64,000 nucleotides of DNA, taken from assembly GCF_000062885.1 (NCBI RefSeq), contig NC_009142.1:2965584-3029583 (forward strand). Direction: 5' to 3'. A model generated the notes under the pieces. It searched no databases and had not been told where the DNA came from. It saw only the letters and a program-made list of their open reading frames with translations. The position numbers and the translations under genes were made by a program. The stretch comes from Saccharopolyspora erythraea NRRL 2338 (GTDB taxonomy: Bacteria; Actinomycetota; Actinomycetes; Mycobacteriales; Pseudonocardiaceae). Of the stretch, positions 1-64,000 are shown one piece after another. Each line of letters opens with the position of its first letter. Positions within the stretch are counted from its first letter, which is position 1.

Positions 1-45
1 GCCGCCTCGGAGGTCGAGAGGTCCGTGTTCGCGGTGAAGCGCTGA
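1..45 (+). CDS. C-terminal tail of an upstream gene (partial)
   Basis: The first 14 codons are open in frame 1, read AASEVERSVFAVKR and end at TGA (43-45). The gene begins outside the window, so no function can be given. About 160 bp without a clear gene separate it from the ABC transporter. Confidence 0.45.
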   Translation, partial: AASEVERSVFAVKR

Positions 46-205
46 GACCACCCGAATCCGTGGCGCGGAGCGAAAGTGACGGGCTTCGGGATAGTTGGCG
101 GTGTCGCCGGGGGTTTCGGCGAGGGCGAGCGAAGAGTAGCTTGACGTCGAGGTGTGCCGGGAAGTCTGGTCGGCGGTATCTGACCCCTGCCCGGAGTGAG
201 GTTCC

Positions 206-1129
206 GTGTCCACCCCGACTGCGCGAGGTTCCCGAGCGGAGAACGCACCGGCGATCCAGACCCGTGGGCTGACCAAGCGGTTCGGCCGCACCACCGCTGT
301 GAAGGATCTCTCGCTCGAGGTCCGCCCAGGCGAGGTGTTCGGCTTCCTCGGACCCAACGGCGCCGGCAAGTCGACGAAGATCCGCATGCTGCTGGGGTTC
401 ATCCGGCCGTCCTCGGGAACCGCGCGGGTGTTCTCCGACGACGCGCGGGATGTTCGGCGAGCGCACCGCCACCTGGCCTACGTCCCCGCGGACGTGGCGC
501 TGTGGCCGGCGCTGACCGGCGCCGAGATCCTGGAGCTGCTGGCCAGGGTCGGGCCCGGCAGCGACACCACCTACCGGGACGAGCTCGTCGACAGGTTCGA
601 GCTCGAACTCGGCAAGCGGGGCAAGGCGTACTCGACCGGAAACCGGCAGAAGGTCGCCTTGGTCGCAGCTTTCTCGACCCGGGCACCGCTGCTGGTCCTC
701 GACGAGCCGACCAGCGGGCTGGATCCGCTGATGGAGCGGGAGTTCCGCCGTTGCGTCGCTGAGGCCAGGGACCGGGGGCAGACCGTCTTCCTGAGCTCGC
801 ACCAGCTGGCCGAGGTCGAGGCGGTGTGCGACCGGGTCGCGATCCTGCGCGCCGGACACCTCGCCGAGGTGGCGAGCATTCCGGAGCTGCGCCGGCTCCG
901 CCGCACCGACGTCGAGGTCTCCTTCGACGGGGTCGCACCGGACGTGAGCGGGCTGCCCGGAATCCACGACGTCGAGCTCCTCGACGGCACGGGCATGCGG
1001 TTCTCCCTCACCGGACCGCCCGGCCCGGCGTTGCGCGTGTTGGCGGCCTCGGACGTGACGGCCTTCCAGATGCGCGAGCCGAGCCTGGAGGAGATCTTCC
1101 TCGACTACTACGGGGATGCGGTCCGATGA
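206..1129 (+). CDS. ABC transporter ATP-binding protein (drug/antibiotic exporter type)
   Basis: This is the cytoplasmic ATPase that powers the permease encoded next to it. Walker A GPNGAGKST is at residues 49-57, Walker B LLVLDEPTSGLDP at 162-174 and the switch His at 199 (SSHQ). The signature motif is unusual: YSTGNRQK at 142-149 replaces the common LSGGQRQ. The length of 307 aa is normal for DrrA-like ATPases with a C-terminal extension. The GTG start is chosen because GGAGTGAGG lies just upstream. Its stop overlaps the permease start (ATGA), so the pair is translationally coupled. The substrate is not readable; small hydrophobic drugs or antibiotics are typical for the family. Confidence 0.93.
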   Translation: MSTPTARGSRAENAPAIQTRGLTKRFGRTTAVKDLSLEVRPGEVFGFLGPNGAGKSTKIRMLLGFIRPSSGTARVFSDDARDVRRAHRHLAYVPADVALWPALTGAEILELLARVGPGSDTTYRDELVDRFELELGKRGKAYSTGNRQKVALVAAFSTRAPLLVLDEPTSGLDPLMEREFRRCVAEARDRGQTVFLSSHQLAEVEAVCDRVAILRAGHLAEVASIPELRRLRRTDVEVSFDGVAPDVSGLPGIHDVELLDGTGMRFSLTGPPGPALRVLAASDVTAFQMREPSLEEIFLDYYGDAVR

Positions 1130-2754
1130 GAGCTGAGACGCTGCGCGGTGAACCCGGCTCGGCCCCGCGCAGGCCCGGCCGAGCGCTGACCGGTCTCGCC
1201 GTCCGCCAGATCCGCCTCAGCACCGGCGTGGTGCTCGCCGCCGCGGCGGGGATGTCGGCCTTGGTGGCCTGGCAGTACCAGACCACGTTCGCCGGTGTGC
1301 TCAACGCTCCGGCGCTGCAGGCGCTGGCCGCGAACCCGGCGATCCGCACCCTGTTCGGACCACCGGTCGCGTTGGACGACCCGGGCGGATTCACCGTCTG
1401 GCGCACGGGCACCCCGGTCGCCGTCCTGGTCGCGGTCTGGGCGGTGCTCAGCGCCACGCGCCTGACGCGAGGTGAGGAGGAATCGGGCCACTGGAACCTG
1501 CTGCTCGCGGCGCCCATCCGCAAGACGGCTTTGGTGAGCAGGGCCCTTCTGGTTCTCGCGGCCGGCGTCGTGCTGGTCGGCATCGCGGTGGCCGCGGCCC
1601 TCGTCGCGGCCGGGACGTCGGCGACCGGGGCTGTTCTGCATGCCGCGGACATCGTCGCCGTTGGGCTGGGATTCGCCGCGCTGGGAGCGCTGGCCGCGCA
1701 GGTCCTGCCCACGCGCGGGGCGGCGACCGGGCTGTCGGTGGCGGTCCTCGGCGCGATGCTGCTCATGAGGATGGTCGCCGATGGCGTGCAGGCCCTGGCG
1801 TGGCTGCATTGGGTCACGCCGTTCGGTCTCGTCGCCGAAGTGCAGCCCTACGCGGCGAACCGGCCGGTCCCGTTGCTGGTGCTCGCCGTCGTGCCACCGG
1901 TTCTGCTCGCCGGTGCTGTTGTCGCGGCGATCCGGCGCGACGTGGGCGCCGGGCTGGTGACCGTCGCCGCCACTCGCCGGGCGCGGACTCGGCTGCTCGG
2001 CTCGGTCGGGGCGTTCGCGATCCGCAGGAGCATCGGCCCGGTCGTCGGCTGGGTGCTGGGGATCGCCTCGTACTACTTGCTCATCGGGTTGCTCACGCAC
2101 TCGCTCACGGAGTTCGTCACCGACAATCCGCGCTTCGCCGAGTTGGCCGCCGCGGCCGGGTTCGGCGGGCTCGGGAAGGCGAGCGGCTACGCGGCGGCGA
2201 TGTACGGCCTGCTCGCGATCCCGGTCGGGGTGTACGCGGCCGCGCGGATCGCCGCCGTGCGCGCCGACGAGGTCGATCGGCATTCGGTGCTCCTGCTGGC
2301 TCAGCCGGTGTCGCGCAGCCACCTCGTCGGCGTGGAGATCGCGGCGGCCGTCGGCGGCGTGTTCGTGCTTCTGACCGGGGCCGGTGTCGCGACCTGGGCG
2401 GGCGCGACCGCGGTCGACGCGGAACTCGGACTCGGGGCTTCGCTGACCGGCGTGCTGAACATCGCGCCGATCGCGCTGCTGTGCCTGGGAGCCGCGGTCC
2501 TCGCGCTGGGCTGGACCCCGCGGGCGGTGCTCGCCATCGGATCGCTGCCCGCTGCCGGTGGCTTCCTCCTGCAGGTGCTCGCGCAGAGCACCGGCGCGCC
2601 GCGATGGGTCGGCCAGCTCTCGCCGTTCGCGCACATCGCGTCGGTCCCGGCCACCTCGGCGAACTGGGCGGGTGTGGCCGGGCTGTCCGCCACGGCCTGC
2701 GGTCTGGCGAGCATCGGTGTCATCGGCTACGCGCGGCGCGATCTCGCTGCTTGA
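1126..2754 (+). CDS. ABC-2 type exporter permease (polyketide-antibiotic exporter family)
   Basis: This 542-aa polytopic protein has about twelve hydrophobic segments in two homologous halves, each starting with an RxIR-type cytoplasmic stretch (around residues 20-30 and 300). This is the layout of the TnrB3-like exporter-of-polyketide-antibiotics family. It should form the membrane channel for the ATPase encoded immediately upstream. The ATG at 1126 overlaps the ATPase stop by 4 bp, which fixes the start; the open frame extends further upstream only inside the ATPase gene. No biosynthetic genes are nearby, so self-resistance or general efflux is the likely role (inference). Confidence 0.9.
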   Translation: MRAETLRGEPGSAPRRPGRALTGLAVRQIRLSTGVVLAAAAGMSALVAWQYQTTFAGVLNAPALQALAANPAIRTLFGPPVALDDPGGFTVWRTGTPVAVLVAVWAVLSATRLTRGEEESGHWNLLLAAPIRKTALVSRALLVLAAGVVLVGIAVAAALVAAGTSATGAVLHAADIVAVGLGFAALGALAAQVLPTRGAATGLSVAVLGAMLLMRMVADGVQALAWLHWVTPFGLVAEVQPYAANRPVPLLVLAVVPPVLLAGAVVAAIRRDVGAGLVTVAATRRARTRLLGSVGAFAIRRSIGPVVGWVLGIASYYLLIGLLTHSLTEFVTDNPRFAELAAAAGFGGLGKASGYAAAMYGLLAIPVGVYAAARIAAVRADEVDRHSVLLLAQPVSRSHLVGVEIAAAVGGVFVLLTGAGVATWAGATAVDAELGLGASLTGVLNIAPIALLCLGAAVLALGWTPRAVLAIGSLPAAGGFLLQVLAQSTGAPRWVGQLSPFAHIASVPATSANWAGVAGLSATACGLASIGVIGYARRDLAA

Positions 2755-2807
2755 TCCTGACGACAATTCAAATGCCGGTGAACAGCACGCGCCGCTATGG
2801 TGGACCG

Positions 2808-3242
2808 ATGACGTCGGTCAAGCAGTTCCAGGTCACCTTCGACTGCGCAGAACCCGAGCGCGTCGCTCGTTTCTGGTGCGAGGTGTTGGGGTACGTCGTG
2901 CCGGCGCCACCGGAGGGGTTTGCCACGTGGGACGACTTCGACCGCTCGCGGCCGCCCGAGGATCGGGGTTCCGCGTTCGCCTGCTCTGATCCCACAGGTG
3001 TGGGCCCGCGGCTGTACTTCCAGCGCGTTCCCGAAGGCAAGGTCGTCAAGAATCGAATGCACCTCTGCGTGCGGGCCGGCACCGGGCTCGTGGGTGAAGA
3101 GCGCCTCGCCACCCTCGAGGCCGAGTGCGCACGACTGGTCGCGCTCGGCGCGGCACGCGTGCGAGTACTGCTCGCCGATGGCGAGAACGAGTCGTGCATC
3201 GTGATGCAGGACATCGAGGGCAACGAGTTCTGCCTGGACTGA
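2808..3242 (+). CDS. VOC (glyoxalase/bleomycin resistance) superfamily protein
   Basis: A 144-aa protein with the start typical of this family (FQVTFDCAEPERVARFW, then FW.E.LGY) and the ending IEGNEFCLD, which carries the usual metal-site glutamate of the VOC fold. It belongs to the glyoxalase-like subgroup, whose substrates vary. An in-frame ATG at 2772 would add 12 residues, but the family normally begins near the chosen ATG. It lies 53 bp after the permease and could be the last gene of that transcript, where a binding or resistance role would fit; this is inference. Confidence 0.85.
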   Translation: MTSVKQFQVTFDCAEPERVARFWCEVLGYVVPAPPEGFATWDDFDRSRPPEDRGSAFACSDPTGVGPRLYFQRVPEGKVVKNRMHLCVRAGTGLVGEERLATLEAECARLVALGAARVRVLLADGENESCIVMQDIEGNEFCLD

Positions 3243-3343
3243 CGACCTGATCCGGGGTCGGCAGGTTCGTTGAGTTCAAGGCGAGGCCCAAGCCCCGCTC
3301 GACGTCGTGATCGCGCTTTTGCAGTGACGGTTGGGGGTCGCAG

Positions 3344-4291
3344 GTGTATCCGGAAATCGAGCCGTACGACTCCGGGAAGCTCGACGTGGGAGATGGGCAC
3401 CGGGTGTACTGGGAGGTCTGCGGCAACCCGCGGGGCGAGCCGGCGGTGGTGGTGCACGGTGGACCGGGCTCGGGCTGCTCAGCCGGTGCGCGCCGGTTCT
3501 TCGACCCGTCGACCTATCGAATCGTGCTGTTCGACCAGCGCATGTCCGGCCGCAGCACGCCGCGTGCGAGTGAGCCCGGCGCCGACTTCACCGCCAACAC
3601 CACCGAGCACCTGCTCGCCGACATGGAGTTGCTGCGCGAGTACCTGTGCATCGACCGTTGGATGGTGTTCGGCGGCTCATGGGGCTCGGTGTTGAGCCTG
3701 CTCTACGCCGAGCGGCATCCGCACCGGGTCACGGAGATGGTGCTGTGCGGACTGGCCACCGGCCGGCGGGCGGAAACCGACCTGCTCACCCGTGGGCTGG
3801 GCGAGGTCTTCCCGGAGGCATGGGCGCGGTTCCGGGCCGGAGTACCCGAGGCCGACCGGGACGGGGACTTGGCCGATGCCTACCACCGGCTGCTGATGGA
3901 TCCAGATCCGGCCGTACATACCAAGGCGGCTCGCGATTGGTGCGCGTGGGAGGACGCCATCGTGCCGACCTCACCCCCGAGCCCACGCTTTCAGGACCCG
4001 GCCTTCGCCCTCGGCTTCGCCCGGACCGTCACGCACTTCTGGCGGCACGGCTCCTGGCTGGAGGAAGGAGTGGTGCTGGCGGAGGCCGGGCGGTTGACCG
4101 GAATTCCCGGGCTGCTCGCTCAGGGCACCCTCGACCTGGGCAATCTGATCGGCACTCCGTGGCAGCTTGCCGCAGCATGGCCGGGCAGCGAGCTGGTGCT
4201 GGTGGAAGCGGGGCACCACGCCAACGGGGCGTTGGGCGAAGAGATCGTCCGGGCCACCGATCGATTCCGCAGCTCGCCCACCGTTGCCTGA
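3344..4291 (+). CDS. pip: Proline iminopeptidase (alpha/beta hydrolase, peptidase family S33)
   Basis: This enzyme would remove N-terminal proline from peptides in the cytoplasm. HGGPG (residues 38-42, oxyanion hole) is followed by DQRMSGRS and the nucleophile elbow GGSWGS with Ser112. The catalytic His lies in GHHANG near the end. The 315-aa length is normal for Pip. The family DQRGxGRS motif reads DQRMSGRS here, a mild deviation. The start is GTG, preceded by GGGGGTCGCAG as ribosome site. It stands alone, with about 100 bp to the VOC gene. Confidence 0.9.
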   Translation: MYPEIEPYDSGKLDVGDGHRVYWEVCGNPRGEPAVVVHGGPGSGCSAGARRFFDPSTYRIVLFDQRMSGRSTPRASEPGADFTANTTEHLLADMELLREYLCIDRWMVFGGSWGSVLSLLYAERHPHRVTEMVLCGLATGRRAETDLLTRGLGEVFPEAWARFRAGVPEADRDGDLADAYHRLLMDPDPAVHTKAARDWCAWEDAIVPTSPPSPRFQDPAFALGFARTVTHFWRHGSWLEEGVVLAEAGRLTGIPGLLAQGTLDLGNLIGTPWQLAAAWPGSELVLVEAGHHANGALGEEIVRATDRFRSSPTVA

Positions 4292-4430
4292 GCAGGCAGG
4301 CGGCGCGCGGACCGGGGCCCATCCGCCCAGCTGCCTTGGTAGCCGCGGATCGCAGAGCGGGCCTCATCCGATCGGCATGCCCTGCTGAACATCTGGCGCA
4401 AGTCCAGAGATGACAACGCAATTCGGCCGA

Positions 4431-4562
4431 TCAGTCGGCGCCTACGCGCGTCCCGGCGATGCGGCCGTGGAGGATGTAGGCAGCGCGGTAGGTGATGGCG
4501 GGTTCGCGTTCACCGCCGAGCGGGCTGTGGACGAAGTCGTCCGGGACCGGCGTGTGATTCGA
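4431..4562 (-). pseudogene. Possible 3' remnant of an unidentified gene
   Basis: On the minus strand about 40 codons read like a real protein end (PVPDDFVHSPLGGEREPAITY, then RAAYILHGRIAGTRVGAD and a stop at 4431). No start codon or longer open frame is attached. It lies in the 315-bp gap between the iminopeptidase gene and the next small gene, where I see nothing else. I do not recognise the family. It may be a leftover of a deleted gene or chance. Confidence 0.3.
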
Positions 4563-4606
4563 CGTCGCCCCCCGTGCCCTGCTCAGGGCGCGTCGAAGGA
4601 GTAGGC

Positions 4607-4957
4607 ATGCACGATGACGAACTGTACGTAGAACTACTACGACGACTCGGGGGAGGAGCGCACACCGCGGACACGTCGTCGGAACCGGTGATCGAGTTTT
4701 CCCCTACCGTCGATGGAGCGTCAACCGAGGCGTTGGTGCGTCTCCACGTCACTCAGGCCTCCTTGGGGGAACACCTGCGTGCTATGGCCAATGATGGTGA
4801 GCGCGTGTTTCCGGGAGAAGCGCCACTAGTGGGTGCGCTCCAGCTCTTTCTCGTCCACATCGACGAGGCGGTCAACACACGGCAGCCCGGACATGATGAT
4901 CTCATCGTGAGGTCAGGCGGCGTATGGGCTTTCAGCTCCGACGAGCTGGAAGGATAG
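4607..4957 (+). CDS. Conserved small hypothetical protein
   Basis: A 116-aa acidic soluble protein without a recognisable domain. It is rich in short helices (ELYVELLRRLGGG, TLFLVHIDEA-like segments) and has no signal peptide or membrane span. ATG at 4607 is preceded by AAGGAGTAGG, a strong ribosome site, so this start is preferred over the upstream GTG at 4574. A perfect terminator hairpin follows 11 bp after the stop, which supports it as a real monocistronic gene. Confidence 0.75.
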   Translation: MHDDELYVELLRRLGGGAHTADTSSEPVIEFSPTVDGASTEALVRLHVTQASLGEHLRAMANDGERVFPGEAPLVGALQLFLVHIDEAVNTRQPGHDDLIVRSGGVWAFSSDELEG

Positions 4958-4968
4958 GTGCCGACCAT

Positions 4969-5005
4969 GTGGGACTCTCGGCTTGCACACATCCGAGAGT
5001 CCCAC
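4969..5005 (+). terminator. Rho-independent-type terminator hairpin
   Basis: Perfect 13-bp inverted repeat (GTGGGACTCTCGG / CCGAGAGTCCCAC) with an 11-nt loop, starting 11 bp after the stop of the 116-aa gene. There is no U-run, as is usual in actinomycetes. Confidence 0.8.
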
Positions 5006-5497
5006 GCCGCTTGCGCTTACAGTCGGACCGAACCCGCAGCTGCCGGATGATGACGGCGGCGATGTGGTCCGGTGAAGCATCGGTGCGGGCGTGTACGGTG
5101 ATCTGCGGCGAACACTCCTGTTGCCCCGGGTCCGCCATCTGGGCTTCGTTTGGCCGCACCGGCGCGGTCGGGTTCGCGAGACGAGTGATGCCGGTGCACA
5201 CCACGATCGCCCGGGTGACCCCGGTTCGCACTCGCCGACGGGCGGGCTGAGCCATTGTTGTGGACCTCGTCGAGCCGATGCGAGCCACGGTGGGCCGCAC
5301 GCCCAGAGTGCCATCGCCGCAGTTCAGCACGATCAGCATGGCCAGGCTCGCAGGAATCGTGTCGCCGCTGGCGCCGCAGTTGTCGGGCGGCCTACGCGGG
5401 AGTTGCGGCGGCCGACCTGGTGGCCCTCGGCGGTGAGGCGTCGTGGGTCTACGGAATCGGTCGGATGGATGCTTCGGGCCGACCGCGTTTTGGGCGC
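5006..5497. other. Gene-poor interval with a doubtful minus-strand frame
   Basis: About 490 bp with no confident gene. A minus-strand frame (4932-5576) is open across it, and its middle part (ITVHARTDASPDHIAAVIIR) looks protein-like. The frame runs through the terminator hairpin, its ends are arginine/proline-rich, and it has no good start. It may be a decayed gene. Confidence 0.4.
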
Positions 5498-6004
5498 TCA
5501 CCCCGTTGAGGGGCCAGGGCCTGCTTGGCCGGGATTTGGTTCGTTCTGCGGCGGTGGCGAGATGTCGCCGCGCCATTGACCGGTGGCGGTGCCCCGGCGC
5601 TCGATGAAGTTCTTGAACCGGTTGAGGTCGGCCTGGATGCGTGAGTCGATCGCGCCCGTGACTTCGCCTGCTTTCTCCACGATGCCCTCCGGCTCGAAGT
5701 CCATCTGCAGGTGAATCCGGGTGTTGGTGTCGTCGATCCGGTGCACGGTGACGACGCCGGCCTGCTTCGGCCCGGACGTCACCTTCCAGGCGACGCGCTC
5801 GTCGGGGTGCTGCTCGGTGATCTCGGCGTCGAACTCACGGCGTACGCCGCCGATCGAGGTGACCCAGTGGGTGTGCGTGTCGTCGACTTGGTCGACGCGC
5901 TCGACGCCTTCCATGAACTCGGGGAACTCGGTGAATTGCGTCCATTGGTTGTAGGCGGTGTGCACTGGCACGGCCACGTCGACCGACTTGGTGTGCGTTG
6001 TCAC
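5498..6004 (-). CDS. SRPBCC (START-like, polyketide cyclase/dehydrase) family protein
   Basis: This 168-aa protein follows the COG5637-like pattern: SVDVAVPVHTAYNQWTQFTE at the start, FPEFMEGV, then alternating beta strands and a long C-terminal helix (DSRIQADLNRFKNFIERR). Such proteins bind hydrophobic ligands in a deep cavity; no substrate can be assigned. The last 25 residues are a Pro/Gly-rich tail. The GTG at 6004 is chosen because GGAGG lies 7 nt upstream. It is divergent from the DNA ligase gene. Confidence 0.88.
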   Translation of the reverse strand: MTTHTKSVDVAVPVHTAYNQWTQFTEFPEFMEGVERVDQVDDTHTHWVTSIGGVRREFDAEITEQHPDERVAWKVTSGPKQAGVVTVHRIDDTNTRIHLQMDFEPEGIVEKAGEVTGAIDSRIQADLNRFKNFIERRGTATGQWRGDISPPPQNEPNPGQAGPGPSTG

Positions 6005-6219
6005 GGCTACCTCCAGCAGCAATCAGAGTGCGTTGCCACCCACTGGCTACCCGAAATGCACGGCCCCACACACTTGTCCGGTTTCGCTGCGGTCTGGCTG
6101 TGCGGGCCCGGAACGTCGCCCCGGCGCGGCTGCTGTTTCCTGCGAATGCGGGACGGTCGGCGCACGCTTCTCGTGTGGCGTTGACGTGGGCGGGCCCGTC
6201 CTGGCTTGAGCGAGGGCCG

Positions 6220-7155
6220 ATGCTTCCCACCGCGGACGTGCCACCCCAGGGGCAGGGGTGGGCGTTCGAGTTCAAGTGGGATGGCATGCGGGCATTCATA
6301 CTCGCGAGCGGCGAGGGCGTGCGGGTGATCAGTCGGGCCGGCAACGACACCACGAGCGCGTTTCCGGAGTTGGGGGTGCTGGCCGAGACCGTCGGTGGGC
6401 GCCGGGTGGTCCTCGACGGTGAGGTGGTGGCCTGCGACGTCCGGGGCCGGCCGGACTTCGGACGGCTGCAGACCCGGATAAGCCGCACGCAGCCTAGCCC
6501 GCTGTTGGTGCGGCAGGTGCCGGCGGTGCTGCTGGTGTTCGACTTGCTGATGGTCGACGAGGTCGAGTTGCTGACTGTTCCGTACGTCGAGCGCCGGGAG
6601 CGTCTGGCGGCGTTGGGGCTCGGCGGCGTCGGGACGGTGCGGATGCCCGAGCACTACCTCGATGTCACCGCCGAGCAGCTTCTCGCGGTCGCCCGCGAGC
6701 ACGACCTCGAAGGGATCGTTGCCAAGCGCGTGCAGTCCCGCTATCGACCTGGTCAACGGTCGCGGGAGTGGATCAAGACGGCGATCCGGCACACGACCAA
6801 CGCCGTCGTTGGCGGGTGGGTGACCGGGTCCGGCGCCCACCGCCACGTCCTCGGCGCTCTGCTGCTCGGCGTGTACGGCGTCGATGGTCGCCTGCACTAC
6901 GCCGGGCATGTGGGAACGGGGTTCAGTGATCGGGACCGGGCGGTGTTCGCCGAGGGCCTGGCCGAGCTGGCGCGACCGACCAGCCCGTTCGCTGATCCGG
7001 TGCCGCGGGAGTTGGCTCGGTACGCCCAGTGGGTCGAGCCGCTGATCGTCGCCGAGGTCGAGTACCGGCAGTGGACCGACGACGGGCGACTGCGCCACCC
7101 CGCGTTCCGGCAACTCCACCCGGAGGTCACGCCCGCGAGCGTGCGCCGACCGTGA
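6220..7155 (+). CDS. ATP-dependent DNA ligase (LigC/LigD ligase-domain type)
   Basis: This seals nicks in DNA through a ligase-adenylate intermediate. The adenylation domain begins with motif I EFKWDGMRA (Lys19 as nucleophile), followed by LDGEVVACD, VFDLLMVD, LEGIVAKRV and WIKTAIR, then a C-terminal OB-fold (HYAGHVGTGF). No primase or phosphoesterase domain is fused, so it resembles stand-alone LigC-type ligases of actinobacteria. No Ku gene lies in the window. The start is uncertain: ATG 6220 is placed near the conserved PML motif, and GTG 6175 would add 15 residues as homologues often have. Confidence 0.92.
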   Translation: MLPTADVPPQGQGWAFEFKWDGMRAFILASGEGVRVISRAGNDTTSAFPELGVLAETVGGRRVVLDGEVVACDVRGRPDFGRLQTRISRTQPSPLLVRQVPAVLLVFDLLMVDEVELLTVPYVERRERLAALGLGGVGTVRMPEHYLDVTAEQLLAVAREHDLEGIVAKRVQSRYRPGQRSREWIKTAIRHTTNAVVGGWVTGSGAHRHVLGALLLGVYGVDGRLHYAGHVGTGFSDRDRAVFAEGLAELARPTSPFADPVPRELARYAQWVEPLIVAEVEYRQWTDDGRLRHPAFRQLHPEVTPASVRRP

Positions 7156-7254
7156 ACCCCTCGGGGAGCAGCCGGACTCGCCGGAGAGCGGAAACCGCGG
7201 CGACGGGGCCAGAGCGCGGGCGATCGCGATCCGCTGGGGTGGGTCCGTCGTTGG

Positions 7255-7839
7255 TCAGGGACGGGTGAGGTGCAGGCCGACGACGCCGTTCGCCAGTGCG
7301 GTGACGCCAACCGTGGCGAAGCGGGCGTCCACACCGTCGGGGAACAAGCGCAGCCCGCCACCGAGCAGCACCGGGACCATGAACAGGCGCAGGTCATCGA
7401 GGAGGTCCAGACGCAGCAGCTCGCCGATGACGCTGGCACTGTTGGCCACCAACACGTCACGGCCCGGCCCCTTGCGCAGCGCTTCGACCTCGGCGGCGAG
7501 GTCGCGAGCGATGCGCGAGTTCTCCCACGGCGCCTCGGTCAGGCTGCGCGAGACCACCACCTTCTCGGTGGCGTCGAGCCACCGGCCCAGCTCACGGGTC
7601 CGGGGCTCGGTGTTCTCGTCGCGGGTGATGCCAGGCCACACGGAGTAGAAGCCCTCGTAGCTGGTGCGTCCGAGCACGATCGTGTCGGCGCCGCGCCATA
7701 TCCCTTCGAAGTACTCGGAGGTCTGCGGATGCGTCGCGGCTTCGTGCAGCCAGGTGTCGTGCGCCGGGCCGCCTGGACCGCTGGTGTGACCGTCGAGGGA
7801 CACGCCCGCCCAGGCGACGATGCGACGGGATGCACTCAT
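7255..7839 (-). CDS. Dihydrofolate reductase-like / RibD C-terminal domain protein
   Basis: A 194-aa NADPH-binding reductase of the DHFR fold used in the RibD C-terminal group. Visible features are the N-terminal strand RIVAWAGVSLDG, the motif ADTIVLGRTSYEGF, VVSRSL and the C-terminal LLGGGLRLFPDG. Members of this group are seldom characterised and are probably not true folate reductases. The ATG is preceded by GAAAGGAAGACAGC, a good ribosome site. It is convergent with the ligase and divergent from the next gene across an AT-richer promoter region. Confidence 0.88.
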   Translation of the reverse strand: MSASRRIVAWAGVSLDGHTSGPGGPAHDTWLHEAATHPQTSEYFEGIWRGADTIVLGRTSYEGFYSVWPGITRDENTEPRTRELGRWLDATEKVVVSRSLTEAPWENSRIARDLAAEVEALRKGPGRDVLVANSASVIGELLRLDLLDDLRLFMVPVLLGGGLRLFPDGVDARFATVGVTALANGVVGLHLTRP

Positions 7840-8068
7840 GCTGTCTTCCTTTCGTTTCGCGAACATGCCTGAGCTTCGCATGAGTATCGCTGATCGCCAG
7901 GTGGCAACAACACCTTCAAGTGGAGTTCTTCCGTGTCTTGCTGTATTCGATTACCCATTCGTGTCATTGAACGTGGTTTCTGAGACCAGGTACTGTGCGA
8001 GAATTGCGACGCAGTTTACATGCTGCGGTTTATTGCGTCAGCTCTCGCTCCGCCCAAGGCGGATCTGC

Positions 8069-8584
8069 ATGTCCGGCAAGACCGTCTCGAAGAAGCGAAC
8101 AGAACCAGCGGGCATCGAGGCTCCGCTGCCGGACCCTGTCATCACGCTCACGTGGGAGTACGCCGGGTCGTACGAACTCGCGCAGGAATTCCTGGAGATT
8201 GAAGGGAAGCGAATGAAGGTGAAAGCCGGCGACTACTACGATTACGTGCCGGGTCGGATCTACAGCTTCGACGGAAGCTGCACCCTTTCCCGGATGGCGC
8301 CAGACCTGGATGAGGTCTATGCCGAATCTACGGAGGGCGTGGACCTGTCGGTCAACTACCACCGCACCTTCAGCATCCGCCAGCCGCAGGACAGGGCGAC
8401 GGCAAGGTCAGCCCCACCGGGAGCTGAACAACTTCTCGGAGGATTTTCGGGTCACCCGCTGGGAGAACGCCGACTGCATCGGCGACCAGCAGTCCTTCGG
8501 TCCCGGCTCACGAGGACCAAGATCGAGCGGCCCCGGGCCCTGCCGCTGTCCCACGTCCCACCCAAGAGCGCGAAACCCGAGTAG
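8069..8584 (+). CDS. Hypothetical protein, probably frameshifted in its 3' half
   Basis: The first ~110 residues (ITLTWEYAGSYELAQEFLEI, then MKVKAGDYYDYVPGRIYSF) look like a real but unrecognised protein. After QDRAT (around 8400) this frame becomes Arg/Pro-rich. A neighbouring frame then reads convincingly (ELNNFSEDFRVTRWENADC around 8421-8480), so a frameshift near 8395-8425 is likely. The upstream 7860-8040 stretch is AT-richer and probably holds the promoter. The ATG at 8069 has only a weak ribosome site. Confidence 0.5.
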   Translation: MSGKTVSKKRTEPAGIEAPLPDPVITLTWEYAGSYELAQEFLEIEGKRMKVKAGDYYDYVPGRIYSFDGSCTLSRMAPDLDEVYAESTEGVDLSVNYHRTFSIRQPQDRATARSAPPGAEQLLGGFSGHPLGERRLHRRPAVLRSRLTRTKIERPRALPLSHVPPKSAKPE

Positions 8585-8776
8585 GCGCGCCGTGGCCGCA
8601 TCGAGTGCGTCCAGCGCGCCGCCGAGGTCGGCAATGCCTGCGTCAGGCCTCGCGCTGGTGCTCTGATGGGGTTGCCTGACTGACGATTGCACATCCGGGT
8701 GGCACGCGCGGCGCCTGGCGGCGGGGGCGGTGATGATGTTGTGCGGCACCCGTCACCCGAGCCCAGGAGGCTTTCC

Positions 8777-8935
8777 ATGCTGCGTGCCCTGATCGCCGCC
8801 GTTCTGACCGCCGCCGCGCTGGTGGCCGGCGCGGGCGCCGCGCACGCGCAAGAAGTCCCGGACATCGTGTGCGAGACCGCCATCCCGCCGGTCGAGGAGG
8901 GGATTGCGGTCGTCAGCAACCTCGTGTGCAGCTAG
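8777..8935 (+). CDS. Small secreted peptide with two cysteines
   Basis: A 52-aa pre-peptide: a signal sequence (MLRALIAAVLTAAALVAGAG) ends in AAHA, with predicted cleavage after residue 24. This leaves a mature peptide of about 28 residues with Cys32 and Cys51, which could form one disulphide. ATG follows AGGAGGCTTTCC, a near-perfect ribosome site. It is not a chaplin, because the conserved chaplin motif is absent. The function is unknown; it is likely extracellular or cell-wall associated. Confidence 0.7.
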   Translation: MLRALIAAVLTAAALVAGAGAAHAQEVPDIVCETAIPPVEEGIAVVSNLVCS

Positions 8936-9074
8936 CGGGCCGCCTGGGGTGTGCCGACCGGCCACCGGGGTCATATCTGCAAGCGCGGTTCTCCATATGA
9001 ACCCCATGCGCCTCTTCGCGCACCCAGATGCCGTGACCATCCTTCTTGCGCGCACGCCCAGGCTCGGAAACGGC

Positions 9075-9110
9075 CCGGGGCTCGGAACGACGATCGTTTT
9101 CGAGCCCCGG
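9075..9110 (+). terminator. Terminator-like hairpin after the small secreted peptide gene
   Basis: CCGGGGCTCG pairs with CGAGCCCCGG across a 16-nt loop that itself contains an AACGA/TCGTT pairing. It lies 140 bp after the secreted peptide gene, in the gene-free stretch 8936-9417. Confidence 0.55.
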
Positions 9111-9143
9111 TGCATCTGTCGATCAAGGCGACGAGATGCGCAC

Positions 9144-9166
9144 AGCCCAGGTCCATGGCCTGGGCT
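9144..9166 (+). terminator. Second terminator-like hairpin in the same gap
   Basis: AGCCCAGG pairs with CCTGGGCT across a 7-nt loop and is followed by a T-rich run (TCTTCCTT), the classical intrinsic form. No gene is recognisable between the two hairpins or in the rest of the 480-bp gap. Confidence 0.55.
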
Positions 9167-9417
9167 TCTTCCTTCAGGGGCGGCGCGCGAAGGGGCAGAT
9201 CGGCGCCTTCGCTGTGGCCATGTGCGGCGACGGTGGTGCGTTGGGTGATCCGAGCGTGAAGGTGCTGTGGGCCAAGCAAGATCGGTAGGGTCTGAGCTGC
9301 CAGATAGTCGAGACCTGTCCGGGATGGTGACGTCTGAGGCGGATCGACCGCAGCGGCGCGCGCCCGTGTCGGTCCTTCGGTGATGGCCACGTTGCCGAGC
9401 GATGAGGGGTGCTGTGG

Positions 9418-9831
9418 ATGCATGAGCTGACCGAGGACGTCAGGGAGCGGCTGGCGTCAGCAGCTGTGTGGTTCGTGGCGACCACGTGCCCGGACGGGTC
9501 GCCGCATGTGAGTCCGATGTGGGTCGGTCTGGACGGCGACAGCCCGTGGTTCAACACCTCCGTTGGCAGGGTCAAGGAGCGCAACCTGCGTCATGATCCG
9601 CGCGTTTGCCTTTCGCACCACGCTGATCCGTTCGATCGCGTTCAGATCAACGGCCGCGTCGCGCGCTTCGTCGAGGGGCCGGAGGCGGAGCGTGACATGG
9701 ACCGGCTCGCGCAGAAGTACCTGGGCACGCCGTTCGAGTGGTTGCTGCCGGGGGAGCGGCGGGTGACGGTGGTGATCGAGCCCCTGCGCGTGCGTCATGT
9801 CGTCGGTGTCGAACCCTTCAGGCCGCGCTGA
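9418..9831 (+). CDS. PNPOx-like split-barrel flavin/F420-binding protein
   Basis: This 137-aa protein has the family pattern: WFVATTCPDGSPHVSPMWV, then LWFNT-like (PWFNTS), RVKERNLRHDPRV and INGRVARFVEG. Such proteins bind FMN or F420 at the dimer interface and reduce various substrates, including quinones and enones; the substrate is unknown. ATG 9418 is used, with GAGGGG about 10 nt upstream; a GTG at 9409 would add three residues. It is a single gene. Confidence 0.9.
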   Translation: MHELTEDVRERLASAAVWFVATTCPDGSPHVSPMWVGLDGDSPWFNTSVGRVKERNLRHDPRVCLSHHADPFDRVQINGRVARFVEGPEAERDMDRLAQKYLGTPFEWLLPGERRVTVVIEPLRVRHVVGVEPFRPR

Positions 9832-9999
9832 GCAGGTGACTCACCCGGAGCCTGGCACCGTTGCACGGCAGCGTTTTCGGTTTGGTGCCGACACCATGCG
9901 CGAAGCCCGGATGATCGCCTTCCACCTCGAGTTCTGGGAAGGCGACGAGGGAACCGGTGCGCTCCTGCCACGACGTCGCCGCCGGTGGACTCCGGCCGG

Positions 10000-11796
10000 T
10001 CATTGCTGGATGTCGACGCTGGTGACGATGATGTCGCTCAGGTGGCGGTTGTAGGGGTCGTCGCTCTGGCGGCGCTTGGTGTCGATGACGTTGAGGCCCT
10101 CGTCGGAAATAGTGCCGAACACCGTGTCATCGTTCTCGTTGTCCTCGAATTGCACGGAGAAGTCCGGGTAGTAGGCGGAATGCATGACCAGGTATCCGCG
10201 GAGGGCCCGCAGCCCGGGAAGGCTCTCGTCAGCCGAGGTGTAGCCAGGGCTTTCGTCCCTGGCTCCCCGCGGGCCGCACGTGAGGAAGGGGACGTTGCCA
10301 CTGACGCAGCGGGCGTTGTCGTAGAAGCCCTGTTCGGCCAGGTGGACGAAGCTGTTGACCGTGCACGGGGCCAGCGATCGGTCCAGAATCGCCGGGATGG
10401 TGCCGATGTTGGTGTTGATACCGGCCCGCACTATGCCCTTCGCGGGAACCTCGCCGCTGGCCGGTGGCGTCACGGATCTGATCGGTTGCTTTCCGTCCGG
10501 CTGGTACTGGCACGTAACCGGGTCTGGTAGCGGAGTCGGCCGCGTTGGCGGAGCCACGAAGCCAGGGGGAATCTGCGTCTGCTGCTGCGCGGCGTCGCCG
10601 TTGGAGCCTCCGGGTCCGGGGAGCAGCGCCACCGCCGTGACCACCGTCGCGGCGGCCAGGCCGATCGCTGTGCTGATGAGGGCCGTCCGCCGGAACCTGG
10701 GCGACCACGCCTGTTGTTGGTCGCCGTCGCCCGCGCGGCGGTCGTGGTCGGGCAGGCTGGCAACCGCCGAGTCCGGTGTTCCTCCGTCGGGTGACTGGGG
10801 AGCGTCCACCGGCGGGGACGGACTCGCTGCGGTCTCGGCTCGTGCCAAAGTTGCTTGCGCGGCGGCGACGACGGAGCTGGCGTTGTCCTCGGTGAGCTTG
10901 GCCAGTGCGGTGCGGGCGGCTCGTGCCGCGCTGGCACTGTCCGAGTGCAGCAGCGTGGACAGCTCGCCGACGATCGCCAGGCGCACCGACGTAAGGGGAC
11001 TGCGCATGGCTTGGGCGACCTCGGGCGGGAGGTCGGTGGCGGCCGGGCTGGTGGCCACGATCAGGCGGCCCTGGAACCTGCTGTCCAGGCCCGGCGTCTG
11101 GGGTTTGCCCGCGGCTTCGACCTGTTCGTAGATGAAGTCGTAGAGCTCGTCCACGTCGATCAGGCCGTCGCCGTTGCGGTCGGCGCCACCGGAGCGCAGG
11201 CCCTCGACCAGAGCTCCGGTGAAGACCGACGGGCTGGCTGCTCCGACGAGCGTCGAGCTGGCCGATTCGCCTGCTTCGAAGGAGTACTCCAGCGCTGACG
11301 AGGACGTCATGACCGCGCTGCCGCGTCCGCCCAGTTGCGACAGGACGCCGGCGTTCTCCCCGGTGCGGTGGGTGGATCCGGGCGGGAACGCGCCGGCGAA
11401 GCAGCAGTCCAGGAGGACCACCACGCGGCGGGACCTGGTGTTGTCCATCTGGTTGCGCACGAACTGGGCGCTGACCGCGGTCGCGTTGAGCCGGTCGTGG
11501 CGGGAGTTGGTCATCGCCAGGTGCAGCCGGCCGTAGTCGTCCTTGATGCCGTGCCCGGAGATGTAGAGCAGGACCAGGTCGTCCAGCCACGCCGCCGCGA
11601 AGAGGTCTTCGATCGCCAGGTTCGCTTCGTGCGCGGGCGGGTTGTGCAGCGCGTCGACCTGGTATCCGCCGATGAGCGGGGCGGCGAGCACCGCGGCCAG
11701 CGCATCGGCGTCAGCGCGCGGCGTCCGCAGCTGTTGGAAGGTGGCGTCGGAATAGCTGTCGGTGGCGATGAGCAGTGCCCGGCGCTTTCCCGTCAA
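10000..11796 (-). CDS. Caspase-family protease fused to EF-hand, membrane anchor and cyclophilin domain
   Basis: A 598-aa multidomain protein. Residues 1-200 are a caspase-like (peptidase C14) domain with the catalytic pair His82 in YISGHG and Cys131 in VVLLDCCFAG. Residues 206-217 form a canonical EF-hand loop (DRNGDGLIDVDE). An alpha-helical alanine-rich stretch (255-325) and a Pro/Ser-rich linker follow. A membrane span is at 371-392, then a proline-rich extracytoplasmic spacer. Residues 455-597 form a cyclophilin-type peptidyl-prolyl isomerase domain with four cysteines. The protease should therefore face the cytoplasm and the isomerase the outside. The start is TTG, with GGGGTGG upstream. 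It is a single gene; no EAD or NTPase partner is adjacent. Caspases of multicellular actinobacteria are often tied to cell-death or conflict systems (family knowledge); a role here is inference. Confidence 0.88.
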   Translation of the reverse strand: MTGKRRALLIATDSYSDATFQQLRTPRADADALAAVLAAPLIGGYQVDALHNPPAHEANLAIEDLFAAAWLDDLVLLYISGHGIKDDYGRLHLAMTNSRHDRLNATAVSAQFVRNQMDNTRSRRVVVLLDCCFAGAFPPGSTHRTGENAGVLSQLGGRGSAVMTSSSALEYSFEAGESASSTLVGAASPSVFTGALVEGLRSGGADRNGDGLIDVDELYDFIYEQVEAAGKPQTPGLDSRFQGRLIVATSPAATDLPPEVAQAMRSPLTSVRLAIVGELSTLLHSDSASAARAARTALAKLTEDNASSVVAAAQATLARAETAASPSPPVDAPQSPDGGTPDSAVASLPDHDRRAGDGDQQQAWSPRFRRTALISTAIGLAAATVVTAVALLPGPGGSNGDAAQQQTQIPPGFVAPPTRPTPLPDPVTCQYQPDGKQPIRSVTPPASGEVPAKGIVRAGINTNIGTIPAILDRSLAPCTVNSFVHLAEQGFYDNARCVSGNVPFLTCGPRGARDESPGYTSADESLPGLRALRGYLVMHSAYYPDFSVQFEDNENDDTVFGTISDEGLNVIDTKRRQSDDPYNRHLSDIIVTSVDIQQ

Positions 11797-12047
11797 ACCA
11801 GCACCACCCCAGAACCACGATCAATTCCCTGCGTTGCCCCGGTGCTAGAGCGTAGCGAACCTCTCACGTTCCGTTGATCGCACCGGCAGACCCGCGGCGC
11901 GGATGCCCGACGTTTCGTCCGCTCGGAGCGGTGAGGGCGTGTTCGAGGAGGTCATCCGGGGCCGGTGGCCCGGCTGTGGTGTCCGTGTGCTTGGAGGTCA
12001 GGTCGGCGGCCGATGGCGGCTACGGACACAGGCGCCTCGCGCCTGGC

Positions 12048-12420
12048 TCATTCCTCGGCCAGTGCCTGCATTCGAGCGACAGCGAATTCGATCACGGTCT
12101 GTACGGGGCGAGAGAGAACCGCGTTGCGTCGATGCACGATGGCGAAGGAGTCGTAGAGGCTGGGTTCGAGAGGGGCGCTGTAGAGGGGTGCGGGCAGCTT
12201 GCCTTGCTGCCGCCGCAGGATGCTGCGGGCGGTGATGGCGTCGGCGACGCCGAGCGCGGCGATTTCAAGGGCGGTTTCGACGTTCTCGACTTCGATGGCG
12301 GGCTGCAGGGTGCCGCCTGCTGACTGCACGGCTCGCTTGGTCCCGTCCGCAGGTTCGTTCAGGGCAGGAGCACCAGGGTCACGAGTTGCCACCAGGGAAA
12401 GACGACTGCGGGTTCGGTCG
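12048..12420 (-). pseudogene. LysR-type regulator, C-terminal remnant
   Basis: Minus-strand codons from about 12420 down to the stop at 12048 match the second half of a LysR effector-binding domain (LQPAIEVENVETALEIAALG, ITARSILRR, then PVQTVIEFAVARM). The helix-turn-helix half is missing, and upstream of about 12400 the frame turns into Arg/Pro-rich noise. It is a truncated, probably non-functional regulator. The 12420-12759 stretch holds no gene apart from a large inverted repeat. Confidence 0.65.
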
Positions 12421-12583
12421 CGATGCCGGCACCCGGCATGGGCTTTCCGGACAGCTTCAAAGTGTGGCGCTGGGAAGGCTGCGAGCCCTACCCGGCTTGC
12501 CAGTTCTTGGGGCAAGCTCGCGCTGGGGCGTAGGGGCACGTTGCGGTGGTCCCGGAAGCGGGGGAGTCGTGTCGTCGGCTGAA

Positions 12584-12635
12584 CTGGCGCCTGCCGGCGC
12601 GGTGGGGTGACCACCATCCGCGCGACAGGCGCCAG
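12584..12635. repeat. 52-bp interrupted inverted repeat
   Basis: CTGGCGCCTG (12584-12593) pairs with CAGGCGCCAG (12626-12635). Inside, GCGCGG pairs with CCGCGC and GGTGG with CCACC, leaving a small loop. This gives one long near-continuous hairpin. It does not directly follow a complete gene, so it may be a terminator of a lost gene, a mobile-element end or a cruciform site. Confidence 0.6.
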
Positions 12636-12759
12636 CGGCAGCGAACAGTACGGACGCGCACTGCGTTCGCAAACAGTCGCGCTGGCATGTTCTGCGCACG
12701 TTTCCGCTATTGCACATAACTTGCAAGGGCGAGTTCCGTGCGCCTCGGAAATGGTGTTG

Positions 12760-13149
12760 TCAGCGCCGGATCGCCTTGACGATCAAACGGCCGATGACGA
12801 GATAGACGAGGGCGGCGAGTCCGTAGTTGAGGATGACGCCGAGGAGTGCGTCGTCGGGGGTGAAAACGTCGCCGAGGCCGAGGACCAGGACCTGGGCCAG
12901 GCCGTAGACGAACGAGACGAATTCGTTGCCCTGGTTGGCATCGAAGACCACGAACAGGATGTGCAGCACGAAGACGGTGACAACAACGCCGGTCACGATA
13001 CGAATGATGTTCGCGACCGTGTCGCCCGTCTCGTCCCGCCTCCGGTTGGCCGGCTCGTAGTAATCACCCTGCGGCGGGCCATGTCCCGGAGAGTGCCCAG
13101 GACCCTGCGGTGGGTAGGGATTGTGGCCTTGCGGTGGGTGGTAACTCAT
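12760..13149 (-). CDS. Small membrane protein with proline-rich N-terminus
   Basis: This 129-aa protein begins with a Pro/Gly/His-rich cytoplasmic segment (residues 1-35) followed by hydrophobic segments at about 45-69, 80-95 and 101-125. It ends with a basic RLIVKAIRR tail. I do not recognise a named family; similar short Pro-rich two- or three-span proteins are common in actinomycetes. The ATG at 13149 is used because the Pro-rich start is typical; the open frame extends upstream without coding character. Confidence 0.75.
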   Translation of the reverse strand: MSYHPPQGHNPYPPQGPGHSPGHGPPQGDYYEPANRRRDETGDTVANIIRIVTGVVVTVFVLHILFVVFDANQGNEFVSFVYGLAQVLVLGLGDVFTPDDALLGVILNYGLAALVYLVIGRLIVKAIRR

Positions 13150-13481
13150 GGGCCGCGATTGTGAACACCCGCAGATCCACATCGCAAGGCCGGTGGCGGT
13201 GACTGTTTTGAGAGCACAAACACATCGGACGTGAATTCGCTTCGGGAAAGCTTCGTGGTCTGCATTGATGCCGGGTTGGTAATTGCAACTAACAGGGGTG
13301 CTCGCGGAAGAGGTTGCTTCGGCGTGACACGGGCGTTTTCTGATCGTTGCCCGCGCTGTGCGTTTGCTCCTATTGGGACGCGTTGGTCTTTGCGATGCTT
13401 GCGCGTCACATGGTCGGGGGTCATGGCGAACCGAATTCAACGGCGCGTCAAGCGCGTCCGGGAGAAAAGGGAACGGGCGAT
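13150..13481. other. Divergent promoter interval, no gene seen
   Basis: 330 bp between the divergent membrane protein and LCP genes. It is AT-richer than its surroundings, and short frames in it lack coding character. It must hold both promoters, but no clear -35/-10 pair or operator is visible to me. Confidence 0.5.
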
Positions 13482-14513
13482 ATGACCTACACACAACCGG
13501 GCTACCGGGCGCGCGGACGGACGCCGGAGCCTCGGGTCCGGCGGAGGCGGTGGGGGCGCAAGGTCGTCGCGGTGCTGGTGGTGCTGGTGCTGGCGCTGGT
13601 CGGGTTCGTGCTCTACGTGGACTACTCGCTCAAGCGGGAGCAGGCGCTGCCGGTCGATGGTGAGCGGCCGCAGGACGGGCCGGGGACGAACTGGCTGCTG
13701 GTGGGTTCGGACAGCCGGGAGGACCTGGACCAGGAGCGCAAGGACGAGCTGGGCACCGGGGACACGGCGGGCCGGCGCACCGACACGGTGATGCTGGTGC
13801 ACATCCCGGAAAGCGGTGGTACTCCGACGATGGTGAGCCTGCCGCGGGACTCGCTGGTCAAGATCCCCGGTCAGGGCAAGGACAAGCTCAACGCCGCGTT
13901 CGCCTACGGCGGTTCGCAGTTGCTGGCCCGCACCGTGGAGAACAACACCGGGGTGCGCATCGACCACTACGCCGAGGTCGGGCTGGGCGGCTTCGCCGAC
14001 ATCACCGACGCGATCGGCGGGGTGGACCTGTGCGTCAAGGAACCGATGCAGGACCCGAAGGCCAACCTGGATCTGCAGCCGGGCTGCCAGACGTTGCAGG
14101 GGCCGCAGGCGCTGGGTTACGTGCGCACCCGGGCGACCGCGCGGGGTGATCTGGACCGGGTCCAGCGGCAGCGGGAGTTTTTGGCCGCGCTGACCGAGAA
14201 GGTCTCCGGCCCCGAGGTGCTGGCCAACCCGTTCCGGCTGTTCCCGCTGATCCTGGACACCTCCCAGTCGTTCCTGGTCGACTCCGGCGACCACGTCTGG
14301 CACCTGGGCTCGCTGGGCCTGGCGATGCAGGGCATCGCCTCCGGGCAGGGCGTGACGACCACCGTGCCGTTCGGCGGCTTCGGTGAGACCGACGGCGGCG
14401 CCTCGGTCGTGGAATGGGACGACGAGGGCGCCGAGAAGCTGTTCGGCGCACTGGCCACCGACACCCCCGTGCCACAGGAAGTCATCACCACCGCCGAAGG
14501 CATCGGAGGCTGA
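13482..14513 (+). CDS. LytR-CpsA-Psr (LCP) family cell-wall glycopolymer ligase
   Basis: A 343-aa membrane-anchored enzyme that transfers lipid-linked glycopolymers (arabinogalactan or teichoic-acid-like) onto peptidoglycan outside the cell. A basic cytoplasmic start (residues 1-26) and one membrane helix (27-46) precede the LCP domain. The domain shows NWLLVGSDSRE, RTDTVMLVHIP, MVSLPRDSLVKIPG, KLNAAFAYGG, DAIGGVDLCV and RTRATARGDLDRVQRQREF, including the conserved Arg/Asp residues that bind the pyrophosphate lipid. ATG follows GAGAAAAGGGAACGGGCGAT. The next gene starts 2 bp after its stop and is probably cotranscribed. Confidence 0.93.
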   Translation: MTYTQPGYRARGRTPEPRVRRRRWGRKVVAVLVVLVLALVGFVLYVDYSLKREQALPVDGERPQDGPGTNWLLVGSDSREDLDQERKDELGTGDTAGRRTDTVMLVHIPESGGTPTMVSLPRDSLVKIPGQGKDKLNAAFAYGGSQLLARTVENNTGVRIDHYAEVGLGGFADITDAIGGVDLCVKEPMQDPKANLDLQPGCQTLQGPQALGYVRTRATARGDLDRVQRQREFLAALTEKVSGPEVLANPFRLFPLILDTSQSFLVDSGDHVWHLGSLGLAMQGIASGQGVTTTVPFGGFGETDGGASVVEWDDEGAEKLFGALATDTPVPQEVITTAEGIGG

Positions 14514-14514
14514 T

Positions 14515-14868
14515 GTGGAGCAGGTTCGTCAAGCTGGTTCGTTCGGCGATGAACTCGAGCAGGCGCTGGAGGCGTTCGAGGCCTACCTGGCCGAGACCGC
14601 ACCCAGCGGCCGGCGTCACGCTGAACCGGACGTGCACTCGGAGAAGTTCTACGAGCTGCGGATGGAGGTGATCCGCCGGGCCGAAGCCCTGCCGCGCGCG
14701 GTGTGGCCCCGCCCGACGTGCGAGCACTGCGCCGGACAGCGCGAGGTTCAAGCGGTCCAGGCCCGATACCCGGACGGGGCGGGCTCACCGGAGTTCGACA
14801 GCGTCCGCCGGATGTGCCCGGACTGCTGGGGAACGGGCCTGGCCTTGAACAGCAGCCACGGGACGTGA
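14515..14868 (+). CDS. Small zinc-ribbon-like protein
   Basis: A 117-aa protein with an acidic helical N-half and two CxxC pairs, Cys69/Cys72 (CEHC) and Cys101/Cys104 (CPDCWGTG). These could hold one zinc ion and recall DnaJ-type zinc knuckles. The GTG start lies 2 bp after the LCP stop with GGAGG upstream inside the LCP gene, so translation is coupled to LCP. I do not recognise the family and give no function. Confidence 0.75.
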   Translation: MEQVRQAGSFGDELEQALEAFEAYLAETAPSGRRHAEPDVHSEKFYELRMEVIRRAEALPRAVWPRPTCEHCAGQREVQAVQARYPDGAGSPEFDSVRRMCPDCWGTGLALNSSHGT

Positions 14869-14930
14869 TCACGGTGGCTGTACGAGCAGCGGCGGGACAT
14901 CCGGGTCCGGCTGGTCGCCCGTTCAACGTC

Positions 14931-14969
14931 AGGAAGCCTGCAAGGGCGATGCGTTCTTGCAGGCTTCCT
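14931..14969 (+). terminator. Terminator hairpin after the LCP operon
   Basis: Perfect 14-bp inverted repeat (AGGAAGCCTGCAAG / CTTGCAGGCTTCCT) with an 11-nt loop, 62 bp after the second gene of the operon. It is followed by GCGTTGTC rather than a T-run. Confidence 0.85.
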
Positions 14970-14986
14970 GCGTTGTCAGGTCAGGG

Positions 14987-15271
14987 TTGGCTTGCGGCCT
15001 TCTCCAGTCCCGGGCGGAGCTTGTCGAGTGCCTCGCCGACTGGCACGGTGCCCCGGTGACCTCCGCTCGCATCCAGACATGGCACGCCTTCTGGGGCCGC
15101 TCTTCCTGGAGGCACGACATTCCGGGTTGGACGTTGTCCGGGCTCAAGTCGCTGGTCATGGGAGGCGATCTGGTGGAGGAAGACGACGGTCGCAGGGATG
15201 CGGGTTTCCTCGTCTGCACCTTCGGTTCGGCCGACTTCACCGTCGAGTTCGTGACCATCCCGCACGACTGA
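14987..15271 (+). CDS. Hypothetical protein
   Basis: About 94 aa, starting after the terminator hairpin. The coding-like part reads ELVECLADWHGAPVTSARIQ, then HDIPGWTLSGLKSLVMGGDL and ends FTVEFVTIPHD, a compact alpha/beta composition. The start is uncertain: TTG 14987 is the first possible start after the hairpin and has AGGTCAGGG upstream. The family is not recognised. Confidence 0.5.
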   Translation: MACGLLQSRAELVECLADWHGAPVTSARIQTWHAFWGRSSWRHDIPGWTLSGLKSLVMGGDLVEEDDGRRDAGFLVCTFGSADFTVEFVTIPHD

Positions 15272-15291
15272 GCTTGGCGTCGCACGCCTGC

Positions 15292-16130
15292 TCAGCCGAA
15301 CAGCTCGCCGAGCTCTTCTTGCACGGTCAGCACCGAGAGAACCCCGAACAGCAGGATCGACCAGACCAGCGGCGAGACGATCTTCGGCATGTGCCGCCCC
15401 ATGCCCTTGTCCCGGATCCAGTTGCTCTGCACCAGGTTCTGCCCGCCGCCGGCGCCGGCGAACGCCAGCGCGCCGAGCAACACGGCGAACCCGAGCTCGG
15501 CGGCCGGGAAGCGCGGCTGGGTCACGATCGTGGGCACGTCCCTCCAGGTCGTGGCCCCGATGACGAACAGCGAGCCGACCACGATGAGCAGCAGGATCGC
15601 CGCCACCTTGAGCATCTGGGCGCGCTCCAGCGCGGTGTAGACCGTGGGCGCCAGGGTGAGGATGAGCGCGATCGCGATCAGGATGGCCACGGCGACGACG
15701 TCCTTGCTGCCGCCGGTCGCGTAGGTCAGCAGCGTTGCCGAGCTCGTCGCCCATGCCGGCCACAGGTTGGCGAGATAGGCCATGATCGCGAACACCAGGC
15801 CCCAGTGCCGCCACAGGCGGCTGAAGCGGTGATCGCGGTTTCACCGGTGGCCAGGGTGTAGCGCTCGATCTCCATGTTCAGGAAGTACTGCGTCACCAGG
15901 CCCAGCAGCGCCGCCCACACGAAGGTCAGGCCGACCTGGGAGGTGATTTAGGGGAACAGGATGAACTCGCCGGTGGCCAGGCCGACCCCGGCGGCGACGA
16001 TGCCCGGTCCGATGTAGCGCCACTGCCGGGCGGGCGGCTCGGGGAGGTCCCGCACCTGCGGTGGCGGGATGTGCTTGGTGGGAAACGCTTCCACCGGGTC
16101 GGAAGCGCCCGCTCCATTACGGCGAGCCAT
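15292..16130 (-). pseudogene. Nramp-family divalent metal transporter, broken by a stop and a frameshift
   Basis: The gene starts at ATG 16130 (AGGAGCCCCC upstream) and encodes a soluble N-tail, then IGPGIVAAGVGLATGEFILFP. The next codon is TAA (15948-15950, minus strand), where relatives have a TAC tyrosine. The frame then continues in register (ITSQVGLTFVWAALLGLVTQ through ERYTLATGETAIT). A one-base deletion near 15826-15828 then shifts it; restoring one C gives the expected GFSRLWRHWG and joins the 15292-15795 frame (LANLWPAWATSSA... to ELGELFG). It would have been a proton-coupled Mn2+/Fe2+-type carrier. Two independent lesions mean it is inactive unless the assembly is wrong. Confidence 0.85.
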
Positions 16131-16780
16131 GGGGGCTCCTCCGCTCGGGTCGGCGCGGTCCGGATAGCGCACGAACCGCTTTGGCGGGTCTTCCTGCCGA
16201 GCCGCACCTGCCTCGGAGCCGGCCGACCAGAACCGCGCCGAATCGTCGACCAGCGAGCTGAGAGTCGGCACGCGCTGAGCACCGGCCGCGGGTTGAGTCC
16301 GCGGCTGGAGGAGAGTCGCCGCGGCAGTGCTCACGTGTCGTGCGCGAACTGGCATTCGAGCGTCTGCGGCACCATCGTGGTCGCGTTGCGCGGCTGCGAA
16401 CCGCGCTTCGAACCCTGAGCGGCCACCGTGCTCAGCGCCATCGTTCACACCCCTAGTCAACGCCTGCCGCGCCCGCCCGTCACGTCGTTCTTGGCCGGGC
16501 GGCAGACTCCACGCGATTACGTGCTCCGTCTGATCGCCGACCGTTCCAACGTCGACCCGGAGCCGGGCCGGAACGGGATGTGCGCGCGACATCGAGGGTG
16601 GGCTGTTGAGCACGGAGGTAGAGTGGTGGGTGGTTGAGCAAGCAGCCCCGGATCATCACGCCGATCGTGGTGCCGCGCGGCTAGTTCTGCTCCCACCCGG
16701 GCGGCGCGTGACCACGCCTCCGGACGAGTTCGCAGTTCCGGCTGTTCCTCCTCGGCCAGGAGAGCGAGGAGGACCAGATC
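16131..16780. other. 650-bp interval without a confident gene
   Basis: Several short frames run through it but all are Arg/Pro/Ala-rich without start sites. A plus-strand stretch near 16330-16420 (VVRELAFERLRHHRGR) looks slightly protein-like and could be a fragment. The promoter for the STAS gene must lie in its right end. Confidence 0.4.
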
Positions 16781-17206
16781 ATGAGCACCTCGTCCGAGCA
16801 AACCGGAAACACCGGTTTCCCGGGTGCGGCCGCGCAGCCCACTCCCTTGAGCATCCACGTGGACTACTACAGACCGCACGCGGTCGTGCTCACCGCCCGC
16901 GGCCAGCTCGACGCCACGAACGTCGTGCGCTTCGCCGAGGTCCTGCGGTCCCGGCTGTCGACCCCCGTACGCGCGATCGTGGTGGATCTGCAGGACCTCA
17001 CCTTCCTCGGGGTCCCCGGTCTGGACGTGCTCGGCCAGGCCCACGTGCACGCCGCCGTTCACGGCCAGCGCCTGCACCTGGTCGCCGACCACCCCGAGGT
17101 CCTGCGCGCCCTGCGGGTGGCCGGGCTGGCCCATCTGGCCGGGCATCCCGATGTGGAGACGGCACTGGCCGACGCTCCTGAACCAGCGGGAGGGCGCGGC
17201 TCATGA
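16781..17206 (+). CDS. STAS-domain protein (anti-anti-sigma factor-like)
   Basis: A 141-aa single-domain protein. After a 24-residue flexible start comes the STAS fold: VVLTARGQLDATNVVRFAEV, then AIVVDLQDLTFLGVPGLDVL. STAS proteins normally bind an anti-sigma kinase and are switched by phosphorylation of the second Ser in DSSG. Here that site reads GVPG (residues 77-80), so the phosphorylatable serine is absent. It may therefore work constitutively or in a complex. ATG follows GGAGGACCAGATC. A 45-codon gene overlaps its stop. Confidence 0.88.
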   Translation: MSTSSEQTGNTGFPGAAAQPTPLSIHVDYYRPHAVVLTARGQLDATNVVRFAEVLRSRLSTPVRAIVVDLQDLTFLGVPGLDVLGQAHVHAAVHGQRLHLVADHPEVLRALRVAGLAHLAGHPDVETALADAPEPAGGRGS

Positions 17207-17340
17207 TTGACACCGTCGCCCGGTCACGCCTGGTCACCACCCACGTCGCCGACCACACCGGACCGTGTCTGCGCTGCGGCAAGCCCACTGCACAGCGCGC
17301 ACTGCCGGTGACCGCTACCGCGCACGCTCGAGTGGGCTAG
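17203..17340 (+). CDS. Translationally coupled 45-aa protein with CxxC motif
   Basis: A short frame starts at ATG 17203, overlapping the STAS stop (ATGA), with GGGAGGGCGCGG upstream. It encodes MIDTVARSRLVTTHVADHTG followed by PCLRCGKPTAQRAL and ends at TAG 17340. One CxxC pair could bind zinc as a dimer. The overlap and ribosome site suggest it is real; it ends 3 bp before the convergent ATP-grasp gene. Function unknown. Confidence 0.5.
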   Translation: MIDTVARSRLVTTHVADHTGPCLRCGKPTAQRALPVTATAHARVG

Positions 17341-17343
17341 CCG

Positions 17344-18654
17344 TCACGCGCCCAGGCTGGCCGCCCCGCCTGCCCGTCGTCCGATCTCGTCGAGATCGAA
17401 GTGCAGGAGTTCGGTGCTGCGGTGGAAGCGCTCGAGCAGTTCCGTTTCGTTGCGGGCGCCGATGTAGAGCGCGGCGAGCTCGTAGCTGTAGGCGTCCTGG
17501 AACGGTACGTCGGACAAGTTCGCGCCTTCGGTGGCGACGATGTCGACGATGATGTCGGGCACTGCCCGACGCACCTGTTCGATGTCGTCCCTGGAGGGAC
17601 CGCTGCGGACGAACGCGTGTTTGAAAGTACGCATGTACCATTTCGCCGCGACCTCGTATCTGCCGCGTCGGAAAGGCATTTCGGGGTCTTTTCCCAGCGC
17701 CAGTCGCACCATCGCATGGAGGTTGGCCACGCCGTCGACGAACTCGAACAGGGGCGCGTGGGACTGGGACAGGCGCGGGTTCATCTCCAGGATGCTGAGG
17801 TCGCCCTTGTCGCTGTCCCAGAAGAACTCGATGTTGAAGGTGGTGCGGTCGAGGCCGACTTGGCGCACCACCTGCTTGCAGATTTCCTCGACGCGGTCGC
17901 ACACCTCCTGCGGCAGGCCGGAGGGGTACTGGTAGCGGAGAAAGCTCGAGGTACCGGGGTAGGTCATGGAGTCGACCACGCCGTAGACGGTTGGTTCCCC
18001 GCCGAAGCAGTAGCCCTCGGCGGTGATCTGCTGCCCGCCGACCTCCTCCTCCGCGAGGCACATCTGCCCGTGGCCCTCGTGGATCTCGGGTGGGAGGTCG
18101 AGCATCGACAGCACGTAGTCGAAGGCCGTGCCCACCGCGCCGATGCACTCGCGGATCTCGGCCACGGCGTGATCGAAGTCCTCCTGGTTGCCGACTCGGA
18201 ATGCGAGCACGGAGGAGTAGGACTTGACAGGCTTGAGCCAGAACGGGAGCCGCAGGCCGGGCATCTTGGCGTCGTTCAGATCGACCAACGCGAACGCCGG
18301 AAGGGCGTCGGTGACCTTCTGCTGTTCCAGGCGGCTCCAGTACTTGTGCTCGCACTTGACCACCGACTCCAGGCTGGGCCCGTGCAGCCCGTTGCGCTGG
18401 GCGAGGATGGGCACCATCGAGCTGACCGGGAAGTCCCAGTAGCCGACGATCGCGTCGACCGACCCGTCGAACTTGTCGAGCTCCCTTTGAGCCCTTTCCA
18501 GGTAGTCGGAGAGTCCCACCTCGCCTTCCATGAGCTCCGACTTGCTCAGCAAGGGGTGGAAGCTGTACTCGTTCTGGTGGGGCAGGTGGTGCAGCAGTCG
18601 ACAGTTGCGCTCGTCCAGACCGAGCACAAAGATGTTCCGGACCGCACCCGCCAC
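17344..18654 (-). CDS. ATP-grasp domain protein
   Basis: About 436 aa. An N-terminal domain (IFVLGLDERNCRLLHHL, IVGYWDFPVS) is followed by the ATP-grasp core: PFWLKPVKSYSS (nucleotide-binding lysine), a glycine-rich AEEEVGGQQITAEGYCFGG and the metal-binding FNIEFFWDSD...LEMNPRLSQSH. The C-terminal ~80 residues form an extra alpha/beta lid. Enzymes of this class join a carboxylate to an amine or thiol through an acyl-phosphate; relatives include carbamoyl-phosphate-synthase-like and peptide ligases. The substrate is unknown. The start is uncertain (GTG 18654 used; the frame is open to 18813 but with poor coding character). No partner gene is adjacent. Confidence 0.85.
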   Translation of the reverse strand: MAGAVRNIFVLGLDERNCRLLHHLPHQNEYSFHPLLSKSELMEGEVGLSDYLERAQRELDKFDGSVDAIVGYWDFPVSSMVPILAQRNGLHGPSLESVVKCEHKYWSRLEQQKVTDALPAFALVDLNDAKMPGLRLPFWLKPVKSYSSVLAFRVGNQEDFDHAVAEIRECIGAVGTAFDYVLSMLDLPPEIHEGHGQMCLAEEEVGGQQITAEGYCFGGEPTVYGVVDSMTYPGTSSFLRYQYPSGLPQEVCDRVEEICKQVVRQVGLDRTTFNIEFFWDSDKGDLSILEMNPRLSQSHAPLFEFVDGVANLHAMVRLALGKDPEMPFRRGRYEVAAKWYMRTFKHAFVRSGPSRDDIEQVRRAVPDIIVDIVATEGANLSDVPFQDAYSYELAALYIGARNETELLERFHRSTELLHFDLDEIGRRAGGAASLGA

Positions 18655-19052
18655 GTCGTTCGAGTACCCGGACAGGCGCTTCCTTAACGCGAGGCCGACA
18701 GACGTAGCCGGCCCATGTCGACGGTGAAGGCCTGATCGCCCCGACTCTGCAAAGGGCACCGCGATGGCCGGCGATCTCGCGGATGCTGTAGGTGCAGGAT
18801 GGCTGCTGGACATGGCCTGGACCGCCGCTCACGTCGGCGAGTCGAGGAACGCCTCCGGCAAGCCAAAACGAACATGTCTGGTGCTGGTCGCGATGACGGC
18901 GGCGACGCGGGCACCCCTGCAACTGCCGTTGCGGTACCAGCTGAGAGCCGGGAGTGCGGGGGTAGGCCAGGCTGCCTATCGTAGCGGCGTGGGCGGCCTA
19001 CTGGTTGTGAGTCGCCGGGCTTCTCATGACGATCGGCCGAAGGTGGACCGTG
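18655..19052. other. Divergent promoter interval, no gene seen
   Basis: About 400 bp between the ATP-grasp gene and the flavodoxin-like gene. Open frames in it have no coding character. It contains AAGGTGG just before 19053, the ribosome site of the next gene. No operator-like palindrome is obvious. Confidence 0.4.
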
Positions 19053-19775
19053 ATGACCGCTACCCAAGTGCCACCTCGCTTTGACGGGCTGCGTGCCCTG
19101 TTCATCAACTGCACGCTGAAGCGCTCGCCGGAACTCACTCACACGCAGGGCCTGGTCGACCGCAGTGCCGCGATCATGCGCGAGCGAGGTGTGGCGGTGG
19201 ACCAGTTCCGGGCGGTCGACCACGACATCGCCACCGGTGTTCGGCCGGACATGACCGAACACGGTTGGGCCAGTGACGAGTGGCCACAGCTGTTCCCGCG
19301 CGTCCTGGGCGCCGACATCCTCATCCTGGCAGGGCCGATCTGGTTGGGAGACAACAGCTCCGTGCTCAAACGCGTTGTCGAACGGCTCTACGGCTGCTCG
19401 CACCTGCTCAACGATGCCGGCCAGTACGCCTACTACGGGCGCACAGCCGGATGTCTGTTCACCGGCAACGAGGACGGCGTCAAGCACTGTGCGATGAACG
19501 TGCTCTACAGCCTGCAACACCTCGGCTACACGGTTCCGCCCCAGGCCGACGCGGGGTGGATCGGCGAGGCCGGTCCCGGACCGAGCTACCTCGACGAAGG
19601 CTCTGGTGGCCCGGACAACGACTTCACCAACCGCAACACCACCTTCATGACCTACAACCTCATGCACATCGCCGCCCTGCTCCGGCAGGCCGGAGGCGTG
19701 CCCGCCTACGGCAACCAGCGTTCCGAGTGGGCTGCGGGCTGTCACTTCGGGTTCGACAACCCGGACTACCGCTAG
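19053..19775 (+). CDS. Flavodoxin-fold NAD(P)H-dependent oxidoreductase
   Basis: A 240-aa FMN reductase-like protein. RALFINCTLKRSPELTHT is the FMN phosphate loop region, followed by ADILILAGPIWLGDNSSVLK, the hallmark of the flavodoxin-like FMN-binding family, and GRTAGCLFTGNEDGVKHC. It probably reduces quinones or other small electrophiles in the cytoplasm. ATG 19053 has AAGGTGG 7 nt upstream, so it is preferred over ATG 19026. A perfect 14-bp palindrome (TACCGCTAGCGGTA, 19767-19780) spans its stop. The RraA-like pseudogene follows by 25 bp. Confidence 0.88.
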   Translation: MTATQVPPRFDGLRALFINCTLKRSPELTHTQGLVDRSAAIMRERGVAVDQFRAVDHDIATGVRPDMTEHGWASDEWPQLFPRVLGADILILAGPIWLGDNSSVLKRVVERLYGCSHLLNDAGQYAYYGRTAGCLFTGNEDGVKHCAMNVLYSLQHLGYTVPPQADAGWIGEAGPGPSYLDEGSGGPDNDFTNRNTTFMTYNLMHIAALLRQAGGVPAYGNQRSEWAAGCHFGFDNPDYR

Positions 19776-19800
19776 CGGTACGTCCGAAGGAGAGTCCACG

Positions 19801-20270
19801 ATGACCGGACAGAACACGGAACTGGCAACGACGGTCACCGGACTCGGTTGCGCTGCCATCGTGGATGCCATGGGACGTGCCCACCAGCCCGCGCGCACGT
19901 GCTGAGCTTGGTCAGCCCCACTGCGCAGCGCCCGATGTTCGGCCCCGCCGCGACCATCGCGTTCGTGCCTTACCGCGACGACTTCACCGATGCCGAAACC
20001 GCGGGATTCGCCGGCTGGTTCTACCGAGTGGTGGGAGATGCGCCCGCAGGGGCGGTCCTCGTGCTCTCCGGCGGCGGCTACCCGGACGTCTCGCACGGCG
20101 GTCGCACCAAGATGTTTCGCCCGCACAACCACGAGCTCGCCGGGCTGCTCCGCGGCGGCCGGCTCCGCGGCCTCGACGAGCTGGCCCGGTACAGCTTCGC
20201 CACCTGGTGCACGGGCGAGGCCACCCGCGCCGGCGACGACACCGGAAGGGGCTCTGCGGGCGAGCGGTAG
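19801..20270 (+). pseudogene. RraA-family protein, frameshifted and truncated
   Basis: ATG 19801 with GAAGGAGAGTCCACG upstream opens a good start (TTVTGLGCAAIVDAMGRAHQ) that hits TGA at 19902. The next frame continues the family sequence (AHVLSLVSPTAQRPMFGPAA, then DAPAGAVLVLSGGGYPDVSH, GRLRGLDELARY). A one-base insertion around 19885-19895 therefore broke it. The C-terminal third, after CTGEATRAGDDT, is also missing. RraA-like proteins include RNase E inhibitors and hydroxymethyl-glutarate aldolases. It was probably cotranscribed with the flavodoxin-like gene. Confidence 0.75.
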
Positions 20271-20441
20271 CGCGATGCGAGCGGATTTCGCACGTGTCCC
20301 AAACTCGTCCGTTGCAACAAGATCGAAGAATTTTTACGACGGACCCTCTTGGGTGTTCGGGTCTTTCGGCTCTTACGTGCTTCGACCCCGGCCAGCACGT
20401 TGGTGAGGGCTGCTCGACGTGCTGAGCGGGGAGGGACGGCG

Positions 20442-21041
20442 ATGGGTATCGTGTCGCCTGGTTTTCAGGGACGCCCGCGTTCGAGCGGGCCGCAGTTGCC
20501 GCCGGGCCAGTACCAAATCGAGGATTTCCCCGTGTTGTCCGCGGGCCCGACGCCGCGGGTTCCGCTCGATGAGTGGGAGTTCGTGATCACGACGGAGACC
20601 GGGCAGGTCCATCGCTGGTCGTGGCCGCAGTTCCGGGAACTGCCCGTGGAGATGCCGGAAGTGGACATCCACTGCGTCACCAAGTGGTCGAAGCTGGGCA
20701 CGAGCTGGAGCGGCGTGTCGCTGGACACGCTGCTGGCCGAGGTGGACACGGCGGCGGATTTCGCGCTGGTGGACTCCTACGGCGGGTACACGACGAACCT
20801 GCCGCTGGAGGATCTGCTCGATGGCCAGGCGTGGATCGTTTACGAGTACGACGGTGCCGATCTCGCACCCGAGCATGGAGGTCCGGCCAGGTTGCTCGTG
20901 CCGCATCTGTACTTCTGGAAGTCGGCGAAGTGGGTGCATGGCATGCGGTTGCTGCTGGAGGACGAGCCCGGGTTCTGGGAGAGGATCGGCTACCACGATT
21001 ACGGTGACCCGTGGCGCGAGCAGCGGTATCAGGGCGACTGA
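20442..21041 (+). CDS. Molybdopterin-dependent oxidoreductase (sulfite-oxidase/YedY fold)
   Basis: A 199-aa protein consisting of the Mo-binding domain only. Cys78 in DIHCVTKWSK is the expected molybdenum ligand. WSGVSLDTLL, YGGYTTNLPL, PARLLVPHLYFWKSAKWV and GYHDYGDPW are family motifs. No Tat signal is present, so it is cytoplasmic. ATG follows GGGGAGGGACGGCG. The next gene overlaps its end by 31 bp and supplies a flavin reductase, suggesting an NAD(P)H-linked redox unit. The substrate is unknown. Confidence 0.92.
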   Translation: MGIVSPGFQGRPRSSGPQLPPGQYQIEDFPVLSAGPTPRVPLDEWEFVITTETGQVHRWSWPQFRELPVEMPEVDIHCVTKWSKLGTSWSGVSLDTLLAEVDTAADFALVDSYGGYTTNLPLEDLLDGQAWIVYEYDGADLAPEHGGPARLLVPHLYFWKSAKWVHGMRLLLEDEPGFWERIGYHDYGDPWREQRYQGD

Positions 21042-21775
21042 CCGGCCGGCTGAGCTGGCGGGTCGCGCGTCTGGTCGACTACCGCGACGAGACGCCCACG
21101 GCACGCACCCTGGTACTGGACGTAGCGGGCTGGCCGGGACATTCGGCCGGGCAGCACGTCGACGTCCGGCTGACCGCCGCTGATGGTTACAGCACGCAGC
21201 GCAGCTATTCGCTGGCCGCCCCCGCGGACGGTGACCGGCTGGAGCTGACGGTGCAACGGGTCCCCGATGGCGAAGTGTCTCCGTACCTGACCGAGGTGTA
21301 CTCGGTAGGAGACCCGGTGGAGGTGCGCGGCCCTCTCGGTGGCTGGTTCGTGTGGCGCCCGGCAGCGACCGAGCCGGTGCTGCTGATCGGGGGAGGATCG
21401 GGCATCGTGCCGTTGATGGCGATGGTGCGGGCGCGTCGCGCTGCCCGCAGTCGTACACCGTTTCGCTTGCTCTACTCGGTCCGCTCGCCCGCGGATGTGT
21501 ATTACGCCCGGGAGCTGGCTCAGCCGACGCGTGGGGACGACGGCCTGGACGTGACCTACGTGTACACGCGTTCGGCGCCGCAGGGCTGGTCCGGGAAACC
21601 CGGCAGGATCGGCATCGCGGACATCAACCGTGGTGGCTGGCCACCGGAGTTCGAACCGAGCTGTTTCGTCTGCGGGCCCACAGGTTTCGTCGAAACGGCC
21701 GCCAACATTCTGGTGGCGCTGGGCCACGCGCCGAAGCGGATCAAGACCGAGAGGTTCGGCCCGAGCGGAGGATGA
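21011..21775 (+). CDS. FAD/NAD(P)-binding reductase (ferredoxin-NADP reductase family)
   Basis: A 254-aa electron-transfer flavoprotein without a fused iron-sulfur domain. The FAD site is RSYSLAAP, the NAD(P) site GGGSGIVPLMAM, and CGPTGFVE is the C-terminal NAD(P) motif. GTG 21011 is the only in-frame start before the conserved domain; it overlaps the molybdoenzyme gene by 31 bp. It most likely passes electrons between NAD(P)H and the neighbouring Mo enzyme (inference from fixed gene order). Confidence 0.9.
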   Translation: MARAAVSGRLTGRLSWRVARLVDYRDETPTARTLVLDVAGWPGHSAGQHVDVRLTAADGYSTQRSYSLAAPADGDRLELTVQRVPDGEVSPYLTEVYSVGDPVEVRGPLGGWFVWRPAATEPVLLIGGGSGIVPLMAMVRARRAARSRTPFRLLYSVRSPADVYYARELAQPTRGDDGLDVTYVYTRSAPQGWSGKPGRIGIADINRGGWPPEFEPSCFVCGPTGFVETAANILVALGHAPKRIKTERFGPSGG

Positions 21776-21776
21776 C

Positions 21777-22061
21777 ATGACACGGCTGAACACCGAGCAG
21801 TACGTGGACGGCAACGCCTTGGCCGGCCCTCTGGCGGAGGTCTTCGCGGTCGATGTCACAGCCGCCGTCGAGCGTTGCATCGGCTGCGGGCGAGCCGGCC
21901 CGGTCGCAGCGCTCCGCGTCTACCAGCACGCACCCGGCCTGGTCGCCCGATGTCCAGGCTGCGACGCGGTGGTGATGCGTGTTGTCCGGGGACCGGACAC
22001 GGCATGGCTGGACCTGAAAGGCACGATGAGTCTTCAGATCCCGCTCGCGAGTTCTGGTTAG
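21777..22061 (+). CDS. DUF6510-type zinc-ribbon protein
   Basis: A 94-aa protein with Cys34/Cys37 (CIGC) and Cys59/Cys62 (CPGC), a clear four-cysteine metal site, probably zinc. MTRLNTEQYVDGNALAGPLA is the characteristic start. The family regularly follows the Mo-oxidoreductase/FAD-reductase pair in actinobacteria, so a structural or assembly role in that complex is plausible. ATG lies 1 bp after the reductase stop, with GGAGG upstream. Confidence 0.85.
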   Translation: MTRLNTEQYVDGNALAGPLAEVFAVDVTAAVERCIGCGRAGPVAALRVYQHAPGLVARCPGCDAVVMRVVRGPDTAWLDLKGTMSLQIPLASSG

Positions 22062-22124
22062 CCGAACCTTCCTAAGTGGACTCGGACAGCGAGGGCGGCC
22101 GAAAGCCCGAGGAGAGGCGTTGTC

Positions 22125-23157
22125 ATGTCTGGCACTGCGAACACGGAATCCGTCCCGACCTGATCCGAGTTCCGCCCCGTCGAGGTCAAGGTCTCGGAGG
22201 AAGATCTGCCTGCGCCGCCGCATCGCCGCTCCTCGCTGGCCCAGCAGGTGGAGGATCGGTCGCAGGGCGTGTGGTTGGCGACGATGCGCGAACTCGCCCG
22301 CTACTGGGGCACCGAGTACGACTGGCGCCGGTGCGAGGCGAAACCCAACGCGCTGCCGCAGTTCACCACCGAGATCGACGGGGTGGACGTCCAATTCATC
22401 CACGTCAGGCCGCGGCACGAGACCGCGTTGCCGCTGATCATGACGCACGGCTGGCCCGGTTTGGTCATCGAGCTCCTCGACACCGTCGGTCCCCTGACCG
22501 ACCCGACCTCGCGCGGTGGCACCCCGAGACGCGTTCCACCTGGTGCTGCCGTCGTTGCCCGGCTACGGCTTCTCGGGCGAGCCGGCCGAGCTCGGCTGGG
22601 AGTCCGGTCGCATCGCACGCGCGTGGGCGGACCGCCTCGACTACCCGCGCCACGTCGCCCAGGGGCGACGTGGGTGCACGCGATGGGCCGCCGAGCACCC
22701 GAGGGACTGCTCGGCGTCCACCTGAACCTGCTCGCCGCGGCGCTCGGTCTCGAGGACCAACTGCCGGCCCTGACCGAGCCGGAACGCGCGGCGCACTACG
22801 CGGTCAACACGTCCTGGAGCAGTCCACCCGGCCGAAGACGATCGCTACTCGCTGCTGGATTCACCGGTCGGGCTGGCGTCCTGGTTGCTCGATCACGACA
22901 CGGACAGCTACTACAAGATCTCTCGCGTGTTCGTCGACGGGGGGCCGGTGGGCAACCTCCTCCGGGACAACCTCGTCGACAACATCACGCTGTACTGGCT
23001 GACGGGCACCGGCGCCTCGGCCGCCCGGTGGTACTGGGAGTTCGGACGGGCCCAGGCCGCGGCCCATGCGGCAGGCCCGGCTCCTCCGGCGGTCTCGGTC
23101 CCGGTCGGCTTCACGACCTTCCCCGGCCCATCAGACCGCCCAAGATCGCTTTGGTGA
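22125..23157 (+). pseudogene. Epoxide hydrolase (EHN-type), multiply broken
   Basis: ATG 22125 leads into a TGA after 12 codons, then the family sequence resumes (FRPVEVKV, RYWGTEYDWRRCEAKPNALP, LPLIMTHGWPGLVIELLDTV) in the same frame. At about 22515 it switches frame (FHLVLPSLPGYGFSGEPAEL). It switches back near 22650 (LGVHLNLLAAALGLEDQLPA) and again near 22835 (YSLLDSPVGLASWLLDHDTD). It ends at 23157 without the C-terminal catalytic His region. This is a microsomal-type epoxide hydrolase relic with one stop, at least three frameshifts and a lost end. Confidence 0.85.
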
Positions 23158-23304
23158 CACCAATGCCCAACAGCCGACGACTGGCACATCGATGCCGGTT
23201 CGGCGTCACTACGGCGACCCGCGCCGTGGAACGGTTCGAGTTGCCTGCTCGGTGGTACCCCAATCTCGATGCTGGCGTGTTGACCGGTGCGCTGAGGAGG
23301 GGTC

Positions 23305-23628
23305 ATGGCTACCAAGCAACGGAGATCGGGAGGGCGTGAGGTGACGACGGTGAACCTGCCGGGCGTGACCGCCGAGCTCCACCAGCCCGACCACTACATC
23401 CCCACGCGCGAAGATCTTGCCAGTGCGGCGAACACCGTGCGGAGCTATCTGCCGTCCGGCAAGTCGATGATCTTCTACGGCGGTCTGGGCGCGCTGGCGG
23501 CGTTCGACGTGCTCGCGTGGCCGGTGGCGGCGGCGATCGGAGTGGGCACCGCGTTGGCCCAGCAGAGCGCCGCCGAGGGCAGGTCGGGTTCGTCCGGTGG
23601 CCGGCGGACGGCTGCGCAGTCGAGCTGA
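23305..23628 (+). CDS. Small hypothetical protein with one hydrophobic segment
   Basis: A 107-aa protein. A soluble start with the segment HQPDHYIPTREDLASAANTV precedes one hydrophobic stretch (MIFYGGLGALAAFDVLAWPV to about residue 88) and a Ser/Gly/Arg tail. It is likely membrane-associated. ATG is preceded by GAGGAGGGGTC, an excellent ribosome site, and the gene is closed by a perfect hairpin 6 bp after the stop. Family not recognised. Confidence 0.75.
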   Translation: MATKQRRSGGREVTTVNLPGVTAELHQPDHYIPTREDLASAANTVRSYLPSGKSMIFYGGLGALAAFDVLAWPVAAAIGVGTALAQQSAAEGRSGSSGGRRTAAQSS

Positions 23629-23633
23629 CCCGG

Positions 23634-23679
23634 ACAGGCGTCGGAGCGTCGAGATTCGTCTCGGTGCTCCGACGCCTGT
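23634..23679 (+). terminator. Terminator hairpin
   Basis: Perfect 14-bp inverted repeat (ACAGGCGTCGGAGC / GCTCCGACGCCTGT) with an 18-nt loop, starting 6 bp after the 107-aa gene. Confidence 0.85.
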
Positions 23680-24121
23680 GGTCATGCTGGGCCGTACAGA
23701 CAGCTGCGTGCCAGGTGACGGAGACGGCGACTCTGGTGCTGGCCGGCCGAGTTCGGCCAGGACGTGCTCACGCAACCGCGCGCGGCAGGCCGTATTCTCC
23801 AAGCTGGGCCTGCCCGGTAGGAAGCATCAGCCGATGCTCCACTCGCGGGCCGAGGCAAACGGATGCTTCGGGCCCTCCAGCCACCGGGACAGGCGTGTCG
23901 AGTGTCCGCTGTCGTGGCCTGCGTGGTCAGGGGTCGGAGTCCCAACCGACGACAGGCGGAGAACCCCACGGGTTCGCACACGAGTTCCAAGCGAGAGACG
24001 CGGGCGCTTCGGGGGCGCACGCGGCGCCGGCCATCCCGGCCGAGCCGAGTTCAGGTCAGGTCGACTAGCATTGGACCCTGCGGTCGTGACGTGGCGGAGC
24101 TCGGACGGGTGAGGGCGCAGG
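23680..24121. other. 440-bp interval before the TetR gene, no gene seen
   Basis: Open frames here are Arg/Ser/Pro-rich. One short stretch (AVFSKLGLPGRK, near 23790-23825) faintly recalls a LuxR helix-turn-helix but has no context. The promoter of the TetR gene must be at the right end; no copy of the island's 14-bp palindrome is seen there. Confidence 0.4.
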
Positions 24122-24778
24122 ATGTCGACGAAGGCAGGGGAAGTGGCGAGCCGGGAGAGTGCGCGGTCCAAGCGCAAGGTCATCCTCGACGCGGCGATCG
24201 ACCACTTCGGTGCGGTGGGTTTCGAGCACACGAAGTGGGCGACGGTCGCCGACCAGGTCGGTATCGGGCAGACCGCGCTGTACCACTACTTCGAGTCGAA
24301 GTCGCACTGCCTGCTCACCATCATGCGCATGCAGCTCGACAGCAGCCTTGCGGGGTTCCGCGAGGCCACGTCCGGTGTCGCGGACCCCACCCGGGCGCTG
24401 AAGGCCGCGATCGCCTCGGCCTACGAGGCCACCGAGCGCGAGGCGTTGCAGCGGCGGATCCTGCACAACCACATGGACCTGCTGTCCACGCCGCGCCAGT
24501 CCAAGCGAGAGGAGGCCGAGCGGCAGGCCTGCCGCGAGCTCGTGCGCGACATCGAGGCGGAATGGGCGGAGCTGATCCGGCGCGGGATCGACAAGGGCGT
24601 CTTCCTCGACCGCGACCCGGTCGTCACCGCCCGGCTCGTGCTCGGTCTTGTGGTGAGCGTGTGGAGGTGGTACCGCTCGGACGGATCGACGAGCCTGGAC
24701 GAGATCACCGAGGTGATCACCGACTCCTGCTTGCGCATGGTCCGGGTGCGGGCTCCCAGGAACACCAGGAAGAGCTGA
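24122..24778 (+). CDS. TetR-family transcriptional regulator of the catabolic island
   Basis: A 218-aa repressor. The DNA-binding helix-turn-helix lies at about residues 38-60 (TKWATVADQVGIGQTALYHYF), preceded by a basic start. The C-terminal part (80-200) is an all-helical ligand domain with a TetR_C-like tail (VVTARLVLGLVVSVWRWYRS) as in KstR-type regulators. It is the first gene of the CoA-catabolism island and the only TetR gene in the window. It is therefore the best candidate to bind the palindrome AACTGAATTCAGTT found at the island's promoters; the ligand would be an acyl-CoA (inference). It is convergent with the following alcohol dehydrogenase gene. Confidence 0.92.
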   Translation: MSTKAGEVASRESARSKRKVILDAAIDHFGAVGFEHTKWATVADQVGIGQTALYHYFESKSHCLLTIMRMQLDSSLAGFREATSGVADPTRALKAAIASAYEATEREALQRRILHNHMDLLSTPRQSKREEAERQACRELVRDIEAEWAELIRRGIDKGVFLDRDPVVTARLVLGLVVSVWRWYRSDGSTSLDEITEVITDSCLRMVRVRAPRNTRKS

Positions 24779-24820
24779 GCGCGACCCGTCGGCATCCACG
24801 CCAGGAGCCGGGACCGGATG

Positions 24821-25855
24821 CTAGGCCGGGGACGTCACCACGGCGCGCCCGGTGAGCCCGCCTTCCCGCAGGAGGCCGATCGCCTTCGGGATGTCGTTGA
24901 GCGCGAACTCCTCGATCTCCACGCGGGCCACGCCTGATTCCGCCATCCGCACGACGTGCTCCAGATCGCGCATGGTGCCCCCGCGCGAACTCATTACCAC
25001 GACCCCGGGTTCGACCAGTGCACGGCTGAACGGCAGCACGCCCCCGCCTCGGCCGCACACGACGACCGCGCCCCGCCCCCGTGTGTTACCGACCGCGGTG
25101 CGCAGCGTCTCGTCGGACCCGACGAAGTCCACGACGGCATCGACCCCACGCCCACGCGTCAGCTCGGTGACCCGCTTCCCCCAGTGCTCGTCGGCATCGA
25201 GCGCGTGGTCGGCTCCGAGATCACGCGCGATGCGCAGGCGCTGCTCGCTGCGGTCCACGGCGATCACCTGGGCCTGCGTCAGGGCCTTCGCGTACTGGAC
25301 GGCGAAGCCGCCGAGTCCGCCGACGCCGATCAACGCGATGGTCTCGGCGCGGTCCGCGTGGCCAACGGCGTTGGACACCGCGTGGTACGCGGAGAGTCCC
25401 GCGTCCGCGAGGGGAGCGGCGTGCTTGGGCTGCAACGTCGCGAGCTCCACCAGTTGACGGCGGTCGGCGACCATGTACGGGGCGAACCCGCCGTCTTCGG
25501 CCAGGCCGCGGCAGCTGAGGCTCCGGCAGTGGTTCTCGTGCCCGGCCGCGCAGTGGTCGCATGCGCCGCAGAACTGGATGGCCGACACGACGACGGCCTG
25601 GCCGGGTTGCAGGTCCTCGACGCCGGCGCCCAGGTCTTCGACCCAGCCCGCGTTCTCGTGGCCCAGGGTGAACGGCTTGGTGAAGGGCAGGCCGCCCACC
25701 CCCGTGCGCACGACTTCCAGGTCCGTCCCGCAGACGCCGGCACCGCCGACGCGCAGCAACACCTGCCCGGGGCCGGGTGCGGGCCTGGGGATCGACACCA
25801 GTTCGGGAGCGCGCCCCGGTCCGAGAGCGCGGTAGGCAGTCATCGACTCCGGCAT
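24821..25855 (-). CDS. Zinc-dependent alcohol dehydrogenase (MDR family)
   Basis: A 344-aa NAD(P)-dependent dehydrogenase. Catalytic zinc ligands are in GVCGTDLE and GHENAGWVEDLG. The structural zinc loop CGACDHCAAGHENHC carries four cysteines, and the Rossmann motif is GVGGLGGFAVQYAK. It would oxidise an alcohol or hydroxy intermediate of the pathway. The ATG at 25855 has AAGGAAAGTC in front. It is divergent from the flavoprotein gene, with one copy of the 14-bp palindrome between them, and it is paralogous to the enzyme at 29880-30917. Confidence 0.93.
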   Translation of the reverse strand: MPESMTAYRALGPGRAPELVSIPRPAPGPGQVLLRVGGAGVCGTDLEVVRTGVGGLPFTKPFTLGHENAGWVEDLGAGVEDLQPGQAVVVSAIQFCGACDHCAAGHENHCRSLSCRGLAEDGGFAPYMVADRRQLVELATLQPKHAAPLADAGLSAYHAVSNAVGHADRAETIALIGVGGLGGFAVQYAKALTQAQVIAVDRSEQRLRIARDLGADHALDADEHWGKRVTELTRGRGVDAVVDFVGSDETLRTAVGNTRGRGAVVVCGRGGGVLPFSRALVEPGVVVMSSRGGTMRDLEHVVRMAESGVARVEIEEFALNDIPKAIGLLREGGLTGRAVVTSPA

Positions 25856-25988
25856 GACTTTCCTTGTCCGGACAGAGGGTTCGCGAGCTGTCGGCACCTC
25901 GGCACTCGAGCTGCTGAGCCGAGTTCGGTTCGGACGGAGCGAACCAGGTGCCCTCGGTGCTGTCAAGGCGCGACGCCCGACGCTATAC

Positions 25989-26002
25989 AACTGAATTCAC
26001 TT
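25989..26002. promoter_or_regulatory. Operator copy 1 (AACTGAATTCACTT)
   Basis: One mismatch from the perfect 14-bp palindrome AACTGAATTCAGTT. It sits in the divergent promoter region between the alcohol dehydrogenase and the flavoprotein gene. It is probably bound by the TetR regulator (inference). Confidence 0.65.
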
Positions 26003-26051
26003 CTGTTAGCTTTCTCGAGCCCGCGGTGGGTGTCGAAGGCAGGAGGCGGCG

Positions 26052-27401
26052 GTGTCCGACGATCCCGACGACGTCGATGTGCTGGTGATCGGTGGCGGCA
26101 TGGCCGGCCTGACCGCCGCGGTCCGCGGTATCCGGAGCGGGGCGAAGGTGCTGCTGGTCGAGGCGGCCGAGTCCGTCGGAGGCTCCGCGCGCTACGCCGG
26201 TTACGTGTGGACGGCTCCGGACCGGCAGACCATGGCCCGGGTGAACCCGCACGGTGACGAGGCCCTGCGCAACGCGCTCGTCGACGGCTTCGACAGAGCC
26301 GTGGAGTGGATCCGGTCGCTGGGTGTGGAGTGCGGAGGTGCGGTTCCCGTGCTCGGCTTCGGGCGCGGTCACCAGTTCGACCCGCCGCGCTACATCGACG
26401 AGTGCCGTCGCGTCGTCCGGGCCGAGGGAGAACTGCTCACCCGCACCACGACCACCTCGCTCCACCACGAGCACGGAGGTGTGGCCGGTGCGGACCTCGC
26501 TCTACCTGGCGGCCAGCGGCGCTCGGTGCGAGCCGGCGCGACGATCTTGGCCACCGGTGGTTTCCAGGCGAACACCGAACTCGTCGACCGGCACGTGCAC
26601 CCGGCTGCGAGCACCGTCGCGCTCCGATCCAATCCCACCAGCCGCGGAGACGGTCTGCGGCTCGCGCGCCAGGCCGGAGCGGCCACCGGTCACGACGGCG
26701 CCGGCTTCTACGGCCACCTGGTGCCGGCCGGGGTCAGCCTCGCCGATCCTGCCGACTTCGTCAGTCTGTCGCTCTACTACAGCGAGCACGCCCTCCTGTT
26801 CAACCTCGCAGGCCGGCGCTTCGCGGACGAGACGCTCGGCGACCACCTGACGACGATGGCGCTCCTGCGGCAGCCGGAGGCCCGCGGGCTGCTGGTCGCG
26901 GATGCGCGGGTCCACCGGGAGTGGATCACCGCCCAGTACGTGGAAGGCGCGCCGAGCACGGACAAGTTCGCCCTCGCCCAGAAGCGGACGGACCGCGCCG
27001 GGCTGGCCGACTCGGTTGACGAGCTCGCGCTCCTGCCGCCGGAATGGGGCTACGACGGAGCGGAGATCGCACGGCAGATCCAGGCCTGCAACGACGCCGC
27101 GACGCGCGGCGAGGAGCCCATGCCCGGACGGGCGTACGACAACACGCCGCTGACCGAAGGTCCGTACTACGTGGTCGAGGTCCGTCCGGCGATCACGTTC
27201 CCCTTCTACGGGGTCCTGATCGACGAGCACTCACGAGTACTGGACAGCGCTGGTCGGCCGATCGCAGGGCTGTTCGCCGCGGGCGCCGACGCGGGCGGCC
27301 TCTACTACCAGGCCTATGCGGGCGGGATCGCGCCCGCGATCGTCCAGGGGCTGGCCGCGGCTGAGCGAGCTGCGGCCGAGCGGGATCCGGCCGCGTCGTA
27401 G
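26052..27401 (+). CDS. FAD-dependent oxidoreductase (fumarate reductase/3-ketosteroid Delta1-dehydrogenase family)
   Basis: A 449-aa flavoprotein. DVLVIGGGMAGLTAAVRGI (residues 9-27) binds the FAD dinucleotide, followed by VEAAESVGGSARYAG and, in the middle, GATILATGGFQANTELV. The C-terminal FAD motif is GLFAAGADAGGLYYQAYAGG, where KstD relatives have a similar YxGG. It would introduce or reduce a carbon-carbon double bond in a cyclic substrate. It is shorter than typical KstD (about 560 aa), so the exact reaction is open. GTG start with GGCAGGAGGCGGCG upstream. It heads the first plus-strand operon of the island. Confidence 0.9.
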   Translation: MSDDPDDVDVLVIGGGMAGLTAAVRGIRSGAKVLLVEAAESVGGSARYAGYVWTAPDRQTMARVNPHGDEALRNALVDGFDRAVEWIRSLGVECGGAVPVLGFGRGHQFDPPRYIDECRRVVRAEGELLTRTTTTSLHHEHGGVAGADLALPGGQRRSVRAGATILATGGFQANTELVDRHVHPAASTVALRSNPTSRGDGLRLARQAGAATGHDGAGFYGHLVPAGVSLADPADFVSLSLYYSEHALLFNLAGRRFADETLGDHLTTMALLRQPEARGLLVADARVHREWITAQYVEGAPSTDKFALAQKRTDRAGLADSVDELALLPPEWGYDGAEIARQIQACNDAATRGEEPMPGRAYDNTPLTEGPYYVVEVRPAITFPFYGVLIDEHSRVLDSAGRPIAGLFAAGADAGGLYYQAYAGGIAPAIVQGLAAAERAAAERDPAAS

Positions 27402-27447
27402 CCGGGATTTTCGTGCCAAGGCACCCCTGCACCATGGGAGGAGCACC

Positions 27448-28242
27448 GTGAACGACAACCTCGACGCATTCGCGGGAAAAGTGGCTCTGGTGACCGGTGC
27501 GGGGAGCGGGATCGGCCGCGCCGCGGCCCGGCAGCTCGCCCGGCGCGGGGCGGCCCACGTCGTGTTCGCCGACGTCGATGCCCAGGCCGCGGCCGCAGCC
27601 GCCGAGGGCGTCGAGCAGGCGCGGTGCCTCGGGCTCGACGTGGCCGACTCCACGCGCGTCGACGACGCCGTGAACGCGCTCGTCGCGGAGCGCGGCAGGC
27701 TCGACGTGGTGGTCCACGCCGCCGGCATCGACGACCCCGTCGCCAAGCAGCGGCTGGCCGAGGCCGTCGAGGGTGGCCACACCTTCGAGCTCATCGGCCG
27801 GTTGTCGGACGAGACCTGGCAGCGGATGATCGCGGTCAACCTCACCGGCGCGTTCCACGTGCTGCGCGCAGCCGTACGGCACATGTGCGCGCAGAAGTCG
27901 GGCAGCGTCGTACTCGTCGGTTCTTCGTCGTCTTTCGACGCCCCGGTATCCCACCCGCACTACGCGGCTGCGAAAGCAGGCGTGCACGCCCTGGCGCAGT
28001 CGGTCGCCAAAGAGGTCATCGCGCACGATGTGCGGGTCAACGTGCTCGCCCCCGGGCCGACGGACACGGCGATGGCCCGGCGCACGCCGGAAATCCTCAA
28101 GCAGGCCGCGCCCGGGTCGTCGGTCTCGCGCTACGCCACGGCGGACGAGATGGCCGCGCTCGCGCTCTTCCTGGCCGGCGATGAAGCGGTCAACGTCGTC
28201 GGTGGAGTTCTGCTGGCCAACGGCGGCCGGTTCACCGCCTGA
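27448..28242 (+). CDS. Short-chain dehydrogenase/reductase
   Basis: A 264-aa classical SDR. The NAD(P) motif TGAGSGIG is at residues 16-23, the active-site serine cluster VGSSSSFD at 157-164, and Tyr172/Lys176 in HYAAAKAG form the YxxxK pair. AD following the second strand (VFADVD) suggests NAD rather than NADP. It would interconvert a ring or side-chain hydroxyl and ketone. GTG start with GGGAGGAGCACC upstream, 46 bp after the flavoprotein gene, so cotranscribed. Confidence 0.92.
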   Translation: MNDNLDAFAGKVALVTGAGSGIGRAAARQLARRGAAHVVFADVDAQAAAAAAEGVEQARCLGLDVADSTRVDDAVNALVAERGRLDVVVHAAGIDDPVAKQRLAEAVEGGHTFELIGRLSDETWQRMIAVNLTGAFHVLRAAVRHMCAQKSGSVVLVGSSSSFDAPVSHPHYAAAKAGVHALAQSVAKEVIAHDVRVNVLAPGPTDTAMARRTPEILKQAAPGSSVSRYATADEMAALALFLAGDEAVNVVGGVLLANGGRFTA

Positions 28243-28289
28243 CACGAGCACAGTTCCAGGTTCACCCCTTGCGAGATTCGGAGACTTCC

Positions 28290-29438
28290 ATGCCTGAGGC
28301 CTACATCGTCGAGGCGCTTCGCTCACCGGTCGGTCGTCGCGGTGGTGGGCTCAGCGCCCTTCACCCGAACGACCTCGGCGGCCGGATCCTGGCCGCGCTG
28401 GTGGAGCGGACCGGGATCGACCCGGCCGCGGTCGACGACGTGATCTTCGGCTGCGTCGGCCAGATGGGTGCGCAGAGCGCCAACGTCGCCCGCAACGCCT
28501 GGCTGAGCGCCGGGCTGCCCGAATCCGTCCCGGCGACCACCGTCGACCGCCAGTGCGGCTCCGCTCAGCAGGCGATCCACTTCGCGGCGCAGGCGGTGCT
28601 GTCCGGCACCCAGGACCTCGTCATCGCCGGTGGTCTCGAGGTGATGAGCCGCGTGCCGATCGCGAGTCCCGCAGTCGTCGGGCAGCGGGAGGGCATGGGT
28701 TTCCCGTACGACGGCGAAGGCTGGCGCAACCGCTACGGCGACCAGGAGATCTCCCAGTTCCGCGGTGCGGAGCTCATCGCCGAGAAGTGGAGCGTCTCGC
28801 GCGAGGACATGGAGGAGCTGGCGCTGGACAGCCACCAGCGCGCCCTCGCGGCGATCGACGACGGTGCGTTCACGGCTGAGATCGTGCCTGTGGACGGGCT
28901 CGCGGCTGACGAGGGGCCGCGGCCGGACAGCTCCCTGGAGAAGATGGCCGGTCTCAAGCCGCTCCGGGAGGGCGGCCGGATCACGGCCGCCGTGTCGAGC
29001 CAGATCTCCGACGGCGCTTGCGCGCTGCTGCTCGCCTCGGAGCAGGCGGTCCGGACGCATGGACTGACGCCGCTGGCACGGATCCAGGCGATGGCGGTGG
29101 TCGGTTCCGATCCGGTGTTCATGCTCACGGGACCGATCCCCGCGACGGAAGCGGTCCTGGCCAAGGCAGGTGTGGAGATCGACGACGTCGACCTGTTCGA
29201 GGTGAACGAGGCGTTCGCCTCCGTCGTGCTCGCCTGGCTGAAGGAAACCGGGGCGCCTTGGCCGAAGACGAACGTCCTCGGCGGTGCCATCGCGTTGGGG
29301 CACCCGCTCGGCGCGACCGGGGCCAGGCTCATGACCACGATGCTCCACCACCTGGGCCGCACCGGCGGGCGCTACGGCCTGCAGACGATGTGCGAAGGCG
29401 GTGGCATGGCGAACGCGACGCTGGTGGAGCGCCTTTGA
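28290..29438 (+). CDS. Acetyl-CoA acetyltransferase / 3-ketoacyl-CoA thiolase
   Basis: A 382-aa enzyme with all thiolase residues: nucleophile Cys89 (DRQCGSAQQA), His338 (GHPLGATGA) and Cys368 (CEGGGMANA), plus the NEAFA motif. It would cleave acetyl- or propionyl-CoA from a 3-ketoacyl-CoA, and in length and motifs it resembles FadA5-like thiolases. ATG 28290 is chosen; the frame extends seven codons upstream without a ribosome site. It follows the SDR by 47 bp. Confidence 0.95.
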   Translation: MPEAYIVEALRSPVGRRGGGLSALHPNDLGGRILAALVERTGIDPAAVDDVIFGCVGQMGAQSANVARNAWLSAGLPESVPATTVDRQCGSAQQAIHFAAQAVLSGTQDLVIAGGLEVMSRVPIASPAVVGQREGMGFPYDGEGWRNRYGDQEISQFRGAELIAEKWSVSREDMEELALDSHQRALAAIDDGAFTAEIVPVDGLAADEGPRPDSSLEKMAGLKPLREGGRITAAVSSQISDGACALLLASEQAVRTHGLTPLARIQAMAVVGSDPVFMLTGPIPATEAVLAKAGVEIDDVDLFEVNEAFASVVLAWLKETGAPWPKTNVLGGAIALGHPLGATGARLMTTMLHHLGRTGGRYGLQTMCEGGGMANATLVERL

Positions 29439-29509
29439 CCGCGCCCCGCCTTCGCCGCTGAACGACAATCACCGCACGCCGGCACTTCCCGGTCGGAGGG
29501 AGCACACTC

Positions 29510-29860
29510 ATGCTGATTCCCGAGTACATGGCTCGGCTCGACGGCGACGACCCGCGCACGGCCATGGACCTCGTCGAGGACGACGTCAGCTTCCTGCTGG
29601 CGTTGCCGTCCGGCCCGGTTCGCGGGACGTCCAAGGCCGAGCTGTGGGGGTATGTGTCCCGTCGTCCCGCCGTCATCAGGCGGCACCACATCGTCGAGGC
29701 GAGCTCGCACGACGACTTCGAAGCCGTCTACGGGGTGGTCACCGACGACGGAGTGGAGACCGGTGCGTTCCTGGCCTCGGCCAGGCTTTCCCAGTCCGGT
29801 CTCATGCAGCGCTACCTCGTGCACTTCGACCCGGAGTTCCGGCTTTTCGAGGCGGTGTAG
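29510..29860 (+). CDS. NTF2-like (SnoaL/ketosteroid-isomerase fold) protein
   Basis: A 116-aa cone-fold protein: MLIPEYMARLDGDDPRTAMD, LVEDDVSFLLALPSGPVRGT, then QRYLVHFDPEFRLFEAV at the end. Members act as isomerases, hydratases or ligand binders. Small size and context suggest isomerisation or hydration of a pathway intermediate. ATG follows CGGAGGGAGCACACTC. It is the last gene of this operon and a distant paralogue of the protein at 40598-40999, which has the same fold and operon-end position. Confidence 0.85.
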   Translation: MLIPEYMARLDGDDPRTAMDLVEDDVSFLLALPSGPVRGTSKAELWGYVSRRPAVIRRHHIVEASSHDDFEAVYGVVTDDGVETGAFLASARLSQSGLMQRYLVHFDPEFRLFEAV

Positions 29861-29879
29861 CGGCTCGGAACCGACCTGC

Positions 29880-30917
29880 TCAGCCGGGGACGAGCACAGC
29901 GCGCCCGGAGAGTCTCCCGTCGCGCAGCGCGGACATCGCCTCATGGACCGCCGTGAGGGGGAACCGCTCGGCTTCCACCTTGAGCGCCCCAGAACGGCTG
30001 AGGGCGACGACGTCGGCGAGTTCGTCCCGGCTGCCCCAGAACGGCAGCGAGATCCGGCTTCCCGGCGGCAGCGAACCGGGCTTGCGCACGGTGAGTTCTC
30101 CACCGCCGCTGCCGACCAGCACCAGGTCCCCGTCTGCGCGCAGCCCGCGGGTACCCAGGTCGAGCGTCGAGCGGCTGCCGACGAAGTCGAGGACGGCGTC
30201 GACGCCGGTGCCGCTGGTCGTGGCCCGCAGGACGCGGCTCGTGTCGGTCGTCGCCTTGGTGCTGAGGTGCGCTCCCGAGCGCTCGGCGAGGGCGAGGGCT
30301 TCCTCGCGCACGTCCACGGCGATCACCCGGCAGGGAGTCAGTGCGCGGAGCATCTGGACCGCCAGGTGTCCGAGACCGCCGACCCCGATGACCGCGACGG
30401 TCGAGTCCGCACCGAGCCGGGGGCGGATGCCCGCCACCGCGTGGTAGGAGGTCAGGCCCGCGTCGGTCAGCGGAGCGGCCTCGCCGGCGTCCAGGTCCCC
30501 GATCGGGACCAGGTGCCTGGCGGACGGGACGAGGACGTACTCGGCCATCCCGCCATCAAGGCCCAGTCCCATCCCGGCCCAGGACAGCTCGGCTCTGCGG
30601 TCGCAGTAGTTGTCGCGTCCTTGCGTGCACCGCAGGCAACTCCCGCATCCCCAGGGGCCATGGATGACGACTCGTCGGCCGACGGTCACCGCCGCTGCGG
30701 GCCCGTGCGCGGTGATCCGCCCGGCGACCTCGTGTCCGAGCGTGAACGGCGGGCGGAACGGCATGGTCCCGCGGTCCGCGTCGATGACGTGCAGGTCCGA
30801 GCGGCACAGGCCGACGGCTTCGACGCGCACGAGGACCTGGCCGTCGCGGGGGAGCGGCCGCGCGAGCTCGGTGACGACCGGCGAACGTCCCCAGTCCGGC
30901 AGGCGCACCGCTGTCAT
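29880..30917 (-). CDS. Zinc-dependent alcohol dehydrogenase (MDR family), second copy
   Basis: About 345 aa. LCRSDLHVID and GHEVAGRI carry catalytic zinc ligands. CGSCLRCTQGRDNYC is the structural zinc loop, and GVGGLGHLAVQMLRAL the NAD(P) motif. It is clearly related to the enzyme at 24821 but diverged, so it probably acts on another alcohol of the same route. The start is uncertain: ATG 30917 or GTG 30929, neither with a strong ribosome site. It is divergent from the transporter gene across two operator copies. Confidence 0.92.
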   Translation of the reverse strand: MTAVRLPDWGRSPVVTELARPLPRDGQVLVRVEAVGLCRSDLHVIDADRGTMPFRPPFTLGHEVAGRITAHGPAAAVTVGRRVVIHGPWGCGSCLRCTQGRDNYCDRRAELSWAGMGLGLDGGMAEYVLVPSARHLVPIGDLDAGEAAPLTDAGLTSYHAVAGIRPRLGADSTVAVIGVGGLGHLAVQMLRALTPCRVIAVDVREEALALAERSGAHLSTKATTDTSRVLRATTSGTGVDAVLDFVGSRSTLDLGTRGLRADGDLVLVGSGGGELTVRKPGSLPPGSRISLPFWGSRDELADVVALSRSGALKVEAERFPLTAVHEAMSALRDGRLSGRAVLVPG

Positions 30918-30944
30918 GGGTGGAGGCACCCGGTCAATCTAGCA

Positions 30945-30958
30945 AGCTGAACTCAGTT
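30945..30958. promoter_or_regulatory. Operator copy 2 (AGCTGAACTCAGTT)
   Basis: This matches 12 of 14 positions of AACTGAATTCAGTT. It lies in the 127-bp divergent promoter between the second alcohol dehydrogenase and the MFS gene, exactly 30 bp (about three helical turns) from copy 3. Confidence 0.7.
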
Positions 30959-30974
30959 CGAGTACACGTTGACC

Positions 30975-30988
30975 AACTGAGTTCAGTT
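30975..30988. promoter_or_regulatory. Operator copy 3 (AACTGAGTTCAGTT)
   Basis: One mismatch from the 14-bp palindrome. Its reverse complement AACTGAACTCAGTT is almost identical to copy 2. The two in-phase copies could allow cooperative binding that shuts both divergent promoters. Confidence 0.75.
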
Positions 30989-31044
30989 CTGTAGCTTTGC
31001 CGCCCATCTGGACGCCAGACCAAGCCGGCCAAGGGAGTCAGGCT

Positions 31045-32346
31045 ATGCGCTCTGCTCAGCAATCCGGGTCTTCCGAGGCGGATCCAGTCGTGTTCAAGCC
31101 GCGGGCCGTGCGCCGCGCGGCTACGGCCGGCGCACTCGGAAACCTCATCGAGTACTACGATTTCAGCCTCTACGGCTACCTCGCGGTGGTGATCGCACCG
31201 CAGTTCTTCCCGGCGGGCAACTCGACCACATCGCTGCTCGCCGCGCTCGCGGTGTTCGCGACCGCGTTCCTGGCGCGGCCCGTCGGTGGGATCTTCTTCG
31301 GCCTGCTCGGCGACCGCATGGGCAGGCGCACGGCGCTCATCTCGTCGGTGGTGTGCATGGGAGTCGCCGCCAGCGCGACCGGGCTGCTGCCGACCTACGA
31401 CCAGATCGGGATCGCGGCCGCGGTGCTGCTCTTCCTCGCCCGGCTGGCCCAGGGGTTCTCGGCCGGAGGTGAGGCCGTCGGTTCCATCACCTACGTCTAC
31501 GAGTCGGTGCCGGCCAAGCGCCGCGCGTTCCTGGGATCCTTCAACTACATCGGGTCGAACCTCGGGTTCGCGGTCGCCGCCGTCGCGGCCGGCGCGGTGT
31601 CGGCGCTGACCACCGAGTCGCAGATGTCGGACTGGGGATGGCGGCTGCCGTTCCTGCTCGCCATCCCGCTCACCTTCCTGAGCCTGTGGGCCCGGCTGCG
31701 GATCGAGGACACCCCCGAGTTCGCGGCCGCCTCCCGCCGTGCGGATCTTCCCACCGCGCCGATGAGAGAGGCCTTCGCCACCCACCGCGCGGCCATGGCG
31801 CGCACCCTGGGCGTGACAGTGGCGCAGACCGGGTGCCTCTTCTTCGGCCTGACCTACATGAACATCTACCTGTCGGCGAACCTCGGCTACGACGCGACGC
31901 AGGTGCACTGGCTCTCGGCGCTGGTGGTGCTGACCGGCGCGGTGCTCATGCTGCCCGCCGGCTGGCTGGCCGGACGCCTGGGTTCCCGCAACGTGCTGCT
32001 CGTCGGGTTCCTGGGCCTGCTGCTGACCACCTACCCCGCGCTGATGCTCATGGGGCAGGACAGCCTTGCTCTCGCCGGGGCCGCGTACCTGTTGTACATG
32101 GCGTGGGGCGCGTTGATCCAGGCGCCCGCGGGGAGTCTGTTCCCGCACCTGTTCGAGCGCCGGGTTCGCTACACCGGCATGGCCGTCGGCTACAACCTCG
32201 GCAACATCGTCGCCGGGGGCACGGCGCCGTACGCCGCGGCCTACCTCATCGACCGGACCGGCGACGTGCTTTCCCCCTCGTTCTTCGTGATGACCGTGTG
32301 CGTGATCGGGATCGCCACCCTGCTCGGCATCCGGAACCACCGCTAG
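31045..32346 (+). CDS. MFS transporter, metabolite:H+ symporter (MHS) type
   Basis: A 433-aa inner-membrane protein with 12 hydrophobic segments. The MHS hallmarks are LGNLIEYYDFSLYGYLAVV near the first helix, the loop motif GDRMGRRTAL between helices 2 and 3, and LARLAQGFSAGGE in helix 4. Such carriers import organic acids with protons (for example shikimate, ketoglutarate, benzoate-like acids). It should bring in the island's substrate. ATG follows AAGGGAGTCAGGCT. Two operators lie just upstream, so it is probably substrate-induced. Confidence 0.92.
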   Translation: MRSAQQSGSSEADPVVFKPRAVRRAATAGALGNLIEYYDFSLYGYLAVVIAPQFFPAGNSTTSLLAALAVFATAFLARPVGGIFFGLLGDRMGRRTALISSVVCMGVAASATGLLPTYDQIGIAAAVLLFLARLAQGFSAGGEAVGSITYVYESVPAKRRAFLGSFNYIGSNLGFAVAAVAAGAVSALTTESQMSDWGWRLPFLLAIPLTFLSLWARLRIEDTPEFAAASRRADLPTAPMREAFATHRAAMARTLGVTVAQTGCLFFGLTYMNIYLSANLGYDATQVHWLSALVVLTGAVLMLPAGWLAGRLGSRNVLLVGFLGLLLTTYPALMLMGQDSLALAGAAYLLYMAWGALIQAPAGSLFPHLFERRVRYTGMAVGYNLGNIVAGGTAPYAAAYLIDRTGDVLSPSFFVMTVCVIGIATLLGIRNHR

Positions 32347-32365
32347 CGACGGGCGCACCGGCTCC

Positions 32366-32410
32366 TTGACAGGGGCCGGTGCGGCACGCAAACTCGTACT
32401 GAATTCAGTT
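32366..32410 (+). promoter_or_regulatory. Promoter with operator copy 4 (TACTGAATTCAGTT)
   Basis: TTGACA at 32366-32371 is a perfect -35 box. The palindrome at 32397-32410 (one mismatch from AACTGAATTCAGTT) lies where the -10 region and transcription start would be, the usual place for a repressor. It precedes the enoyl-CoA hydratase gene and the long operon after it. Confidence 0.7.
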
Positions 32411-32428
32411 CAACTCTTGGAGGAGACC

Positions 32429-33217
32429 GTGGCGGACAACGAGGAGATCCAGTTCGAGCGCGACGGCCACGTCGCCCGGGTCTGGCTCAACCGGCCGTGG
32501 AAGAAGAACTGCGTCACCGTGCCGATCCTCGAACGGCTCGACGAGATCATCACCGAGGTCGACGCCGACCCCGAGCTGCGCGTGCTGGTGCTGCGCGGCC
32601 GCGGCGGCACGTTCTGCTCGGGCTTCGACCTCGACGCGCTGCAGGAGGACTACATCGGCAGCAGCACGGCGATGGAGGTCGCGGTCATCTCCGCCAAGAT
32701 CTGCGACCGGCTGTACTCGATGAACACCCCGTCGGTGGCGGTGCTGGAGGGCCACGTCACCGCGGGCGGCTTCGAGCTGATGATCTCCTGCGACTTCGCG
32801 ATCGCGGCCGAGGACGCCAAGATCGGTGACTTCCACATCCGCCGGGCGCTGTTCGGCGGTGCCGGTCCGATCTACCGGGTGCCCCGGATGATCGGCATCC
32901 GCAAGACCAAGGAGCTGATGCTCACCGGCAAGCTGCTCTCCGGGGTCGAGGCCGCCGACTTCGGGCTGATCAACTCCTCGGCGCCCGCCGAGGAACTGGA
33001 CGCCGCGGTCGAGGAGTTCATCGGCCACCTCACCGACAAGAGCCCCTTCCAGATGCGGATCACCAAGATGACCATCGACCGCAGCCTGGACGCCGACGTC
33101 CACTCGCTGATGGTCATGGAGCACCTCGCGGTCGGTGTCACGCTCAACTCCCAGGACGCCGCCGAGGGCGTGTCGGCGTTCCTGGAGAAGCGCGAGCCCA
33201 AGTGGACGGGTCGCTGA
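32429..33217 (+). CDS. Enoyl-CoA hydratase/isomerase family protein
   Basis: A 262-aa crotonase-fold enzyme. The oxyanion-hole regions are GTFCSGFDLDAL and GHVTAGGFELMISCDFAIAA; the Glu in GGFEL is at the first catalytic position. The second glutamate position (HIRRALFGG region) is not the usual PE, so hydration versus isomerisation cannot be decided. GTG start with TTGGAGGAGACC upstream. It is the first gene of a dense ten-gene run (32429-43712) with mostly overlapping genes. Confidence 0.92.
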   Translation: MADNEEIQFERDGHVARVWLNRPWKKNCVTVPILERLDEIITEVDADPELRVLVLRGRGGTFCSGFDLDALQEDYIGSSTAMEVAVISAKICDRLYSMNTPSVAVLEGHVTAGGFELMISCDFAIAAEDAKIGDFHIRRALFGGAGPIYRVPRMIGIRKTKELMLTGKLLSGVEAADFGLINSSAPAEELDAAVEEFIGHLTDKSPFQMRITKMTIDRSLDADVHSLMVMEHLAVGVTLNSQDAAEGVSAFLEKREPKWTGR

Positions 33218-33221
33218 GCCG

Positions 33222-33611
33222 ATGTCGGTGCGGCCATCCCAGGAGCTGCGCGGCGCCGCCTGCGCCGCGTGTTCGGTAGCGGTGTACCCGGCGGACGAAG
33301 CCTGCCCGCGCTGCGGAGAGGCCATGTCGGGGATCGCACTGTCCACTTCGGGCACGTTGTGGACCTGGACGGTCCAGCGGTTCGCCCCGAAGTCGCCGCC
33401 GTTCGTCGCGCCTGAGGGCGGTTTCGAGCCGTTCGCCGTCGGCTACGTGGAACTGCCGGAGGGCGTGCGGGTCATGGCGGTGCTCGACGTGCCGGATCCC
33501 GCCTCGCTCCGGATCGGGATGCCGGTGCGGGTGCGGGTGGCCGGCGGTGTCCCGCGAGCCGGCGCGGACGACCAGCCCGCGGGCACCGCGAGTGGGAGGA
33601 ATCATGGATGA
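33222..33611 (+). CDS. Zn-ribbon/OB-fold DUF35 acyl-CoA-associated protein
   Basis: A 129-aa protein with a four-cysteine zinc ribbon at the start (Cys14/Cys17 in CAAC, Cys28/Cys31 in CPRC) followed by an OB-fold (GTLWTWTVQRFAPKSPPF, FAVGYVELPEGVRVMA). DUF35 proteins bind thiolase-like partners and CoA; in steroid degradation the ChsH2 C-terminal DUF35 domain pairs with the retro-aldolase Ltp2. Here it is encoded just before, and overlaps by 8 bp, a thiolase-like gene. A complex of the two is very likely. Confidence 0.92.
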   Translation: MSVRPSQELRGAACAACSVAVYPADEACPRCGEAMSGIALSTSGTLWTWTVQRFAPKSPPFVAPEGGFEPFAVGYVELPEGVRVMAVLDVPDPASLRIGMPVRVRVAGGVPRAGADDQPAGTASGRNHG

Positions 33612-34746
33612 GGTGCTGATCGTCGGCGCCGGCATCTCCCGGTTCGGCCGGTCGGAGGCCACCGGCCGCCGGCACGCCGTGGACGCGGTGCGCACCGCTC
33701 TGGGCGACGCCGGCATCCCTTGGTCGAGGGTGGGCGCGGCGTTCGGTGGCAGTGACGCCGCCGGGCTGGCCGACACCCTGGTGGCCGAGCTGGGGCTGAC
33801 CGGCGTGCCGTTCGTCAACGTCAAGAACGGCTGCGCCACCGGGGGAAGCGCGCTGGTGTCGGCGGTCAACGCCATCCGCTCCGGGATGACCGACGTGGCG
33901 GTGGTCGTGGGCTTCGACAAGCATCCGCGGGGAGCCTTCGATCCGAGGCCGCAGGACTGGGGCCTCGACGAGGCCTACGGTCGCGACGGCCTGATGGTCA
34001 CGACCCAGTTCTTCGGCATGAAGATCCAGCGCTACATGCACGACCACGGGATCACGCCGAGAACCCTGGCGCTGGTGGCCGAGAAGGCCTACCGCAACGG
34101 CAGCCTCAACCCCAACGCCTGGCGGCGGGCGAAGCTCAGCGCGGACGAGATCCTGGACTCGGGGATGGTCAACGATCCGCTGACCCGCTTCATGTTCTGC
34201 TCGCCGGGCGAGGGTGCTGCCGCGCTCGTGCTGTGTTCGCCGCGGCTGGCCGGAAGCGTCGGCGGCGAACCGGTCTCGCTGCGATCCGCGGTGGTGCGGT
34301 CCAGGCGGTTCGGCTCGTTCGAGGTGTTCAGCCCGTGGATCCCGGCCGGTGCGCTCACCAGCGTCAGCCGGGACGCGGCGACCGCGGCGTTCGAGCTGGC
34401 CGGGATCGGTCCGGACGAGGTCGACGTCTGCCAGTTGCAGGACACCGAGAGCGGGGCCGAGGTGATGCACATGGCCGAGTGCGGGTTCTGCGAGGACGGC
34501 GAGCAGGAGCGGTGGATCCGTTCGGGTGCCACCGAGATCGGTGGTGCGCTGCCGGTCAACACCGACGGCGGGTGCATCGCCAACGGGGAGCCGATCGGCG
34601 CCTCCGGTCTGCGCCAGGTCCACGAGGTCGTGCAGCAACTGCGCGGACGAGCCGGCGACCGGCAGGTGCCCGGGCGGCCGAGCGTCGGGTTCACCCACGT
34701 CTACGGGGCGCCTGGCGTGAGCGCCTGCACGGTTCTGGCCCGGTGA
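33604..34746 (+). CDS. Thiolase-superfamily protein (lipid-transfer/SCP-x type), DUF35 partner
   Basis: A 380-aa protein. Cys77 in VKNGCATGG keeps the nucleophile position. The HDCF-type motif is replaced by LQDTESGAEV, and the second catalytic His region reads GCIANGEPIGASG, with Glu where classical thiolases have His. This subfamily is widespread next to DUF35 proteins. Loss of thiolase residues suggests another C-C cleavage, such as retro-aldol release of acetyl- or propionyl-CoA (inference from Ltp2-type enzymes). ATG 33604 overlaps the DUF35 gene. Confidence 0.9.
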   Translation: MDEVLIVGAGISRFGRSEATGRRHAVDAVRTALGDAGIPWSRVGAAFGGSDAAGLADTLVAELGLTGVPFVNVKNGCATGGSALVSAVNAIRSGMTDVAVVVGFDKHPRGAFDPRPQDWGLDEAYGRDGLMVTTQFFGMKIQRYMHDHGITPRTLALVAEKAYRNGSLNPNAWRRAKLSADEILDSGMVNDPLTRFMFCSPGEGAAALVLCSPRLAGSVGGEPVSLRSAVVRSRRFGSFEVFSPWIPAGALTSVSRDAATAAFELAGIGPDEVDVCQLQDTESGAEVMHMAECGFCEDGEQERWIRSGATEIGGALPVNTDGGCIANGEPIGASGLRQVHEVVQQLRGRAGDRQVPGRPSVGFTHVYGAPGVSACTVLAR

Positions 34747-34757
34747 CGGAGCGGCAC

Positions 34758-35975
34758 ATGGAGGGTGTGGAGGGCATGAGCGGCATCCCGGATCCGGACG
34801 AGTTCCGCGCCGAGGTTCGCGAGTGGTTGGCCGGCGTGGCCCGGCCGCGACCGCCGGAGGGCGAGTGGGGCACCGGCGACGATTCCGTCGCGGTGTTCGA
34901 GAACTGGAGCGCCGAGCAGGAGCGGGAGCACACCGAGCGCATCCGTTCCTGGGAGCGGACGAGGTTCGACGACGGTTGGGGAGCGTTGAGCTGGTCGGAG
35001 GAGTTCGGTGGGCGCGGCCTGCCGGGTTCCTACGAGCAGCTCTACCTCGCCGAGGAGTCCGGGTTCGAGGTGCCGCGCCGCACCGAGATCTTCCCGGTCA
35101 CCCGGCAGCTCGTCGCACCCGCCATCGGCATCTGGGGCACGCCGGAGCAGCAGCGGCGCTGGGTCCGCCCGATGCTGCGCACCGACGAGCTGGCCTGCCA
35201 GCTGTTCTCCGAGACCGAGGCGGGGTCGGACCTCGCCGCGGTGCGCACCCGCGCGGTCCGCGACGGCGACCGGTGGGTGCTCAACGGGCACAAGGTGTGG
35301 ACCTCCGGCGCCGGCGTCGCCACCTGGGGGGTCGCGGTGTGCCGCACCGATCCCGAGGCGTCCAAGCACGCCGGGATCACGGTGTTCCTGGTGCGCATGG
35401 ACGCACCCGGGGTGACGGTGCGGCCGATCCGGCAGATGACCGGCGGCAGCAGCTTCAACGAGGTCTACCTCGACGACGTGGTGGTGCCCGACACCGACCG
35501 CCTCGGCGAAGTGGGCCAGGGGTGGCGGGTCACGCTGACCGTGCTGGCCGCCGAGCGGCTGGACTCGGGCTCGCTCGGTCTCGGCAACGCCGACCGCGCC
35601 ATCGAGCTGGCACGCCACCTGCCGCGTCCGCTCACCGGAGTCGAGCGGCACCGGGCCGCCGATCTGTTCGTGCGGACGATGGTCCAGCGGATCATCGGGT
35701 TGCGGGTGACCGCGGCCCTGGTCGCCGGGCGCGAGCCGGGGGCGGAGGCGTCGGTGGGCAAGCTCTACGCGACCGAGACGATGCGCCGGACCAGCGACCT
35801 CGTGCAGCAACTCCTCGGGCCGAGCCTGGCCGCCGACACGGGGGAGTGGGGCACCTACGCCTGGACCGAGCACCTGCTCGGTGCACCCGGGTACAGCATC
35901 GCGGGCGGTACCGACGAGATCCAGCGCAACATCCTCGCCGAGCGCGTGCTCGGACTTCCCAAGGAGGCGCGATGA
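34758..35975 (+). CDS. Acyl-CoA dehydrogenase
   Basis: About 405 aa. LFSETEAGSDLAAVRTRAVR is the FAD/substrate motif, NGHKVWTSGAGVATWG follows, and YSIAGGTDEIQRNILAERVL is the C-terminal hallmark. It introduces an alpha-beta double bond into an acyl-CoA and passes electrons to ETF. The N-terminal region resembles the large-chain actinobacterial FadE group that often works as heteromers, so it may pair with the enzyme at 36990. Start uncertain: ATG 34758 has GGAG 6 nt upstream; GTG 34743 and ATG 34776 are alternatives. Confidence 0.93.
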   Translation: MEGVEGMSGIPDPDEFRAEVREWLAGVARPRPPEGEWGTGDDSVAVFENWSAEQEREHTERIRSWERTRFDDGWGALSWSEEFGGRGLPGSYEQLYLAEESGFEVPRRTEIFPVTRQLVAPAIGIWGTPEQQRRWVRPMLRTDELACQLFSETEAGSDLAAVRTRAVRDGDRWVLNGHKVWTSGAGVATWGVAVCRTDPEASKHAGITVFLVRMDAPGVTVRPIRQMTGGSSFNEVYLDDVVVPDTDRLGEVGQGWRVTLTVLAAERLDSGSLGLGNADRAIELARHLPRPLTGVERHRAADLFVRTMVQRIIGLRVTAALVAGREPGAEASVGKLYATETMRRTSDLVQQLLGPSLAADTGEWGTYAWTEHLLGAPGYSIAGGTDEIQRNILAERVLGLPKEAR

Positions 35976-36931
35976 CGGTCGGCACCCAGGAAGAGGGACT
36001 GATCTCCCGGGTCCGGGAGGTCTTCGGACGGCCGGTCGGGGACCTTGAGCCGCTACCCGGGGGTCACTCGGGGCTGACCTACCGGGTCACGGCCGGGGAC
36101 AACCGCTACGTCGTCAAGGCGGTCCCGCCGCGCGAGCGGCCGGTCGGCCGCAACGACATGCTCCGCCAGGCCCGCGTGTTGCGTGCGTTGGACGGCTCCG
36201 CCGTCCCCGTACCCGCGGTCGTGGCCGTCGACGAGGAGGCTCCGGCGTGGTTCGCCATGGAGTTCGTCGAGGGGGAGGCGATCGAACCGGTCCTCGACGA
36301 CCAGGACGTGCCGGCGGACGTGGCGCGTGCGCGCATGTTCGAAGTGGCGGGGGTGCTGCGCAGGCTGCACGGCGTCGATCTGAGCAGCCTTGCCGCGGAT
36401 GTGCCGGAACCGCTGAGCGCGGCCGGTGAGCTGGAGCGGTGGAGCCGCACCATGCACGCGGTGCCGCCCGAGCTGCGGCCGGGGGCCGAAGAACTCCTGC
36501 GGCGTCTCGGGGATGACGTACCGGAGGACCTGCCGCCGGTGCTGGTGCACGGCGACTTCCGGCTCGGCAACGTCCTGTGCCGCGGTGAGCGAGCCGTCGC
36601 CGTGCTGGACTGGGAGATCTGGAGCCTCGGCGATCCGCGCACCGACCTCGGCTGGTTCCTGCTGTTCGCCGATCACCGCAATTTCCCCGCCGTAGGGCGG
36701 GAAACCGAAGGGTTGCCCTCCGAGGCGGAGCTGCTCGCGGCCTACCTCGACGGAGCATCGGCGCTCCCGGCGATGGACTGGTTCCGGGCACTGTGCCGCA
36801 TGAAGATGGCCGCGATCATGGGCCACAACCTGCGTCGCCACCGGGAAGGCAGGCGCCACGACCCGGACCAGGAACGCCTCCCGCCCACCATCTCGGCGCT
36901 GATCCGCACGGCCCGGGACGTCCTCGGGTGA
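35972..36931 (+). CDS. Phosphotransferase (APH/ACAD10-type kinase fold)
   Basis: A 319-aa kinase-like protein. Lys49 (RYVVKA) is the ATP lysine. HGDFRLGN (His193, Asp195, Asn200) is the catalytic loop, and LDWEIWSLGDPRTDLGW (Asp213) the metal-binding motif. Such proteins are regularly encoded beside or fused to acyl-CoA dehydrogenases and are thought to phosphorylate hydroxyacyl groups, as in ACAD10/11 4-hydroxy acid breakdown. The substrate here is unknown. ATG overlaps the preceding stop (ATGA) and is preceded by AAGGAGGCGCG. Confidence 0.92.
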   Translation: MTVGTQEEGLISRVREVFGRPVGDLEPLPGGHSGLTYRVTAGDNRYVVKAVPPRERPVGRNDMLRQARVLRALDGSAVPVPAVVAVDEEAPAWFAMEFVEGEAIEPVLDDQDVPADVARARMFEVAGVLRRLHGVDLSSLAADVPEPLSAAGELERWSRTMHAVPPELRPGAEELLRRLGDDVPEDLPPVLVHGDFRLGNVLCRGERAVAVLDWEIWSLGDPRTDLGWFLLFADHRNFPAVGRETEGLPSEAELLAAYLDGASALPAMDWFRALCRMKMAAIMGHNLRRHREGRRHDPDQERLPPTISALIRTARDVLG

Positions 36932-36989
36932 GCCGATCCGCGACAGCGCAGCCAGCCAGCCAAGCAAGCCCGACCGAAACGAGGCGACG

Positions 36990-38207
36990 GTGGACTTCGA
37001 GTTCTCCCCGCGTGCGCAGGACCTGATCGAGCGCATGCGGTCGTTCATGCAGGAGCACGTCTACCCCAGCGAGGCGGTGCACGACAGCCAGCTCGCCGAA
37101 GGCGCCGATCCGCACGCGCTTCCTCCGGTGATGCGGGAGCTGAAGGAGAAGGCCCGTGCGGAAGGGCTGTGGAACCTGTTCCTCACGCACGGGGACTGGG
37201 GAGCCGGTCTCACCAATCTGGACTACGCGCCGCTGGCCGAGCTCGCCGGCAGGTCCATCATCGGGCCGGAGGTGTTCAACTGCTCTGCGCCCGACACCGG
37301 CAACATGGAGCTGCTGTCGCTGTACGGCACACCCGAACAGCAGGACCGCTGGCTGCGTCCGCTGCTGGATGCCGAGATCCGCTCCTGCTTCGCGATGACC
37401 GAACCGGACGTGGCGAGCTCGGACGCGCGCAACATCCGCACCCGCATCACCAGGGACGGCGACGACTACGTCGTCAACGGCCGCAAGTGGTACACCTCGG
37501 GCATCCTCGACCCGGACTGCAAGCTGATCATCCTGATGGGCGTGACCGACCCCGAGGCTCCGGCCTACCGGCAGCAGAGCATGCTGCTCATCCCGCGGGA
37601 GACGCCGGGGGTCACGGTGCTGCGGGATCTCCCGATGTTCGGCTACACGGACCGGCTCGGACACGGCGAGGTGCTCTTCGAGGACGTCCGCGTGCCCGTG
37701 ACGAACATCCTCGGCGGGGAGGGGGAGGGCTTCGCGCTCGCGCAGGGGCGGCTCGGGCCCGGGCGGATGCACTACGCGATGCGTGCGGTCGGTTTCGCCG
37801 AGCGGGCACTGGAGCTGATGTGCCGGCGCGTGCTGGACCGCGTGGCGTTCGGCAGACCGCTCGCCGACCAGGGTGTCGTGCGCGAATGGATCGCGCGCAG
37901 CCGGATCGAGATCGAGCAGCTGCGGCTGCTGGTGCTCAAGTCGGCGTGGCTGATGGACACCGCGGGCAACGCGGCGGCCAGGACGGAGGTCGCCGCGATC
38001 AAGGTCGCCGCGCTGGAGGTCGCCCACAACGTCGTGGACCGCGCGGTGCAGTCCCACGGCGCGGCCGGGGTCAGCGACGACACCGTGCTGGCCCGGCTGT
38101 TCGCGATCAGCCGCGCGCTGCGCATCGCCGACGGCCCCGACGAGGTGCACCTGCGCACGGTGGCCAGGCACGAGCTCGACAAGTACCGGAAGGCGGACGC
38201 GGCATGA
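36990..38207 (+). CDS. Acyl-CoA dehydrogenase, second of the operon
   Basis: A 405-aa enzyme starting with the family pattern MDFEFSPRAQDLIERMRSFM. CFAMTEPDVASSDARNIRTR is the FAD motif, WYTSGILDPDCK follows, and RVAFGRPLADQGVVREWIAR and AVQSHGAAGVSDDTVLARLF mark the C-domain. It groups with the acyl-CoA dehydrogenases paired with APH-type kinases. It ends in a dehydrogenase-like tail without the usual GGTxEIQ motif, which is normal in this subgroup. GTG start with GAGGCGACG upstream, 58 bp after the kinase gene. Confidence 0.93.
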   Translation: MDFEFSPRAQDLIERMRSFMQEHVYPSEAVHDSQLAEGADPHALPPVMRELKEKARAEGLWNLFLTHGDWGAGLTNLDYAPLAELAGRSIIGPEVFNCSAPDTGNMELLSLYGTPEQQDRWLRPLLDAEIRSCFAMTEPDVASSDARNIRTRITRDGDDYVVNGRKWYTSGILDPDCKLIILMGVTDPEAPAYRQQSMLLIPRETPGVTVLRDLPMFGYTDRLGHGEVLFEDVRVPVTNILGGEGEGFALAQGRLGPGRMHYAMRAVGFAERALELMCRRVLDRVAFGRPLADQGVVREWIARSRIEIEQLRLLVLKSAWLMDTAGNAAARTEVAAIKVAALEVAHNVVDRAVQSHGAAGVSDDTVLARLFAISRALRIADGPDEVHLRTVARHELDKYRKADAA

Positions 38208-38980
38208 CCCGAGGTGTTCTGGACGGCCAGGTCGCGGTGATCACCGGCGGTTCGCGCGGCATCGGACTGGCGATCGGGCAGGCCTACCGGGCCGCTGGTG
38301 CGCACGTGGTGCTCGCGGCGCGCAAGGCCGACGGTCTTGCCGAAGCGCGCAGCGAGCTGCTGGGCGTCGCGGCGGCTGGTGAGGTGCACACGGTCGTGGC
38401 CAACGCGGGCGAGCCGGAGCAGGCGCAGCGGTGCGTCGACGAGGCCATGGAGCGTTTCGGCCGGCTCGACGTCCTGGTCAACAACGCGGCCACCAACCCC
38501 TACCACGGCGAGCTGATCGGTCTGGACCCGTCCCGGGCGGAGAAGACCGTCCGGGTCAACCAGTACGGGATGATCGCCTGGACGCGCTGCGCGTGGCACG
38601 CGTGGATGGCCGAGCACGGCGGGGCCGTCGTCAACATCGCCTCGGTCGGCGGGCTGATCGTCGACCCGCACATCGGCTACTACAACGCCACCAAGGCCGC
38701 GATGCTGCACCTCACCCGCCAGCTCGCCTACGAGCTCGGTCCAGCGGCCCGCGTCAACGCCATCGCCCCCGGCCTGGTCAAGACCGAGCTGGCCCGTGCG
38801 GTGTGGGAGGTGCGCGAGCCGATCCTCACCGAGAAGCTGCCGCTGCGCCGGCTGGGAACGCCCGAGGACGTGGCCAACGCGGCGCTGTTCCTGGCCTCCG
38901 ACGCCTCCTCCTGGATGACCGGGCAGACCCTGGTCCTGGACGGCGGCGCGCTGGCCCTGCCGATCGGGGTCGAGGGATGA
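38204..38980 (+). CDS. SDR family oxidoreductase
   Basis: A 258-aa SDR. TGGSRGIG (residues 14-21), LVNNAATNPY, active-site Ser147 (NIASVGG) and Tyr160/Lys164 in YYNATKAA are all present. AARK after the second strand hints at NADP. It probably oxidises a 3-hydroxyacyl-CoA after the dehydrogenase and hydratase steps. ATG overlaps the previous stop (ATGA). Confidence 0.93.
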   Translation: MTRGVLDGQVAVITGGSRGIGLAIGQAYRAAGAHVVLAARKADGLAEARSELLGVAAAGEVHTVVANAGEPEQAQRCVDEAMERFGRLDVLVNNAATNPYHGELIGLDPSRAEKTVRVNQYGMIAWTRCAWHAWMAEHGGAVVNIASVGGLIVDPHIGYYNATKAAMLHLTRQLAYELGPAARVNAIAPGLVKTELARAVWEVREPILTEKLPLRRLGTPEDVANAALFLASDASSWMTGQTLVLDGGALALPIGVEG

Positions 38981-39765
38981 CGGGCGACGGGCAGGCACCG
39001 ATCCGCCCCAGCGGCGAGCTGTTCGCGCTGCACGGCAGGACGGCGGTGGTGACCGGCGCGTCCTCGGGACTGGGCGCCCGCTTCGCCGCCGTGCTCGCCG
39101 CCGCGGGCGCCACCGTGTTCGCCGCCGCGCGGCGCGTCGACCGGCTGAGCGCGCTCGCCGCCGAGGACGCCCGGATCCGGCCGGTCGCCTGCGACGTGAG
39201 CCGCGAGGACGACCGGGCACGCCTGGTCGAGCAGGTGCGGGAGGCGACGGGCCGGTTGGACGTGCTGGTGAACAACGCGGGCACGTCTGGCTCCACCCGA
39301 GCGGCCGACGAGTCCGCGCAGGACTTCGCCGACGTGCTGGCGGTCAACCTCGTCGCGCCCTTCCACCTGGCGCGTCTGATGGCCGAGTCCGAGTCACCGG
39401 CGAGCGGGAAGAGCATCGTGAACGTCTCCTCCGTACTCGGCCTCGTCTCCACGGCACCGCTGGGCGGAGCGAGCTACGCGGCGTCCAAGGCCGGGCTGAT
39501 CGGCCTGACGCGGGAGCTCGCCGGCCAGTGGGGCGGTGCGGGGGTGCGGGTCAACGCCCTGGCACCGGGATGGTTCCGCTCGGAGATGACCGAGGCGCTG
39601 TTCGCCGACGAGCGTTCGAACCGGTGGGTCGCGCGCAACACCATGCTCGGCCGGGGCGGCGACGGTGCTGAGCTCGACGGAGCGCTGCTGTTCCTCGCCT
39701 CGGAGGCATCCTCGTACTGCACCGGCCAGGTGCTGGCCGTCGACGGCGGGTGGACGGCCCGATGA
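38977..39765 (+). CDS. SDR family oxidoreductase
   Basis: A 262-aa SDR with a 20-residue extra start. The nucleotide motif is TGASSGLG (26-33), LVNNAGTSGS follows, active-site NVSSVLGL and YAASKAG contain Ser, Tyr and Lys, and the ending VLAVDGGWTAR is typical. Cofactor loop AARRVDR suggests NADP. ATGA overlap with both neighbours shows tight operon structure. Substrate unknown; it differs enough from its neighbour to act at another step. Confidence 0.93.
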   Translation: MTGDGQAPIRPSGELFALHGRTAVVTGASSGLGARFAAVLAAAGATVFAAARRVDRLSALAAEDARIRPVACDVSREDDRARLVEQVREATGRLDVLVNNAGTSGSTRAADESAQDFADVLAVNLVAPFHLARLMAESESPASGKSIVNVSSVLGLVSTAPLGGASYAASKAGLIGLTRELAGQWGGAGVRVNALAPGWFRSEMTEALFADERSNRWVARNTMLGRGGDGAELDGALLFLASEASSYCTGQVLAVDGGWTAR

Positions 39766-40553
39766 GCCGGGTCCAGGTCGAGGTCCGCGACTCCGTCGCG
39801 CACGTGGTGATGTGCCGTGGCGAGGCGGGCAACGCGATCGACCTCGCGATGGCACGGGCTCTACTGAGCGCGGCGACGGCCTGTTGCGAGCGAGACGTCC
39901 GCGCGGTGCTGCTGCGGGGAGAGGGCCGGTCCTTCTGCGTCGGTGGTGACCTGCGGGAGTTCGCCGCGATGGTTGGGCAGGAGCGCCACGACCACCTGAT
40001 GGCCGTGACCGACACCCTGCACGAAGCACTGCTGGTGTTCGGGTCGATGGACGCGCCCGTCATCGCCGCGGTGCAGGGCGCGGTCGCCGGTGCCGGAGTG
40101 GGCCTGGCCGCCGCCGCGGACCTCGCGCTCGCCGCCGAGGACGCGACGTTCCTGCTCGCCTACACCGGCATCGGCTACTCGCCGGACGCGGGAGCGACCT
40201 GGTGGCTGCCGCGCCTGGTCGGGCCGAAACGGGCCATGGAGCTGTTGCTGACCAACCCGCGGATCTCGGCCGGCGAGGCGGCGGCGATGGGACTGGTGAC
40301 CCGCGTCGTCGACGGTGCGACGCTGGACGGCGAGGCGCGGCAGCTCGCCGGTCAGCTCGCCAAGGGCGCCACGAACGCGTTCGGCGTGACGAAGCGGCTG
40401 GTCGTCCAGGGCCTCTCGAGCGCTCTCGGCGCCCACATGGACCGGGAGGCGCGGGCGCTGTCCACGGCGGCGGTGTCGCCGGAGGGCGTCGAGGGAGTCG
40501 ACGCGTTCCTCACCAAGCGCCCACCCCGCTTCCACCGCCCGGGCGCGGACTGA
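39762..40553 (+). CDS. Enoyl-CoA hydratase/isomerase (PaaG-like)
   Basis: A 263-aa crotonase-fold protein. GRSFCVGGDLREF and AVQGAVAGAGVGLAAAADLA form the oxyanion hole. The usual first glutamate is absent (GAGVGLA), while TGIGYSPDAGATWWLPRLVG carries an Asp where PaaG isomerases have theirs. Isomerisation of a double bond or an epoxide/oxepin is therefore more likely than hydration (inference). ATG overlaps the SDR stop. Confidence 0.9.
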   Translation: MSRVQVEVRDSVAHVVMCRGEAGNAIDLAMARALLSAATACCERDVRAVLLRGEGRSFCVGGDLREFAAMVGQERHDHLMAVTDTLHEALLVFGSMDAPVIAAVQGAVAGAGVGLAAAADLALAAEDATFLLAYTGIGYSPDAGATWWLPRLVGPKRAMELLLTNPRISAGEAAAMGLVTRVVDGATLDGEARQLAGQLAKGATNAFGVTKRLVVQGLSSALGAHMDREARALSTAAVSPEGVEGVDAFLTKRPPRFHRPGAD

Positions 40554-40597
40554 CCGCTGCGGGAGCCGCAGCGTCGAGCGATGAGAGGAAGGCCGGC

Positions 40598-40999
40598 ATG
40601 TCCGAGACACCAGCACCGTTCCTGACCGCCTGGTTCGAGATCATGGACAGCGACGACCCCGCCAGGATCCTCGACCTGATCAGCGACGACTTCGAGTTCT
40701 CCATCCTGTTCTCCACCGGCGGCGACGGAGCCACGGACTTCTCCGGAGGCCGCCCGGCTCTCGAGCACTACCTGGAGCAGCGGGAGCGGGGAGTGCTCAC
40801 CCACCACCTGGTGGCGGCCAGTTCCACGGGAAGCGACGAACTGTTCCTCGGGGAGGTCCGGCGCGGCGGTGTCCCGGTGGCGAGCTTCGTCGCCGCGGGC
40901 AGGGTCGGCTCCTCCGGACGCCTGGAGCGCTTCCTGGTCGGCCGGTCACCAGGCGTGCGGTTCGGGACGGGGCAGCACGCGGCGCGGAGCGCACACTAG
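40598..40999 (+). CDS. NTF2-like (SnoaL fold) protein
   Basis: A 133-aa cone-fold protein: FLTAWFEIMDSDDPARILDL, ISDDFEFSILFSTGGDGA, HYLEQRERGVLTHHLVAASS. No clear catalytic Asp/His dyad is assignable by eye. Like the protein at 29510-29860, it sits at the end of a run of beta-oxidation genes. It may be an isomerase, hydratase subunit or ligand carrier. ATG follows GAGAGGAAGGCCGGC. Confidence 0.82.
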   Translation: MSETPAPFLTAWFEIMDSDDPARILDLISDDFEFSILFSTGGDGATDFSGGRPALEHYLEQRERGVLTHHLVAASSTGSDELFLGEVRRGGVPVASFVAAGRVGSSGRLERFLVGRSPGVRFGTGQHAARSAH

Positions 41000-41075
41000 G
41001 TCCGCGTTCCCGGCCTTGCCGCCGGCCCGGGCATGGGCTCGGCTCCAACAGGCACGACCGACGCAAGGAGGCGTC

Positions 41076-41204
41076 ATGGAACTCGTGTTGCTGCGCGGTG
41101 GTGCGCAGAAGGACGTGAGGGTTGCGGCATGCGACAGTAGTGCGCGAGTTCCGGCAGCGGGCCGGGGAATCCGACTTCGTCGCCGTGATCGACGACTCGG
41201 GTGA
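41076..41204 (+). CDS. Short leader ORF overlapping the acyl-CoA ligase start
   Basis: ATG 41076 is preceded by AAGGAGGCGTC, a perfect ribosome site, yet opens only 42 codons (MELVLLRGGAQKDVRVAACD...) and overlaps the first 27 codons of the ligase in another frame. It could be a translational coupler or regulatory leader, or a sign of a frameshift in the ligase 5' end. The product itself is probably not functional. Confidence 0.3.
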   Translation: MELVLLRGGAQKDVRVAACDSSARVPAAGRGIRLRRRDRRLG

Positions 41205-42654
41205 GCACACCGCACGGCAGTTGCTCGCGCGGGCCGACGAGCTCGCCGGCGGCCTGGGCGGTGAGCGCGGTGCCGGCACCGTCGTCGTCCAGGCGGACAA
41301 CACGTGGCGCACGGTCGCCGCGACGCTCGCCGTGGGGACGGGCGGGGGAGTCCTCGCGGTGGTCAACCGCCACACGACGCGCGGCGAGTTCGCCGCCGTG
41401 GTCGAGGACCTCCAGCCCGATGCCGTGGTCGCCGAGCCCTCGGCGATGCGGGAGTGGGACGTTCCCGCGTCTTTCCCGGCGGGGGAGGCGCACGCGGTGC
41501 TGGACGGCTGGGAGTGCCGGACCTCCGGCGCGACTCCGGACGTCTCCCGGTGGTCCGGCGGCGCGTTGATCGGTCTGACCTCGGGCTCGACCGGGCGCGC
41601 CAAGGGCGTGGTGCAGTCGGAGGAGGCGCTGCGGTACGCGTGCGGCCACAGCATCGACATCAACGGCCTGCGGCCAGGTGACGCGGTGGGGGCGATCGTG
41701 CCGCTGTCCTCGGCCGCCGCCTACTGCTTCGGCGTCTACCTCAGCCTGATGCTCGGAGGCCGGCTGGTGCTCTGCGGGAAGTGGGAGCCCGCCGCGGTGC
41801 TGGCCCGCATGGCCGAGACGCACGTGCGGTGGACCATGTGCGTGCCGACCATGGCACTGCAGCTCGGAGCCGCCGCCGCGGGCTCGCGCGCGCTGGCCGG
41901 GATGCGGTCGATCACGGTGGGCGGAGGTCCGATGGAGGCCGCGGTGCTCGCTCGCGCGGAGCGGTCGCTGGGCACGCGCATCCTGCGGGTCTTCGGCATG
42001 TCCGAATGCCTCGGGCACACGTCTCCGCGGCCGGAAGACCCGGAGGGGACCAGGCTGGGCAGGGACGGCATCCCCTTCCCCGGCACCGAGGTGCGAGCCG
42101 TGGACGAAGCGGGCGAGCCGGTTCCGCCCGGGGTGGCCGGGCGGGCGCAGGTTCGCGGGCCTTCGCTGTTCCTCGGGTATGCGCGCGGGGGAAAGCTCGA
42201 CCCGCCGGCTCTCACCGCCGACGGGTTCTTCCCGACCGGAGACCTGGTGCGGGTCGACGACGACGGCGCCATCAGCGTGATGGGCCGGGAGAAGGACGTG
42301 ATCATCCGCGGTGGGCGCAACATCGACATCACCGAGATCGAGCGGGCACTGGCCACCCACCTTCGCGTGGCCGCGGTCTGCGTCGTCGCGGTACCCGACG
42401 CGATCCTCGGTGAGCGGGTCGCCGCACTGGTCGTCACCACCGACGGCGGGCACTTCGAGCTCGAGGAGGCGACCCGCCACCTGCAGGAGCTCGGCCTGTC
42501 CAAGACGAAGTGGCCCGAGTTCGTGTTCGCGGTCGACAGCCTGCCGCAGACGACCGTGGGCAAGCTGGACCGGCGCTGCGCACGCGATCTCGCGCACGAA
42601 CTGCACTCCCGGCTACCGAAGGACGATGCGACACCGGCGGAGGGACGAGCGTGA
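41122..42654 (+). CDS. Acyl-CoA synthetase (AMP-binding, FadD-like)
   Basis: A 510-aa enzyme that activates a carboxylic acid with ATP to the acyl-CoA. The P-loop LTSGSTGRAKGVV is at residues 152-164. GMSECLGHT is motif II, and FPTGDLVRVDDDGAISVMGR and EKDVIIRGGRNI form the hinge. The catalytic lysine is in LPQTTVGKLDRR. The N-domain is compact, as in cyclic-acid or short-acid ligases. The frame opens after a TGA at 41116-41118, so the TTG at 41122 (AAGGA 9 nt upstream) is the first start; GTG 41140 is an alternative. Confidence 0.92.
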   Translation: MRHATVVREFRQRAGESDFVAVIDDSGEHTARQLLARADELAGGLGGERGAGTVVVQADNTWRTVAATLAVGTGGGVLAVVNRHTTRGEFAAVVEDLQPDAVVAEPSAMREWDVPASFPAGEAHAVLDGWECRTSGATPDVSRWSGGALIGLTSGSTGRAKGVVQSEEALRYACGHSIDINGLRPGDAVGAIVPLSSAAAYCFGVYLSLMLGGRLVLCGKWEPAAVLARMAETHVRWTMCVPTMALQLGAAAAGSRALAGMRSITVGGGPMEAAVLARAERSLGTRILRVFGMSECLGHTSPRPEDPEGTRLGRDGIPFPGTEVRAVDEAGEPVPPGVAGRAQVRGPSLFLGYARGGKLDPPALTADGFFPTGDLVRVDDDGAISVMGREKDVIIRGGRNIDITEIERALATHLRVAAVCVVAVPDAILGERVAALVVTTDGGHFELEEATRHLQELGLSKTKWPEFVFAVDSLPQTTVGKLDRRCARDLAHELHSRLPKDDATPAEGRA

Positions 42655-43712
42655 CGACACTGGACCGAGGGTGGTGGGCCCGCAGCGGCGTCGAGACGCT
42701 CCGGCCGGGGGTGCACCGGATTCCGCTGCCGCTGCCCAACGACGGCCTGCGTGCGGTCAACGTCTACGTGCTGGAAGAGGAGGACGGCCTCGTCCTGGTC
42801 GACGGTGGCTGGGCGCTTCCGGAGTCGCGGCGGGTGCTCGAGGACGGACTGGCGGCGCTCGGGCGCGACCTCGGCGAGATCGGCCACGTCCTGGTCACCC
42901 ACGTCCACCGCGACCACTACACCCAGGCCGTCGAGCTGCGCAGGACGGTCGGGGCGAGGGTGTACCTGGGCGCGGGTGAGCGGCCCGGCCTGGAGATGCT
43001 CGACGCGTTGCGCACGGACGTGCCGGTCAGCTCCCTCGACACGTTGCGGCGTTCTGGAGCCGAGGATCTGGCCGAACGCGTGTTGCGCGACATGGAGTTC
43101 GATCCCTTCGACGCGAGCATCTGGGAGCCGCCGGACCTGTGGCTGGGGGCGGGCACGATCCGGCCGGCGGGGCGTGCTCTCCGCGTGATCCCGACGCCCG
43201 GCCACACCAAGGGCCATGTCGTCTACCTCGACCAGCAGCGGGGTCTGCTGTTCTCCGGCGACCACGTGCTGCCGCACATCACCCCGTCGATCGGCTTCGA
43301 ACTCGCCGAGCCCGGTACGCCGCTCGCGGACTACCTGGATTCGCTGCGCCTGCTCACCACGCTCGCCGACGCCGAGCTGCTTCCCGCGCACGGACCTGCG
43401 GGCGGCAGCGTGCACGCCCGAGTCGCCGAGCTGCTGGCGCACCACGACACGCGGTTCGCCCGCACCGCGGAGGTGCTCGGCGGGAGCACGCGCGACGCGT
43501 ACGGCGTCGCGCGCGGGCTGCGGTGGACCAGGCGCCAAGTGCCGTTCGCCGACCTCGGCACCTTCGACCAGATGCTCGCGGTCAACGAGACCGCCGCCCA
43601 CCTCGACGTGCTGGTCCAGCGCGGGCAGCTCGCCGTCGAGGACGTGGGCGGGGTGAACCAGTACACGCCGACGTACCGCTGCGAGGCCGCCTCACGGCCA
43701 CGCACGGGATGA
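42651..43712 (+). CDS. Metallo-beta-lactamase-fold hydrolase
   Basis: A 353-aa glyoxalase-II-like enzyme. The dinuclear metal motif THVHRDHY supplies His84, His86, Asp88 and His89; a further His is in TPGHTKGH, Asp in LFSGDHVLPH and His in LPAHGPA. The C-terminal 90 residues form the winged-helix-like extension found in this subgroup. It may hydrolyse an acyl-CoA thioester or a lactone. GTG start overlaps the ligase stop. Last gene of the long operon. Confidence 0.92.
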   Translation: MTTLDRGWWARSGVETLRPGVHRIPLPLPNDGLRAVNVYVLEEEDGLVLVDGGWALPESRRVLEDGLAALGRDLGEIGHVLVTHVHRDHYTQAVELRRTVGARVYLGAGERPGLEMLDALRTDVPVSSLDTLRRSGAEDLAERVLRDMEFDPFDASIWEPPDLWLGAGTIRPAGRALRVIPTPGHTKGHVVYLDQQRGLLFSGDHVLPHITPSIGFELAEPGTPLADYLDSLRLLTTLADAELLPAHGPAGGSVHARVAELLAHHDTRFARTAEVLGGSTRDAYGVARGLRWTRRQVPFADLGTFDQMLAVNETAAHLDVLVQRGQLAVEDVGGVNQYTPTYRCEAASRPRTG

Positions 43713-43767
43713 CGTTCGTGCAGGCGTCCGGGAGCGGAATCGCCGCTCATCTCGACCAGCTCGGTCA

Positions 43768-43801
43768 GCACCTCGTTCCGGCTCCACCCGGAACGAGGTG
43801 C
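43768..43801 (+). terminator. Terminator of the long catabolic operon
   Basis: Perfect 14-bp inverted repeat (GCACCTCGTTCCGG / CCGGAACGAGGTGC) with a 6-nt loop, 56 bp after the MBL gene and just before the IS200/IS605 left end. Confidence 0.9.
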
Positions 43802-43881
43802 GTGCGCTTCTACCGGTAAGGACGGGCAGTGCTCCGTCCTTCGCGGAGGTGAAGCTTGGCCACCGGTCGTCAGGCCGGTTC

Positions 43882-44301
43882 TTACACGCTGGGACGTGCC
43901 TGCTGTTCGATGTACTGCCGAACCACGCTGATCGGGGCGCCGCCGACTGATCCGGCGAAGTATGAGCCCGACCACAACCGAACGCCTTTCCAGTAGGCGA
44001 ACCGCAGGTCCTCGAACTCCTTGCGCAACAGCCGCGACGACACGCCCTTGAGGCTGTTCACCAGCTTCGACACCGCAACCTTTGGCGGGAAGTTCACCAG
44101 CAGGTGTGCGTGGTTGGTTTCGCCGTTGAACTCGGCGAGTTCGCACTCGAAGTCCTCGCACACCGCTCGCATGATCTCTTCCATGCGGTCCAGGTGGTCT
44201 CTCGTGAAGACCGGATTTCGATACTTCGTGATGAAAACCAAGTGCGTGTGCATGAGGTGGATAACGTGTCGACCAGTGCCGAAGCTCGTATCGATCTCCA
44301 T
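43882..44301 (-). CDS. tnpA: IS200/IS605 Y1 transposase TnpA
   Basis: A 139-aa single-strand transposase. The HUH metal motif is His64-Ala65-His66 (NHAHLLV) and the nucleophile Tyr130 (VVRQYIEQQ). The start MEIDTSFGTGRHVIHLMHTH is typical. All catalytic residues are present, so the enzyme looks intact and could mobilise this element. ATG 44301 is preferred over an in-frame upstream start at 44346 because family members begin there. Confidence 0.93.
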   Translation of the reverse strand: MEIDTSFGTGRHVIHLMHTHLVFITKYRNPVFTRDHLDRMEEIMRAVCEDFECELAEFNGETNHAHLLVNFPPKVAVSKLVNSLKGVSSRLLRKEFEDLRFAYWKGVRLWSGSYFAGSVGGAPISVVRQYIEQQARPSV

Positions 44302-45372
44302 TAAACCAAGTGTATGGTGATCAAACGGAAGGAGGTGATCAGCCATGCAACTGAGGTACCGCTACCGCCTGTACCCCACGCCGGGGCAGCGTCAGGCACT
44401 CGCTCGGGCGTTCGGATGTGCTCGCGTGGTCTACAACGACGCCGTGCGTGCCCGTCAGGACGCGCACAAGGCGGGGGAGAAGTACCCGACCGGCACCGTG
44501 TTGCAGAAGCGGCTGATCACCGACGCCAAGAAGACCGCCGAACGTGCGTGGCTCGCTGAAGCTCCGGCGCAGATGCTTCAACAGACCATCCGCGACTGCG
44601 ATGCGGCGTACAAGAACTTCTTTGACTCGCTGAAGGGCAAGCGTGCGGGCCGGAAGATCGGTGCGCCTCGGTTCAAGTCCCGCAAGGACGACCGGCAAGC
44701 CATTCGGTTCACCCGAGGCGCGTTCACCCTGCGAGGCAACGGCCGGTTGGCGCTGGCCAAAATCGGGTGCGTGAAGGTCGCCTGGTCACGGGACCTGCCG
44801 AGTGCGCCCAGCTCGGTCACCGTCGTCAAGACCGCCGACGACCGGTACTTCGCGTCGTTCGTCGTCGAGGTCGGCGACGAAACCCTCCCGCCCGCCGTCG
44901 ACACCGACGGTTCCGACATCGAGATCGGTCTCGACCTCGGACTGTCGGCGTTCGCCGTCGACCAGAACGGGCGCATTATCGACAACCCGCGCTTCCTGCG
45001 TCGCGCCGAACGCCGTTTGAAGCGGCTGCAGCGCGCGGTGTCCCGCAAGCTAAAGGGCAGCAACAATCGCGCCAAGGCCAGGCGGCGCCTGGCGCGGCAG
45101 CACGCCAAGGTCACCGACACCCGGCAGGACTGGCTGTACAAGGCCACGACCAGCATCGTTCGCGAGAACCAAACGATCGTGCTGGAAGACCTGGCCGTGT
45201 CCGGCCTGGCCCGCACCCGCCTGGCGAAGTCGGTGCACGACGCCTCGTGGGGTGCGTTTCGCAGGTTGCTCGAAGAGAAGTCCGCGCGGTACGGCCGCGA
45301 CCTGCTGATCACCGACCGGTGGCTGCCGACCAGCCAGACGTGCTCGGACTGCGGACGCATCGACGGCCCTAA

Positions 45373-46376
45373 GAGCCTGTTCCTGAACTCAGGTGAGGCG
45401 TTTGCTGATGGTGTGGATCATGGCCCAGCGGACCATGGCTTCGTGATGTTCGGGGCGGCGTTCGTAGTCGCGCACGCAGCGGCGATGCTGGTTGATCCAG
45501 GCCAGAGTGCGTTCCACGACCCATCGACGTGGCAGGACAACGAACCCCACCTGACCTGCGAGTTTCGAGACGATTTCGATGCTGATCCCGAACAACGACT
45601 TGGTCCAGTCGATGAGCGTGCCTGTGTAGCCGGAATCGGCCCAGACCAAGCGGATACTCGGGCACAGATAGCGCAGGCGAGCCAGGAGGTTGCGAGCGGC
45701 GACGCGGTCTTGGGCCTCGGCACCGGTCACGAGCACGCAGATCAGGAGACCGAGCGTATCCACAGCGATGTGGCGTTTACGGCCGTTGATCTTCTTGCCC
45801 GCGTCGAAGCCCCGACTCTCTGCGCTAACGGTCTCGGCGGCTTTGACCGAGGCGGAGTCGATACTGCCGGCGCTGGGTCCAGCACGACGCCCCTGGGACA
45901 GTCGCGCACGATCACGCAGAGCGTCGAGCAGCGCTTGAGTGGCTCCGACTGACTCCCACGCAGCGAAGTGGTTGTACACAGTGGACCACGGCGGGAAATC
46001 CGCTGGTAGAGCCCGCCACTTGATGCCGTTGTCGACCACGTACAGGATCGCGTCAACGATCTCGCGGCGGCAGTGTTTGGTTCGACGCCCGCCTCGACCG
46101 GCCAGCCACCCTGGCGTCGGTAGCAGCGGTTCGATGATCGCCCACTGCGCCTCGCTCATATCCGACGGATAGCGACGTGACCTGTGTGACCGGCGATGCG
46201 AGGTGGCCAGCAGGCAGCATTGCCCACCCCGCGCGTGAACCAGCGACGTATTCGGGCACGATGACACCTCGGGACTCCTCGGTAGAGCGGATGACTAGGC
46301 ATCAACCGATCTACCAGGAGTCCCTTCTCATGCCCGCACCCACCCACCACCCAAGATCAAGTTCAGGAACAGGCTC
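45373..46376. mobile_element. IS5-family element A (1004 bp)
   Basis: Terminal inverted repeats GAGCCTGTTCCTGAACT (45373-45389) and its exact complement (46360-46376) are perfect over 17 bp. The flanking TAA at 45370-45372 and 46377-46379 is the 3-bp target duplication expected for TNA-targeting IS5 relatives. The element carries one transposase gene. It inserted into the left TAA of element B. Confidence 0.9.
45389..46267 (-). CDS. IS5-family DDE transposase of element A
   Basis: A 292-aa transposase. SDMSEAQWAIIEPLLP is the typical start of the DUF4096 domain, followed by KWRALPADFPPWSTVYNHFA. The DDE residues lie in SIDSASVKAA (Asp), VWADSGYTG (Asp) and VERTLAWINQHRR (Glu). It appears complete. 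GTG 46267 is used; the first ~35 residues are poorly conserved, and an ATG in SDMSEAQW is an alternative start. Confidence 0.92.
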   Translation of the reverse strand: MSSCPNTSLVHARGGQCCLLATSHRRSHRSRRYPSDMSEAQWAIIEPLLPTPGWLAGRGGRRTKHCRREIVDAILYVVDNGIKWRALPADFPPWSTVYNHFAAWESVGATQALLDALRDRARLSQGRRAGPSAGSIDSASVKAAETVSAESRGFDAGKKINGRKRHIAVDTLGLLICVLVTGAEAQDRVAARNLLARLRYLCPSIRLVWADSGYTGTLIDWTKSLFGISIEIVSKLAGQVGFVVLPRRWVVERTLAWINQHRRCVRDYERRPEHHEAMVRWAMIHTISKRLT

Positions 46377-46388
46377 TAAGACGGGATC

Positions 46389-46880
46389 TCATTTGGGGTT
46401 GTTATGGGTGAGCAGATCCAGTTTGGCGGCGCGGCGGTAGCAGATCACCGCGCAGGCCAGGCTGGCGAATGCCGCGTAGTGGGCGGCCTTGCGCTCGTAG
46501 CGGCGAGCCAGCCGACGGAACCGGGAAACCCACTCCAGGGTGCGTTCGATGACGTAGCGGTGGCGTCCCAGCCGGGTGGTCGACTCGATACCCCGGCGAG
46601 CGATCCGGGCGATGATTCCTCTCCGACGCAACGCGTGTCGGCAGACCGGATAGTCGTAGCCCTTGTCGGCGTGCAGCTTGCGCGGCCGACGTCGAGGCCG
46701 TCCGGCAGACCCTCTGACCGGCGCAACCGCATCGATCACCGTCTGAAGTTCCCGGTGATCGTTGCGGTTGGCCGCGGAGATGACCACGGCCAGCGGGATG
46801 CCACTGCGGTCGCTCATCGCGTGGATCTTCGAGCCGGGCTTGCCTCGATCCACCGGGCTGGGGCCGGTCAGGTCCCCCTT
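46389..46880 (-). CDS. Element B transposase, downstream reading frame (orfB)
   Basis: About 164 codons from the frameshift site: LTGPSPVDRGKPGSKIHAMS, LHADKGYDYP with the second Asp, and VIERTLEWVSRFRRLARRYE with the Glu of the DDE triad. It lacks its own start in the right place, so it is expected to be made as an orfA-orfB fusion through -1 frameshifting, as in several IS5-group elements. Confidence 0.85.
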   Translation of the reverse strand, partial: KGDLTGPSPVDRGKPGSKIHAMSDRSGIPLAVVISAANRNDHRELQTVIDAVAPVRGSAGRPRRRPRKLHADKGYDYPVCRHALRRRGIIARIARRGIESTTRLGRHRYVIERTLEWVSRFRRLARRYERKAAHYAAFASLACAVICYRRAAKLDLLTHNNPK

Positions 46881-47221
46881 TTGCCCGCCCGGATGTGCAT
46901 GCTGTCCACCGACGCCCGGGACCAGTCGATCGCTCCAGCGGTGCCGAGCAGGTCCAGCAGTTCCTGGTGCAGCCGGGTGAACACGTCGGCTTGGGACCAC
47001 TCGGTGAACCGGCGGTGTGCGGTGGCGCAGCTGACTCCGAACGAGGTGGGCAGCGCTGACCAGGCGCACCCGGTTTGCAGCACGTACAGGATCGCGGCCA
47101 GCACCGCGCGGTCGTCCAGCCGACGCCGACCTCCGCCCTGGTGGCGTTGCGGCGCTTCGGGCAACAGCGAACGCGCCAGCAGCCACAACGGCTCCGGACA
47201 CCACTTCTCCACATCGCTCAC
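46868..47221 (-). CDS. Element B transposase, upstream reading frame (orfA)
   Basis: 117 codons with the DUF4096 start region (PEPLWLLARSLLPEAPQRHQ, DDRAVLAAILYVLQTGCAWS) ending at VDSMHIRAGKRGT and TGA. The first DDE aspartate (VDSMH) is in this frame. A slippery run (minus strand AAAAGGGGG, 46874-46882) just before the stop allows a -1 shift into orfB. Confidence 0.85.
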   Translation of the reverse strand: MSDVEKWCPEPLWLLARSLLPEAPQRHQGGGRRRLDDRAVLAAILYVLQTGCAWSALPTSFGVSCATAHRRFTEWSQADVFTRLHQELLDLLGTAGAIDWSRASVDSMHIRAGKRGT

Positions 47222-47497
47222 AGTTGATCAACGATATCCCCCTCCCAAGGGCACACCCAAATGAGATGTGGTCTAAACCGCTGTCGGTACGCACCTGGGA
47301 GTGCCCGTGCGGCGCGGTCCACGACCGCGACCGCAACGCAGCACGCAAACATCCTCGCCGCCGGACGGGCGGAGAGGCTAAACGCCTGTGGAGGCGACGT
47401 AAGACCCCACACCGGGGCGGTGGCCGTGGAAGCAGGAACCCACCGAAGCGCCGCGTAGGCGCAGTAGGAATCCCCGCCCGTCAGGCCGGGGAGGACG

Positions 47498-48256
47498 TCA
47501 ACGCGCTGTCCAACCGCCGTCCACGTAGAGCTCGGAGCCGGTGACGAAGCCGGCGTCGTCGGAAGCCAGGAACGCCACCGCGGCAGCGACCTCGTGGGTC
47601 TGCCCGAGGCGGCCCATCGGAGTGCCCTCCACCATGGCGGTGTGCCGCCGGGTGCCGTGCCACAGTCCGCGCGACCGGTCGGTCTCGATGAAGCCCGGGT
47701 GCACCGAGTTGACCCGCACGCCGCGGGATCCCCAGTGCAGCGCGGCGTTCTTGGTCATCAGGCGGACCGCTCCCTTGGCCGCGTGGTAGGAGAAGTGCGT
47801 CCCGAACCCGCCGACGGTGCCGAAGATCGACGCGATGTTCACGATCGACCCTCCTCCGCAGCGTTCGATCACCGGGCCGGCGTGCTTCATGCCGAGCCAC
47901 ACGCCCCTTTGCGTCACCGCGGTCACCTGGTCCCAGGTCTCCGCGGTTTCGCTCTCGACCGTGGTCGCCTCGCCGATGCCGGCGTTGTTGACCAGCACGG
48001 CCAGGGCGCCGAGATCCTCGAGCACACTGGTGACGACCTGCTGCCAGGCGGACTCGTCGGTGACGTCGAGCCGCATGCCCACCGCCCGTGCCCCGGCGTC
48101 GGCCAGATCCGCGGTGAGCCGGTCGCATGCGTCCTGGTCCACGTCGGTGACCACGACGGTCGCGCCCTCGGCGGCCAGCCGGTGCGAGATGGCCGCACCG
48201 ATGCCTCCGCTCGCTCCGGTCACGAGTGCGACCCGCTGGGACAGTCGATCCTGCAT
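47498..48256 (-). CDS. SDR family oxidoreductase
   Basis: A 252-aa SDR: TGASGGIG (residues 13-20), TDVDQDA after the second strand (NAD-type), LVNNAGIGEA, active-site NIASIFG and YHAAKGAV. The ending YVDGGWTAR is intact although the IS element lies 5 bp away. It probably oxidises a pathway hydroxyl. ATG with AAGAGGCTGCC upstream. It is downstream of, and in the same direction as, the dienoyl-reductase-like gene at 48351, so the two likely share a transcript. Confidence 0.92.
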   Translation of the reverse strand: MQDRLSQRVALVTGASGGIGAAISHRLAAEGATVVVTDVDQDACDRLTADLADAGARAVGMRLDVTDESAWQQVVTSVLEDLGALAVLVNNAGIGEATTVESETAETWDQVTAVTQRGVWLGMKHAGPVIERCGGGSIVNIASIFGTVGGFGTHFSYHAAKGAVRLMTKNAALHWGSRGVRVNSVHPGFIETDRSRGLWHGTRRHTAMVEGTPMGRLGQTHEVAAAVAFLASDDAGFVTGSELYVDGGWTAR

Positions 48257-48350
48257 GGCAGCCTCTTCCCTGGTTGTTCGTTCGTGCTGCGGAAAGCCGA
48301 GATCGCCGCTCGCGTGGCGCTGTCCATCGCGGGCGCGGGCGCACAGGCGG

Positions 48351-50369
48351 TCAGCTGGGCACCGGCGCCGTGAGGCCGAGTTCGGCGAGGATCGCCTCGG
48401 CGGCTGCCCGGCCCTCCGCGACAGCGTGCGAGAGGCGGCGGGGGACGACGCAGTCGCCGATGGCGCGCACGGTCTGCTGTGCTGCGGCGGCGTGGTGGTA
48501 CTTCCGCGGTCGGCGTTCACCTACTACCACCAGTACGTCGGCCTCGACGTACGACTTGCGGCCGTCCAGGAGACTTGTGAGGGTGAGTCGATGTCCGGTG
48601 CCCCCGGTGACCGTGGTCAGGGGGATGATTCGCAACGCGGCTCCGGCGAGCCGTTGCAGCAGTTGCGTCCGGTTCTCCAGCGACAGACCGGATGCGAACC
48701 CGGCACCGGGTGTGATCATCAGGACCTCACGCGCGCCGGCTGCGAGCGCGGCCTCAACGGCGCCGATCCCGCTCCACCAACCGAAACCGTCGTCCAGCAC
48801 CGCGACGGTGCCTCCGCGTCGGGTGAGTTTCCCTGCCCGGGCGAGGAAATCCGTGCTGGGGATCGGGGCGACCTCGCCGGCGATGCGCGCGCCGGTCTCT
48901 TCGGCGCCGGTGGCGAGCACGACATGGCTGTGCTCGGCCAGGTCGCTCCCGGCCGGGGCGTGCCCGAGCACGAGCCGAGCGCCGGTGTCGTGGACCTGCG
49001 CGCACTGGTAGTCGACGAAACGCCGCCATTCGGATCTCCAGGGCGCCGAACCCGCAGACCGGAGCTGCCCGCCGACCTCGTCGGCGTGCTCGAAGACCGT
49101 CACCGGCACGCCGTTGCGGCCGAGGTTCAGCGCGCACTCCATCCCCGCCGGGCCGGCACCCACCACGGCGACACCGGCACCCCCGGAGACCCGCGCCCGC
49201 GAGAGCAGGAGCGGACTGGCGGGGCGGACCGTGAGGCCCGGTGGTGCCAACTCGGGGTTCACAGTGCACAGAGCGGTCGGTTCGAACGTGCGGCAGTCCT
49301 CGTTGCACGCCGTGCAGGGACGAACGGACCTCTCGGCTCCCGCCAGTACTTTCTTCGGGAAGTCCGGGTCGGCGATCAGCGCTCGCGCCACGCCTACCAG
49401 GTCCGCACCCGATCGCAACGCGGCCTCGATGTCGGCCGTCGTCCGGAACGACTGGCTGACCAGCAGCGGCACGTCGAGCGCCGCCCGGAGCCGGTCGACG
49501 CTCGCCAGCAGTGGGGGACTGGTGGTGGCCATGCCTTGGACGTAGCTGTTGCGGACGCCGGTGGTGACGTTGAGGTAGTCGAAGCGGGAAGCGTTGTGCA
49601 GGCGCGGCAACAGGTCGAGCAGATCGTCGAGGTCCAGACCGGACTCCGCGCCACCCTCGACCGAGACCCGGACGCCGATCGGCGCCGCGCCGATCTCGGC
49701 TCGCACCGCGTCGATCACCTGGGACAGCAGGGCGATGCGCCGATCGGGGCTGCCGCCGTACTCGTCGGTGCGCGTGTTGGTCGCCCGGGACAGGAACTGG
49801 GCCAACAGGTAGCCGTGCCCGGCGGAGAGCTCCACTCCGTGGAATCCGGCGCTCACCGCATTGGCCGCCGACATGCGGAACTGGTCCACCACGCGCCGGA
49901 TCTCGGCGGTGGTCATCGGGAACGGGGCGGTGGGTTCACGTGGCGAGCGGACCGCGCCGGCGGACACGGGTGCGTAGTGGCTTGCCGCTCCGAGCGTTTC
50001 CCGGCCCAGGTGCACCAGTTGTGCGATGGCGACCGCGCCGGACGAGGTGATGGCTTGGGCGCGTCTTCGAAGGGCATCGCGGATCTCCGGGCGCCACGCT
50101 TCGGTCAGGTACCGCTGGCGGATCGTGGATTCGCGTGCGACGACGGTTCCGCCGGTGATGACCATGCTCACGCCTCCACGTGCGAGGCGTCGCCAGTACG
50201 CGGCGTCCGCGGTGGTCGGGGCGCCGTCGACGACCGCCGCGGTGGCGTGGGCTGCGGCGACCAGCCGGTTCGCGAGACGCAGGTTCGCGATCTCGAACGG
50301 GCTCGCCGCAGCCAATGGCGCGCCTACTGCTGGGTTCCGCCCGGAGATCGCCTGCGCGGAGTCGGCCAT
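48351..50369 (-). CDS. NADH:flavin oxidoreductase, 2,4-dienoyl-CoA reductase type
   Basis: A 672-aa flavo-iron-sulfur enzyme. The Old Yellow Enzyme barrel (residues ~25-370) contains the hallmark VELSAGHGYLLAQFLSRATN and TDEYGGSPDRR. The cluster motif CTACNEDC...LCTVNP supplies four cysteines for [4Fe-4S]. The C-terminal half has an FAD/NAD domain (VVGAGPAGMECALNLGRNG). The layout equals bacterial 2,4-dienoyl-CoA reductase and trimethylamine dehydrogenase. It would reduce a conjugated double bond. ATG follows GGGAGGAAGTAGCG. The divergent promoter carries operator copies. Confidence 0.93.
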   Translation of the reverse strand: MADSAQAISGRNPAVGAPLAAASPFEIANLRLANRLVAAAHATAAVVDGAPTTADAAYWRRLARGGVSMVITGGTVVARESTIRQRYLTEAWRPEIRDALRRRAQAITSSGAVAIAQLVHLGRETLGAASHYAPVSAGAVRSPREPTAPFPMTTAEIRRVVDQFRMSAANAVSAGFHGVELSAGHGYLLAQFLSRATNTRTDEYGGSPDRRIALLSQVIDAVRAEIGAAPIGVRVSVEGGAESGLDLDDLLDLLPRLHNASRFDYLNVTTGVRNSYVQGMATTSPPLLASVDRLRAALDVPLLVSQSFRTTADIEAALRSGADLVGVARALIADPDFPKKVLAGAERSVRPCTACNEDCRTFEPTALCTVNPELAPPGLTVRPASPLLLSRARVSGGAGVAVVGAGPAGMECALNLGRNGVPVTVFEHADEVGGQLRSAGSAPWRSEWRRFVDYQCAQVHDTGARLVLGHAPAGSDLAEHSHVVLATGAEETGARIAGEVAPIPSTDFLARAGKLTRRGGTVAVLDDGFGWWSGIGAVEAALAAGAREVLMITPGAGFASGLSLENRTQLLQRLAGAALRIIPLTTVTGGTGHRLTLTSLLDGRKSYVEADVLVVVGERRPRKYHHAAAAQQTVRAIGDCVVPRRLSHAVAEGRAAAEAILAELGLTAPVPS

Positions 50370-50550
50370 CGCTACTTCCTCCCACATTCGGTGGTCGTGA
50401 CGTCTCGTCGGACGGATGCGCGCGTCGAAAGCCCGGAGCCTCGGTGGCGAAGCGCGGGACGGAGCGGGCGTGCGCGGCAGCAACGCCGGACGCTTTGCCG
50501 CCGACGCCGGGGGAAACTGCTCCGGTAGGAGGGTCACGCCGCAGTGGTGA

Positions 50551-50563
50551 ACCGACTTCAGTT
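50551..50563. promoter_or_regulatory. Degenerate operator-like half site
   Basis: ACCGACTTCAGTT keeps only the right half (TTCAGTT) of the island palindrome. It lies in the 320-bp divergent promoter between the dienoyl-reductase and the acyl-CoA dehydrogenase genes, 90 bp from the better copy. No gene is seen in this interval. Confidence 0.35.
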
Positions 50564-50639
50564 GGAAGATAGGAGTCTCCGGCGGATGCGTCAACCAGCG
50601 CGCGCGGCCTTGCCGAGCGGTGCCACGCGACCTATCCTG

Positions 50640-50653
50640 AAGTCAATTCAGTT
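50640..50653. promoter_or_regulatory. Operator copy 5 (AAGTCAATTCAGTT)
   Basis: 12 of 14 positions match AACTGAATTCAGTT. It lies 40 bp before the acyl-CoA dehydrogenase start, in the divergent promoter shared with the dienoyl-reductase gene. It extends the putative TetR regulon across the IS insertion. Confidence 0.65.
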
Positions 50654-50692
50654 CACTTGAGGTGGGTGTCGGACCCGCCGCCGGGAGGTTCG

Positions 50693-51817
50693 ATGCGGGA
50701 CCTGAACATCGACCCTGCTCTGCTTCTGGAGACCCCCGAACGGTCGCAGTTGCGGCACCTGCTGCGGGACTTCTTCGCCGAGACCTCGTCCCCCGAGGAC
50801 ATCCGCAAGCACGTCGAGTCCGCGCGGGGACACGACGAGGTGCAGTGGCGGCGGCTGGCCGCCGAGATCGGCGTGCAGTGCCTGGTGGTCCCGGAGGAGT
50901 ACGGCGGTGCCGGGTACTCGTTCACCGAGCTCGCGGTGGTGCTGGGCGAAGCCGGGCGCGCCCTGTGCTGCGCTCCTCTGCTGCCCACGCTCGCGCTCGC
51001 CGTGCAGGCGCTGCTGTTGAGCGGCGACGACGACGCCCGTGCGCGCTACCTGCCGGGGATCGCCGAGGGCGAGACCACCGCGACGGTGGCCGGTTTCGGC
51101 GACGAGACCGAGGTCGTCGCGGAGCCGGCACGGGCGGGTTGGATACTTCGCGGCGGCGCGGATTTCGTGCTGGACGGGCACGGGGCGGACCTGGTCCTGG
51201 TGCACGCCCGCTCGCCGGAGGGTCCCCGGCTGCTGCTGTGGGAGGCCGGCACGGGCGGGTGCACCCGGACGCCACGACAGGTGCTCGACCCGACTCGTCG
51301 CCAAGCGCGGCTGGAGTTCACCGGGGCGGCGGCGACGCCGGTCGGGGAGGCGGGTGATCGAGCGCTCGACGTCATGCGAAGGGTGCTCGACATCGGGCGA
51401 GTGGCGTTGGCGGTCGAACAGGAAGGTGGCTGCGGGCACGCGCTCGACGCCACCGTGTCGTACGCCCTGCAGCGCAAGCAGTTCGGGCGTGCGATCGGTT
51501 CGTTCCAGGCAGTGAAGCACCGGCTGGCCGATCTGCTGGTCGAGGTGGAGGCCGCCCGGTCGGCCGCCGCCTACGCCACCGCGTGCGTCACAAGCGCGTC
51601 ATCGGATCTGCCGGTCGCGGCCAGCACGGCCAAGGCGGTGTGCTCCCAGGCGTTCCGGCGCGCCGCGGCCGAATACGTCCAGCTGCACGGCGGGATCGGG
51701 TTCACATGGGAGCACCCCGCGCACCTGTACCTCAGGCGGGCGCGTTCATCGGAGGTCATGCTCGGCACCGCCGACGATCACCTGGGCCGCCTCGCCGACC
51801 TACTCGAACTCCAGTGA
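50693..51817 (+). CDS. Acyl-CoA dehydrogenase
   Basis: A 374-aa protein of the short ACAD group: VVPEEYGGAGYSFTELAVVL in the N-domain, LQRKQFGRAIGSFQAVKHRL and YVQLHGGIGFTWEHPAHLYL in the C-domain. The middle beta-domain is shortened and lacks the usual TEP..GSD FAD motif (here AGFGDETEVVAEPARAGWIL). It may therefore be the second subunit of a heteromeric dehydrogenase, as in steroid degradation (FadE26/FadE27 pattern; inference). ATG follows GGGAGGTTCG. Confidence 0.92.
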   Translation: MRDLNIDPALLLETPERSQLRHLLRDFFAETSSPEDIRKHVESARGHDEVQWRRLAAEIGVQCLVVPEEYGGAGYSFTELAVVLGEAGRALCCAPLLPTLALAVQALLLSGDDDARARYLPGIAEGETTATVAGFGDETEVVAEPARAGWILRGGADFVLDGHGADLVLVHARSPEGPRLLLWEAGTGGCTRTPRQVLDPTRRQARLEFTGAAATPVGEAGDRALDVMRRVLDIGRVALAVEQEGGCGHALDATVSYALQRKQFGRAIGSFQAVKHRLADLLVEVEAARSAAAYATACVTSASSDLPVAASTAKAVCSQAFRRAAAEYVQLHGGIGFTWEHPAHLYLRRARSSEVMLGTADDHLGRLADLLELQ

Positions 51818-51853
51818 GCACTGCTTTGCTCATCGACGGAACACGGAGACGCC

Positions 51854-52174
51854 ATGTACAACCTCGTCCTGCTCGCTTCACGCCCGCCGGACTGGACGCA
51901 CGAGCAGTTCATCGACTGGTGGCGAGGTGAACACGCCGAGCTGACCTGCCGTCTGCCCGGCCTGCGGGCGTGGCGGCACACCGAGATCGACTCAGCGCTG
52001 GAATCGCGGTCGCAGGGGTGGGACGGGGTGTCCGTGCTCAGCTTCGACAGCGAGGACGACCTGCGCAAGGCGTTGGCCAGTCCGGAGTGGGCGGCGGCCG
52101 TGGCCCAGGTCGGGGACATGCGTGGCCGGCGCATCGCGGTGATGGGCCACGAGCGGGAGATGTACTCCGGATGA
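51854..52174 (+). CDS. EthD-domain protein
   Basis: A 106-aa dimeric alpha/beta-barrel (ferredoxin-like) protein: PDWTHEQFIDWWRGEHAELT is the EthD signature and VSVLSFDSEDDLRKALASPE the middle helix. EthD proteins assist ring-oxidation and ether-degrading systems, exact role unknown. ATG follows ACACGGAGACGCC, 36 bp after the dehydrogenase gene, so cotranscribed. Confidence 0.9.
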   Translation: MYNLVLLASRPPDWTHEQFIDWWRGEHAELTCRLPGLRAWRHTEIDSALESRSQGWDGVSVLSFDSEDDLRKALASPEWAAAVAQVGDMRGRRIAVMGHEREMYSG

Positions 52175-52216
52175 TCGCTTCGCGGCGAGCCTGGGGTTGG
52201 CAGGGTTTCCCGGTGC

Positions 52217-52258
52217 GTGGCGGAGGGAGCCGTGCCGGGGCTCGGTTCCCTCCGCCAC
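52217..52258. terminator. Bidirectional terminator between convergent genes
   Basis: Perfect 12-bp inverted repeat (GTGGCGGAGGGA / TCCCTCCGCCAC), extended by a further imperfect GCCG/CGGT pairing, between the EthD gene and the convergent GMC oxidoreductase. Confidence 0.88.
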
Positions 52259-52274
52259 GAGCCGTCTGCGGGTT

Positions 52275-53792
52275 CTAGGCGGTGATCAGGTCCGCGGCCT
52301 TCTCGCCGATCATGATCGATGGAGCGTTGGTGTTGCAGGACGGCACGACCGGCATGATCGAAGCGTCCGCGACCCGCAGCCCTTCGATCCCGCGGACCCG
52401 CAGGTCCGGGTCGACGACGGCGAGTTCGTCCACGCCCATCCGGCAGGTACCGGCCTGGTGGTGGTAGGTCCCGACCGAGCGGCGGGCGAACTCGCGGATG
52501 TCGTCCCGCGTGGTCGCCTCCGGCCCCGGGGCGACCTCGCGCTTGCGCCACTGGTCGAAGGCCTGCTGCGCGCCGACCTCGCGGCTCATCTCGATCGCGT
52601 CGCACAGCGCCTCGAGGTCGTACGGGTCGGCGAGGATCCGCGGGTCGACCAGCGCCGGCGTGGCGGGATCGGCCGAGGCCAGGCGCAGCGTCCCCCGGGA
52701 CTTGGGCGCGACGAGCCCCGCGGCGATGGTGTAGCCGTGCTCGGGCATCTCGTAGCCTTCGGCCGGGTACACCAGGTGCAGGAACAGCGGCTGCAGGTCC
52801 GGCGCGGCCCCGGTCCAGCCGGTGCTGTCGGCGTAGAACTGGGCCTCCAGCAGGTTCGCCTGCCCGTCCGGGAGCGGCTTGGTGGACTCGTAGACGACAC
52901 TGATCAGCGGGTGGTCGTGCAGGTTCTCGCCGACACCGGCGAGGTTCTCGACGACGTCGATGCCGAGGTCGCGCAAGTGGGCCGCCGGGCCGATGCCGCT
53001 GCGGAGCAGGATCGCGGGCGAGTCGATGGTGCCCGCGGACAGGACGACCTCCGCGCCGGCGCGCGCGACGTGCCGCTCGCCGCCCAGGACGTACTCGACG
53101 CCGACCGCGCGGCCGTTCTCGACGACGACCCGGTCGATCAGGGCGTCGGTGGTGACGGTCAGCGCCGGGTGGCCGAGGATCGGTGCGGCGAAGCTCTGCC
53201 AGGCGCTCATCCGGCGGCCGTCGCGGACGGTCATCTCGTTGAAGCCGGCACCGCGCATGTCCTCGCCGTTGAAGTCCTCGTTGCGCTTGTGGCCCGCGGC
53301 GAGGGCGGCGTCGACGAACGCCTGCGAGGTGGGGTGCGGGTCGGTGATCGGGCTGACCGGCAGCGGCCCGCCGGTCGCGTGATGGGCGTCGGCACCGGCC
53401 AGGTGGTCCTCCGATCGCAGGAACAGCGGCCGGACGTCGTCCCAGCCCCAGCCGGTGCAGCCTTGCGCGACCCAACCGTCGTAGTCGCTGCTGTGCCCGC
53501 GCATGTAGATCATGCCGTTGAGGGAACTGCAGCCGCCGAGGACCTTGCCACGGGGCCAGAACAACGAGCGGTCGTCGGCGAACTTCTGCGGGACGGTCAT
53601 CACCGTCCAGTCCTGGGGTCCGGCCAGCAGGGTGGGCCAGCCCTGCGGGCTGTGGATCGCCTCCGCGCTGTCGACCGGACCGGCTTCCAGAACGTGTACG
53701 GAGCGGCCCGCGTCGACGAGCCGGCGTGCCAGCGCGCTGCCGGCCGAACCCGCCCCGACGATGATGTAGTCGCTGCTGTGGTCAGAACCCAT
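52275..53792 (-). CDS. GMC-family FAD oxidoreductase (choline/alcohol dehydrogenase type)
   Basis: A 505-aa flavoprotein. YIIVGAGSAGSALARRLVDA binds FAD at the start, and GKVLGGCSSLNGMIYMRGHS is GMC signature 1. SAGTIDSPAILLRSGIGPA is signature 2, and the active-site pair lies in YHHQAGTCRMG and PSCNTNAPSIMIGEKAADLI. It would oxidise a primary or secondary alcohol and pass electrons to the respiratory chain or oxygen. ATG start, preceded by GAGGGTTCCC. Upstream by 100 bp is a LysR gene in the same direction. Confidence 0.93.
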   Translation of the reverse strand: MGSDHSSDYIIVGAGSAGSALARRLVDAGRSVHVLEAGPVDSAEAIHSPQGWPTLLAGPQDWTVMTVPQKFADDRSLFWPRGKVLGGCSSLNGMIYMRGHSSDYDGWVAQGCTGWGWDDVRPLFLRSEDHLAGADAHHATGGPLPVSPITDPHPTSQAFVDAALAAGHKRNEDFNGEDMRGAGFNEMTVRDGRRMSAWQSFAAPILGHPALTVTTDALIDRVVVENGRAVGVEYVLGGERHVARAGAEVVLSAGTIDSPAILLRSGIGPAAHLRDLGIDVVENLAGVGENLHDHPLISVVYESTKPLPDGQANLLEAQFYADSTGWTGAAPDLQPLFLHLVYPAEGYEMPEHGYTIAAGLVAPKSRGTLRLASADPATPALVDPRILADPYDLEALCDAIEMSREVGAQQAFDQWRKREVAPGPEATTRDDIREFARRSVGTYHHQAGTCRMGVDELAVVDPDLRVRGIEGLRVADASIMPVVPSCNTNAPSIMIGEKAADLITA

Positions 53793-53892
53793 GGGAACCC
53801 TCTTCGCTCGTCGCCGGAACGCAGCCTGCGGTGTGTGCCCACGGGTACCAGGGCGAGTTGACTCGGCGCGAACCGCAGTTGTCGCAGAGTTT

Positions 53893-54822
53893 TCAGGCTT
53901 CTGGGCTGTCGAGCATGTGCAGGCCGGTTCCGGGCCTGCCGACCTGCGACGCGACCCGTGCCCAGGTGCGTTCCACGGTCCGGACGGCGTGCGCGATGGT
54001 CGCTCTGGGCTTGCGGTGGGTGATCCGGTAGATGGTGCGAGCGGGTGGCTCTTCGACCACCGGGTGGACCGTGCAGCCGGTGCGTTGCACCAAGTCCGCG
54101 GCCATGAAGGCCGGAGCGACCGCCCACACGTCGGGTGCCTGCAGGAAGGGCCAGAGCGCGAACGCCTTGGCGACCTCGGCCAGCGGCTCGGACCAGGGGA
54201 AACGTTGCCGCCATGCCAGCAGGTCAGGACCCCAGGGCAGCCGCACCTCCCGGTCGAGTCGCAGTTCCCGCAACGAGACGGGGTGGCCGTCTACGGCACC
54301 GGCCTCGGAGCCCCGCGCGAGGAACAGCCGCATCTCGCTGGTCGCGACCGGCTCCACGCGCAGGTCGGCGTGCACGCGTTCGAAGAAGACGAAACCGACG
54401 TCGAGATGGCTCAGCGCGACCCGGTCGCACACGCCGGGCCCGGTGGCGGTCTCCACGGTGATCCGAGGAGCGGTGGGGTCCTCCGTCAGCTCGCGCAGCA
54501 CCGGTGGAAGCACGTGGATCGCGATCGCGTCGGCCGCCCCGATGCGCACCGGGACGTGGTGCCGGTTGCGGATCCGCCGCGTCTCCTCGGCCAGGTCCTC
54601 CCAGCGCTCGGCGACGGCGAGGAAGTTCGCCCCGGCAGTGGACAGGGTCGTGCGCTTGTCGCCGCGGGCGCGTTCGACCAGTCGCTGCCCCATGCGGCGC
54701 TCCAGCGCCTGCAGCCGGTAGCTCACCGTCGACTGGGAGGCGTGCAGCGCTTCGGCGGCCGCGCCGAGGCTGCCGAAGCGGGCGATCGCGAGGAACGTCT
54801 CGATCTCCTCGGGAACCAGCAC
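53893..54822 (-). CDS. LysR-family transcriptional regulator
   Basis: A 309-aa regulator. The helix-turn-helix is at about residues 14-40 (GSLGAAAEALHASQSTVSYR), followed by the linker helix and an effector domain (VRIGAADAIAIHVLPPVLRE, GVCDRVALSHLDVGFVFFER). GTG start at 54822. It is divergent from the flavin oxidoreductase gene at 54943, the arrangement in which LysR proteins usually control the divergent gene; it may also control the GMC gene downstream. Confidence 0.92.
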   Translation of the reverse strand: MLVPEEIETFLAIARFGSLGAAAEALHASQSTVSYRLQALERRMGQRLVERARGDKRTTLSTAGANFLAVAERWEDLAEETRRIRNRHHVPVRIGAADAIAIHVLPPVLRELTEDPTAPRITVETATGPGVCDRVALSHLDVGFVFFERVHADLRVEPVATSEMRLFLARGSEAGAVDGHPVSLRELRLDREVRLPWGPDLLAWRQRFPWSEPLAEVAKAFALWPFLQAPDVWAVAPAFMAADLVQRTGCTVHPVVEEPPARTIYRITHRKPRATIAHAVRTVERTWARVASQVGRPGTGLHMLDSPEA

Positions 54823-54841
54823 ATGAACGCTTTCGATGTTT

Positions 54842-54856
54842 GAAGCCGAATACTTC
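54842..54856. promoter_or_regulatory. Likely LysR binding site
   Basis: GAAG-N7-CTTC inverted repeat with a T-N11-A core, surrounded by repeated CTTCGA words, in the 120-bp gap between the LysR gene and its divergent flavoprotein gene. Confidence 0.45.
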
Positions 54857-54942
54857 GACGTGACTTCGATAGTGGCTCGCCCCTAGCGTTCCTGGCAACC
54901 AACCGCCTCTTCTTGCCGAGGCCGTAGCCGTACGGGAGGGCG

Positions 54943-56919
54943 ATGATGTCCACCTCGCACGAATCACTGCTGAGTCCGTTCACGCTGGCGGGCCGCACCC
55001 TCAAGAACCGGATCGCGCTGACCGCACATGGCGACAAGCTCGCGCGGGACGGCCGGATCACGGAGCGGCTCATCGGTCACTACGAGCGGCGCGCTGCCGG
55101 CGGTGCGGGCCTGATCGTCGCAGGCGGCTCCGCGTCGGTGCACCCGGACGCCGCGAACCCCGGCATGATCGCGCTCTGGAACCCCGAGAACGAGCCGCTG
55201 CTGGCGGATCTGGCCGACCGGGTCACCGGCCACGGCGCGGTTCTGCTCTGCCAGGCTTCGCACCGCTCGATCCGGGAAAGCCCGATGGGGCGTGACCCGT
55301 GGCTGGTGGCCCCGTCGCATGGTGCGGCCGGCGGTGGGTATGGCGCACCGGACGAACTCGGGGAGTTCCAGATCCAGGACGTCCTGCGGGCCTACGCCGC
55401 GGCCGCGCGGCGGCTGCACCGCTGCGGGTTCGACGGCATCGAGGTCACGGCCTTCGGAAGCCACCTCATCGAGATGTTCTGGAGTCCGGTGCTGAACCGG
55501 CGCACCGACCGCTACGGCGGATCGCCGGACAACCGGCTGCGCTTCGGCCGCGAGGTGCTGGATGCGGTGGCCTCCGCCGTGCCCGACGACTTCGTCGTCT
55601 CCTTCCGGATGTCCGGGGACGCGCTTTCCACGGCTACCGGGCTCAGTCCCGCGGACCTGCTCGACATCGCCGGGGTGATGAGCGGCCATCCCCGGATCGA
55701 CCTGTTCAGCGTCTCGGGCGGCAGCGGCATGACCGCCCGCGGCCACGCCGCGACCGTGCCCACCGAAGCCATGTCCCCTGCCTGCTACAACCACCTCGGC
55801 CGCGCTTTCCGACAGCGGGTCGGCCAGCCGGTTCTGGTCGCCGGGCGGGTTCTCGACGCCGACCTCGGCGAGCGGACCATTTCCTCCGGTGACGCGGATC
55901 TGGTCGGGATGACCCGCGCGCTCATCGCGGACCCCGACCTGCCTGCACGGCTGGCCGCCGGTGCCGCCGACCGGGTCCGGCCCTGCATCGCGATCAACGA
56001 GGGCTGCCGCCGTGTTGTGGTCGGTCACGCGCTGGCGTGCACGGTCAACCCGAGCGTGGGGGAGGAGGGCCTGGACGCCTTCGCCGCCGCGACCGCCCCT
56101 CGACGGATCGTCGTGGTGGGGGCGGGCCCTGCCGGTTTGGAAGCCGCCCGGATCGCCGCCACGCGAGGCCACGCGGTCACCATCCACGAGCGGACCGGTC
56201 GGCTTGGCGGTCAGGTGCGGTTGGCCTCCACGGTCGGCAACCGCCCGCACCTGGCCCGCCACGTCGACTGGCTGGAAGGCGAGATGAACCGGCTCGGAGT
56301 CGAGACCCGCCTGGAGTCCGAGCTGTCCCCGGCCGACGTCGACCGGTTCGTCGCCGACGGCGCGGAAGCCCTGGTCATCGCGACCGGCTCGACCGCGTTC
56401 GTGCCCCCGGAGGCCGCCGGCCTGGACTGTCCGTCGGTGACCGAGTTCGAGCTGTTCGACGGCACCGCGGAGCTGCGGGCCGGTGCGCGTGCACTGGTCT
56501 ACGACGCCGAAGGACATCGACGAGGTGCCGACGCGGCCCTTTTGCTCGCCGACCGGGGACTGACCGTCACGCTCGCCACGCCGCACGAGTCCCCGCTGTC
56601 GCACCTCGAACCGCCCAACCGTCCCGAGCTGGAACAACTGCTGCGTGCTTCGACCGTGCGAATCTTGCCTGACCAGCAGCTCGCAGGGGCGGGCGACGGC
56701 CGGCTGCTGCTGCGTGATGCCTGGACGGAGGAACCGATCGAGCCCGAGGCATACCAACTCGTGGTGTTCGTCGGGTACCGGCGTCCGCTCGGCGAGCTCC
56801 ACCGCCACCTGAGCGCGACGGCTCCTGAGCTGCCCGTCCACGTGGTCGGCGATGCCAAGGCGCCTCGCTTGCTCAGGAACGCCATCTCCGATGGTGTGCG
56901 GGCTGGGATCGCCCTGTAG
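54943..56919 (+). CDS. NADH:flavin oxidoreductase (dienoyl-CoA reductase type) with altered Fe-S site
   Basis: A 658-aa enzyme. The OYE-type barrel carries FDGIEVTAFGSHLIEMFWSP and TDRYGGSPDNRL, and the FAD/NAD domain starts at RRIVVVGAGPAGLEAARIAA. The cluster motif reads RPCIAINEGC...ACTVNP: the second of four cysteines is isoleucine (ATC at 55993-55995), so a normal [4Fe-4S] cluster may not form. A different catalytic role or a three-cysteine cluster is possible. Start ATG 54943 (a second ATG follows directly) with GGGAGGGCG upstream. Probably LysR-controlled. Confidence 0.9.
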   Translation: MMSTSHESLLSPFTLAGRTLKNRIALTAHGDKLARDGRITERLIGHYERRAAGGAGLIVAGGSASVHPDAANPGMIALWNPENEPLLADLADRVTGHGAVLLCQASHRSIRESPMGRDPWLVAPSHGAAGGGYGAPDELGEFQIQDVLRAYAAAARRLHRCGFDGIEVTAFGSHLIEMFWSPVLNRRTDRYGGSPDNRLRFGREVLDAVASAVPDDFVVSFRMSGDALSTATGLSPADLLDIAGVMSGHPRIDLFSVSGGSGMTARGHAATVPTEAMSPACYNHLGRAFRQRVGQPVLVAGRVLDADLGERTISSGDADLVGMTRALIADPDLPARLAAGAADRVRPCIAINEGCRRVVVGHALACTVNPSVGEEGLDAFAAATAPRRIVVVGAGPAGLEAARIAATRGHAVTIHERTGRLGGQVRLASTVGNRPHLARHVDWLEGEMNRLGVETRLESELSPADVDRFVADGAEALVIATGSTAFVPPEAAGLDCPSVTEFELFDGTAELRAGARALVYDAEGHRRGADAALLLADRGLTVTLATPHESPLSHLEPPNRPELEQLLRASTVRILPDQQLAGAGDGRLLLRDAWTEEPIEPEAYQLVVFVGYRRPLGELHRHLSATAPELPVHVVGDAKAPRLLRNAISDGVRAGIAL

Positions 56920-56958
56920 TCCGACCGGCTCCTGCTCGAACTCAGACGGAAGTCCGCA

Positions 56959-57653
56959 GTGGACGCCGGTTTGGGGCGCGGACCGACGCAACGACTTGTC
57001 CCGCTCGTGCGGTCTTCAACGCTCCACCTGGCCGGAGGAAACCTCCTTTCCCAGGACGAGCCGCGGCCGAGCGGGTCCGCAGAAGACACCTACCAGGTCG
57101 ATTTCAGCATCGGAACGGGAAACGACACCCGCTACGAACGCATCGCCGCCATCGACGCCAGGAGCTACTACACCACCTGGCAGGGGCGGACCGACGAGAT
57201 GCTCAGCTACACATCCGAACCTCTGCCGACACCGGTCGCGCTCGCCGGACACGCCATCGCCGATCTCTGGATCAGCGCGACCGAACCCGACGCCGCGCTG
57301 TTCGTATACCTGACCGAAATCGAAGCCGACGGCCCCCACCGGTACGTCACCGAAGGACTGCTCCGCCTCCTCCACCGACGCGAAAGCCCCCAGCCCCGGC
57401 CCACTACCGCACGACGTGGCCCTACCACACCTTCCGCCGCGACGACGCCGAACCGCTCGTCCCGGGTGAACCCGAGCATGTCCGCATTCCCCTGCTGCCA
57501 ACCGCTTGGCGGTTCGCAACAGGCAGCAGGGTCCGGCTCTCCATCGCAGGTATCGACGCCGACCACTGCGCCCAGATCCCGCACGGCCGGCCGCCGTCGC
57601 TCACCGTCCTCCGCGACAGCACCCATCTGTCGGCACTGCACCTTCCCGTCTAG
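56959..57653 (+). pseudogene. CocE/NonD hydrolase, C-terminal remnant
   Basis: The frame from 56959 matches the jelly-roll C-terminal domain of CocE/NonD (X-prolyl dipeptidase-like) hydrolases: EMLSYTSEPLPTPVALAGHA, ADLWISATEPDAALFVYLTE. The catalytic alpha/beta-hydrolase domain is missing altogether. At about 57390 the sequence shifts frame; the continuation YHTFRRDDAEPLVPGEPEHV ... LHLPV ends at TAG 57653. It is a truncated and frameshifted relic that overlaps the convergent MFS stop by 4 bp. Confidence 0.8.
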
Positions 57654-59071
57654 CAGGTCTTCGGGCAGGGTCGTGGTGGTGCCGCTCGAGTTGCGCGACC
57701 GGCCATCCCGCCGGTCAGGCCGACAGTGAGGACCGCGGCCAGGGCGAACGTCGCGGCCTCGTAGGTCATGGCGTGCCACAGCGCGTCGTCGGTGCTGGCG
57801 GCGGGCACCGAGTAGGCGATACCGGCGAGCGTGACGCCCAGCGTCCCGCCGAGCTGCTGCGCGGTCGGGAGCAGGCCCGAGACGGATGTGGCGGCCTCGG
57901 CGCGAACTCTGGCGATGACGTGGGTGAACGCCGAGGCGGTGAACACCCCGAACCCGGTTCCGCCCAGGAACAGAGCGAGCCAGAGCACCCACAGCAGGTT
58001 GTCCTCACCCGTGATCGCCGCGACGACGAGGGACACCAACGCCATCGTGACGGCGGACGCGGCGAGGATCCCGGGTCCGAAGCGCTTCCCCAGGTTGTTC
58101 GCGAACCCGCTGCCGACCAGAGCCCCGACGGCGTACGGGGTGATGGTCAGCCCTGTCCCGAGTTCACTCCAGCCCTGCGCTCCCTGCAGGTGCATCGACA
58201 GCAGCAGCGTGAAGGACGGCACCCCCGCGTTGAAGACGAAGACGATCCCCAAGCCCCATCTCGTCGCGGGCTCGGCCAGCGTGGTGGGGTGCACGAGCGG
58301 GTCCGCCACCCTGCGCTGGGACAACGCGAACCCGGTCATCAAGACCAATGCCGACGCCAAACTCACCCAGGTCCACATCGGCCACCCGGCGTCGCGCCCT
58401 ACCGACAGGGGCAGCACCAGCAGGGCCAGTCCCAGAAGGCTCAGGACCGCGCCGACCGGATCGACGCGCTTCGCCCCATGCCCTTTCCGGCTGGAGGGCA
58501 GCGACGGTGACAGCAGGAGGGCGGCGACTCCGACAGGTACTGCCACCAGCATCGCGGCCCGCCAGCCCAAGCCCAGCGGGTTGAGCTGGATCAGCACACC
58601 ACCGAGCACCGGACCCGCCAGCGACGCCCCCGCCATGGTCGCCCCGTAGGCGCTCAGCGCGGCGGGCCGGCGGCTCGCGGGCAGCGCCGACTGGATGATC
58701 GACAGGATCTGGGGTGCCACGAGCCCGCTGCCGACGCCCTGCGCGAGGCGGCCCGCAACCAGTAGCCAGGCTTCCGGTGCCGCGGCCGACCCGACCGAGG
58801 CGACGGTGAACAGCGCCATCCCGGCGACGAACATCCTCCGGTAGCCGTACCGGTCGCCCAGCCGTGCCGAGATGATCAGCGAGCAGGCGTAGGTGAGCGT
58901 GTAGCCGGTGAGAACGAGCTGGCTCTCGCCTTCGCCGGCGCCGAGATCCCGCTGCACGTCGACCACGGCCACCTGCATGACCGTGACGCTGAACAGCTGG
59001 ACGAAGGTGCCGGACAGGATGATCGGTAGGAGGAGTCGTCGCGCCGGCGCCGGTGCACGCAGGAGCGTCAC
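57650..59071 (-). CDS. MFS transporter, drug efflux (DHA2, 14-TM) type
   Basis: A 473-aa inner-membrane protein with about 14 hydrophobic segments. SARLGDRYGYRRMFVAGMAL is the loop 2-3 motif A and GRLAQGVGSGLVAPQILSII motif B; LGGVLIQLNPLGLGWRAAML contains the antiporter motif C region. It would export drugs or metabolites with proton antiport. The GTG start overlaps the alpha/beta-hydrolase stop (GTGA), so both genes are one unit, probably controlled by the divergent LysR gene at 60056. Confidence 0.92.
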   Translation of the reverse strand: MTLLRAPAPARRLLLPIILSGTFVQLFSVTVMQVAVVDVQRDLGAGEGESQLVLTGYTLTYACSLIISARLGDRYGYRRMFVAGMALFTVASVGSAAAPEAWLLVAGRLAQGVGSGLVAPQILSIIQSALPASRRPAALSAYGATMAGASLAGPVLGGVLIQLNPLGLGWRAAMLVAVPVGVAALLLSPSLPSSRKGHGAKRVDPVGAVLSLLGLALLVLPLSVGRDAGWPMWTWVSLASALVLMTGFALSQRRVADPLVHPTTLAEPATRWGLGIVFVFNAGVPSFTLLLSMHLQGAQGWSELGTGLTITPYAVGALVGSGFANNLGKRFGPGILAASAVTMALVSLVVAAITGEDNLLWVLWLALFLGGTGFGVFTASAFTHVIARVRAEAATSVSGLLPTAQQLGGTLGVTLAGIAYSVPAASTDDALWHAMTYEAATFALAAVLTVGLTGGMAGRATRAAPPRPCPKTC

Positions 59072-59937
59072 CGGGCGGTCCTCTGCAAGGCGACGCTCGC
59101 GAGCACCGCCGCGAGCTCCGCGGGCCGGGTCACGAACGGTGAGTGGCCGCCAGGAAGGGTGCGCACCTGCAGCGGCAGGTCCGGCACCACCTGGTTGGCC
59201 TCGTCGATCATCAAGTCCTGGGTGACGAGCGGCAGCGCCAGGTCGTCGGTCAGCCGGATGAACGTGCGGGCGATCCGTCCCCAGCGTTCGGGCGTGACCG
59301 GTACCGGTGTGGTGACGCTCGTGAACGGCTGGTCCGGGTGCAGGAACTGCCGCCAGGTATCCGGAGCGGTCGCGGGGAGATCGTTCAGGAAGGCTCGGCG
59401 GATGACGTCGATGTCGGCGGGGTCGGGCGACAGCGGGTTGATCCGGAAGGCACCCAGCTCGGCCGGGTCTCCGAGCGGCGGGATCCGGACCGCGCCCGCG
59501 TTCTGTTCCGCCTCGATGTAGTCGGAGAACCGGGGGCGGCCCGCGGGAACGAACGAGGACAGGTACACGAGGTGGTCGACGAGTTCGGGGGCCCGCTCGG
59601 CAGCGGCGGAGGCCGGGGCGCCGCCCGCGCTGTGGGCGACCAGCACCACGTTGCGGAACCGGGTGCGGACCGCGGCCAGCGCGTCCAGCACGACGTCGGT
59701 GATCTGAGCCGGCGTGACCTCGGCCAGCGCCGACTTCTCAGTGGCGAGTCCCGGCTGCCCGGGCTGGAAGTAGCCGGTGGGGACCGGCGCGCCGAGCCCG
59801 CTGCCGGGCAGGTCGATCGCGATGCCTGCGAGGTCCTGGAGTGCCAGGGCGCGCAGCGTTTCCGCCCAGTGCAGCGAGGAATGCCAGGCACCGTGGACGA
59901 ACAGGAAGACGGTCTCGGACGAGGACGGACGGGTCAC
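59068..59937 (-). CDS. Alpha/beta-fold hydrolase
   Basis: A 289-aa serine hydrolase. FVHGAWHSSLHW holds the oxyanion hole, AHSAGGAPAS the nucleophile serine, and LPGGHSPF the catalytic His near the end. The fold subgroup (salicylate-esterase/MES-like) acts on small esters; the true substrate is unknown. GTG start. It is the first gene of the hydrolase-efflux operon, divergent from LysR. A role in degrading a toxic ester before or along with efflux fits the pairing (inference). Confidence 0.9.
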   Translation of the reverse strand: MTRPSSSETVFLFVHGAWHSSLHWAETLRALALQDLAGIAIDLPGSGLGAPVPTGYFQPGQPGLATEKSALAEVTPAQITDVVLDALAAVRTRFRNVVLVAHSAGGAPASAAAERAPELVDHLVYLSSFVPAGRPRFSDYIEAEQNAGAVRIPPLGDPAELGAFRINPLSPDPADIDVIRRAFLNDLPATAPDTWRQFLHPDQPFTSVTTPVPVTPERWGRIARTFIRLTDDLALPLVTQDLMIDEANQVVPDLPLQVRTLPGGHSPFVTRPAELAAVLASVALQRTAR

Positions 59938-60025
59938 GTCGGGGCCCTTCTGGAGTGGTGATCACGTACCGCACCAGATCACACCCTTGTCGCCATCTTA
60001 TCCATCGATATATCTCACGACCGCC

Positions 60026-60041
60026 TCTGCGATATCTCAGA
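60026..60041. promoter_or_regulatory. Likely LysR operator
   Basis: TCTGCGATATCTCAGA is a 16-bp palindrome with one mismatched pair. It contains a T-N11-A LysR core and is preceded by a related word (CGATATATCTCA, 60006-60017). It lies 15 bp before the LysR start in the divergent promoter with the hydrolase-efflux operon. Confidence 0.6.
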
Positions 60042-60055
60042 CATATAGTGGGGGT

Positions 60056-61003
60056 GTGGAAGCCCGTCACCTCCGCTACGCGCTCGCGCTCGCCGAGCAC
60101 CAGCATTTCGGCCGCGCGGCGGCGTCGCTGGGGATCGCCCAGCCTCCGTTGTCGACGCAGATCGCCGCTTTGGAACGAGAGGTCGGCGAGCGGCTGTTCG
60201 ACCGCACCTCCCGCGGGGTGCTGCCGACCGCCGCCGGAGAAGCCTTCCTCACCCGGGCGCGCAGTGCACTCGCCGAGATGAGACTCGCGCAGGTCGACGC
60301 GGGGAGGGCGGCGCGCGGGGAGACCGGGCGGCTGCGGATCGGGTTCATCGGGTCCGCGCTGCTCGACCCGCTGCCGGGAGTGCTCGGCCGGTTCCGCCGC
60401 ACCCACCCGCAGGTCCGGCTCTCGCTCCAGGAGCTCGACACCCCCACGGGGACGGCGGCCCTTCTGGCCGGCGAGCTCGACGTTGCCGTCGGTCGGGGCA
60501 GCCCTCGCGGCACCGGAGCGGAGGACCTGGTCACCGTGCCGATCGGCGCGGATCATCTGGTGGCCGTGGTGTCCGCGGCGCATCCCTTCGCCGGGCGCCC
60601 GTCCATCGATGTCGAGCAGTTGGGCCGGGAGCCGCTCGTGGTCAGCCCGGACGCGGCGAGCTCCTACCTGAGACCGGTGTTCGGGCCGGACCCGGCCGTC
60701 CTCGACGGCGCCACGATGGCGCGCGACATCCACACGATCGCCGGGCTCGCCGCGTGCTGCGTCGGGGTCGGGCTCGGCCCGCACCGCATGCGGCTGATAG
60801 CCCGCGACGACATCCGGTTCTGCGACGTCGAACCCCGGTTCCGGCTGCCGGATCTGCACATGTCCTTCCGCGTGACCGATCGGTCGCCGGTGCTGGCGGC
60901 GTTCCTGTCCGTCGTGCGCCGCAACTGCGCGGAGGTCGGTTCACGCCTCGACGAACTGCTCGCTCGGCACCCGTCTGCCGTTGCCGACATGGCCGGCGGC
61001 TGA
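60056..61003 (+). CDS. LysR-family transcriptional regulator
   Basis: A 315-aa regulator beginning MEARHLRYALALAEHQHFGR, with the helix-turn-helix around residues 17-40 (RAAASLGIAQPPLSTQIAAL) and a full effector domain (LRIGFIGSALLDPLPGVLGR). The N-terminal style matches the BenM/CatR-like group that responds to aromatic or unsaturated acids. GTG start directly after GTGGGG. It probably represses itself and activates the divergent hydrolase-MFS operon. Confidence 0.93.
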   Translation: MEARHLRYALALAEHQHFGRAAASLGIAQPPLSTQIAALEREVGERLFDRTSRGVLPTAAGEAFLTRARSALAEMRLAQVDAGRAARGETGRLRIGFIGSALLDPLPGVLGRFRRTHPQVRLSLQELDTPTGTAALLAGELDVAVGRGSPRGTGAEDLVTVPIGADHLVAVVSAAHPFAGRPSIDVEQLGREPLVVSPDAASSYLRPVFGPDPAVLDGATMARDIHTIAGLAACCVGVGLGPHRMRLIARDDIRFCDVEPRFRLPDLHMSFRVTDRSPVLAAFLSVVRRNCAEVGSRLDELLARHPSAVADMAGG

Positions 61004-61067
61004 CAGCAGGGGAGAGCGCTCGCCTGCATGGATCCGCAGCCGGCTCCGCCCCGCTCGGCGTAGGCGC

Positions 61068-61949
61068 TCAACCCGTGGTTGTGGCGAGGCATTCGGCGAG
61101 CGCATGTTCCAGCGTGGTGGATCCGGTGAGTTCCTTTCCGGCACCGGGTTCCACGCCGAGCTTGCCCGCGTTGAACGCGTCGTACATGTCGGTCAGCAGG
61201 TGTGCCGCGTCCGGGCTGCATCCCGAGATGCCGGTGAACAGTCCCATCCACTCGCTGCGCGCCACTTCGACCGCGTGCACGTCGCGGGCGAGGAGGTCGG
61301 ACAGCACGTGCGCCGTGTCCGCGGGTGAGTAGTCGTGCGGGCCGGTGATGAACCGGATCCGCGTCGATTCCGCGGGGTCCTCGAGCGCGTCCGCGATCGC
61401 TTCGCCGACGTCGATCGCGGAGACCATGCGGATCTTCCGCTCCAGCGGGGTCAGGAAGCTGGGGAACACGCCGTCGCGGCGAGCCGGCTCGATGGCGTAC
61501 CGCCAGTTCTCCATGAACTGCGGGCAGCGCAGGACCGTGGTCGGCAGTCCGGTGTCGCGAAGTGCTGCCTCCAGTGCTCGCGTGGTCAGGATCAGGCCGG
61601 TGCCCTGCGGGATCTCGGAGCCTTCGGCCGAGAGCGCGACCACGTGCGGCGGTTTCGCGATCTCGAGGGCCGCGGTGATCTTTTCGATCTGGCGGTCGTA
61701 GGTCGCGAGGACATCGGTTGCGTCGTAGTGCGTCGGCAGCATGACGAACACGCCGTTCACGCCGGTGCAGGCGGCGGCGAGGCTGTCGAGATCGGCGATG
61801 TCGGCGACGGCGAGCTCGCAGCCCATCTCACGCAGCGCCCCGCCGCGGCTCTCGTCGCGGACCACGGCGCGCACCGCGAGCCGTCGTCGGCGCAGCGCCG
61901 CCGCTGCCTGCCCACCGTTGAGTCCGGTCGCTCCGAGCACCGCGTACAT
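61068..61949 (-). CDS. NmrA-like NAD(P)-binding atypical SDR
   Basis: A 293-aa protein. YAVLGATGLNGGQAAAALRR is the atypical-SDR nucleotide motif (GATGxxG), with VRDESRG after the second strand (NADP-like). RCPQFMENWRY and SAIDVGEAIADALED are NmrA/HSCARG-family features. The YxxxK pair is absent, so it may be a redox sensor or a reductase such as quinone reductase QOR2. ATG start after CGAGGGGACGATGACGC. It converges with the LysR gene. Confidence 0.9.
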   Translation of the reverse strand: MYAVLGATGLNGGQAAAALRRRRLAVRAVVRDESRGGALREMGCELAVADIADLDSLAAACTGVNGVFVMLPTHYDATDVLATYDRQIEKITAALEIAKPPHVVALSAEGSEIPQGTGLILTTRALEAALRDTGLPTTVLRCPQFMENWRYAIEPARRDGVFPSFLTPLERKIRMVSAIDVGEAIADALEDPAESTRIRFITGPHDYSPADTAHVLSDLLARDVHAVEVARSEWMGLFTGISGCSPDAAHLLTDMYDAFNAGKLGVEPGAGKELTGSTTLEHALAECLATTTG

Positions 61950-62206
61950 GCGTCATCGTCCCCTCGTGGTCGCTCGCCCGAGCGGCCGGCCCGCCACCCC
62001 AGCAAAGCGGGCAGCTCGGTGCGTCTCGCTTCAAGCTAGCGCCTCGGATGGCCGGATCGTGCCGGAACGGACGGAGTGCGCGAGCACGAAGGGCGTCGAC
62101 CGCTCGACCTTCGCCGAACGCACGCCGATGGGTGGAACGTCGTTGTTCCCGACACAGCGTCTCCGTAGCCTCGGGGCAGGATTTCGCCTGGGGAGCTGGA
62201 GAATCG

Positions 62207-63877
62207 ATGGGTGACTACGCTTTCGATATGGGTTCGTACCGCCGCCCGGTCACGACTTCTTCGCCGGCGGCGCAGAAGTGGTTCGACCGGGGCCTGAACT
62301 GGACGTTCGGTTACGTCCACGAAGAGGCCGAGGCCTGTTTCCGCAAGGCGCTCGAACACGATCCGGACTGCGCGATGGCGCATTGGGGCATCGCCTACGT
62401 CATCGGTCCGAACTACAACAAGCCGTGGGAGCTGTTCGACGAGCGGGAGATCACCGAGACGCTGCGGCGGTCGCGAGAAGCCGTCGCGAAGGCGCGCAGC
62501 GCGATGGCCGGTGCCTCCGAAGCCGAGCAGGCGCTGATCGCGGCCTTGGGCGCGCGCTATCAGGCCGATACTCCCGCACCGGATCTGTCGGTGTGGAGCG
62601 ACGCCTACACCGATGCCATGCGGGAGGTCGTCCGGCGGTTCCCCGACGATCCCGACGTGGTCATGCTCGCGGCCGAGGCGATGCTGAACCGCACGCCGTG
62701 GAACATGTGGGACCTGCGCTCCGGCGACCCCACGCCCGGCGCGGACACCCTGGAGTGCAAGGCGCTCCTCGAACACGGCATCGCGGTCGTCCGCGGTCGT
62801 GGCGACCGGCCGCATCCGGGGATCTGGCACCTATACATCCACCTCATGGAGATGTCGGGCACTCCGGAGGCAGCGCTGCGCGTCGCCGACGAACTGCGCC
62901 GGCTGGTACCGGACTCCGGGCACCTGGCGCACATGCCGACCCACATCGACGTGCTGTGCGGCAACTACCAGGACGTCGTGGACTGGAACCACATCGGCAT
63001 CGAGAGGGACATGAAGTACTGGGAGTACGCGGGAGCGCTGAACTTCTACTCGCTGTACCGGGTGCACAACTACCACTTCAAGATGCACGGGGCGATGCTG
63101 CTCGGCCGGTTCGAGCCGGCGATGGAGGCCGCGCGCACGATGTTGGAGACCATCCCGGACGAGCTGGTCCGGATGCAGAACCCGCCGATGGCCGACTGGC
63201 TCGAGGCCTACATGTCGGTCAAGACGCATGCGCTCGTGCGCTTCGGCCGGTGGCGGGAGCTCATCGCCGATCCGCTGCCGGACGAGCCGGAGCTGTACAG
63301 CATGACCACGGCGATGAACCACTACGGCAAGGCCGTCGCGCACGCCAACCTCAAGCAGCACGACGAGGCGGCCATGGCGCAGCGCCGGTTCGAGGAGGCG
63401 GCCGCGAAGGTGCCGGAGACCCGGCGCCTGCACGTCGTCGAGTGCCACGACATCCTCGGCGTCGCCAGGGAGATGCTCACCGGAGAGGTCGAGTACCACA
63501 AGGGGAACCACGCGCTCGCCTTCGCGCATCTGCGCAAGGCGGTCGAGAACGAGGACAACTTGCCCTACGACGAGCCGTGGGGCTGGATGATGCCCAGCAG
63601 GCACGCGCTGGGCGCGCTGCTGCTGGAGCAGGGTCAGGTCGAGGAGGCCGCCGCGGCCTACGAAGCCGACCTGGGACTCGACGACACGATCATCCGGGCG
63701 AACCGGCACCCGAACAACGTGTGGGCATTGGTCGGTCTGCACGAGTGCTACACGCGGTTGCAGCGCACGACCGAGGCACGAATGATCAAGCCGCAGCTGG
63801 ATGTCGCTCTCGCTCGTGCCGACGCGTCGATCCCGGCTTCCTGCTTCTGCCGGACAACCACTCGCTGCTGCGGCTAG
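62207..63877 (+). CDS. Large tetratricopeptide-repeat protein
   Basis: A 556-aa soluble helical protein with repeated TPR-like pairs: WFDRGLNWTFGYVHEEAEAC, FRKALEHDPDCAMAHWGIAY near the start and AAAAYEADLGLDDTIIRANR near the end. The characteristic segment IGPNYNKPW and the Cys-rich end (ASCFCR) identify an actinobacterial TPR family without known function; it probably acts as a scaffold or has a metal site formed by its many His/Cys. ATG 62207 with GGGGAGCTGGAGAATCG upstream. Single gene. Confidence 0.88.
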   Translation: MGDYAFDMGSYRRPVTTSSPAAQKWFDRGLNWTFGYVHEEAEACFRKALEHDPDCAMAHWGIAYVIGPNYNKPWELFDEREITETLRRSREAVAKARSAMAGASEAEQALIAALGARYQADTPAPDLSVWSDAYTDAMREVVRRFPDDPDVVMLAAEAMLNRTPWNMWDLRSGDPTPGADTLECKALLEHGIAVVRGRGDRPHPGIWHLYIHLMEMSGTPEAALRVADELRRLVPDSGHLAHMPTHIDVLCGNYQDVVDWNHIGIERDMKYWEYAGALNFYSLYRVHNYHFKMHGAMLLGRFEPAMEAARTMLETIPDELVRMQNPPMADWLEAYMSVKTHALVRFGRWRELIADPLPDEPELYSMTTAMNHYGKAVAHANLKQHDEAAMAQRRFEEAAAKVPETRRLHVVECHDILGVAREMLTGEVEYHKGNHALAFAHLRKAVENEDNLPYDEPWGWMMPSRHALGALLLEQGQVEEAAAAYEADLGLDDTIIRANRHPNNVWALVGLHECYTRLQRTTEARMIKPQLDVALARADASIPASCFCRTTTRCCG

Positions 63878-64000
63878 CCGACGGGATCGGTGGTCTGCCG
63901 GCCAGGGAGCGGGAGCGGCGCGAGCGGTCGGTCGATGCGGCGGTATCCGAACGGCCGCCCAAACCATGCGGGGTGGGTGGCTGACCACCGGTGTGGTGAG
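63878..64000. other. Window end, no feature seen
   Basis: 123 bp after the TPR gene. No start, hairpin or operator is recognisable before the window ends. Confidence 0.4.

Follow-up and report, generated by a model that had tools for sequence, protein, structure and literature searches.

Does a single polypeptide of the soil bacterium Saccharopolyspora erythraea NRRL 2338 connect a caspase-like protease inside the cell to a cyclophilin outside it, and what might such a protein do? The question is raised by one gene in the window, the stretch of 64,000 nucleotides that we analysed, for which a sequence-only reading had proposed a protease, an EF-hand, a membrane span and an extracytoplasmic peptidyl-prolyl isomerase in one frame. 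The gene and its parts, with coordinates given as positions in the window, are the following.

10000..11796, minus strand: whole gene, an open reading frame of 598 codons plus stop, with a TTG start
11077..11787, minus strand: caspase-fold protease domain, residues 4-240, family caspase_w_EACC1, recognised by Pfam, NCBIfam, Foldseek and a MALT1 profile match
11551..11553, minus strand: catalytic His82 (motif SGHG), assigned by homology
11401..11403, minus strand: catalytic Cys132 (motif LDCC, with Cys131 directly before it), assigned by homology from the alignment with LLDMC of MALT1
11146..11181, minus strand: EF-hand-type loop DRNGDGLIDVDE, residues 206-217, flanked by two helices within the caspase domain
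10831..11046, minus strand: helical HEAT-like linker, residues 251-322, from weak HEAT_2 matches and model helices
10624..10680, minus strand: single membrane helix, residues 373-391, predicted N-terminus in, from hydropathy and flanking charges
10003..10521, minus strand: extracytoplasmic pseudo-cyclophilin domain, residues 426-598
10276..10512, minus strand: span with the four conserved ectodomain cysteines 429, 478, 497 and 507

The proposed one-frame gene corresponded to an open reading frame at exactly these outer positions, encoding first the caspase-fold protease, then one membrane span and then a cyclophilin-fold ectodomain. A scan of genome contigs by exact peptide patterns, beyond which further orthologs may exist, identified two full-length orthologs with the same layout, in Saccharopolyspora sp. 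NFXS83 (L004, 62% identity) and S. kobensis (L005, 61% identity), as well as two cyanobacterial matches to the caspase half only. Since both Saccharopolyspora species share the fused frame, we dismissed a frameshift or joining artefact; a frameshift between the halves, which the earlier reading had named as the finding that would speak against it, is not indicated. The TTG start aligned with the ATG of the NFXS83 ortholog and lay at most two residues from the GTG picked for S. kobensis. A promoter and terminator scan gave a result close to that of shuffled sequence (no promoters; two terminator-like sites compared to a shuffle mean of 0.9, sd 0.9). We conclude that the gene is real, conserved and well delimited.

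The N-terminal part was assigned to the caspases by several models. Peptidase_C14 matched residues 4-240 (E 3.6e-16, above the Pfam cut-off), the NCBIfam model caspase_w_EACC1 (NF047832) scored 173 bits against a curated cut-off of 140, and the PADLOC model 'caspase' matched at E 7.3e-9. His82 and the LDCC motif were invariant in all 12 aligned caspase members, the protein of the window included, and a PDB search with the profile of these 12 retrieved MALT1 (E 9.7e-10). Of the His82/Cys131 pair that had been proposed, the histidine and the caspase fold were borne out, while the nucleophile is to be placed at Cys132 because LDCC, by its second cysteine, aligned with the LLDMC of MALT1. By sequence and fold match, the protein carries the His/Cys motifs of peptidase family C14 in a caspase fold. 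Moreover, Asp29 and Asp130 aligned with two MALT1 residues, which we take to be Asp365 and Asp462 of its S1 pocket; this alignment mildly supports a predicted preference for a basic P1 residue, without amounting to proof. MALT1 was the closest solved-structure relative by profile and by fold and shares the His/Cys motifs and the two acidic residues; it differs in that the profile match spans only the first 129 profile positions, that we know of no membrane span in MALT1 and that its partner domains are not those of the fused protein.

Regarding the EF-hand, the predicted structure placed the loop at residues 206-217 between helices 191-202 and 215-228. The scoring pattern, which we take to be the PROSITE EF-hand pattern, was present in 20 of the 26 aligned family members, and in 17 of the 23 that remain without the fused protein and its two orthologs. 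Only 8 of 5000 shuffles of the fused protein matched the pattern anywhere, making a chance match unlikely. A canonical 12-residue loop between helices is therefore present, even though the Pfam EF-hand models, which matched residues 205-222, stayed below their cut-off (best EF-hand_5, 16.8 compared to 25.9 bits). Hence the canonical loop of the earlier reading stands and the separate, joined EF-hand domain does not: the loop is part of the caspase domain, and with its occurrence in 20 of 26 members it is a trait of this caspase family. Gating of the caspase by Ca2+ through this putative loop is possible. Caspase relatives with EF-hand motifs have been described among prokaryotic orthocaspases, namely in seven archaeal proteins; according to the available text of that work (PMC6426788), the EF-hand is there counted as an additional domain, whereas the loop described here sits inside the Peptidase_C14 match. 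It further notes that almost every bacterial metacaspase conserves an Asp located at the beginning of p10, a residue with a demonstrated role in the Ca2+ binding of type III metacaspases of eukaryotes (PMC6426788).

Between the caspase and the ectodomain, HEAT_2 matched below its cut-off in two of the proteins (P0003, E 0.0058; P0002, E 0.22), and the one membrane span that had been proposed was recovered as helix 373-391, the sole hydrophobic helix of the protein (mean hydropathy 2.13). Because Arg residues precede this helix and neither Arg nor Lys follows it until residue 419, the N-terminus is predicted to be inside, which supports the suggested placement of the caspase in the cytoplasm and of the cyclophilin fold outside.

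The ectodomain was recognised by Pro_isomerase at residues 460-594 (E 5.4e-7, above the Pfam cut-off). In a full-length scan the three fused proteins reached 30.4 bits (the protein of the window), 26.0 bits (NFXS83) and 19.1 bits (S. kobensis) for a cut-off of 21.7, and all three ectodomains matched the cyclophilin fold family (PF00160) at E 0.01. Structure prediction pointed in the same direction at low confidence. The full-length model, built from four sequences, had a mean pLDDT of 59, with caspase blocks mostly at 50-83 (loops within residues 131-190 down to 35, the EF region at 72-79), the linker 324-426 below 50, and ectodomain blocks mostly at 54-83 (residues 511-530 at 38). A Foldseek comparison of this model with the PDB placed MALT1 first and returned cyclophilins separately from rank 32 on, with a probability of 1.00, so that the cyclophilin fold expected from structure prediction did appear. 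We relied on the full-length model because the ectodomain folded alone gave a weak one (pLDDT 50.6; best match a cyclophilin, E 2.1e-3).

The fold was kept, but the isomerase site was not. The equivalents of Arg55, Gln63 and Gln111, presumably the active-site residues in human CypA numbering, were absent from all three fused copies and present in all 25 rows of free-standing cyclophilins, a subset of the whole-genome hits that includes the short forms L009 and L014. Phe113, an alignment-dependent column, was found in 25 of 25 free rows and in one of three fused copies (S. kobensis). The stretch between the third and fourth cysteines, which in the free rows spans 12 or 13 residues and carries an Arg and an LQ motif, was reduced to 9 or 10 residues with neither Arg nor LQ motif in the fused copies, and the active-site loops were shortened and dissimilar among the three. 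In contrast, the cysteines were retained: the fused protein has exactly six (131, 132, 429, 478, 497 and 507), with six at matching places in both orthologs, and the four of the ectodomain occur in all three fused copies (the fourth of NFXS83 being out of column in the residue table and aligned in the ortholog alignment) and in 24 to 25 of the 25 free rows. These four probably form two disulfides of an extracytoplasmic fold. Judged by its residues, the ectodomain is a dead cyclophilin that lost its isomerase site and retained its fold; the cyclophilin outside the membrane that had been suggested is there, and its isomerase activity is dismissed on the missing residues. We conclude that the protein is not a machine combining calcium, EF-hand and isomerase.

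The closest counterparts of this ectodomain are actinobacterial free-standing cyclophilins, mostly membrane-anchored, with the same four cysteines (for example L020, L021 and, in the own genome, L013), which differ in keeping the three active-site residues, in all 25 rows examined, and in lacking a caspase in the matched frames. Identity was 47% for L020 and 49% for L021, and in L028 and L013 the cyclophilin visibly follows a membrane helix, as in the fused gene. Because several free-standing forms align from residues 358-373 onward, starting with the membrane helix or ahead of it, the fusion appears to have taken up an entire membrane cyclophilin. Three other cyclophilins of the own genome scored 85-154 bits, compared to 34 for the fused one. 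At L030 and L041, free-standing cyclophilin genes occur as tandem pairs.

The fusion was seen in three species only, those named above. Whole-genome searches gave an end-to-end match to the window gene alone, in 1 of 60 relatives and 1 of 118 genomes of the class, and the S. kobensis protein, searched at E 1e-50, likewise matched end to end only the window gene, in 1 of 100 family genomes; these 60-, 100- and 118-genome sets overlap and include the own genome, with at most 22, 14 and 11 candidates scored per genome. One other same-genus genome had no ortholog of the fused gene. Three caspases matched beyond the membrane helix (G015 to residue 447, G140 to 445, G208 to 428), and Pfam detected no cyclophilin in the first two; the remaining whole-genome hits listed were caspase-half or cyclophilin-half matches. 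Phages gave no match to the fused protein, none of 45 pattern-matching stretches in viral contigs was confirmed (the patterns came from the caspase part only), and none of 45 matching plasmid records covered 80% of the query, the 20 listed all lying in the caspase half. Among the open-access papers listed, no title or abstract opening described a caspase-cyclophilin fusion or a caspase of S. erythraea. A third caspase homologue of the own genome (G000:C1:6929196-6929510; L012, ORF 736-1839 minus) has the His half only, the Cys half being missing, and by eye runs into an FtsK-type ATPase-like segment.

The family assignment places the protein near the EACC1-caspase 'System 4' of Kaur et al. 2020, which pairs an EACC1 gene on the 5' side with a caspase gene on the 3' side; the C-terminal domains of the caspase are of up to 50 kinds, EACC1 is proposed to be a membrane sensor, and some members have TM helices and an extracellular periplasmic-binding domain (PMC7159879). 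Inactive enzyme domains of several conflict systems were there proposed to be decoys; the words cyclophilin, prolyl, EF-hand, calcium, GroEL and peptidyl are absent from the main text, while its source-data tables or figures may list such members (PMC7159879). The fused protein resembles that system (NF047832) in its caspase subfamily, the N-terminal caspase with an exchangeable C-terminal part, and the membrane association; it differs in having a pseudo-cyclophilin as its C-terminal part, and no EACC1 gene was found directly 5' of it. The five ORFs upstream held no EACC1 match (limit E 10, with filters that drop most matches above about 0.1), and the sole PF19953 hit of the own genome at a limit of E 0.001 lay at 2490868, adjoining another caspase. 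No conserved partner gene was found among the scanned neighbours, which vary among the three species, in keeping with the earlier statement that partner genes are not adjacent. Among 16 above-cut-off caspases in 41 genomes, nine had a same-strand 5' EACC1, one a divergent EACC1 and six, including that of the window, none nearby. As for other close caspases, a same-strand EACC1 accompanied those of G075, G106 and G117 and a divergent one that of G029:C5, while those of G034, G077, G080 (two) and G108 had none nearby. We also considered a TM helix as a general stand-in for EACC1 and dismissed it, given that EACC1-bearing relatives have TM helices and some relatives without EACC1 have none.

Several further loci were noted along the way. 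The own-genome EACC1-caspase pair (L100, G000:C1:2490868-2494919) has a caspase joined to a superfamily-1 helicase-type AAA domain, with an EF loop that fails the pattern. At L109 and L110, EACC1 and caspase matches share one frame, of 831 and 810 codons respectively, so that the two genes appear to be fused. Upstream of the fused gene, at window positions 12048-12617 on the minus strand, a LysR substrate-binding domain is represented by its C-terminal part alone, apparently the remnant of a gene.

The three fused genes grouped as one clade in the caspase tree (100/99), next to the gene of G007 (96/92), whose EACC1 is divergent. The ectodomain tree paired S. erythraea and NFXS83 (93/83, not starred) and left S. 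kobensis apart on a very long branch of unsure placement; the case for a single origin of the ectodomains is thus made by the caspase tree together with the common layout. The simplest reading is that EACC1 was lost and a membrane ectodomain gained in Saccharopolyspora, the four label changes on the tree being undirected.

We propose that the gene is a membrane-tethered, one-gene form of the EACC1-caspase conflict system of actinobacteria, with the dead cyclophilin as sensor or bait, an interpretation that we regard as about evenly balanced between right and wrong. An N-terminal caspase with its HEAT-like linker would have been fused, within Saccharopolyspora, to an entire cyclophilin with its membrane anchor, which cyclophilin would then have lost its isomerase site and kept its fold and four cysteines. 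Outside the membrane, the dead cyclophilin would bind a protein or peptide ligand, as sensor or bait, and this binding would cluster the fused protein. The clustered caspases, possibly needing Ca2+ at the EF loop, would cleave cytoplasmic targets after basic residues, and this cleavage would stop or kill the cell. A role of the fused protein in outside-to-inside signalling is plausible.

The evolutionary rates of the two halves bear on this proposal and on the alternative that survives best, namely that the ectodomain is in decay under relaxed selection and that the fusion supplied only an anchor for a caspase that works without the cyclophilin. Among the three orthologs the caspase was 80-87% identical and the ectodomain 39-44%; tree end branches were 0.86, 1.76 and 4.82 for the fused ectodomains and 0.10-0.19 for the caspase parts. 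In the three pairs the caspase had Nei-Gojobori dN/dS values of 0.24, 0.23 and 0.25, and the ectodomain had values of 0.98, 0.98 and 0.78 (1.07, 0.93 and 0.89 in columns away from gaps), which indicates that the protease is kept while the outside surface changes fast. The HEAT-like linker was intermediate and loosely held (0.78, 0.53 and 0.49), and two free-standing paralogues, compared between the own and a same-genus genome, gave 0.20 (0.00-1.24) and 0.19 (0.06-0.49) from few changes. Within the ectodomain, the C-terminal half, which formerly held the active site, was least constrained (1.15, 1.18 and 0.88; away from gaps 1.62 with an interval of 0.89-3.32, 1.18 and 1.18), bearing in mind that alignment error in this variable half can inflate the ratio. 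Every ectodomain interval included 1, and values near 1 are equally compatible with a relaxation of constraint and with a binding surface that changes quickly. Together with the shortened, dissimilar active-site loops and the S. kobensis ectodomain, the one of three to fall below the Pfam cut-off, these values are what decay would produce. On the other hand, the four cysteines, the N-terminal cyclophilin core and the open frame were kept in three species, the Pfam family was still found in each ectodomain, and the N-terminal half had lower ratios (0.72, 0.69 and 0.64), though with intervals that reach 1. On balance we lean against decay, while considering it a possibility to be taken seriously.

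A second alternative to the sensor or bait proposal is autoproteolytic release, in which the caspase would cut its own chain and free the membrane-ectodomain piece as effector. Such release has been proposed as a general model for EACC1 systems in the available text of PMC7159879, and the long linker between caspase and ectodomain (residues 324-426), predicted with low confidence, would leave room for it. Against this, it is hard to see how a dead isomerase would act as an effector outside the membrane, and the linker 323-370 is too variable (28-44% identity in 18-35 aligned columns) for a conserved cleavage site to stand out. We therefore consider release improbable. A functional membrane isomerase coupled to the protease, for which the above-cut-off Pro_isomerase match in S. 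erythraea could be cited, is very hard to reconcile with the loss of all three active-site residues in every fused copy. That two adjoining genes were joined by chance or artefact has no supporting point that we found and a virtually negligible probability, given the frame and layout shared by both orthologs and the caspase dN/dS of 0.24 across species.

Other folding factors joined to caspases suggest a broader version of the sensor or bait proposal. A protein-folding domain was present in 6 of 30 distinct Pfam-scanned caspases, a non-random sample gathered by similarity to the fused protein or the family model, which gives no background rate and leaves out L103, L107 (two proteins), L109, L110, L113, L114, L120 and L127 as well as L073, L074, L083, L089 and others. 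The six comprised the three cyclophilin fusions, which are probably one event, two DnaJ_C fusions (L019, 1495-2937 plus; L123, 808-2388 minus) from genomes of different families, and one Cpn60 fusion (L104, 2369-4660 minus) from another genus. The GroEL-like domain of the latter has changed ATPase motifs: compared to bacterial GroEL, GDGTTT became GDGAAT, and the Asp of R-x-E-D-A, presumably ATPase residue 398, became Arg. In the DnaJ fusions Pfam detected no J domain; the zinc-binding motif repeats of L019 appear intact by eye, so that a rule by which all folding-factor parts are dead does not fit. A small ORF before the L123 gene (2231-2635 minus) looks EACC1-like by eye. Among the other scanned caspases some carried helicase, kinase, FtsK, nSTAND or WD40 parts, and in the rest Pfam detected no additional domain; L122 (1387-3084 plus) is a fusion of a caspase with a protein kinase domain.

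Plant immune receptors carry integrated decoys, and by analogy this caspase family might bear degraded folding factors as baits, such that an invader or stress engaging the real factor would trigger the caspase, an idea that we consider unlikely. It takes the decoy proposal of PMC7159879 further, to folding factors and to the outer side of the membrane. If true, it would explain part of the C-terminal variety of EACC1-type systems and name candidate triggers. The gene itself is a compact and testable example both of a bacterial caspase whose own chain reaches the cell exterior and of an enzyme that has given up catalysis and now probably acts as a sensor or bait.
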